A stretch of 26,488 bases of DNA, taken from IMG/VR virus record IMGVR_UViG_3300027901_000225, positions 1 to 26,488 of that record. The stretch is one strand, 5' to 3'. This DNA comes from a virus. This document shows, one piece after another, positions 1 to 26,488 of this stretch (position 1 is its first letter; the number at the start of each line of letters is the position of its first letter). Position numbers and translations under genes: made by a program. The notes below the pieces were generated by a model. The model was not told the origin of the DNA. It was given only the letters and a program-made list of their open reading frames with translations, and did no database searches.

Positions 1-461
1 GGCCAGCTGTTATTGCAGGTCAGGTGGTGGAAAAGCCTACGCTTGTGATGTTTGGTACTGATTGGGATATGCGCGAGCGCACTATTTATGGCACTACGGC
101 GAGTTATTTCCACTACACTGGTGGTCTGATCACCTTTGTTGCCGTAGAGTTCTGGGTCGAGAATACCGAGCTGGAGACTGATCCGGGAGATGTTCAGGGT
201 CTCATCGGAGGCTACATCTCTTACTGGGTCAACCAGTTCAAAAACCAAGATATCACTTGGCTGCCCATGGACGCCTCAGACGCTGAGACCATCAGCAAGT
301 TGAGTGAGCGCTGGTACGATCCCGAGTTCATCACAGAGGTTCAGCAGGTCATGACTCAGATCTTGAGCGGTGCCAGTGAAGGACGCTTGACGCTCACGGC
401 GATGAAAATTACCGTCCGGACAGATACCGTTCAATCCTTTAGGAAATGGAGCGGCCAATGA
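1..461 (+). CDS. Hypothetical protein, 5' end probably outside the window
   Basis: I do not recognise this protein. The frame is open all the way to the first base, so the GTG at 24 may be internal and the gene may begin upstream; from 24 it would give 145 residues. The visible part is soluble, acidic, mixed alpha/beta in character and rich in aromatic residues, with no membrane segment or metal motif. Its TGA overlaps the ATG at 458 of the thioredoxin-like gene (ATGA), so the two are probably translationally coupled. Its neighbours are head or accessory genes, but nothing in the sequence points to a specific job. It could be a structural protein ending a preceding tail module or the first gene of the accessory operon. 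Confidence 0.6.
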   Translation, partial: PAVIAGQVVEKPTLVMFGTDWDMRERTIYGTTASYFHYTGGLITFVAVEFWVENTELETDPGDVQGLIGGYISYWVNQFKNQDITWLPMDASDAETISKLSERWYDPEFITEVQQVMTQILSGASEGRLTLTAMKITVRTDTVQSFRKWSGQ

Positions 462-970
462 TTCAACTAATTGGCAAGACCTTGATGCTCTTTGGAATAA
501 TGGCTGGTCTCTGTCTGATGATGGTTTATGCGCCTGATTATCTCAATGTGCCATCGGTGGCTGACAGGATTGCTCCACCGACCTTTCTCTCACTGGATGG
601 AGTTGAAGTCTACCAGCCTCAAACTATCGCACAGGAACAACTGGTGATAGTGATGTACTGGAGTGTGCAGTGTACGGCGTGCGCCGAGCAACGCGAAAAC
701 CTCCGGGCCTATTTTGCAGACTCTCCGTATGCGGATCGGATTGGATTGGTTTATGTGAACGCATGGGAAGACCAAGCCGCTGTCCAAGCATACGTCGATG
801 CTCTGCCAGTCACGGAGCTACCTGAATACTGGCTTACGACTGACATTGCTCCTCCCGGTGCAGAGACTATCCCCTACTGTCTGGTGTATGTCAATGGAGA
901 AGAAGCGCTCACATGGAATGGTCGCCAAACGGTAGCGGAATTAAAACAAACATTCGAGGGAGGTAACTAA
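458..970 (+). CDS. Membrane-anchored thioredoxin-fold protein
   Basis: This 170-residue protein has a hydrophobic N-terminal helix (about residues 7-25) that should anchor it in the membrane with the rest outside the cytoplasm. A thioredoxin-like domain follows. The redox motif is C72-T-A-C75 after a YWSVQ strand, and a later TIPYCLVYVNG segment matches the conserved cis-proline strand of TlpA/ResA/thioredoxin relatives. The likely activity is thiol-disulfide exchange in the envelope. I chose the ATG at 458 because it forms an ATGA overlap with the previous gene and has GGAG eight bases upstream; an in-frame ATG at 446 would add only MERP. The stop overlaps the next start (TAATG). The target protein is unknown; partners encoded alongside it are the best candidates. 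Confidence 0.8.
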   Translation: MIQLIGKTLMLFGIMAGLCLMMVYAPDYLNVPSVADRIAPPTFLSLDGVEVYQPQTIAQEQLVIVMYWSVQCTACAEQRENLRAYFADSPYADRIGLVYVNAWEDQAAVQAYVDALPVTELPEYWLTTDIAPPGAETIPYCLVYVNGEEALTWNGRQTVAELKQTFEGGN

Positions 971-1095
971 TGTGCTGGATGAGCCCGTGGGGGCCCATAT
1001 GCATTGATCACCCAACGCTGATTGCCATTGTGAGTTTCGTCCTTGGCACTTGGGGGTACGTTGTGGTATACTTGAGGAAGAGGGTAAAGAAATGA
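970..1095 (+). CDS. 41-residue single-helix membrane peptide
   Basis: A short open frame fills the space between the thioredoxin-like gene and the glycine-repeat gene exactly. Its ATG shares an A with the upstream TAA (TAATG), and its TGA overlaps the downstream ATG at 1092 (ATGA). The 41-residue product has one clear hydrophobic stretch (about residues 15-35, TLIAIVSFVLGTWGYVVVYL) followed by a strongly basic tail, RKRVKK. By the positive-inside rule this predicts an N-out, C-in single-span protein. The upstream AGGGAGG at 957-963 is a suitable ribosome binding site. The size and topology resemble small phage membrane effectors such as holin-like or exclusion peptides, but no family is recognised. 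A promoter-like sequence overlaps its 3' half, so some chance remains that it is not a gene. Confidence 0.6.
   Translation: MCWMSPWGPICIDHPTLIAIVSFVLGTWGYVVVYLRKRVKK
1043..1072 (+). promoter_or_regulatory. Possible sigma70 promoter before the GX3-repeat gene
   Basis: TTGGCA at 1043-1048 and TATACT at 1067-1072 are separated by 18 bases, and TGG directly before the -10 fits an extended -10 element. Initiation would fall near 1079, only about 13 bases before the ATG at 1092. It lies inside the 41-residue coding frame, so it may be a chance match. Confidence 0.3.
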
Positions 1096-1907
1096 ACAAA
1101 CGTTTGAAAGTGTACGGAATCGCAATACCCATCTTTTTGGTGCTGAGCCTTGTGTTCGGTGCATTCGCTCAGTTCGGTGGGGAGATGTACCGGGATTCCT
1201 ACTACCAAGCCGGTGCGTATGCAGGCTTTGAGGTAGGATATCAGTACGGCATTGCCGAGGGATATCAGTACGGTATCTACGCAGGCTATCAGTATGGCCT
1301 TCAGGAAGGCTATTATTATGGCGTAGCCGACGGCAAGACCGAAGGTTACCTCAACACGGTGATGAACTGGGACAATCCATGGCATCAGGCGGCTCTAGCA
1401 TTGGAAGAGGAGCTCTGGTTTGTCGATGTCGCTGCTGTCTTTAGGGTTTCTACCAACTCTGAGGGGAATACATGGACCGAAGTGTGGATTTACCTTGCGG
1501 TTCCGCTCTATGTGACCGAAGAGGGGACTATCGCGGCCTACAGCCTCGAAGACCTCGATGAGGTTGCACCTGAAGTGACGGCAGCCTTGGTGACTATGGT
1601 TAAGAGCGCGCGCACAGACGAAGCGATTGTCAAGATTACGTTGATGGGAACGGTCGATATGTACGCACCGACCATCTACTTTCCTTACGACAATGTCAGC
1701 TACGAGATGAGCGATGTTCTGGCTGGTGCTTGGGAAAAGGGAATGCGCGATGAGAAGCAGACAGCATTCCAAGAGCGAGGTCTTGAGAATAAGCCAGCAG
1801 CAAAGAACCAATTTACTTGGCCGTACAATCCTTTCTATCTAGCCGAACTACAGGCGGCTCAGGAAGCACAACGGTCGGGTAGCACTACAGCATCAACACC
1901 GAAATGA
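1092..1907 (+). CDS. Membrane-anchored protein with a (GX3)11 glycine-repeat helix
   Basis: The 271-residue product starts with a basic N-terminus and a hydrophobic helix (about residues 9-26), either an uncleaved anchor or a signal peptide. Residues 41-85 then hold twelve glycines at exact four-residue spacing, with alternating YQY-type and IAE/IYA/LQE-type triplets. In the DNA this is four 24-base units (1236-1331). GX3 series of this length are known from the eukaryotic Yae1/Lto1 proteins (deca-GX3 motif) and from glycine-zipper helices that pack closely with one another. The remaining part (about 100-271) looks like a soluble alpha/beta domain with no motif I can name. I chose the ATG at 1092 over the GTG at 1050 because of the ATGA overlap and the GAGGAAGAGGG upstream. 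Function unknown. Confidence 0.75.
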   Translation: MNKRLKVYGIAIPIFLVLSLVFGAFAQFGGEMYRDSYYQAGAYAGFEVGYQYGIAEGYQYGIYAGYQYGLQEGYYYGVADGKTEGYLNTVMNWDNPWHQAALALEEELWFVDVAAVFRVSTNSEGNTWTEVWIYLAVPLYVTEEGTIAAYSLEDLDEVAPEVTAALVTMVKSARTDEAIVKITLMGTVDMYAPTIYFPYDNVSYEMSDVLAGAWEKGMRDEKQTAFQERGLENKPAAKNQFTWPYNPFYLAELQAAQEAQRSGSTTASTPK

Positions 1908-1925
1908 CACGGTAAGAGCTGTACA

Positions 1926-1943
1926 CCCCCTCGGGGCAGGGGG
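1926..1943 (+). other. Intergenic GC-rich hairpin
   Basis: CCCCCT (1926-1931) pairs with AGGGGG (1938-1943) around a six-base loop. No U-tract follows, so it is not a standard intrinsic terminator. It sits ten bases before the AGGAGG (1954-1959) of the next gene. Confidence 0.5.
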
Positions 1944-1963
1944 CTGTCAAGATAGGAGGCATA

Positions 1964-2392
1964 ATGGGTAAACCCGAGACGCATGTTGCATATTTGCCGG
2001 TGCGGTTTGAAAAGACGCTGGATTTACGTCAGCGAGCACAACAAGCCGGACAGTTGCAGCAGGTCATTAGTCAGTTTGTCGTCGAGCTCCTGTCCAACGG
2101 CAAGGCGCTGACGTGTCAGGTCGCTATCGAACGTCAGAAGCAACTGGAGCAAGACGAGTTCTACATGGTCGCCATTTATTGGCGGGAGGCACACTTGCAC
2201 GACGTTTTACATAAGATGGACATGCAAATGTTCAAACGCTGCGTGAAGTGTGGAAATCCATTTATGGAGGGACACGAATGTCACCAGCTTACCCCAAGCC
2301 AGGGCGAAAGCCTAGAGGGAGAGCAGCCAAGCGGAATCCTAAAGTTAGGGACGCCGCCATCAGACGGGACGGGGCTTGTCTCTACGGGCTAG
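1964..2392 (+). CDS. Small protein with a C-terminal zinc knuckle
   Basis: This 142-residue protein has a strong start: AGGAGG at 1954-1959, four bases before the ATG. The first 90 residues look alpha-helical and rich in Gln and charged residues. A putative metal site follows: C93-x2-C96, then H104-x-C106-H107. The last 38 residues are low-complexity and overlap the HNH gene in another frame by 115 bases, which is long for this compact genome. The tail may be a read-out of the HNH gene's basic leader rather than selected sequence. I do not recognise the family. Position before the HNH nuclease and terminase suggests a DNA-packaging or regulatory accessory role, by context only. Confidence 0.65.
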   Translation: MGKPETHVAYLPVRFEKTLDLRQRAQQAGQLQQVISQFVVELLSNGKALTCQVAIERQKQLEQDEFYMVAIYWREAHLHDVLHKMDMQMFKRCVKCGNPFMEGHECHQLTPSQGESLEGEQPSGILKLGTPPSDGTGLVSTG

Positions 2393-2820
2393 TCTATCAA
2401 GACGGATGTATCCCTGGCTTTGACGCTGCTCACATCAAGTCATGGGGCAGTGGCGGACTAGAGGTCGATGTATTGGAGAATCTGATCTGTCTATGTCGGA
2501 AACATCATCAGGCACACGAGAACGGACGGATTGCAGATATCACTCTCCAGTGCATTCTCTATAATTTTTACGGTTACGGGCCAGATCCAGGTACCGTGAT
2601 GACACTTGACGCGGTCAAGGATATGGTACAGGATGATTTTGGGCTTCCGCTACGGGTTGATTGTAAGGACGGACGCATTATGATGTTCTCGATGACGGGT
2701 ACGTCCAAACGTGCGGAGATCCCAATGACAGTGGGCTTTATCGAGAATATCTCTACACAGATGGCGGTAGAGATTCTCAAGCATAAGTTGCACAGCAAAT
2801 TTGGAGGAAGCGATGTTTGA
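2278..2820 (+). CDS. HNH endonuclease next to the terminase
   Basis: The 180-residue product has a very basic, proline-rich N-terminus (residues 1-30) suited to DNA binding, then an HNH core. The key residues are H52 in AAHIKSWG, N68 in LENLICL and H77 in CRKHHQAHENG, with C34, C44, C71 and C73 as possible zinc ligands. In several phages, HK97 gp74 among them, an HNH protein encoded beside the terminase assists DNA cleavage during packaging, and this gene lies only one small gene upstream of the large terminase. I chose the ATG at 2278 because GGAGG lies just upstream; an in-frame ATG at 2248 lacks such a site. The region after residue 90 is of unknown role. A free-standing homing nuclease is the alternative. 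Confidence 0.85.
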   Translation: MSPAYPKPGRKPRGRAAKRNPKVRDAAIRRDGACLYGLVYQDGCIPGFDAAHIKSWGSGGLEVDVLENLICLCRKHHQAHENGRIADITLQCILYNFYGYGPDPGTVMTLDAVKDMVQDDFGLPLRVDCKDGRIMMFSMTGTSKRAEIPMTVGFIENISTQMAVEILKHKLHSKFGGSDV

Positions 2821-3046
2821 AGGTTACGCATCAGGTATGATGACCTCACCGCAGGTGATGGCCGAGCAGTGGATCAAGAACCTGAATGATTACATCAAGA
2901 TCAATGAACTGCCCGAGGTTACAGAGTACAATGTGAGCGATAGTGGCGTTATCGTTCGCTGGGACGGACATTGGGCACTGTTTCCGCTGACGGAATTGGG
3001 CCGCTGGACGCCCGAGGCTGCTATTTCGCAATTGAGACAACAATGA
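2813..3046 (+). CDS. Hypothetical 77-residue protein before the terminase
   Basis: This small acidic protein overlaps the HNH gene's stop by eight bases and ends in an ATGA overlap with the terminase. The ATG at 2813 has GGAGG at 2803-2807 and is preferred over the TTG at 2801. The sequence contains a helical N-terminal half and a beta-rich stretch (about residues 36-60, with a VIVRWDGHWALFPL run). I do not recognise a family. Position suggests a small-terminase or packaging accessory, but it lacks a visible helix-turn-helix, so this is only a contextual guess. Confidence 0.7.
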   Translation: MFEGYASGMMTSPQVMAEQWIKNLNDYIKINELPEVTEYNVSDSGVIVRWDGHWALFPLTELGRWTPEAAISQLRQQ

Positions 3047-4542
3047 TCCTAACCGAAGCAGATGAGGTGCTCCTCCCAGGAGCATTACGACAGAATAAAG
3101 GCTTTGCAGCAGCCACCAAGTGGTATTTCGACTGGGAGCCCCTGCCGAAACAATGGGCTTTTCACCAGATCGCAATACCGAATGTGACTTTCCTAGGCGG
3201 AATTGCGTGTGGGAAGACATATTCGGTCGCAGCATCGTATTTGATAGACTGTCTCAGCATTCCGTACTTTGGAGCACTCAATACTTCGGTGACATCGACA
3301 CAGGCGGAGCTGGTTTTTGAAGTGGTTATGGGCTGGATTGAGCAAAATGAGCGTCTAGAACATTTGATCGAGCATGTCACGCTCAAACCGTTTCCGATGA
3401 TCGACTTCAAGAATTTCTCCTACTGGCACTTTCGTACTATGGGCAAGGATGCGAAATACATTCGGGGTTCGGAGTACGACCGTATTAACGTAGACGAGGC
3501 TGGGCTCGACTACGAGGGAATCTCGCTGAAGCGCCTTCGTGGACGATTGCGCGGTAAGCGCCCAGACAAAACAGTCCGCATGGCTAGATTGGATGTAACG
3601 ACATCTCCGACAGATGCACCGTGGCTGCGGGAAAGGTTTGATCGAGGAACCAAGGGACACCCACAGGCTCAGCTGGATCTCTACAGATCAATTCGCGCAA
3701 CGATCTACGAGAATATACACTTGACACCTGAGCAGATCCATAACATGGAAGCGGACTACACGGATGAGATGATCGACGTTGAACTAAAAGGACTGTTCCC
3801 GGACTATGGTATGACTACATTTCCTAGACGACATCTTGATTTCTGTACATCACAGGATCTGACAGATCTGATGACGGACGCTATTAGACCCGAAACGGGA
3901 TCTCCTACGCGTGGGTTCCGCTATCAGGAGCACCCTCGACACGGCATTGTGCATTGGGAAATGCCACCTGTACCTCATGGGATGTATGTCTTAGCAGGCG
4001 ATCCGGGTACTGGCGATCCACCGAAGCGTAACTCTCCGTGCGTGCTCGTCGCACGGGTAGACCAGAAACCGTATGATATCGTATATTTTGACTGGGTCTT
4101 TGGGCATGGGTCCTACATGCCGTTTCTACAATCATTCAAATATGCTATCGATCTCTACCAGCCGGTCTTTTCCGGCATGGATACCACCAGCACACAGAAA
4201 GCGATCAATGAGCTGGCATTCGAGAACGTCGGGATTTATGTAGACGGGTTGAACTTTCAACGGGACAAAGAAGGTATGCTGAACGCTTTGTCCATCGCCG
4301 TCACCAATCACTGGTTCCGCTGGCCTCATATCAAAGGACTGCTGTTCCAGATGAGGCACTATCGCCGGGAAGAAGATAAATCATCGGCCCGGCAACCACA
4401 AGACATCGTGATGACCTTGGCGGAGTTAGCATTCCTCTGCCGCTACCTCCCGGGTGAAGTCAACAAGGAAGTGCGTAGACAATCCAAGGTCAACAATCGC
4501 AAAATACGCACACGACATGTCGTTAGACGGAGGCGAAGATGA
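3043..4542 (+). CDS. terL: Terminase large subunit
   Basis: This is the ATP-driven DNA packaging motor and headful/end-cutting nuclease; 499 residues is normal for the family. The ATPase domain shows Walker A G52-G-I-A-C-G-K58-T59, Walker B INVDEA with D151 and E152, and a coupling motif TTSP at T186-T187. The RNase H-like nuclease domain shows acidic residues D320 (LAGDPGTGD), D380 (SGMDTTSTQ) and D454 (QDIVMTLAEL), the pattern expected for a two-metal site. The C-terminus is strongly basic and ends in a run of arginines. The start at 3043 is set by the ATGA overlap; the longer upstream frame merely overlaps the previous gene. It should dock on the portal encoded at 6244. Confidence 0.95.
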   Translation: MILTEADEVLLPGALRQNKGFAAATKWYFDWEPLPKQWAFHQIAIPNVTFLGGIACGKTYSVAASYLIDCLSIPYFGALNTSVTSTQAELVFEVVMGWIEQNERLEHLIEHVTLKPFPMIDFKNFSYWHFRTMGKDAKYIRGSEYDRINVDEAGLDYEGISLKRLRGRLRGKRPDKTVRMARLDVTTSPTDAPWLRERFDRGTKGHPQAQLDLYRSIRATIYENIHLTPEQIHNMEADYTDEMIDVELKGLFPDYGMTTFPRRHLDFCTSQDLTDLMTDAIRPETGSPTRGFRYQEHPRHGIVHWEMPPVPHGMYVLAGDPGTGDPPKRNSPCVLVARVDQKPYDIVYFDWVFGHGSYMPFLQSFKYAIDLYQPVFSGMDTTSTQKAINELAFENVGIYVDGLNFQRDKEGMLNALSIAVTNHWFRWPHIKGLLFQMRHYRREEDKSSARQPQDIVMTLAELAFLCRYLPGEVNKEVRRQSKVNNRKIRTRHVVRRRRR

Positions 4543-4760
4543 AATACGATTACAAATGTCAAGGAGGCCACATTGTTGAAATCGAGAAGAAAATGGCGGA
4601 GCCACACCCCACGGATTGTCCTCTCTGCGGGAAACCGCTCCAGCGTATTTTCAATCCAGTACCTATACATGGTTTTTCACCGTATCTCAGCGACCAAGCT
4701 ATGAGAGGTAGGGAACTTGACGATTACGACAAGAAGTTTGGGGTCATAGAAGGAGAGTGA
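4539..4760 (+). CDS. FmdB-like small zinc ribbon protein
   Basis: The 73-residue product begins MKYDYKC and carries C27-P-L-C30 followed by GKPLQRIF, the layout of the FmdB/CxxC_CxxC zinc ribbon family often seen beside phage terminases. The first knuckle is altered: C7-x3-H11 replaces the usual CxxCG, so zinc may be held by three cysteines and a histidine. It overlaps the terminase stop by four bases (ATGA). The family's biochemical role is not established; nucleic-acid or protein binding is a reasonable inference. Confidence 0.75.
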   Translation: MKYDYKCQGGHIVEIEKKMAEPHPTDCPLCGKPLQRIFNPVPIHGFSPYLSDQAMRGRELDDYDKKFGVIEGE

Positions 4761-4761
4761 T

Positions 4762-5001
4762 ATGGCTAAGGTAACGAAAGACGACCGCAAGAAAACTGGC
4801 ATGAAGGGCGGTGGCAAGAGCGGGAAGTATCCTGTGGCTACCGTCGCTCAATGCTTGAGCGCCATCAAACTTCGCCATCATGGGAAGGGTACTACGGCGT
4901 CCGGCGTTCTGTCTCACGTAGCTCGCTCCAAGCACGGCAAGAACCCTCGGGTTCAGGCTGCGCTGAAGAAAGCTCGTGAAGCCGACAAGAAGAAGAAATA
5001 A
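4762..5001 (+). CDS. Very basic 79-residue phage protein
   Basis: The product is rich in lysine, glycine and histidine, with a lysine-rich N-terminus and a KKAREADKKKK tail around a helical core. The core pattern (YPVATVAQCLSAI, then ASGVLSHVARS and VQAALKKA) resembles small phage proteins that show a YPI...A..AL.RV pattern near head genes. DNA or RNA binding is plausible from charge alone. Translation should be strong: AAGGAGAG lies at 4750-4757, and the 17-base initiation region matches the one at 7805-7821 at 16 positions. Confidence 0.7.
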   Translation: MAKVTKDDRKKTGMKGGGKSGKYPVATVAQCLSAIKLRHHGKGTTASGVLSHVARSKHGKNPRVQAALKKAREADKKKK

Positions 5002-5016
5002 CCAAGGAGGTCTACA

Positions 5017-5319
5017 ATGCACGGAGGCAAGCTGAAGATCATGGGCTATACCTACAAGGTCAATCTTGTAGAGGAAGCCAGCGAAATGCGAGCGTCGGGG
5101 CACTTGCATACCGGAAAGCAGGAAATTCGTGTCGCCTTGGATCAATGCGATGAGGGGCGTATCTCGACACTGATCCATGAGGTCATTCACGCCATTCTCT
5201 GGCATCTTCAGGTCGAGCTACCAGAAGAAGACTTGATGCGACTAGAGACTGGACTCTTTGCCTTTCTGAAAGATAATGGGATCGACATATCCAAACTGGA
5301 GTCAATCGTATGCAAGTAG
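5017..5319 (+). CDS. Small HExxH metallopeptidase-like protein
   Basis: This 100-residue protein has the zinc-binding helix H54-E-V-I-H58 in the context STLIHEVIHAILWH, preceded by two beta-rich segments (KIMGYTYKVN and EIRVALDQ) and followed by an acidic helix. This is the layout of the minimal ImmA/IrrE- or SprT-like phage metallopeptidases. Such proteins can cleave host regulators, but small phage versions often have no proven substrate. AAGGAGG at 5004-5010 fixes the start. The gene overlaps the methyltransferase start by ten bases. A third zinc ligand is not obvious; an acidic residue in the LPEED region is a candidate. Confidence 0.8.
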   Translation: MHGGKLKIMGYTYKVNLVEEASEMRASGHLHTGKQEIRVALDQCDEGRISTLIHEVIHAILWHLQVELPEEDLMRLETGLFAFLKDNGIDISKLESIVCK

Positions 5320-6035
5320 ATCTGTATTTTGAGGACTGTTGGTTCACCATGGAGCGAATGAAGATGGACGGGGTCGAGGTCGATCTCGCCATCACGTCGC
5401 CTCCGTATCTGGTCGAGCAGGATTACGAGAAAGATGTGGAGATGGTCGAGTATCAAGATCTGCTATGGTCTACCTATTGGAACCTAGCGTTGGTCCTCAA
5501 ACCCGGAGGATACTTTGTCATCAATTTTGGCGATCAAGCGAGAGGCAAACGCTTCCGTGAGACAGAGACGCATACCACCATTCCCATGAGTGTGACGCAC
5601 TGGGACTGCGGCACTGGCGTCGGCCTAGAACTTCAAGCAACTAGAGTGTGGCGAAAGAAGTTCGCCAGAATGGGGATTCCCTTTGTATGTAATCACTATC
5701 CAAGACCAGTCTTTGATTACGAGCATATCTGGACATGGCGCAAGCCGGACGGAGTCGGCAAGGAAATCGTTAGGGATCGCAAACTTTCTCAAAGGGGCGT
5801 TCTTGAATTTGAGGATGACCACCCGCTCAAGCGGTTCCCTGCGGCCTTTCCTCTCGGGCTACCGAAGTGGGCAATTCAAGTATATTCCGATATCGGAAAC
5901 CTCGTATACGATCCTTTTATGGGATCTGGGACCTCTGGACTGGCTGCAATCAGCCTGGACCGTCGGTTTATAGGCTCCGAGATTGACGAAAATCTGCGAG
6001 ACACCGTCGAGAATTTGCTTGGGTTGAGATCTTGA
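5310..6035 (+). CDS. Orphan DNA methyltransferase (N4-cytosine/N6-adenine, beta class)
   Basis: The 241-residue enzyme has catalytic motif IV T29-S-P-P-Y33 near the N-terminus and the AdoMet-binding motif I D201-P-F-M-G-S-G-T208 near the C-terminus. The IV-then-I order defines the beta class. TSPPY, as opposed to DPPY, is more typical of N4-cytosine enzymes, but N6-adenine cannot be excluded. YPRPVFDYEHIWTWRKP fits the conserved segment between these motifs. No restriction enzyme lies nearby, so it likely protects the phage genome from host restriction or marks DNA for packaging or regulation. It starts inside the metallopeptidase gene (ATG 5310) and its TGA overlaps the -35 box of the head promoter. 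Confidence 0.9.
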   Translation: MQVDLYFEDCWFTMERMKMDGVEVDLAITSPPYLVEQDYEKDVEMVEYQDLLWSTYWNLALVLKPGGYFVINFGDQARGKRFRETETHTTIPMSVTHWDCGTGVGLELQATRVWRKKFARMGIPFVCNHYPRPVFDYEHIWTWRKPDGVGKEIVRDRKLSQRGVLEFEDDHPLKRFPAAFPLGLPKWAIQVYSDIGNLVYDPFMGSGTSGLAAISLDRRFIGSEIDENLRDTVENLLGLRS

Positions 6036-6060
6036 CATCGGAAACAGATTATGCTATCAT
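6032..6060 (+). promoter_or_regulatory. Strong sigma70-type promoter for the head module
   Basis: A perfect -35 TTGACA (6032-6037) is followed after exactly 17 bases by TATCAT (6055-6060), five of six matches to the -10 consensus. TGC just before it gives an extended -10. Transcription should start near 6067 and run into the portal gene. Confidence 0.75.
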
Positions 6061-6066
6061 TACAGT

Positions 6067-6243
6067 ATGAGCAAGCGCAGGTCTCTACAATAGCATCCTT
6101 ACAAGGACGATTCTTCAATGAACTCCTCCTGCTTCAGTCGGCTAGACTGCTCATGCTAGGAAACCAACTTGCTCGAAGAGATCAGCCACCCAAGATGGGA
6201 GGACTGATCGTCTCTGCGCATTATCATAGGACAAGGAACCCTC
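6067..6243 (+). promoter_or_regulatory. Untranslated leader before the portal gene
   Basis: About 177 bases lie between the expected start of transcription and the portal ATG. This is the largest gene-free stretch in the window. It contains a small hairpin (CAGTC-GGCTA-GACTG, near 6136-6150) and AAGGA at 6233-6237 as ribosome binding site. No convincing gene lies here. Its length suggests room for regulation, but I see no known riboswitch. Confidence 0.4.
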
Positions 6244-7752
6244 ATGGCCATCTATGACTTTCCTGAGTACTCGGACCTTGGCGGTATTAGTGCTGCTCAA
6301 CGTGATACTTGGGAGGGCGAAAAAGCGCTTCGCGCCAAATATCGCTATTATTATTCTGGGGATGTATTTCGAGAGGACGTGCCTTTCGAGGCTGGTACCG
6401 ATCAGGCTGAGACTCCTCCTCTCTATCCCGTTGGTATGAACCTGGTCAAAATGCTTTGCGTGGCGCAAGCTGAGGCCCTGTATGGCGAGTGGGAAGACGA
6501 CATCGTTCGTTTCAAAGTTCGCCAAGACGCTGAGGAGAACGCCTCGACAACCTCAGCAATAGAGCTCGCCAGTACCATCCTCCAGGCTAATCAATGGAAT
6601 GCTCAAGCCTATGAGTGTTCATTGGACCGGGAGATCTATGGTGGTACGGCAATTAAAATTGGTCCGGATCTTGCCAAGCCGGGTTTTATCCGGATGGGCC
6701 GAATGGATCTGGATAGCTTTTATCCCGTCTGGGACCCAGATGATCCCATGGAGCTTCTTCAGTGCTGGATCAAAACAACCATTACCAGAGAACAGTGCAT
6801 CGCTAAGTATGGTTTCGATCCCAAGAAAGACAAAGTAGATCGTGTCGAATACTGGGATCGCAAGGTTTACGAAAATCGCATAGACAATAAACGTATCGAT
6901 GCGTACTCGGGTGGCAATCCGTGGAAGCTCGTTCCTATTGTCTACATACCACGATTGCGCTCCAATGCCTGGTGGGGCGATGCTCTTACCCCCGATCTCA
7001 TGTCTGTCCAGGATGAACTGAATATGCGGATCGCGGACTTGGGTGAGAGCCTAAACTATAACAGCCATCCAACTCGGTGGGGTTTGAACATGCCCAATGC
7101 GTTCAACTCTACGAACTTCGAGCTGGGGGCTAATGCGATGTGGGATCTGGGACGGGCGATTGGGCAGAATACGCCTGTGCCACAAGTAGGCGTTCTGGAA
7201 ATTCGAAATCCGGTTCCTGAACGAGCACTTGACTTCTTGAAATTCTTATATGACTGGAGCCGTACATCCTCCTTCTCCCCGCCCATTGCATTTGGTGAGG
7301 ACGAGGGCGGCGGACAGCGCTCCGGCAGAACGCTCGAAATCCGGATGTGGCCTTTGATTAGAACCACACGGAGATCACGAGCCTACATGGCTGCCGGGCT
7401 ACAGCGTATCCTGTACATTATTGGAGTTATTCTTCGCCAGAAGGGTATTGAAGGTGTACAGCACTCCGCAGGTCGTTTTAGAGACGGTAGCATCGTTCCG
7501 GCCTTCTGGCCAATGATGCCGAAAGATCAGGCAGCGATTGTAGATCAGGTTGTGAAATTGATGAGTATTGAGCCGATGCCCGCCTTATCCCTGAGCACAG
7601 CTCATAAATGGCTGGGTCTGGGCCCGGGAGAAACTCAACGTATTCATGACATGATTGACAGTCCGGAGTACAAACAGCTAGTCGAGCGTGCTCAAAGAGT
7701 GATGGCGCAGCGACAGCAATCATCTAGCTCTAATCGCTCACAAGAGCGTTAG
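6244..7752 (+). CDS. Portal protein
   Basis: The 502-residue protein is the predicted dodecameric ring at one capsid vertex through which DNA enters and leaves. Length and layout fit the SPP1 gp6-like portal group: an N-terminal alpha/beta part with LYPVGMNLVKMLCVAQAEAL; a central section with GGTAIKIG, the wing-like DPDDPMELLQCWIK strand and VPIVYIPRLR; then the LMSVQDELNMRIADL helix and an SFSPPIAFGEDEGGGQRSG loop before the long crown-directed helix. The C-terminus is Gln/Ser-rich and likely disordered. It is the first gene after the 6032 promoter and follows the terminase by five genes. Start chosen at the only ATG with a nearby Shine-Dalgarno sequence (AAGGA). Confidence 0.9.
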   Translation: MAIYDFPEYSDLGGISAAQRDTWEGEKALRAKYRYYYSGDVFREDVPFEAGTDQAETPPLYPVGMNLVKMLCVAQAEALYGEWEDDIVRFKVRQDAEENASTTSAIELASTILQANQWNAQAYECSLDREIYGGTAIKIGPDLAKPGFIRMGRMDLDSFYPVWDPDDPMELLQCWIKTTITREQCIAKYGFDPKKDKVDRVEYWDRKVYENRIDNKRIDAYSGGNPWKLVPIVYIPRLRSNAWWGDALTPDLMSVQDELNMRIADLGESLNYNSHPTRWGLNMPNAFNSTNFELGANAMWDLGRAIGQNTPVPQVGVLEIRNPVPERALDFLKFLYDWSRTSSFSPPIAFGEDEGGGQRSGRTLEIRMWPLIRTTRRSRAYMAAGLQRILYIIGVILRQKGIEGVQHSAGRFRDGSIVPAFWPMMPKDQAAIVDQVVKLMSIEPMPALSLSTAHKWLGLGPGETQRIHDMIDSPEYKQLVERAQRVMAQRQQSSSSNRSQER

Positions 7753-7766
7753 AAGACCAACATAAG

Positions 7767-7798
7767 CCCCGTGGACTACGCAGCCATGCGACACGGGC
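7767..7798 (+). other. Intergenic hairpin
   Basis: CCCGTG (7768-7773) pairs with CACGGG (7792-7797), and an inner CGCA-GCCA-TGCG stem adds four pairs. No U-tract follows. It lies a few bases before the AAGGAGAG of the head-fibre gene, so it may tune message stability rather than end transcription. Confidence 0.45.
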
Positions 7799-7816
7799 AC
7801 TCACAAGGAGAGTGAC

Positions 7817-9187
7817 ATGGCATACTTAGACGCAGCAAAAATTGCTGCACTTCTCAAGACAGTAGGCCCAGCATCATTTCGACGTGCGATGCTCGTTTTA
7901 CTGCCTGAGATCAACACCGCTATTCAGACCGATGCTGCGGCAGGTCTAGACGCATTACCGGAAACCGCCGGTGTTGCGGAAGCGGAAAAGCTCGTTCAGC
8001 TTGGATCTGACAAAGAAATCGACGCGATGACCGTCGGTGCTCTGTCGTTAGGTGCTGGCGCTGGTACAGAAGTCACGGCTACGGCTGCGGAACTGAACCA
8101 GTTGGCAAGCACTGATCTGGCAGACGAGTTTGCGGCCCTCGAAGGTATGGACACGGAGTTGGGCCTGCTCTCTGGTTTGACCATTGCAGCAGCAACCCTC
8201 AATGCTCTAACGTCCAATCCTGGCAAGCGTGCAATCAATATCCTGCGCGTGGCAGCAGCGGGTGAAGATGGAGAGACCGTAACTATCGGTGACGATACTT
8301 ACGAGCTCGACACGGAAGACGTTGAAAATATCACTGAGGGCAACATTCGGGTGGACGTGTCTGGTGGCACGACTGAGAAGTCCCAAGGTACTCTCACCAT
8401 TGGTGCGCAGGTAACCGCGGGTGATACCTTCACAATCGGCGACAAAGAATTTACGTTTGTTCCGAATGGTACGGCCAACGCTGACGGCGAAGTCAACGTT
8501 GGTGCTGACGAGGCCGGTTCCAAGGCCAACATTGTTAACGCTATCGAAGGTGACGATGGTTGGAATGAGGCCAGCGAGTGGGTGACGTGTGCGGAAGCCT
8601 TTGATGGCGACGATCTCGTGCTCACTGCAATCGTTGGCGGTACTGTGGGTGATGAAATTGCAACGACCGAGACGTTTACCTCCGGGGAAAACGTTTTCGA
8701 TGCCCCAACCCTCGGTACAACCAATGCCGGTGTGGACCCGACGGCAGGTGAAGTTTCCGATGCTCTCATTGCAGCCATCAACGCAAGTGCAACGGAAGAC
8801 GTAACCGCTGTGGACATCGGTGCCAATGAAGTTCTGCTAATCGCAGACGCAGTTGGCGTGGTCGCATTAGCCTGTACAGAGACTCTGGCTGGCGCTAGCA
8901 ACGCTTGGGCAGCCGCAACGATGTATGGCGGCGCTGCACCAGCAGCCGTGAAGATCGTGGCACAGGCTCGTGTTCCCAATGCTACGGAAGTTGCCCTAGG
9001 CAACATACACTTCATGTTCGACTTTACACCTTCCTTTGCGCAAGCACAGGTTCGTGTGACAGCCGATGGAAGTCCGAAGGCATGGGACGGCGCTCTAACA
9101 ATGACCGGTGGGCGAATTTCGCTCGATAACTCCGGTGGCACGGATTGGGCTGATACAGACACCGTGTACGTGATTGCTTGGGCGTAA
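7817..9187 (+). CDS. Modular head-fibre/decoration-like structural protein
   Basis: This 456-residue acidic, Ala/Gly/Thr-rich protein lies between portal and scaffold. A helical N-terminus (1-60) is followed by TEVTATAAELNQL, a signature common in phage head and tail fibre proteins. Residues about 150-375 are beta-rich modules of the 'AGDTFTIGDKEFTF...IVNAIEGDDG' type. One complete module (about 191-305) sits inside a second that begins at about 152 (ETVTIGDDTYEL) and resumes at 306 (TAGEVSDALIAAINAS). The last 80 residues form a separate beta domain. It has strong translation signals (AAGGAGAG). A virion surface or decoration role is the best inference; no capsid protease signature is present. 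Confidence 0.7.
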   Translation: MAYLDAAKIAALLKTVGPASFRRAMLVLLPEINTAIQTDAAAGLDALPETAGVAEAEKLVQLGSDKEIDAMTVGALSLGAGAGTEVTATAAELNQLASTDLADEFAALEGMDTELGLLSGLTIAAATLNALTSNPGKRAINILRVAAAGEDGETVTIGDDTYELDTEDVENITEGNIRVDVSGGTTEKSQGTLTIGAQVTAGDTFTIGDKEFTFVPNGTANADGEVNVGADEAGSKANIVNAIEGDDGWNEASEWVTCAEAFDGDDLVLTAIVGGTVGDEIATTETFTSGENVFDAPTLGTTNAGVDPTAGEVSDALIAAINASATEDVTAVDIGANEVLLIADAVGVVALACTETLAGASNAWAAATMYGGAAPAAVKIVAQARVPNATEVALGNIHFMFDFTPSFAQAQVRVTADGSPKAWDGALTMTGGRISLDNSGGTDWADTDTVYVIAWA

Positions 9188-9202
9188 ATCTGAGTTCTAA
9201 TA

Positions 9203-9226
9203 GGGGGAGGAGGACGTTCCTCCCCC
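9203..9226 (+). other. Intergenic GC-rich hairpin
   Basis: GGGGGAGGA (9203-9211) pairs with TCCTCCCCC (9218-9226) around a six-base loop, a perfect nine-pair stem. It is followed by AAAAAA, not T's, so it is not a + strand terminator. It precedes the scaffold gene and resembles the hairpin at 13851-13875, which is also preceded by TTCTAA. Confidence 0.55.
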
Positions 9227-9251
9227 AAAAAATCCTGGAGGTAAGGAAAAG

Positions 9252-9965
9252 ATGACTACACCTTTGGAACCTACCCCTGCTCAGCAGCCCCCTGTGGACC
9301 CTGAACAGCAGGCAGGCAACAACCCGGAGACGACACCTCCGGTAACCCCACCGGAAACGCCACCCCAGACTCCCCCAGCAGGGCAAACGCCCCCTGAGTT
9401 AGACTGGAAGAAGCGCTACGATGGCGCGGTGCTAAGTTTGCAACAGCTCACGGCGGAAAAGCGAACCCTTGAGGCCAGCATTCAGGAGAAGACCTCTCAA
9501 GTAGAGCAGCTTCAAGCGACCCTGTCTTCCAAGGACATCGAAAAGACCGTCGCAGTCGGTGAGCGGGACAAAAACCTTGAGGCGGCTCTGAAACAAAACC
9601 AGGATCTGCAAGCGGAACTCGCATCTCTCAAGGCTTTCAAGTTGAAGATCGAAGTAGCAAAGGAGCTCAACGCTCCCGAGCTGGTTCAGATCGCGGATCG
9701 TATCCCAGACTTGACGGACAAAGAGGTGTTGACGAACGTTATGCAAGACTTCTTGGGCTTTCGACAGAGTGGCATCAGGGAGCGGGAGACGGCTCTATTA
9801 TCAGGTATTACGCCTCCTACCCCGCCGATCCAGAATACCCCATCGAAGCCTACCACGGCTGAAGGTTGGCAGACTTATGTCAACGAGTTCGCCATCGGTT
9901 CGAAAGAACGTATGGCAGCCTTCGATGAGTGGTTCGACTGGCAGCAAGAGCAGGCCAAAGCGTAA
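9252..9965 (+). CDS. Capsid scaffolding protein
   Basis: The 237-residue protein directly precedes the major capsid gene, as scaffolds usually do. The first 50 residues are almost entirely Pro, Thr, Gln and Glu (disordered). Residues about 55-140 form a strongly predicted coiled coil (LQQLTAEKRTLEASIQEKT onwards, full of heptad Leu and charged residues). A compact helical C-terminus with WQTYVNEFAIGSKERMAAF follows, a region that in scaffolds often binds the capsid protein. It should direct procapsid assembly inside the shell and then leave. AGGTAAGGAAAAG provides the ribosome binding site. Sequence conservation is low in this family, so the call rests on composition and position. Confidence 0.85.
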   Translation: MTTPLEPTPAQQPPVDPEQQAGNNPETTPPVTPPETPPQTPPAGQTPPELDWKKRYDGAVLSLQQLTAEKRTLEASIQEKTSQVEQLQATLSSKDIEKTVAVGERDKNLEAALKQNQDLQAELASLKAFKLKIEVAKELNAPELVQIADRIPDLTDKEVLTNVMQDFLGFRQSGIRERETALLSGITPPTPPIQNTPSKPTTAEGWQTYVNEFAIGSKERMAAFDEWFDWQQEQAKA

Positions 9966-9980
9966 GACTGAATAGGGCAC

Positions 9981-10015
9981 ACTCCTCAATTCTAATTCAT
10001 ACTCATAAAAGGAGT
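9981..10015 (+). promoter_or_regulatory. Possible ribosome-site hairpin before the capsid gene
   Basis: ACTCCT (9981-9986) is complementary to AGGAGT (10010-10015), which contains the Shine-Dalgarno sequence of the capsid gene. Pairing would hide the ribosome site. The stem is only six pairs with a 23-base AT-rich loop, so any effect would be weak. Confidence 0.3.
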
Positions 10016-10023
10016 TGCTCGAA

Positions 10024-11286
10024 ATGGCAATTGCATACGAGACCGGAACGATCTGGTCTTCAACTCTGCCCGCAGGACAGCGTGACTATTACGAGTCATT
10101 GCTACTTGAAGTTCTGCGAACGAAGTCGATTCTTGTTCCGTTTTGTGCGGTCAAGGAAGACTTCCGTGCTCGTGACACTGGCGTAATCATCTATACAGAG
10201 GTCATGGACACATCCCCGAACTGGAACCCCCTGTCCGAGACTGGCATCTGGCTAACGGGTGCGCACCTCGACAGTCGGTCCGTTCAAATCGGACTCGAAA
10301 TTCACGGTGACGTGATCAAGGTGTCCGACTATAATGAGCTGGTGAACTACTGGGCCAATGGTGACCTTCGTGGTCTAGTCAAGGGCAAGCTCGGCCAGAA
10401 CATGGTCGATTATCTTGACATCTTGGCCCGCAATGCGTTCCTCTCCAGCCCATACAAAACGTATGCCGAAGACGCAACGAAACGTACAGAGCTCGTGCAA
10501 GGCGACTTGTTCGACGTTGACCTCGTGGACCTGATGAGGGTACACTTGGAAGAGCGCGAGATCCCTGGCATTTCCAACCCCGGCGACGTTAACCCTGCGA
10601 TCCTGTGCGCAACCACACCTCGTGTGTGCCATGACATTCGCACAGCAGCAGGCTCCAAATGGATTGAGGCACAGGAATATGCTGGCTCCACCCGTCTGTT
10701 CACAGGCGAGGTCGGTATGTGGGGTGGCGTGCGGTTCGTGAAAACGGGTCGCTTGATGCTACGAAACTACGGTCTTCCTTCTGTTCAGAAAGTCCTCGAC
10801 GGCGCGACCGTTGTGGGTCAGGGTGCTGCGGCAACTGTGGACTCGGTCTACACCGTTGGTCAATCAGGTTCAACTCGTTACATCACGCTGGACGCAACCG
10901 CTGGCTTCGAGGCCGGTGATTATATCACCATCCATGACAAGGACGTTCTGGGTGATGACAACGAAGTGCTGGCAGCAGATGGCACGCAAGAGACCAAGCG
11001 CATCATTGAGGTTATTAATGGTACGACCATGTCTCTGGACAGCCCTCTGATGAAGGCACATGACAGTGGCGACAAGGTCACCAAGGGCGTGACAGTTCAC
11101 GCTTCTATCTTTATGGGTGGCCCCGCTGTTGTCTACGGCGTTGGCGAGCGACCGCACCCATTGGTGCTACCGAAGATCGATGATCTCGGTATGGTTCAGC
11201 GGTTCTCTTGGCGCGGCTTTTTGAAAATGCAAATGTTCCGCCCCGAGTACATCGAGGTAGTTGAGTCTGGCGGTACGGTCAACTAA
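10024..11286 (+). CDS. Major capsid protein, N4-gp56-like family
   Basis: The 420-residue product should adopt the HK97 shell fold. It matches the N4-gp56 family layout: an N-terminal segment about attachment to neighbours, the LILARNAFL/TRVCHDIRTAAGS helix region, the YAGSTRLFTGEVGMWGGVRFVKT stretch typical of this family, and a C-terminal RFSWRGFLKMQMFRPEYIEVVES strand. Between about residues 270 and 370 lies an added beta-rich domain (YITLDATAGFEAGDYITIHD, then TTMSLDSPLMKAH and GDKVTKG), probably exposed on the capsid surface. I chose the ATG at 10024; GGAG lies nine bases upstream, and an in-frame TTG at 10015 would add MLE. No maturation protease is recognised nearby. Confidence 0.9.
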   Translation: MAIAYETGTIWSSTLPAGQRDYYESLLLEVLRTKSILVPFCAVKEDFRARDTGVIIYTEVMDTSPNWNPLSETGIWLTGAHLDSRSVQIGLEIHGDVIKVSDYNELVNYWANGDLRGLVKGKLGQNMVDYLDILARNAFLSSPYKTYAEDATKRTELVQGDLFDVDLVDLMRVHLEEREIPGISNPGDVNPAILCATTPRVCHDIRTAAGSKWIEAQEYAGSTRLFTGEVGMWGGVRFVKTGRLMLRNYGLPSVQKVLDGATVVGQGAAATVDSVYTVGQSGSTRYITLDATAGFEAGDYITIHDKDVLGDDNEVLAADGTQETKRIIEVINGTTMSLDSPLMKAHDSGDKVTKGVTVHASIFMGGPAVVYGVGERPHPLVLPKIDDLGMVQRFSWRGFLKMQMFRPEYIEVVESGGTVN

Positions 11287-11295
11287 GGGGGATAG

Positions 11296-11967
11296 ATGGC
11301 GACTGTGTGGGAAGACTTTCTTAGTGCAATTCGAGCTGATATTCAGGATACTGGGGAAACACCCAAGTACTCTGACGAGATGCTGTTCGTCTATCTAGGC
11401 GACGCACTCAATGACTACTCGATGTGGTTTCCGCTGCGTGTGGACCAAACTGAACTTGAGGGTTCAGGCACCGGTCCTTACGCCCTCCCGGATGACTACA
11501 TCGCCGACCTATTGGTCGAGTGTCCCGAAGATCGCTTTCTTGAACGTCGAGGTCCCCGCCCAGGTATTCGCTATCCTACGCAATCGGGCAAGCCCTTTTT
11601 CTACTACACTCAAGGGGGGAGCTTGTATCTCAATAGCTCCCCCTATGATGCAGATGGGGTTTTCCTGACGTATGAATCCCTGCATCCAACACCTACTGCC
11701 TGGAATGACGCAGAAACTGAATTTACCGTGCCCGTGAAGGATCGTGAGCTTCTTCGGATCTTCATCAAGGCGAAGATTATGGAGAGCGTGCGAACTAAGC
11801 AGGCCGCCCTAGATCGGTTCAAGAGCAGGTTCGAGTCTGGTTCTGATCGACAAGATAACCCCCTCCTCCCGGAGGTGGAAGAGCTCTACGCCGATTACTA
11901 TCGGAAGATTTCCGCTAGGCGAGGCGGCGGCACTGTCCTTCTCTATAGGTCAGGGAGACACAGATGA
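11296..11967 (+). CDS. Head-tail connector (adaptor-like) protein
   Basis: The 223-residue protein follows the capsid gene, where adaptor proteins that bind the portal from below are encoded. Its N-terminal helical pattern (VWEDFLSAIRADIQDTG, SDEMLFVYLGDALNDYS) and the ALPDDYIADLLV segment fit phage connectors of the gp6/gp15-like type, and the C-terminal half is helical (RELLRIFIKAKIMESVRTKQA) and basic at the end. AAGGGGG lies just upstream of the ATG. Sequence similarity in this family is weak, so the call rests on position and fold pattern. It overlaps the next gene by four bases. Confidence 0.7.
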   Translation: MATVWEDFLSAIRADIQDTGETPKYSDEMLFVYLGDALNDYSMWFPLRVDQTELEGSGTGPYALPDDYIADLLVECPEDRFLERRGPRPGIRYPTQSGKPFFYYTQGGSLYLNSSPYDADGVFLTYESLHPTPTAWNDAETEFTVPVKDRELLRIFIKAKIMESVRTKQAALDRFKSRFESGSDRQDNPLLPEVEELYADYYRKISARRGGGTVLLYRSGRHR

Positions 11968-12497
11968 GTGGCATCCACGACGCCGTAATGATCCGCACCC
12001 AAGCAATGTTGCAAGCAGCGCTGATTGACGATATCGACGAAGACGATCCAGCGCGCGCAGGTGTGGTCAGGATCGGTCCACTCCAAGGGGAACCCGAGCC
12101 AGACACCGCTCGTATATCGGTCTGTATCTACGAGAATGATCCCGAAGATATGGAAGGTGGCGAGTGGCTGGATCGAATCTCCGAAGTGGAATGCGGTGGA
12201 GCCGCAACATTCCAGCGACGCTTCACTATCATCAGTCGAGGTCTCTTTGTCAATACAAAAGAGAACCTCACCAATGCCCGAGCATACATGTCCACGCTCA
12301 AAGAGCGCATCGAAATCGCAATTCTGAAGGAACAGTATATCGGGATAGTAGCAGGGAACGAGTATGTTGCTCGGGGGCCTCTGGCCATGGGCATCACCTC
12401 GGTCTTACGTCAGGGTGGTGGTCCGCCCGATTCGTATGACATCTTCCTAAAGATCCGTTTCGAAATTCTCACTACACGAACAGGGGTGTTTACATGA
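11964..12497 (+). CDS. Tail completion/terminator-like protein
   Basis: This 177-residue protein lies between the connector and the tail tube gene, the usual place of head-closure and tail-terminator proteins. It has an N-terminal helix (HDAVMIRTQAMLQAAL), a beta-rich middle (DTARISVCIYEND, TFQRRFTIISRGLF) and an amphipathic helix (LTNARAYMSTLKERIEIAIL), an alpha/beta layout seen in gpU-like terminators. It would cap the tail tube so that it can join the head. Start and stop both overlap neighbours (ATGA at each end), so it is translated in a coupled set with 11296 and 12494. No catalytic motif is present. Confidence 0.65.
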   Translation: MSGIHDAVMIRTQAMLQAALIDDIDEDDPARAGVVRIGPLQGEPEPDTARISVCIYENDPEDMEGGEWLDRISEVECGGAATFQRRFTIISRGLFVNTKENLTNARAYMSTLKERIEIAILKEQYIGIVAGNEYVARGPLAMGITSVLRQGGGPPDSYDIFLKIRFEILTTRTGVFT

Positions 12498-13840
12498 CAG
12501 CAGCAGAAAAGTCCTTTATTGGACTAGCCAAACAGGACGAAAAAGGTACGCCAAACACAACTGACGCAGAGTTCAACTACCTTCTCTTCCGTGCCGGTGG
12601 TGTTGCTCCTCAAAACATCGTGCTTCCGCTTGATGCGGAGGTCGGTGGCGGGGCGATGCTTCGCGACATGGTGAAGGTGGGCGTCACATCTGGCGGAGCT
12701 TTGGACATCATCCCAAGACCGGATACCCTGGGACATTTCCTCTTGGGCGCAATGGGTGACATTGAAACCGCGAACGAAGATGGCGAGAGCTTTAAGCTCA
12801 AGTCCGATGCCATCATGGCGGACGTGTACTTGCAATCGATCCCACAAACTGGCTATGATATCGGTATTTCCAGTCCTCCAACTACCCGAACCTTGATTGT
12901 CAAGGGCACTGAGGGCGGTGAAGGTCCTTTGGCGGGAACTGTCACAGTCTACGGTACCGATGCACTCGATGCTCCATTAGAGGAGGATTTCATCCTCGAT
13001 GGTGATGAGTACATCGTTGGCGAAGAAGAGTTCAAGACAGTCACCGAAGTAGATCTTCCTGTCCGAGTAGACCCGGGCGATATGGTTCGAGTGGGTTGGG
13101 ACGATCCTGCTTACCGACACCTCTTCAAACTTCCGACTGATCAGTTCGATGCTCCGTATTACACGGTGCGTTCTGCGCCTGGTCAGTTGTGGGGCGAGCA
13201 GTTCCAGGACTGCCGCGTAGCGGGCCTAGCAATCACGTTTGCTGGCGCACGCTTTGTTGAAGGTGCTGTAACCTTCATGGGTGGGCTTCCCACTCCAGTC
13301 TCCATCGCAACCTGGGATGCTCTCACCTATCTAGACGAAGGTCCACAGTTCTTAGCTCCGACCTCGCTGGGTATTGAACTGCCTCCAGCAACCGGCCTGA
13401 AAGTCCTATCAGGTTCTGTAGCTTGGGGCTTGGCGATCCCGCTCGATGAGCAGTGGGTTGTCGGTTCATACTCTCCCGATGATTTCGACATCAATCAACG
13501 CTCCATGGTCATTACGATGGCTGTCAAGCTAACGAGTGACACACTCTACAAGAAGTTGATGTACGATGGCGTCGGCGCGGTCTCTGAATGGACAGCAGAA
13601 ATCTACCGGGAAGGTCAAATGCAACTTTCCCTGCGAAGCCCAATCGAAGCATCTACGGGTAACCCGTATGAGCTTACAATCCGTGCGCACGATACAGAGG
13701 ACAACATCGTCTGGTCGGCAGCACCGATTGGATTGCGAGCAGGGCGACAGATCGTGATGGCGGTCACCGGCGTGGTACTCAACACGAGTGCCGGAAATCC
13801 TATCGAAGTCGAACTGGTCAACACCATTCCGGCGTACTAA
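12494..13840 (+). CDS. Tail tube protein with an added beta domain
   Basis: The 448-residue product begins SFIGLAKQDEKGTPNT, matching the start of many siphovirus tail tube proteins (a G.GKE..YGTP-like pattern). It continues with a beta-rich core: LPLDAEVGGGAMLRDMVKVG, GALDIIPRPDTLGHFLLGAMG, and C-terminal strands in which SMVITMAVKL and QMQLSLRSPI alternate. Between about residues 130 and 205 an added module (TLIVKGTEGGEGPLAG, FKTVTEVDLPVRVDPGD) probably projects from the tube. At 448 residues it is larger than a bare tube protein of roughly 150-250. No sheath gene is found next to it, which supports a non-contractile tail. The ATG overlaps the previous stop. Confidence 0.8.
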   Translation: MTAAEKSFIGLAKQDEKGTPNTTDAEFNYLLFRAGGVAPQNIVLPLDAEVGGGAMLRDMVKVGVTSGGALDIIPRPDTLGHFLLGAMGDIETANEDGESFKLKSDAIMADVYLQSIPQTGYDIGISSPPTTRTLIVKGTEGGEGPLAGTVTVYGTDALDAPLEEDFILDGDEYIVGEEEFKTVTEVDLPVRVDPGDMVRVGWDDPAYRHLFKLPTDQFDAPYYTVRSAPGQLWGEQFQDCRVAGLAITFAGARFVEGAVTFMGGLPTPVSIATWDALTYLDEGPQFLAPTSLGIELPPATGLKVLSGSVAWGLAIPLDEQWVVGSYSPDDFDINQRSMVITMAVKLTSDTLYKKLMYDGVGAVSEWTAEIYREGQMQLSLRSPIEASTGNPYELTIRAHDTEDNIVWSAAPIGLRAGRQIVMAVTGVVLNTSAGNPIEVELVNTIPAY

Positions 13841-13850
13841 GATTTCTAAC

Positions 13851-13875
13851 GGGAGGGGAGTACTTCTCCCCTCCC
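13851..13875 (+). other. Intergenic GC-rich hairpin
   Basis: GGGAGGGGAG (13851-13860) pairs perfectly with CTCCCCTCCC (13866-13875) around TACTT, ten base pairs. It is followed by TCATAACAC, so there is no U-tract. It sits between tail tube and tail chaperone genes and could lower expression downstream of the abundant tube protein. Confidence 0.55.
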
Positions 13876-13898
13876 TCATAACACTCTGGAGGCTTCAA

Positions 13899-14345
13899 AT
13901 GAACTTCGGCAAATATGCAGTTTTGCAACCCATCACCTACAACTTCAAGCAGGAACCGGAGTTGTGGTGGAAATTCAAGCCACCTACGTCTGGCGACGAG
14001 TTGACAATGGCTCGTTTTCTCAATCGGGGGCGATTGACGTTAGGCGAGGAAGGTCCTTCGCGTGAAGTTCCTCCCTCTTGGATCGAAGTTGCACACAAGG
14101 AAATTTCCATTATCTTCGCCGGTACAAACATTACCGACGACAAAGATCAACCCATTTTAGCAGACAACGCATCCCCCGAACAGGTGGAAACAATGCTACG
14201 GCTGATGCCGCATGCGATGGTCATGGAAATCTGGGATGCTATCGCTCGACACGTTCCTGGCTGGGGCAATCCAATGCGCCCGCCGGATGAGGACGAAGTC
14301 CCAAACTCGGAGAGCCGGGAGACCGAAAGCGAGATCTCCTTATAA
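13899..14345 (+). CDS. Tail assembly chaperone, unshifted (gpG-like) form
   Basis: The 148-residue product lies between tail tube and tape measure, where siphoviruses encode the chaperone that coats the tape measure during tail assembly. It has a compact N-terminal part with WWKFKPPTSGDELTMARFL, a helical core (PEQVETMLRLMPHAMVMEIWDAI) and an acidic, Ser/Glu-rich tail ending ESEISL. The ATG at 13899 follows CTGGAGG and is preferred over an upstream in-frame start at 13788, which lies inside the tail tube gene. Its last part overlaps a second open frame used for the longer product. Confidence 0.85.
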   Translation: MNFGKYAVLQPITYNFKQEPELWWKFKPPTSGDELTMARFLNRGRLTLGEEGPSREVPPSWIEVAHKEISIIFAGTNITDDKDQPILADNASPEQVETMLRLMPHAMVMEIWDAIARHVPGWGNPMRPPDEDEVPNSESRETESEISL

Positions 14346-14596
14346 CGCTCGAAAACTATGTAAAAGACTACATAGTTTCTGGGGATGATAGCGACCCGCT
14401 GCTCTCGGCACACATCAGTCTGGTGCTACAATCTAAGAATACCGGTGTAGATGTCTTCCCCTCTACGATGGGGGTACTTGATCGACCCATGTTTTTTGAA
14501 CGGTACTTTCGCCACTGGGTAGATGAGGCATACGAAGAACTAGAAGGTTTCTCCTCCCAGCATCAATCTATTGTAAAGAAAGTCACGCAGGCGTGA
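13899..14596 (+). CDS. Tail assembly chaperone, -1 frameshift (gpGT-like) form
   Basis: A second frame, one base back, is open from 14291 to the TGA at 14594-14596 and has no start codon with a good ribosome site. Within the overlap the zero frame reads C_CCA_AAC at 14300-14306 (codons CCA 14301, AAC 14304), which fits the X_XXY_YYZ rule for tandem -1 slippage. The product would be 136 residues of the short form followed by 96 residues starting LGEPGDRKRDLLITLENY and ending KKVTQA, 232 in all. This is the same design as lambda gpG/gpGT, where a minor longer form bridges the tape measure and the tube protein. The site, the frame and the position between tube and tape measure all agree. Confidence 0.85.
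14353..14378 (+). other. Perfect nine-pair hairpin in the frameshift extension
   Basis: AAACTATGT (14353-14361) pairs with ACATAGTTT (14370-14378) around an eight-base loop. It begins eight bases after the zero-frame TAA and 47 bases after the slippery site, so it is too far to be a classical stimulator but could affect ribosome flow or message stability. Confidence 0.45.
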
Positions 14597-14597
14597 C

Positions 14598-14637
14598 GGG
14601 GGTGCCCGGAGACGCCTCCCTCCGGCCCCCCACTTTT
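14598..14637 (+). terminator. GC-rich hairpin with short T-run, possible weak terminator
   Basis: GGGGG (14598-14602) and CCGGAG (14606-14611) pair with CTCCGG (14620-14625) and CCCCC (14626-14630), leaving a three-base bulge. ACTTTTCC follows. A four-T run is short for an intrinsic terminator, so partial termination before the tape measure gene is the most that can be claimed. Confidence 0.35.
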
Positions 14638-14654
14638 CCCCTAGGAAAACCCCC

Positions 14655-17600
14655 ATGTCTACTGTAAGAAAATCAGTTTTCACAGCATGGTACAATGCCA
14701 TGCGAGATATAGAAGAAGAATTGCCCGAGCAGGCATTGAATGCGTTAGTGCGTTCTGTAAAGTCTGCGCACGGTCAATTGGAGATACCCTTTACAGAGCC
14801 CTGGGCTCCTGAATGGGGTGCGGCTCCAGCGACCGCACGTCAGGCTAGCGAGCGCATTTTTGGCGTTATGAACCCTGCACTACGAGCGATTGCCGCTACC
14901 TTACCGGAGTCTACCTACGAAGATGCCTACCAAGACATGGTAGTGGGTATGTACGAGGCTATCGAGACATGGGATGAGAAGAAAGGCTCTGCCGGTGCGT
15001 ATTTAGGATCACGGGCTTTCTACCACTCATCTCAACGAGCCCGAGCAGAGCTGGATATGCCTGCACCGGTCTCTCGTCTAGGTCTCGACCTTGAGCGATT
15101 GGAAGAGCAAGCTCCGTCCGATCCTTTACAGGCTCTGAGGGGTGTCAATGTCGTAGACTTTGCTGGCGAGGTAGCACCGTACACTCGTCCTCCATGGTAT
15201 CAGGAAGTACCAGGGAAGATCCCTACGGGCGGTCTTCCGATCTTTTCATTGGGAAGAAAATTCCGCCTATCGGTGGCGGGTTTTGAAAAGCTGATTCCTT
15301 ATTTTGAACAAGGGATCGGATCTATTCAGCGCGAAGAGGTATATCCTATCAGCCTGTCTCCACAGCAGGATTATACTCCGGGGGTTCAGTTACGACAGTT
15401 CTTACAGGATGTGCGCAAGCAGACTCAAGGTTTTCTACTCGGTCGAGAACCTGCCGAGCTTCACCGAGGCAGCACTATTCAGGATTTCGAGGACTTACTG
15501 ACCTACCGTATCGACGCTGAGGCTCCATCGTGGACAGATCAGGTACGGGCGCACACCGCTAGCCACATAGGGTGGTCCTTAAGTCTGGGTCGAAGCCAGT
15601 TTCCAGAATTTGGCGGTCGGGTGGGTGGATTACAGAGTGTCCAAACACCTTATGATGCACCTCTCATTGGTCGCTACAGTTATGTTCACACTGGCCGAGA
15701 GGCACCAGCAGAGCAGAGACTACTGGGTCTACTAGGAGAGTCCACGGCAACCACACAGGCACGCATTATGTATGCTCTTGGCATCGCCCGTGGTCAACAC
15801 CCTCGTTATGTTTCCGGCGATCCTAGACAAACCAGAGAATGGCAGCGGGCCCAAGTGCAATTAGAACGCATGGGCCATCGTCAACAGTTCACCTATCTCC
15901 TCCCGGATTACGGTGGCGTGCCAGCCGAGTCTCAATATCTCGGAGGTCGTATTCCGGTATCGGAAACTCCACTTATTACTCCATCTGCTTTGGCTATAGA
16001 TCCTGCGATAACCCATCCGTCCCCGTCAGCGACACGCCTTCCATTTACCGTTCAGCCTCAAGAAGCACCTGCTGGTGCTCCTATGAAAGCACTGATGAAG
16101 CCGCCTGGATTTACCGGCGCGGCAGGGGCCTTGGTAAATGCGCTGGAGAGCTCACAAAGTCTCTTCCATGTATCAGTAGAGTCATGGATCAAAGAAAACA
16201 GTCGTGCCATGGGGCGACTAGCAGGCGACCGTCCACTCATTGACGGTAAGATGCAGTTGGCCCTGTCTGTCGTTTGGGGTCAACGATCCCCTCAAGAATT
16301 GCAACATACCATTTTACATGAACTTGGCCATGCGCCCGAGTTTCTCCAAGGGGGCAAGTACGCCACATTTATGAAGCAAGCCTTTGGCGATCCAGATATT
16401 TTAGATCGATTCGATCCCAAAGAGCGGCGTTGGTATGAAGCCATGGCTGAGTCATTTACAGCCTATTTCCAGGGCGAGGATATACCTGAAAAGCAACGTC
16501 TCGTGATTGAGGCATTGTTGGCCGAAGAGCCTGAGCTACGTAATGCCATGCTGTCTGTTGCCAATGTCGATATCAAGACATTAGAGACGATGGGTGAGCG
16601 ACCTGTTGCTGGCCCGGCGGGGCGGTCTGTCGAGATTGGCGTTGGTGATCTACCCAAGTATCTTCAAGACCCCCGCAATTTACCCGTCTGGGCCACAGAC
16701 CCAGGCTTACGCAATTGGATTCAACGAGGTATCCCTGTCGTACCTCCTGCCTTGTGGGAATCTGTCACACCTGAAGCGCGAGAGGCACTATTTGCCATGC
16801 GCGGTACTGGCAACGCTGAGGCACTGGCAGGAGTGATTGAGGGATACGGCCTCAAAGCGAGCTACGAAGAAGCCGCAGTAGGTGCTGGTGTACCTGGCGC
16901 ATTTCAGGATTGGAATAATGAATCTCTAAAGGCGCAGATTAAGACACGTGAAGCACAGGCGGCTAAGGCAGCGGACTCCACTCGCCAGACCGTGGATGGA
17001 GCCAGAACGGTTGCCACAGACCCGGCCAAAGCGACGGCATCAACTTATGCAGGATCTCAGGAGGGTCAATACGGTAGTGCATTCCGACGACCCGCAGGAG
17101 CTCCTCCGCCGCCAACGGAAGGTCCACCTCCCGTTGAGCCTGGAACAACTTTACCGGACGTAGATACCACTCGCCCTACTCGTTTACCTGCGGGCGGTGC
17201 AGTTTCGCTCGAACATTGGCAAGGAGCCATTGCTCATGGTCGGGAAGTTCTTGCGGCCACACGACCTTCGTCGGGTGGCGTTGCGGGCTATCCTGCGGGC
17301 GATGTTTACACCGACGCTCCGGGTGAAAAAATACTTATGAAGCCGGAGCACATAGCACGAGCGCGCGGGCTAGCGACACAGGCTTTTGAATCAGTAGCGG
17401 GTACGCCGGTACCGCGTGGTACTGCCGGTAGCGCAGTCGGTACTCATGCTGACCGAGCAAAACAGGCATTTGACAATCTAACCAAGAAGTTCGTGGATAC
17501 GTATGTCAAAGAGATGGAGGACAGCGGTCAAAAACTGACACCTGAAATGCAGGAAGACGTTCGGCATCAAGCTCGTAGAATTGTGGGCACAGGCAGAGAT

Positions 17601-20498
17601 TTCTTGTATCGAGTTGAGCGAGCCATGTCTGATAAACTTGGTGGCTCACGTGCTGGTTCCCGATGGAAGGCAGAGAGAATTGGTGCAGCCGAGCTTGAGC
17701 AAATGTCCCAAGTGCCGGGTTTTGAGGCATTGCAGACACAGATCGCACAAGCTGGCAACGTAGGAACTCTTGCCGCAGGGGGCGGTTTTATTGAAGGAAC
17801 AGGCAACTTGGCCGGAATGGACTTCCGCGTACCACCTACTCCTCCAGGAGGAAGGCCATTTCAACGCGATGCCGCAGGTGGTCAACAAGGCGGTAACCTC
17901 TGGCGACGCATGGGCGCAGCCGGTAGTGCGTTATATGGTATGTATATCGCTCGCCGATTCTGGGGCTATACGGGTGATCCGGCCATACAGGCCATGCAAG
18001 AGTATCAGCAGTTATCCTATCAGTGGGGGCCTACCACTGGAGCTGGCATGAGACCAGAGGGTCAAGCGGTACAGCAGCGAGCTCTTGCACAGTATTACGA
18101 AGGTCTGGGGGCATGGCAGCAGTTTGGTGGGATTGCAGGTGCGGGACGAGGGTTTATGGCTACACCCGCTGGTGGTCGCCTAACTGCCACGGCTGAAGTT
18201 GCTGGCGGTCTGGGTATCGTAGCACAGGTTCTGGGTGGTAGCCTCGGGCCTGAGATGACTCAGTTTTTGACCATGGGTGCCACGAAGGGTATTCCTGCTA
18301 TTGGCATGGCAGGCACCTATGCTGCCGCAGGCTTACTGGCTTTCGCTGGTATCAACGAGGGTCTCAACGCGGTTCTGGGCCAAAACATGGGTATGGCGGA
18401 TCGTGTTGGGTCGTCCTTTCAAGCGCTTGGAAGATTTATATACTCCGGTATGTCTCCAGAACAACAGCAGGCAATGTTCACACAAGGTGCCCCAGGCGCG
18501 GAATGGCTCACTAAGGATTTCGAGGCTGAGGCTCAAGCGGAAGGTCTGACGGGTCTGACGAAGCTCTCCGATAAGACCGGACTGGCTATAGATGACCCTC
18601 GGCTAAGCGAGGCCGCAATGGTTGCCATGCGGATCACTGGCCAGGCCAGCGATCATCCCACGACACTACGTGTGGCCAAGATGATCGCATCGCGTATGAC
18701 AGAGGAGGGTGCTTCGGCAAGTAGTATCGGCACTGGTATTCTCAGTTACATGTCCACCAAGGGCGCACGAGTAGGTGATATCAATGCCGCTCGCTATGCG
18801 TGGGACTATACAAAACTCTCACCGGAAGCGCGGGCTGAAGTTGATGAGACGAGTGCTCGCCACCAGCAAGTAATGAGCATGTTCCGTGCGATTTGGCCCA
18901 ATATGGACTATGGTGATCTAAGTGCATTTGCTGGCAGGATGCCCTCGCTAGGTTTTGCCCAGCGACAGTATGGATACGCAGCGCGTATGGAAACCATGGG
19001 CGTTAGCGAGACTGTGGGGCAGGGCTGGAGTAGCGAGTTGATGACTATGGCTCCGGCTAGATCTGTTTCTATTATGGCAGGAGCCGAGACTATCGGACAG
19101 TATCTAACCCCAGCGCAATTTGGTGCGCATACGCCTGCGATACGAGATTTTCTGCAAGATATGACTATGGCGCAACGTACAATCTGGCAGGGCATGGCCG
19201 AGGGTGATCCGGCTGCGTGGAGCTTGCAGTACCGTGCTACAGGTGGCGCTGCGGGCATTCCATTCATGGATGCAATGGGACAGCCTATTTATGAAACGAG
19301 CATGGCTGGCATGGGCACTATGGCCCAGCGAGCAGCAGGCCAATTCGGTATCAATCCAATGTTGGCGGGTAGAATTACCCAAGCGGCTCAGGGTGGACCT
19401 GTTACGGGTTATCATGTTGCACAAGCGTTAGGGCTGTCTCAACAAGGACAAGAATACTTCCAACAGAATCCACAGGCTGGAATGCAGGATTATCGCTGGG
19501 CAATGCAACAGCGAATGGGCCAACTCCAGATGGGCTCTATAGGTCTACAATACCAAGGTATTCTCGCCCAACAGCAGTACCTCTGGGGCGGTGGGCAATG
19601 GACGGGTACTCCTGCTCCTGGTTCTATGTGGGGCATGGAAGATGTCATGCGGGGTATGCAGAACCAGGCTCAGATGGCCGGGTTTGGCTCCACCTTACAG
19701 CGTATGGACACTGGGGCTATGTTCGCTCGCCAGCAGGAAGCTATGGGCTGGGAGCGGATGCAGCTACAGCAGCAGTGGCAAGGCTACACGATGGGCTTCC
19801 AGCGTCAAGGTCAGCTTCAGCGGCGTGGCTGGGCTCGGGAGGACTGGCAGTATCAAGACACGATGCGCTCTCTCCAATTTGGCTGGGGTATGGAAGACCT
19901 CGACGAAGCCATTCGGATGTCTTCTGGTAGACAACGCCGGACGTTGGTGAAACAGCGTGAGCGAATGACGCTGGGCCAGAACCTTGAGGAAACTCAAATC
20001 GAGCGTCAAAGAGCGCGTCAAGAAGAGATGTGGGCTCGTGAAGACGAGATGTACCAGAAACAGATGGAATACATTGCTCACATCACCGAGATGGACGAAG
20101 ACCAGTTCAAGATGAACGTAGAGCAGCGAGAAGAGCTCTACGAGATGGACAGGGAAGAACTCAAGCGTCGGCTTGAGGAGTACAAGGAGCAGTATGCTCT
20201 TCAAACCCAGATCATCGATAAGCAACGCCAGCATCAGGCTGATGAACTTGAACGTCAGAAGGCCATGCTGGGCATTCAAATGGAAATTGCCCAGATACAG
20301 AAAGAACTGGCCGAGGACGAAAAGAAAGTCAAGGACAGTTGGAGGAAGGACATGGCCGAGTTCAAAGATATGGGCACTCTCCATCGTGCCGAGATGGTGG
20401 CGAAGGCTATTAGCAGTATGGCCAAGACCCTCAATGGCGTAAACATCTTCAAGATCCAGCAGCTCGAAGAGATGTTGCTGGCCGCGGACTTTGACTAA
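14655..20498 (+). CDS. Tape measure protein with sigma-like and metallopeptidase-like domains
   Basis: At 1947 residues this is by far the longest gene, in the standard place after the chaperone. The C-terminal third (about 1620-1947) is Gln/Met/Trp-rich and then strongly coiled-coil. Hydrophobic segments near 1087-1100 and 1180-1241 fit the membrane-inserting part of tape measures. Two additions stand out. Residues about 60-142 (EDAYQDMVVGMYEAIETWDEKKGS and the MPAPVSRL end) resemble sigma70 region 2. Residues H555-E-L-G-H559 with E595 or E599 (YEAMAES) form a gluzincin-like zinc site. A proline-rich linker follows at about 815-840. If tape length scales at the known 1.5 angstroms per residue, the tail could reach about 290 nm. 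AGGA at 14643-14646 serves the ATG. Confidence 0.9.
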   Translation: MSTVRKSVFTAWYNAMRDIEEELPEQALNALVRSVKSAHGQLEIPFTEPWAPEWGAAPATARQASERIFGVMNPALRAIAATLPESTYEDAYQDMVVGMYEAIETWDEKKGSAGAYLGSRAFYHSSQRARAELDMPAPVSRLGLDLERLEEQAPSDPLQALRGVNVVDFAGEVAPYTRPPWYQEVPGKIPTGGLPIFSLGRKFRLSVAGFEKLIPYFEQGIGSIQREEVYPISLSPQQDYTPGVQLRQFLQDVRKQTQGFLLGREPAELHRGSTIQDFEDLLTYRIDAEAPSWTDQVRAHTASHIGWSLSLGRSQFPEFGGRVGGLQSVQTPYDAPLIGRYSYVHTGREAPAEQRLLGLLGESTATTQARIMYALGIARGQHPRYVSGDPRQTREWQRAQVQLERMGHRQQFTYLLPDYGGVPAESQYLGGRIPVSETPLITPSALAIDPAITHPSPSATRLPFTVQPQEAPAGAPMKALMKPPGFTGAAGALVNALESSQSLFHVSVESWIKENSRAMGRLAGDRPLIDGKMQLALSVVWGQRSPQELQHTILHELGHAPEFLQGGKYATFMKQAFGDPDILDRFDPKERRWYEAMAESFTAYFQGEDIPEKQRLVIEALLAEEPELRNAMLSVANVDIKTLETMGERPVAGPAGRSVEIGVGDLPKYLQDPRNLPVWATDPGLRNWIQRGIPVVPPALWESVTPEAREALFAMRGTGNAEALAGVIEGYGLKASYEEAAVGAGVPGAFQDWNNESLKAQIKTREAQAAKAADSTRQTVDGARTVATDPAKATASTYAGSQEGQYGSAFRRPAGAPPPPTEGPPPVEPGTTLPDVDTTRPTRLPAGGAVSLEHWQGAIAHGREVLAATRPSSGGVAGYPAGDVYTDAPGEKILMKPEHIARARGLATQAFESVAGTPVPRGTAGSAVGTHADRAKQAFDNLTKKFVDTYVKEMEDSGQKLTPEMQEDVRHQARRIVGTGRDFLYRVERAMSDKLGGSRAGSRWKAERIGAAELEQMSQVPGFEALQTQIAQAGNVGTLAAGGGFIEGTGNLAGMDFRVPPTPPGGRPFQRDAAGGQQGGNLWRRMGAAGSALYGMYIARRFWGYTGDPAIQAMQEYQQLSYQWGPTTGAGMRPEGQAVQQRALAQYYEGLGAWQQFGGIAGAGRGFMATPAGGRLTATAEVAGGLGIVAQVLGGSLGPEMTQFLTMGATKGIPAIGMAGTYAAAGLLAFAGINEGLNAVLGQNMGMADRVGSSFQALGRFIYSGMSPEQQQAMFTQGAPGAEWLTKDFEAEAQAEGLTGLTKLSDKTGLAIDDPRLSEAAMVAMRITGQASDHPTTLRVAKMIASRMTEEGASASSIGTGILSYMSTKGARVGDINAARYAWDYTKLSPEARAEVDETSARHQQVMSMFRAIWPNMDYGDLSAFAGRMPSLGFAQRQYGYAARMETMGVSETVGQGWSSELMTMAPARSVSIMAGAETIGQYLTPAQFGAHTPAIRDFLQDMTMAQRTIWQGMAEGDPAAWSLQYRATGGAAGIPFMDAMGQPIYETSMAGMGTMAQRAAGQFGINPMLAGRITQAAQGGPVTGYHVAQALGLSQQGQEYFQQNPQAGMQDYRWAMQQRMGQLQMGSIGLQYQGILAQQQYLWGGGQWTGTPAPGSMWGMEDVMRGMQNQAQMAGFGSTLQRMDTGAMFARQQEAMGWERMQLQQQWQGYTMGFQRQGQLQRRGWAREDWQYQDTMRSLQFGWGMEDLDEAIRMSSGRQRRTLVKQRERMTLGQNLEETQIERQRARQEEMWAREDEMYQKQMEYIAHITEMDEDQFKMNVEQREELYEMDREELKRRLEEYKEQYALQTQIIDKQRQHQADELERQKAMLGIQMEIAQIQKELAEDEKKVKDSWRKDMAEFKDMGTLHRAEMVAKAISSMAKTLNGVNIFKIQQLEEMLLAADFD

Positions 20499-20503
20499 GG
20501 TGA

Positions 20504-20884
20504 ATGATGAATAATTATATTACCCTAGACGGCAAGAAGTACAAGACTCGGGCTGAGCAATGGCAACCCATTGTTGGCAAACCGGCTCAAGTAAGGTATA
20601 ATTTAGATGGGACGACAGATGCTACCTTCGGACCAGCGACGCCCAATGAGTGGGTAGGTCAAATTCTGGGTCCGGTCACTCCCGATGGCGAGGACTGGGG
20701 GGATATAGATGATCTCAGGACCAGCCTAGCCAAGACTACTGCCCTGACTATGGTTGATCACTATTCGGTCGAGTACAGCGTCTTGTCCTTAGATGGCTTT
20801 ATGGCCGAGAGTCGCTCTGTGATGTGGGATGCAGAGACCAATGAGTTTCGTGTCATGTGCCGACTGGTGAGAGTATATGCGTAA
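20504..20884 (+). CDS. Hypothetical distal tail protein
   Basis: This 126-residue protein lies between the tape measure and the large tail protein, the slot of distal tail or tip accessory proteins. It is beta-rich, with an N-terminal MNNYITLDGKKYKT strand and a C-terminal YSVLSLDGFMAESRSVMWD pair of strands. No family is recognised. The ATG at 20504 has AGG at 20498-20500; a second ATG follows at 20507. Its last eight bases overlap the next gene's start, which couples them. A promoter-like sequence lies inside it. Confidence 0.75.
   Translation: MMNNYITLDGKKYKTRAEQWQPIVGKPAQVRYNLDGTTDATFGPATPNEWVGQILGPVTPDGEDWGDIDDLRTSLAKTTALTMVDHYSVEYSVLSLDGFMAESRSVMWDAETNEFRVMCRLVRVYA
20574..20602 (+). 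promoter_or_regulatory. Promoter-like sequence inside the small tail gene
   Basis: TTGGCA (20574-20579) and a perfect TATAAT (20597-20602) are separated by exactly 17 bases, 11 of 12 consensus matches. It would start transcription about 270 bases before the large tail protein gene. It could raise expression of the tail tip genes, or it may be a chance match within a coding sequence. Confidence 0.4.
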
Positions 20885-23800
20885 CGTTTCGGATGATCTT
20901 ATCGCCAATCTAACACCCCTGCGCACCTTCGAGGGACGACTGACTTTCCGCGATACCCGATTGGTGTTTGAGGATCGCGTGTTAGCAGATAGTCTGGGAT
21001 TGTCAGACCCATCGTTATGCGATGGTAGCCTGTACGACACGGGTATTCTTCGTGTCGTCAGTAAGTTTGACGATCCGGTATTCCATCTCTATTATCAAGA
21101 CGTGCCTGATCTCTCCCTCCTGGACTGGCCTAACTGGGTCAACGTAGGAGCAGAGCTAGCCGAGAACTCGCGACCAGGCATTGAGGGTGCGAGGGTCTGG
21201 TATCAGAAGCTCAATGGCGATATTGTCTACCGAGACTACGATGGTGATGCGTGGGGAGATGAGACACTTGTCACTTCCAACTACGCAGCCTACTCTGTTG
21301 CCTGTGCTCCCGTCAGCGATGACGTTTGTTATATTCATTACCTGATCGATGACCAGTGGGGAGCAATCGCACGGCTCAGTACCGCCGTGGCTCCGGTGAA
21401 TTGGCAGGGCCGGGTCTATGGAGAGATCCAGACCGGTATTTATTACTTTGACGCAGTAACCCTAGACGGCACCGATTACATCTACATGGCCGATAACAAC
21501 GATGGGCGGCTGATGACGCTGAAAGTGCTGGGGGATGTTTGGAGCGACTTAACCTATGTCGTTCCACTGGATGTCGTAGACGATACGAGCTTTTTCAAGC
21601 TCGGTGCGGCATCAGTCATTGACGATAAAGTCTTCCTCACTGGACGATTGTCCCGTCAGACCGACTATGACCCGGTGGCATTCGACATCTACACCATAGG
21701 ACCTGAGAACTACACTATGGGTAGAGACTTGTTCATCATACAAGAAGAAATTTGTGGAAAGTTTTACTTGATTTCCGATACACTATACTACGCAGGGGTC
21801 AATACTGTAGCTGAGGCACCTGCGACACTGCTGGTAGGCTACGACAATGAAGATCTCAAGCTGGCGACACAGAAATTCAACACGATGCGTATCCAGTGCC
21901 AAGCCAATGACGCCTATAAATTGTCTGTTGGTCTCGATCCATCCGTAGAGCACGCTGCTCTACGCCTCGGGGCTGAAGTGACGGCTGAAGTGGCCATCTC
22001 TGATGAGTGGTGCCAGATGGCCAAGTTTGGTGTGGACTCTCTGACACCGTCGTATGACCAGCAAGGCCAAGATGCTGCACTGATGGGCCGGGGTTTGGCT
22101 ACTAAGAAACTGGCGAATTGGATGTCTGACCAGTCCTATGACTACTGGTCGCAAACGAAGCAATCCTCCGACCCCGCTGAGCTCGCTGAAGTCATCAGAG
22201 CTTCAGGTACATTCGAGGTCAACGAAGGCCCATTGGAGTTGCTCGATCTGAATGAAGACGGTGTATTGTATATGGTTGCCAAACCGTCTCGGGGTGGATT
22301 GATGCGAGCTCGGTTCTACAAACCGGCTGGCGATTTCGATCCTATGTATGGCGTAGCACTCAACTATTATCGAGAGCAGCGCTATGAAGCTGCCGAGCGG
22401 TTAGAGATTGATGTTGAGGATGTCTCCGATGCCGAGATCGGGCATAATGGTATTCTCGCTCGATGGAGCGAGACAGAGCATGAAGGGGCAGATGGTGTTG
22501 GATTGTATTTATGGAAGGATAATGTCCTAACATTGATCACCTCCGTAGCCTTGGAGATCCCAGACGACACTTGGCATTGGTTCCAAATCAACTTTCACGA
22601 CGGGCTCATTCAGGTCTATTACCGGGAGGAACCTGATACAGCTTGGGAGCTGATACTGAGCACGATCTACGCCGACGCCGAATATCTTCCGTGGAAGCGT
22701 GAGAGCTTTGGGCGAGGCGCAGTCTATATGCGCAACGGAACGATCCACAGTGAGACAACTGGGTTTACCAGTCTTTCTATGAGTATTCCCGTGGAAAGCG
22801 TAGATGACTTTCCGGTATCGGAAACTGTACTGGTCGATGACGAGCAGATTGAGTACGATGGTAAGACGCCAGGTGAGGGTCCTGGGGAGTTGGAGTGGAC
22901 AGAGGGATCTACGCTCTTCCAAGCCACCCATGGAAATCCGTATTTCGATGACTTGACACTGGCTGAGAAAACTGACACGGAGAACCCGGCAGACCAAACC
23001 ATCGGCAGTAGTGAAGATGATATCTTTTTTGGCCAAGCCCTGTATTTTGCTGGCGCACCGGAAATGGAAGGAAAGGGCAAGTTCCGGCTTACTCAAATCA
23101 AGTATAAGGTACGTAAAGTCGGCAATCCAGGGCCACTGTATTGCCACTTTGCCACCGACAATTTTGATAACGTCTATCCTTATAACAAGAATTACAACAT
23201 CATCCAGACTTCTCAAGTAGCCGCGGAGGACGTGGGTGTTGATTACGATTGGGCGGAGTTTGACTTCAATACGACATGGTTGATGGCAGATGCATACTTC
23301 GGCTTTCTGTCTCTCTCTCCCGACACCTTAGAATTTATATATGACGAGGAAAACTATTACGAGGTACTGATCGACGACCTCGCTACCGAAGAGCCATTTC
23401 GTAACGTGAGGCGGTGGAGCTGGGGCACTGGTAACTGGTCTACCTTGGCTGGTTTCTCTGTGCCTATGATAGTCATCGGCGCAGACCGTTCTGGTGATGG
23501 GAATGAAATTTACATAGATGGTGCTGGTGCCGATACGCCGCGTGAGTTCTATGATGGGATGGCACTTGTTGTGACTGAAGGTCCGGGCGAGGGTTGTATC
23601 TTCACTGTCTCGGATTATGACTTTCAAGCTCCTGATCAGTGGGAGCCCAATCAAGAGTATGAACCTCCTGACAAATGGCAAGATCACATTGGTGATGCGG
23701 AGCATGGTGAGTGGGTAGTACCTGACCTTTCCCGTATCTTTACGGAGGAATTTACCGAGGGTATTCTGGGTCCTGGGTCCAAGTTCGAGCTCAAGCCTGC

Positions 23801-25007
23801 CCTCTTGGTTACCACCCGAGGAGCTAACGAAACCGACATTGTCTCACATGGACCTGGCAAAGTGAGCATTTACTCGACATTGAAAGTACAGTGCGACCGT
23901 GTGGACTTCTATTCCCTTGAACCCGACTGGATGATGGAGGATATGATCCAGGAGTTGGGCGTCAAGGCTGGTGTGCGGGACTTCGAGTTCGATCAAGTCC
24001 TAGAGCAAGGTCTTTCATTTGAAGTAGAAGCTGACTGGGGTACACCCGAATGGGTGGCAGATCGTACAGATTGTATCGTTCGTTTCACAATGCCTGCGCT
24101 GGTTGGAGATCAAGAACTAGGCGTAGTCTATCGCTCTGTGACGGATGAGGCAGAGATTGATGAGCTAGTACAGGGCTATCTCGTTACCATTACCGCTGAC
24201 GACACACTGAAGTTCTACATCTTCGGTGAAGGTCCTGCCATAACCTTGTTGGAAGAGTTTCCGATAGGCTTCTCGCCGACCGGCGAAATGAGAATCAGCG
24301 TCTACGAAGATAGTTGCTCGATCTGGGCTAACGGGCGGTTCTTGCATACCTTTCGAGATGGCACTTGGTTGGACGGGGAGTATGCGGGTGTCGTGGCCTA
24401 TGACGAAGTGCTGGTAGATGTCCGGTGGTCTAACTTGGATATGAGGGTAGACAACTTTATCTTTGATATGGGACAGCGGGCCTCTCAATTGCTAGGGCAA
24501 TTGATTGGACCGAAGCGGATTTACTTTATTGACGGGCAAGAGGGCACACTCAAGGCTTTCAGGGCTCGTACCGATGTGGGCGAGGTGCCCAGCTTGGCAT
24601 TCCGAGGTGCAAAAACACAGACAGAGCTATCGTTATTGACGCGGATTCGTTCTGAAGGCTACGAGATTGCCGAGATCGTAGATTACGATAATCTTAAAGA
24701 ATACGGCAACCTGTTTGGCATGGTGAATGCGATTGAGGCTAACGATGCTTGGGAAGCCTATCGTGAGGGCTATCTGACACTTCAGGATTTGATCTCCCAA
24801 GCCTTAATGTGGGAGCTGACGGGAGCCGCAGATCCTCGTCTGGAGCCCGAGGATATCTGCGTTATGGAGTTGCCTCCTGGCGAGAATTATGGTTTGACTA
24901 TTATGGCCGTTGAGTTTATAATGAGCAACAATCCTCAGATGCCAGCATTTGATATGGTTCTGACAGCCAGCGATCCTGAAGCGCTGGGGTATGAGGTACC
25001 GGAATAA
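20877..25007 (+). CDS. Large distal tail (baseplate/tip) structural protein
   Basis: The 1376-residue product, following the tape measure and a small tail gene, is probably a main component of the tail tip. The N-terminal 330 residues have repeated beta blades with DGD and DDW-type turns (YRDYDGDAWGDETLV, GTDYIYMADNNDGRLMTL), suggesting a propeller-like domain. Later come two concanavalin/LamG-like segments: about 520-615 (DAEIGHNGILARW to GLIQVYYREEP) and about 1040-1185 (LSFEVEADWGTP to GRFLHTFRDG). Between them lies an SIPVESVDDFPVSETVLVDD module, known from phage tail proteins that end in an H..G turn. These domains suggest binding of sugars on the host surface. The start overlaps the previous gene by eight bases, and the stop shares an A with the next ATG. 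Confidence 0.75.
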   Translation: MRNVSDDLIANLTPLRTFEGRLTFRDTRLVFEDRVLADSLGLSDPSLCDGSLYDTGILRVVSKFDDPVFHLYYQDVPDLSLLDWPNWVNVGAELAENSRPGIEGARVWYQKLNGDIVYRDYDGDAWGDETLVTSNYAAYSVACAPVSDDVCYIHYLIDDQWGAIARLSTAVAPVNWQGRVYGEIQTGIYYFDAVTLDGTDYIYMADNNDGRLMTLKVLGDVWSDLTYVVPLDVVDDTSFFKLGAASVIDDKVFLTGRLSRQTDYDPVAFDIYTIGPENYTMGRDLFIIQEEICGKFYLISDTLYYAGVNTVAEAPATLLVGYDNEDLKLATQKFNTMRIQCQANDAYKLSVGLDPSVEHAALRLGAEVTAEVAISDEWCQMAKFGVDSLTPSYDQQGQDAALMGRGLATKKLANWMSDQSYDYWSQTKQSSDPAELAEVIRASGTFEVNEGPLELLDLNEDGVLYMVAKPSRGGLMRARFYKPAGDFDPMYGVALNYYREQRYEAAERLEIDVEDVSDAEIGHNGILARWSETEHEGADGVGLYLWKDNVLTLITSVALEIPDDTWHWFQINFHDGLIQVYYREEPDTAWELILSTIYADAEYLPWKRESFGRGAVYMRNGTIHSETTGFTSLSMSIPVESVDDFPVSETVLVDDEQIEYDGKTPGEGPGELEWTEGSTLFQATHGNPYFDDLTLAEKTDTENPADQTIGSSEDDIFFGQALYFAGAPEMEGKGKFRLTQIKYKVRKVGNPGPLYCHFATDNFDNVYPYNKNYNIIQTSQVAAEDVGVDYDWAEFDFNTTWLMADAYFGFLSLSPDTLEFIYDEENYYEVLIDDLATEEPFRNVRRWSWGTGNWSTLAGFSVPMIVIGADRSGDGNEIYIDGAGADTPREFYDGMALVVTEGPGEGCIFTVSDYDFQAPDQWEPNQEYEPPDKWQDHIGDAEHGEWVVPDLSRIFTEEFTEGILGPGSKFELKPALLVTTRGANETDIVSHGPGKVSIYSTLKVQCDRVDFYSLEPDWMMEDMIQELGVKAGVRDFEFDQVLEQGLSFEVEADWGTPEWVADRTDCIVRFTMPALVGDQELGVVYRSVTDEAEIDELVQGYLVTITADDTLKFYIFGEGPAITLLEEFPIGFSPTGEMRISVYEDSCSIWANGRFLHTFRDGTWLDGEYAGVVAYDEVLVDVRWSNLDMRVDNFIFDMGQRASQLLGQLIGPKRIYFIDGQEGTLKAFRARTDVGEVPSLAFRGAKTQTELSLLTRIRSEGYEIAEIVDYDNLKEYGNLFGMVNAIEANDAWEAYREGYLTLQDLISQALMWELTGAADPRLEPEDICVMELPPGENYGLTIMAVEFIMSNNPQMPAFDMVLTASDPEALGYEVPE

Positions 25008-26488
25008 TGACACACGTAGGCACGACAGCGAATTTAGTGTCGATCATCCAACGTATTCTGCGGCGTACTACCAAGTACAGGCCGACGGAAGCGACTATTC
25101 ACGCCATTGATGGAACCAGATTGGACCTCCAAGTCTCGGGTTCGGCGGTCTTGCTTCGAAATGTGCCTGTTATTGGCAGCGTAGAGAGCCTGCGTCCTGG
25201 TCAGATCATTCAATTGCGGTGGGACCATGATAAGCCCATTGCGTTTGCGACAACGGACGCCGGGGCTGTTGAATTTATCACCACAGTGCAAGCGGATGAT
25301 GATACACTTGAGAATAGCCCAATAGGGCTGCGGGTCAAGGCTGGTGGCATTCGTCTCTGGCACTGTGCCTTTGTGCCTTCCCTAGAGGGACACACCCACA
25401 AGGACATCTTCCAGCTTCACGGCTGGAGCGTCACTGAAGACGGTGCAATCTTTCAGAATGATACGTACATTTATCCGGACGGGCAGATTTCTCTGGGGTC
25501 CGGAGCGAATGTAATCAAGCTGGACAGTAAGCACCCATACTTCCGTATGTGGTCTGGGGCAATTGATCCAGAGGATGCTACTTTCAAGGTCACCGCAGAC
25601 GGTCAGATTATTGCCACCGCTGGCTCTATTGCGGGCTGGGATATTCTGGAAGATCGGCTCAGCAAACAAGATATAGAGCTGCGCGCTGATGGTCAGATTA
25701 CAGTCGGCACCGACGACGACGTGGCTGTGCTGTCTACCGTAGATGATGATTGGCGGTTATGGATCGGCAACGAGATACCTGGGGAAGCACCGTTTCGGGT
25801 CAACAAGTGGGGCGATATCTGGCTGGAGAGTGGTCATATTTACGGTATTTTACAGTCCGAGAACTACATTGCGGGCCTCCAGGGTTGGAAGCTCTTTGCG
25901 GACGGTACTGCCGAGTTTGAGAATATCATTGCGCGGGGACGTTTGGAGACCACAGTCTTCGCACAGGCAACTATCTCTACGGTCTCCGGACAGCTACTGC
26001 TCTCGTTGGGCGATGTCCTCTTGACAGACGTAGATGAGGAAGATGAGTTTATCGATCTCCAGTCCGATGTGCTACCTGCGGGTGCTATCATTCATATCAA
26101 AGCCAGCTCCGAGCGTCAGGAGTGGATGCGCCTGTTAGCAGATCCCACACCCGCCGCTGGTGGTTTTCACTACGCAGTCGAGCGGGACTTGAGCGGGACA
26201 GGTGCCTGCGACTTCTATGCTGGTGAGGTCTGTGTTCGCAAGGGCTCGGGTGTGGTGGTTAGAGATGTCCAGCCCCTAGCCGCCGGTGTGGAGGGTGGTG
26301 AGTTTGGTGAGTATCAGCCTGGCGGATCTGGTGCCACCTCCGGGGGTGGATGGCTGATTTGCGATGGTGAGACACCTTTCTTTGGTGTTAACGCTCGGTT
26401 TGGTCCTGAGTGGAACCAGTTCTCCCGCGTGGTACAGATTGGTAACCTGGTAGGTTGTCCCCTGGAGGAATATGATACCGAGACGTGG
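25007..26488 (+). CDS. Tail tip/fibre protein, 3' end outside the window
   Basis: The frame from the ATG at 25007 (TAATG overlap) stays open to the last base, giving at least 494 residues. The N-terminal part contains an OB-like beta segment (LRRTTKYRPTEATIHAIDG to IIQLRWDHDKP). Residues about 200-320 carry a pattern common in siphovirus tail proteins: IAGWDILEDRLSKQD, DGQITVG, WIGNEIPGEAPFRVNKWGD, LFADGTAEFENIIARGRLET. The end, with GGWLICDGETPFFGVNARFG and VVQIGNLVG, looks like the start of a receptor-binding or fibre-tip module. This is the most likely host-recognition protein in the window. Confidence 0.8.
   Translation, partial: MTHVGTTANLVSIIQRILRRTTKYRPTEATIHAIDGTRLDLQVSGSAVLLRNVPVIGSVESLRPGQIIQLRWDHDKPIAFATTDAGAVEFITTVQADDDTLENSPIGLRVKAGGIRLWHCAFVPSLEGHTHKDIFQLHGWSVTEDGAIFQNDTYIYPDGQISLGSGANVIKLDSKHPYFRMWSGAIDPEDATFKVTADGQIIATAGSIAGWDILEDRLSKQDIELRADGQITVGTDDDVAVLSTVDDDWRLWIGNEIPGEAPFRVNKWGDIWLESGHIYGILQSENYIAGLQGWKLFADGTAEFENIIARGRLETTVFAQATISTVSGQLLLSLGDVLLTDVDEEDEFIDLQSDVLPAGAIIHIKASSERQEWMRLLADPTPAAGGFHYAVERDLSGTGACDFYAGEVCVRKGSGVVVRDVQPLAAGVEGGEFGEYQPGGSGATSGGGWLICDGETPFFGVNARFGPEWNQFSRVVQIGNLVGCPLEEYDTETW

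Follow-up and report, generated by a model that had tools for sequence, protein, structure and literature searches.

The gpG/gpGT -1 frameshift of phage lambda is treated in the part of a review that cites Levin 1993 and Xu 2004, 2013 (PMC5009743), and the same arrangement has been described for lambda and many other long-tailed phages (PMC5009743). Of all heptamers in Escherichia coli, C_CCA_AAG slips most efficiently (54% with the IS3 pseudoknot), and there the C_CCA_AAC class re-pairs poorly, as the move from AAC to AAA is non-cognate (PMC4066793).

We examined a 26,488-base stretch of viral DNA (IMG/VR record IMGVR_UViG_3300027901_000225), here called the window. Its head-to-tail gene order is ordinary: terminase, portal, major capsid, adaptor, tail tube, chaperone, a 1947-aa ORF, and more long ORFs. 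Two overlapping frames, a chaperone and its extension, sit between the tail tube gene and the putative tape measure gene. We are highly confident that this tail assembly chaperone is made in a short and a long form by a -1 frameshift of the lambda G/GT type on C_CCA_AAC. The features of the locus are as follows.

12494 to 13840, plus strand: tail tube protein gene, upstream of the chaperone (PF18906, E value of 2.8e-10; phrog_290, E value of 1.4e-11)
13888 to 13892, plus strand: ribosome-binding site GGAGG for the chaperone, seen in the sequence; most relatives have a GGAGG-like site ahead of the corresponding gene
13899 to 14345, plus strand: zero-frame tail assembly chaperone ORF, 148 aa, the gpG-like short product (ATG at 13899, TAA at 14343 to 14345)
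14300 to 14306, plus strand: slippery heptamer C_CCA_AAC in the zero-frame register, identified from the sequence, the relatives, and synonymous resampling
14306 to 14319, plus strand: stem CTCGG-AGAG-CCGGG, about -6 kcal/mol, present but unsupported as a stimulator
14306 to 14596, plus strand: -1 frame extension, 96 aa plus stop, gpT-like and predicted to be read after the slip, identified from the sequence and the relatives
14655 to 20498, plus strand: putative tape measure protein ORF, 1947 aa, downstream of the chaperone and named by position and length

No family match as a tape measure protein was found for the ORF at 14655 to 20498. Residues 86 to 119 of its product, near the N terminus, gave a weak match to sigma-70 region 2 (E value of 1.7e-4, below the Pfam cutoff), as did the corresponding ORF in the relative L040 (E value of 0.0029), and its translation contains a HELGH zinc-peptidase-like motif. 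Elsewhere in the window, an N6/N4 DNA methyltransferase gene (5310 to 6035; PF01555, E value of 3.8e-24) lies between the terminase and portal genes, and positions 446 to 970 encode a thioredoxin-like protein with a hydrophobic N terminus and weak Pfam matches.

The -1 frame is open from 14291 to 14596, and C_CCA_AAC is the only in-register X_XXY_YYZ heptamer within the window overlap; the original prediction had placed both the open frame and the heptamer correctly to the base. The zero-frame codons at the site, GTC CCA AAC, are in the tandem-slip register, and CCA AAC would re-pair as CCC AAA upon a one-base slip. Tandem slippage would join 136 residues of the chaperone to the 96 of the extension, so that the predicted products have 148 and 232 residues, as had been proposed. 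The junction falls at residue 136, where the predicted junction peptide of the fusion is ...PDEDEVPNLGEPGDR and the predicted tryptic peptide across it is HVPGWGNPMRPPDEDEVPNLGEPGDR. When synonymous codons in the window overlap were resampled, an in-register heptamer arose by chance in ∼8 to 9% of cases. Thus, the case from one genome is only suggestive, and the comparative case is decisive.

The relatives were drawn from IMG/VR, plus one on a GTDB genome contig (Anaerolineae bacterium W379), and the comparison set comprised 24 distinct sequences (the window and 23 relatives). The best match to the extension was in the -1 frame in all 24 (HMM E values of about 1e-9 to 1e-38); the HMM was built from 12 of the 24, which makes the scores of those 12 partly circular but not the frame. 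An in-register X_XXY_YYZ heptamer was found inside the overlap in 22 of the 24 sequences, against 3.9 expected when synonymous codons were resampled (P = 1.9e-17, a value that ignores, and is therefore made optimistic by, the shared ancestry of the sequences). The first 12-genome subset had given the same picture (11 of 12; P = 8e-10). The heptamers were CCCAAAC (7 sequences), CCCAAAA (7), CCCAAAAAAC with two overlapping sites (3), AAAAAAC (3), AAAAAAA (1), and CCCTTTC (1). In L039, which shares its contig with L008 and L018, the overlap consists of the heptamer alone, with the -1 frame TGA abutting CCCAAAC and the zero-frame TAA directly after it. Conservation of the heptamer, which had been put forward as a check, held across most of the set.

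Between the window and L012, the extension had a dN of 0.32 and a dS of 2.1, and dS in the zero frame was saturated. Both halves evolve as protein and are conserved despite saturated synonymous sites. Since synonymous sites are near saturation, the retention of exact bases at the slip site does not reflect recency. These results bear on whether the -1 frame and heptamer arose by chance, or whether one gene was broken by a sequencing error or recent mutation. The resampled frequency in the window alone leaves some room for such an account, but a second, nearly identical contig carries the same bases as the window, the frame relation is common to 24 distinct sequences, and both halves evolve as protein; we regard this explanation as scarcely credible.

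It is important to note that not every relative has a classical heptamer. The original prediction had named an extension kept in relatives that have lost the heptamer as the observation that would count against it, and we found this in 2 of the 24 sequences. L038 (same contig as L017; 2892 to 2945) keeps the -1 extension but has CAG AAG AAA G at the site, and L041 (2860 to 2926) keeps it with CTC CCC CGG, which includes a run of five C's. That run allows a single-tRNA slip, and a motif named "five" is listed by PRFect among the slip sites of annotated frameshifts (PMC10885494). Because L041 has the five C's at the equivalent place, we take both to be sites that have diverged and do not regard them as refuting the frameshift. 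Moreover, the CCCTTTC of L042 lies 79 nt before the stop and, with a null expectation of 0.33 for that sequence, may be a chance match. L038, L041, and L042 are the best evidence against a strict heptamer rule. The poor re-pairing of the C_CCA_AAC class in E. coli also counts against slippage at the window site.

The same comparison bears on how the extension is translated. The original prediction held that it has no credible start codon of its own, and in the window there is no ATG, GTG, or TTG in the -1 frame before GTG 14423, ∼40 codons into the extension and inside conserved sequence; only the rare start ATA lies earlier, at 14342. If the extension were instead a separate gene with its own or coupled initiation, ribosomes could start at this ATA, which overlaps the chaperone stop codon (as ATAA), or reinitiate after that stop, and some relatives do have an ATG soon past it (L038 and L015 at +8, L028 at +14, L039 at +23). 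However, many members, including the window, have no ATG, GTG, or TTG near the stop, and independent initiation would leave the in-register heptamer of 22 of the 24 sequences unexplained, which makes a separate gene very unlikely.

Slippage by RNA polymerase on a homopolymer, yielding mRNAs of altered length from which the fusion would be made by ordinary decoding, could be imagined for the A run at the L048 site and for the six A's in the CCCAAAAAAC members. Most members, including the window, have only CCC AAA and no long homopolymer, though, and what is conserved is the codon register, on which slippage by RNA polymerase would not depend; this explanation seems to us more improbable still than a separate gene. 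Ribosomal frameshifting of the gpG/gpGT type, as the original prediction proposed, agrees with the -1 position of the extension throughout the set, with the heptamers, and with the fold and gene order.

The stem that the original prediction described at 14306 to 14319 is present in the letters of the window, but we found no support for it as a stimulator. It starts at the last base of the heptamer and thus within the slippery site, and the usual spacer between slippery site and stem is 5 to 9 nt (PMC5009743). It is broken in L012, the nearest divergent relative (chaperone 70% identical), and is missing from the other relatives tested, apart from a shifted version in L013. No downstream structure signal was found in the 60 nt past 21 sites (mean z of -0.60, compared with -0.47 for controls; P = 0.33). 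In our view, the conserved signal is therefore the heptamer; a stimulator, if there is one, is not a conserved stem. Several relatives have a Shine-Dalgarno-like sequence, TGGGGGCC, 7 nt ahead of the heptamer, and we considered it as an upstream stimulator; we set it aside because it encodes a conserved Trp-Gly-Pro and is indistinguishable from protein constraint.

An AlphaFold model of the chaperone, built from the alignment, was of fair quality (mean pLDDT, 81; pTM, 0.73). Its top hits in a viral Foldseek search were annotated tail assembly chaperones (E values of 1.1e-4 and 8.9e-4; probability, 1.0), and its first hit in the PDB was the HK97 tail assembly chaperone 2ob9 (E value of 0.2, not significant alone). 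The extension was predicted as three helices, and Foldseek found no significant fold match for it. Neither the chaperone nor the extension had a Pfam match above the cutoff, PHROG matches were marginal and to families of unknown function, and PDB sequence searches with the two gave no usable match. Nucleotide and tblastn searches with the chaperone, extension, and tail tube against 50,697 phage records gave no match, and no similarity was found between the chaperone and extension halves. The chaperone family itself is thus without a Pfam or PHROG model in the libraries searched here. Such genes have low sequence similarity between different phages (PMC5009743), and therefore the missing family match limits membership in a named family rather than the functional class, which is supported by fold, position, and frameshift.

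In the mechanism that we propose, a minority of ribosomes would slip back one base on C_CCA_AAC at 14300 to 14306 and read the -1 frame to 14596, producing the 232-aa fusion in addition to the 148-aa short form, which would be the abundant product. Following the analogy of lambda gpG/gpGT, the tape measure protein would be coated by the N-terminal domain that both products share, and the rare fusion would bring in tail tube protein, allowing the tail to grow around the tape. We infer by the same kind of analogy that slippage takes place in vivo, probably at a low rate.

The last base of the heptamer (Z) was C or A and never G among the heptamers of the 22 sequences, and C_CCA_AAG was absent from these 22. 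At the 11 sites whose slipping A-site codon can be Lys, that codon is AAA in every case, and AAG makes up 23 to 84% of the Lys codons in the same loci; the product of the AAA fractions over the 11 sites is about 4e-5. The genome holding L024 has tRNA-Lys(CUU), tRNA-Lys(UUU), and tRNA-Pro(UGG). A CUU tRNA would re-pair poorly on AAA, and the avoidance of Z = G could be explained if the hosts carry a dedicated tRNA-Lys(CUU); IS elements can have AAG sites even where a CUU tRNA is present (PMC4066793). The preference at Z could come from a constraint set by the tRNAs of the host or from selection that favors a low level of slippage. Our tentative reading, to which we give somewhat less than an even chance, is that this is an undescribed tail chaperone family tuned for low, stimulator-free slippage that keeps C_CCA_AAC/AAA or A_AAA_AAC/AAA and avoids Z = G.

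The contig that carries one close relative is part of an Anaerolineae (Chloroflexota) genome bin, and the host of the window virus is perhaps an uncultured bacterium of the Anaerolineae. The frameshift itself is already known from phage lambda, and this chaperone family is missing from the family libraries that we searched; the conserved tail-chaperone frameshift is thereby extended to a virus group that those libraries miss. With 22 naturally varied slip sites, one can ask which heptamers serve in slippage and what influence the tRNA set has on them. In annotation, the chaperone and its 96-aa extension should be joined, so that the extension is neither overlooked nor called a separate gene. 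The locus is of modest interest, apart from the preference at Z and a chaperone family that the libraries do not list.

Compared with lambda gpG/gpGT, the heptamer here is C_CCA_AAC and the family uses CCCAAAC, CCCAAAA, AAAAAAC, or AAAAAAA; further, neither half has detectable Pfam homology to known chaperone families. Among PDB folds, the N-terminal domain best matches the HK97 chaperone 2ob9, which is similar in length, but the match is weak (E value of 0.2; TM score of about 0.34 to 0.42; 12% identity). The chaperones of Gordonia phage Teatealatte and Bacillus phage Gemini are alike in predicted fold (Foldseek E values of 1.1e-4 and 8.9e-4), with sequence identity of 8 to 14%. Finally, the sites of E. 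coli dnaX and of IS elements (for instance, A_AAA_AAG) resemble those described here in tandem tRNA slippage on X_XXY_YYZ, whereas the present family never has Z = G and has no stem stimulator conserved across its members.

Follow-up and report, generated by a model that had tools for sequence, protein, structure and literature searches.

A sigma70 domain 2-like module at the head of a phage tape measure protein

The tape measure protein (TMP) encoded in a 26,488-base virus record almost certainly carries at its head a homologue of sigma70-family domain 2 (sigma2), one that is apparently ancestral in its clade of uncultured long-tailed phages and that purifying selection maintains. The record, hereafter the window, is a metagenomic fragment. 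Most discussion of TMPs treats them as rulers and channel formers. A conserved sigma domain at the TMP end expected just ahead of the DNA would couple DNA entry to host transcription control. If the module is structural instead, it clearly exemplifies the reuse of a transcription-factor domain in the virion.

Gene order and length place the 1947-aa ORF in the TMP class, with a tail tube gene on its 5' side and tail tip-like genes on its 3' side; none of the family-model scans of this ORF gives a TMP name. It sits in the siphovirus TMP slot because the genes from terminase to tail tube stand upstream, namely terminase, methylase, portal, scaffold-like, major capsid, SU10-type adaptor, and tail tube genes. 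The ORF 3' of the TMP is Phage_Tail_Tip-like at 21.7 bits (cut-off 22). Two ORFs (13788-14345 and 14423-14596, the latter in the -1 frame) separate the tail tube gene from the TMP, and the interval 13788-14596 is the usual slot for tail assembly chaperone genes that rely on a programmed frameshift. A DNA N6/N4 methylase gene (5310-6035; Pfam 3.8e-24) has the terminase on one side and the portal on the other, and a 456-aa ORF (7817-9187) flanked by the portal and scaffold-like genes resembles phrog_18828, a function-less family (E 2.2e-27). Further along the TMP, HELGH (residues 555-559) and AMAESF (residues 596-601; 16317-16460 with the former) resemble a zinc-metalloprotease HExxH with a Glu further on. 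Pfam SprT-like reaches only E 0.079 on the HELGH region, and one of eight relatives examined (L007) has the HExxH string, in a different context.

Table 1. Features of the window discussed in the text. Residue numbers refer to the TMP.
Feature	Coordinates	Strand	Basis and remarks
Major capsid protein gene	10015..11286	+	PHROG 1357, Pfam Phage_capsid_3; handle for finding relatives
Tail tube protein gene (context)	12494..13840	+	Pfam Phage_tube_2, E 2.8e-10
TMP ORF (P0001)	14655..20498	+	1947 aa; position and length
Sigma70 domain 2-like (sigma2) module, residues ~20-134	14712..15056	+	Pfam, family profile against PDB, AlphaFold and structure comparison
First helix of module, residues 25-37	14727..14765	+	Model; superposes on first helix of sigma domain 2
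Region 2.1-like helix, residues 61-81	14835..14897	+	Model, structural and sequence alignment
Region 2.2-like helix, residues 85-103	14907..14963	+	Model, sequence alignment; carries D90, Q93, D94
Region 2.3/2.4-like helix, residues 113-133	14991..15053	+	Model, sequence alignment; basic, carries Y116

The preliminary description had proposed a sigma70 region 2-like segment at the TMP head, and this segment is real. Pfam Sigma70_r2 (PF04542) matched TMP residues 1-200 at E 1.3e-5 and 25.3 bits, above the curated cut-off of 24 and beyond chance, and matched residues 49-177 at 26.1 bits. By score, the isolated domain thus belongs to PF04542 (25.3-26.1 bits versus 24), with the full 1947-aa ORF slightly below the cut-off at 21.8 bits. 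The peptide on which the proposal was built lies where it was said to lie in the TMP ORF (Y88-E-D90-A-Y-Q93-D94 ... W106-D-E-K-K-G111 ... G114-A-Y116). The sigma-like stretch at residues ~60-142 is also present, but the fold is larger than that and runs from ~20 to ~134. Of the proposed STYA-like segment, AGAY is there and the usual Phe is missing in the window; most relatives read F-x-x-(Y/F/H) at this position. The VRIP-like end assigned to MPAPVSRL (residues 134-141) was discarded, as model confidence drops there and the string is absent from L004, the closest relative.

Searched alone against the PDB with phmmer, the single TMP sequence matched no sigma factor, and we therefore gathered relatives. 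The TMP diverges too fast to serve as a direct query, and the well-conserved major capsid gene was used to find them. Single N-terminal proteins used as queries picked up nothing beyond the contig they came from or its identical twin, and the variability of the module alignment ruled out a pattern scan. The capsid protein led to 55 viral loci and four contigs from metagenome-assembled genomes (MAGs), and taking the largest ORF downstream of the capsid in each relative gave ~30 distinct TMPs. Six N-termini served as the seed of an HMM, which after iteration over the TMPs alone resolved one common module of ~75 columns near the TMP head in ~25 of 30 relatives. When this TMP-only HMM was run against 5,854 phage ORFs, nothing beyond the TMP modules appeared except one row at E 0.49. 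The capsid-positive MAG contigs were binned to Anaerolineae (two), Deltaproteobacteria (Myxococcota; one), and Lentisphaerota (one), where a bin is not proof of a host.

The capsid tree groups the window, L004, and L005 with L017, and on it the rows labelled module-less require four changes. One of these rows, L051, resembles a degenerate copy by eye. A single ancestral module with approximately three losses is the simplest reading. A sub-clade adjoining the window's (L018, L020, L052, L054) has another TMP N-terminus that is free of the sigma2 module, and its members are natural "without" variants for comparison. Distant phages at ~25% capsid identity (Bacteroides phage BS162P1, Streptomyces phage Kumquat, and gut phages) held no profile-detectable module. 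A comparison of L010 with L012 shows saturated synonymous sites and a dN of 0.27 for the module, against 0.36 for the remaining TMP. The module is thus under purifying selection, with no special conservation relative to the remaining TMP. In L062 (15067-15282) and L051, stretches rich in V-S-L-E/D follow the sigma2 module and look by eye like the SLD segment found after region 2 of some sigma factors.

We then turned to the family as a whole for comparison with sigma factors. Scanned singly at E ≤ 1, 8 of 24 members matched Sigma70_r2, and any other family matched at most one member. A second, distant member, L013, reached 30.1 bits when scanned by itself, above the cut-off, over profile positions 4-69 of 71. 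Against all PDB sequences, a profile of the 24 modules returned sigma factors in 34 of its 37 matches at E ≤ 10 (best 2.2e-4), and sigma factors still came out on top when the window, L004, and L005 were left out of the profile. Contrary to one refuting outcome named in the preliminary description, the profile searches, Pfam and family profile against the PDB alike, gave significant sigma-factor matches. Across 396 genomes of the class of G002 (E ≤ 1e-6), the profile found, besides the G002 phage TMP, five ORFs whose lengths (362-586 aa) are those of principal sigma factors. Among 684 ORFs around the sigma loci of four MAGs, all 15 matches at E < 0.01 were sigma ORFs, two of them (L071 and L081) assigned by their listed lengths of 257 and 240 aa, outside the labelling pattern. 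Neither 100 column-permuted profiles nor the reversed profile gave any sigma match at E < 0.01 in the same 684 ORFs.

The predicted structure points the same way. AlphaFold2, given TMP residues 1-200 and 22 family rows, returned a model with block means of ≥ 88 from residue 31 to 130 and the four helices shown in Table 1, recovering the helical bundle of sigma region 2 and not the unrelated fold that the preliminary description named as its other refutation. The Foldseek and VIA-align lists for this model are almost entirely sigma domain 2, and the best structural-alignment rows begin at TMP residues 18-26. The model superposed on SigB with Z 11.8 and rmsd 1.5 Å over 88 residues, on RpoS with Z 11.1 and 2.1 Å over 91 residues, and on RpoE with Z 10.4 and 3.2 Å over 97 residues. 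In a viral structure library it matched phage sigma factors. A model of L012, which has ~20% identity and was built without the window's clade, was again sigma2 (best Z 8.9, 3.2 Å, 99 residues), so that the helical fold of sigma domain 2 is present in the predicted models of both. Because Foldseek E-values are weak one by one (best 0.045) and Z is inflated for helical bundles, the structural argument draws its weight from the near-exclusive presence of sigma domain 2 in the lists and from their match to the sequence evidence.

We next asked which functional residues of a sigma factor the module retains. Window residues D90, Q93, and D94 occupy what we take to be the positions of E. coli D403, Q406, and E407, presumably the region 2.2 residues with which sigma docks on RNA polymerase, and Y116 occupies what we take to be the position of Y430. 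When 24 family members were aligned to the sigma factors of the MAGs, an acidic residue was found at the D403 position in 20, Gln at the Q406 position in 11, and an acidic residue at the E407 position in ~4. Gln at Q406 and an acidic residue at E407 are invariant or almost so in the aligned sigma factors. L029 and L031, both deep branches, have acidic-Gln-Glu at the docking positions. The family also keeps Gly/Ala at G411, an aromatic residue preceding D/N-P-x-x-G, F-x-x-(Y/F/H), and a terminal Arg. As in sigma, the 2.2-like helix of the window is acidic and its 2.3/2.4-like helix is basic. Sigma70_r4, the region for the -35 element, was absent from the window and 15 related records, bar one sub-threshold match elsewhere in one record; in these records, then, no region 4 of the kind found in a working sigma factor accompanies the module. 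A search of 18 related records, fragments of at most 70 kb, found no separate sigma region 2.

In cellular sigma factors, sigma2 is the principal domain for binding core polymerase and reading the -10 element (PMC2988020). Ejection of the TMP probably accompanies that of the DNA. In the virion its N-terminal end would point to the head, beside the leading DNA end, so that the sigma2 module would leave the tail last and enter the cell with the DNA, directly before it. The module might then meet RNA polymerase at once on entry. Its region 2.2-like helix would dock on the beta' clamp helices (coiled coil) of host polymerase, the mode used by sigma2 in cellular sigma factors and in T4 gp55. The outcome could be a host polymerase tied to the incoming genome, or a host sigma displaced from its site at the start of infection, with phage transcription promoted or host transcription merely blocked. 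As no region 4 was detected, the module would not read the -35 element. We give nearly even chances to the statement that the module docks on host RNA polymerase after entering with the DNA, polymerase contact included. The fuller proposal, that TMP-delivered sigma2 captures host polymerase for the entering genome or displaces host sigma before any phage gene expression, is put forward more tentatively.

Several observations count for polymerase contact: the frequencies of the acidic residue at D403 and of Gln at Q406, together with D90-Q93-D94 in the window; the sigma-like pairing of an acidic 2.2 helix with a basic 2.3/2.4 helix; the existence of T4 gp55, a working phage protein with sigma2 only that acts on the beta' coiled coil; and the lack of a separate sigma region 2 in the 18 related records. 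Against it count the missing region 4, conservation of the module no better than that of the remaining TMP, its absence from some relatives, and the need for several folded copies to fit or unfold in a tail lumen ~4 nm wide. The docking residues cut both ways. Losses of Q406 and E407 in many members argue against a strict sigma-like dock throughout the family; the window and some deep branches have kept both, which favors such a dock in at least part of it.

The same erosion lends plausibility to another explanation, in which a sigma2 domain captured long ago now plays a virion role and polymerase contact has been lost. At the head-tail joint, such a module might bind the single- or double-stranded end of the DNA; alternatively, it might pack on tail chaperones, terminator, or neck proteins. 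Its position at the TMP head would suit a site by the DNA end or terminator. We regard this as a serious possibility that falls somewhat short of an even chance. Docking residues are eroded in many members with the fold and core positions retained, and the basic 2.3/2.4 helix is kept. Members bearing Gln at Q406 are scattered over the capsid tree, with at least five forced changes, as drift from an original role predicts. However, the acidic D403 position and, less often, Gln at Q406 persist at the frequencies given above, including in the deep branches L029 and L031, and the sub-clade without the module implies that tail assembly as such does not need it.

Far less credible is that the module is an unrelated helical bundle resembling sigma2 by chance. 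Single members do score near or under the threshold, and individual Foldseek E-values and Z are open to the reservations noted above. Yet the TMP-only profile recovers sigma factors and little else in three independent sets, shuffled and reversed profiles recover none, dropping the window's clade leaves the result unchanged, and the models of the window and L012 agree. On the strength of the family-wide profiles, shuffles, and models, we discarded this explanation as very improbable. A chimeric contig or wrong start codon fusing a sigma gene fragment to the TMP might be suspected in a metagenomic fragment, but this is next to impossible and was refuted by independent relatives, as ~25 distinct TMPs, drawn from many samples and including ones on MAG contigs, share this fusion, and the frame is open over the junction with a plausible ribosome-binding site before the ATG at 14655.

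Returning to the sigma2 homologue with a possible polymerase contact, no precedent was found for its fusion to a TMP. The literature searched, mostly without subscription papers and with no bioRxiv preprints, did not yield a sigma domain in a TMP, and the passages of phage genome papers examined showed none. No annotated phage record showed such a fusion, and tblastn with three members against 50,697 phage records gave weak matches at best, some to ordinary phage sigma genes. TMPs connect the head-proximal part of the tail to its distal part and are probable contributors to a DNA conduit across the inner membrane (PMC9022992), and once ejected they insert in the membrane (PMC13277306). TMPs with added motifs thought to act in infection are described in PMC13277306 and references therein; the extra motifs covered there are C-terminal or hydrolases, with no sigma-like one among them. 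The sigma2-bearing TMP lends itself to direct testing, as it combines a small soluble domain with a docking site already known on RNA polymerase and with natural variants that either have or lack the docking residues.

The module can be placed beside three further known systems. Like cellular sigma factors (SigA, SigB, RpoS, FliA, and the ECF factor RpoE), it has the fold and signature of regions 2.1-2.4; unlike them, it has no detected region 4, lacks the region 2.3 aromatic pair of principal sigmas, and has partly lost its docking residues. T4 gp55 is likewise a phage protein whose sigma70 similarity is confined to domain 2, and it docks on the beta' coiled coil as a promoter-recognition subunit (PMC2988020). 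However, gp55 is synthesized in the infected cell as a free protein, whereas the module is fused to the head of a TMP. N4-like phages come closest to the proposed mode of delivery, as PMC12633501 describes a virion-carried RNA polymerase that is ejected with the DNA. Whole polymerases are delivered there, whereas here a sigma domain only would enter the cell and would depend on the host enzyme.
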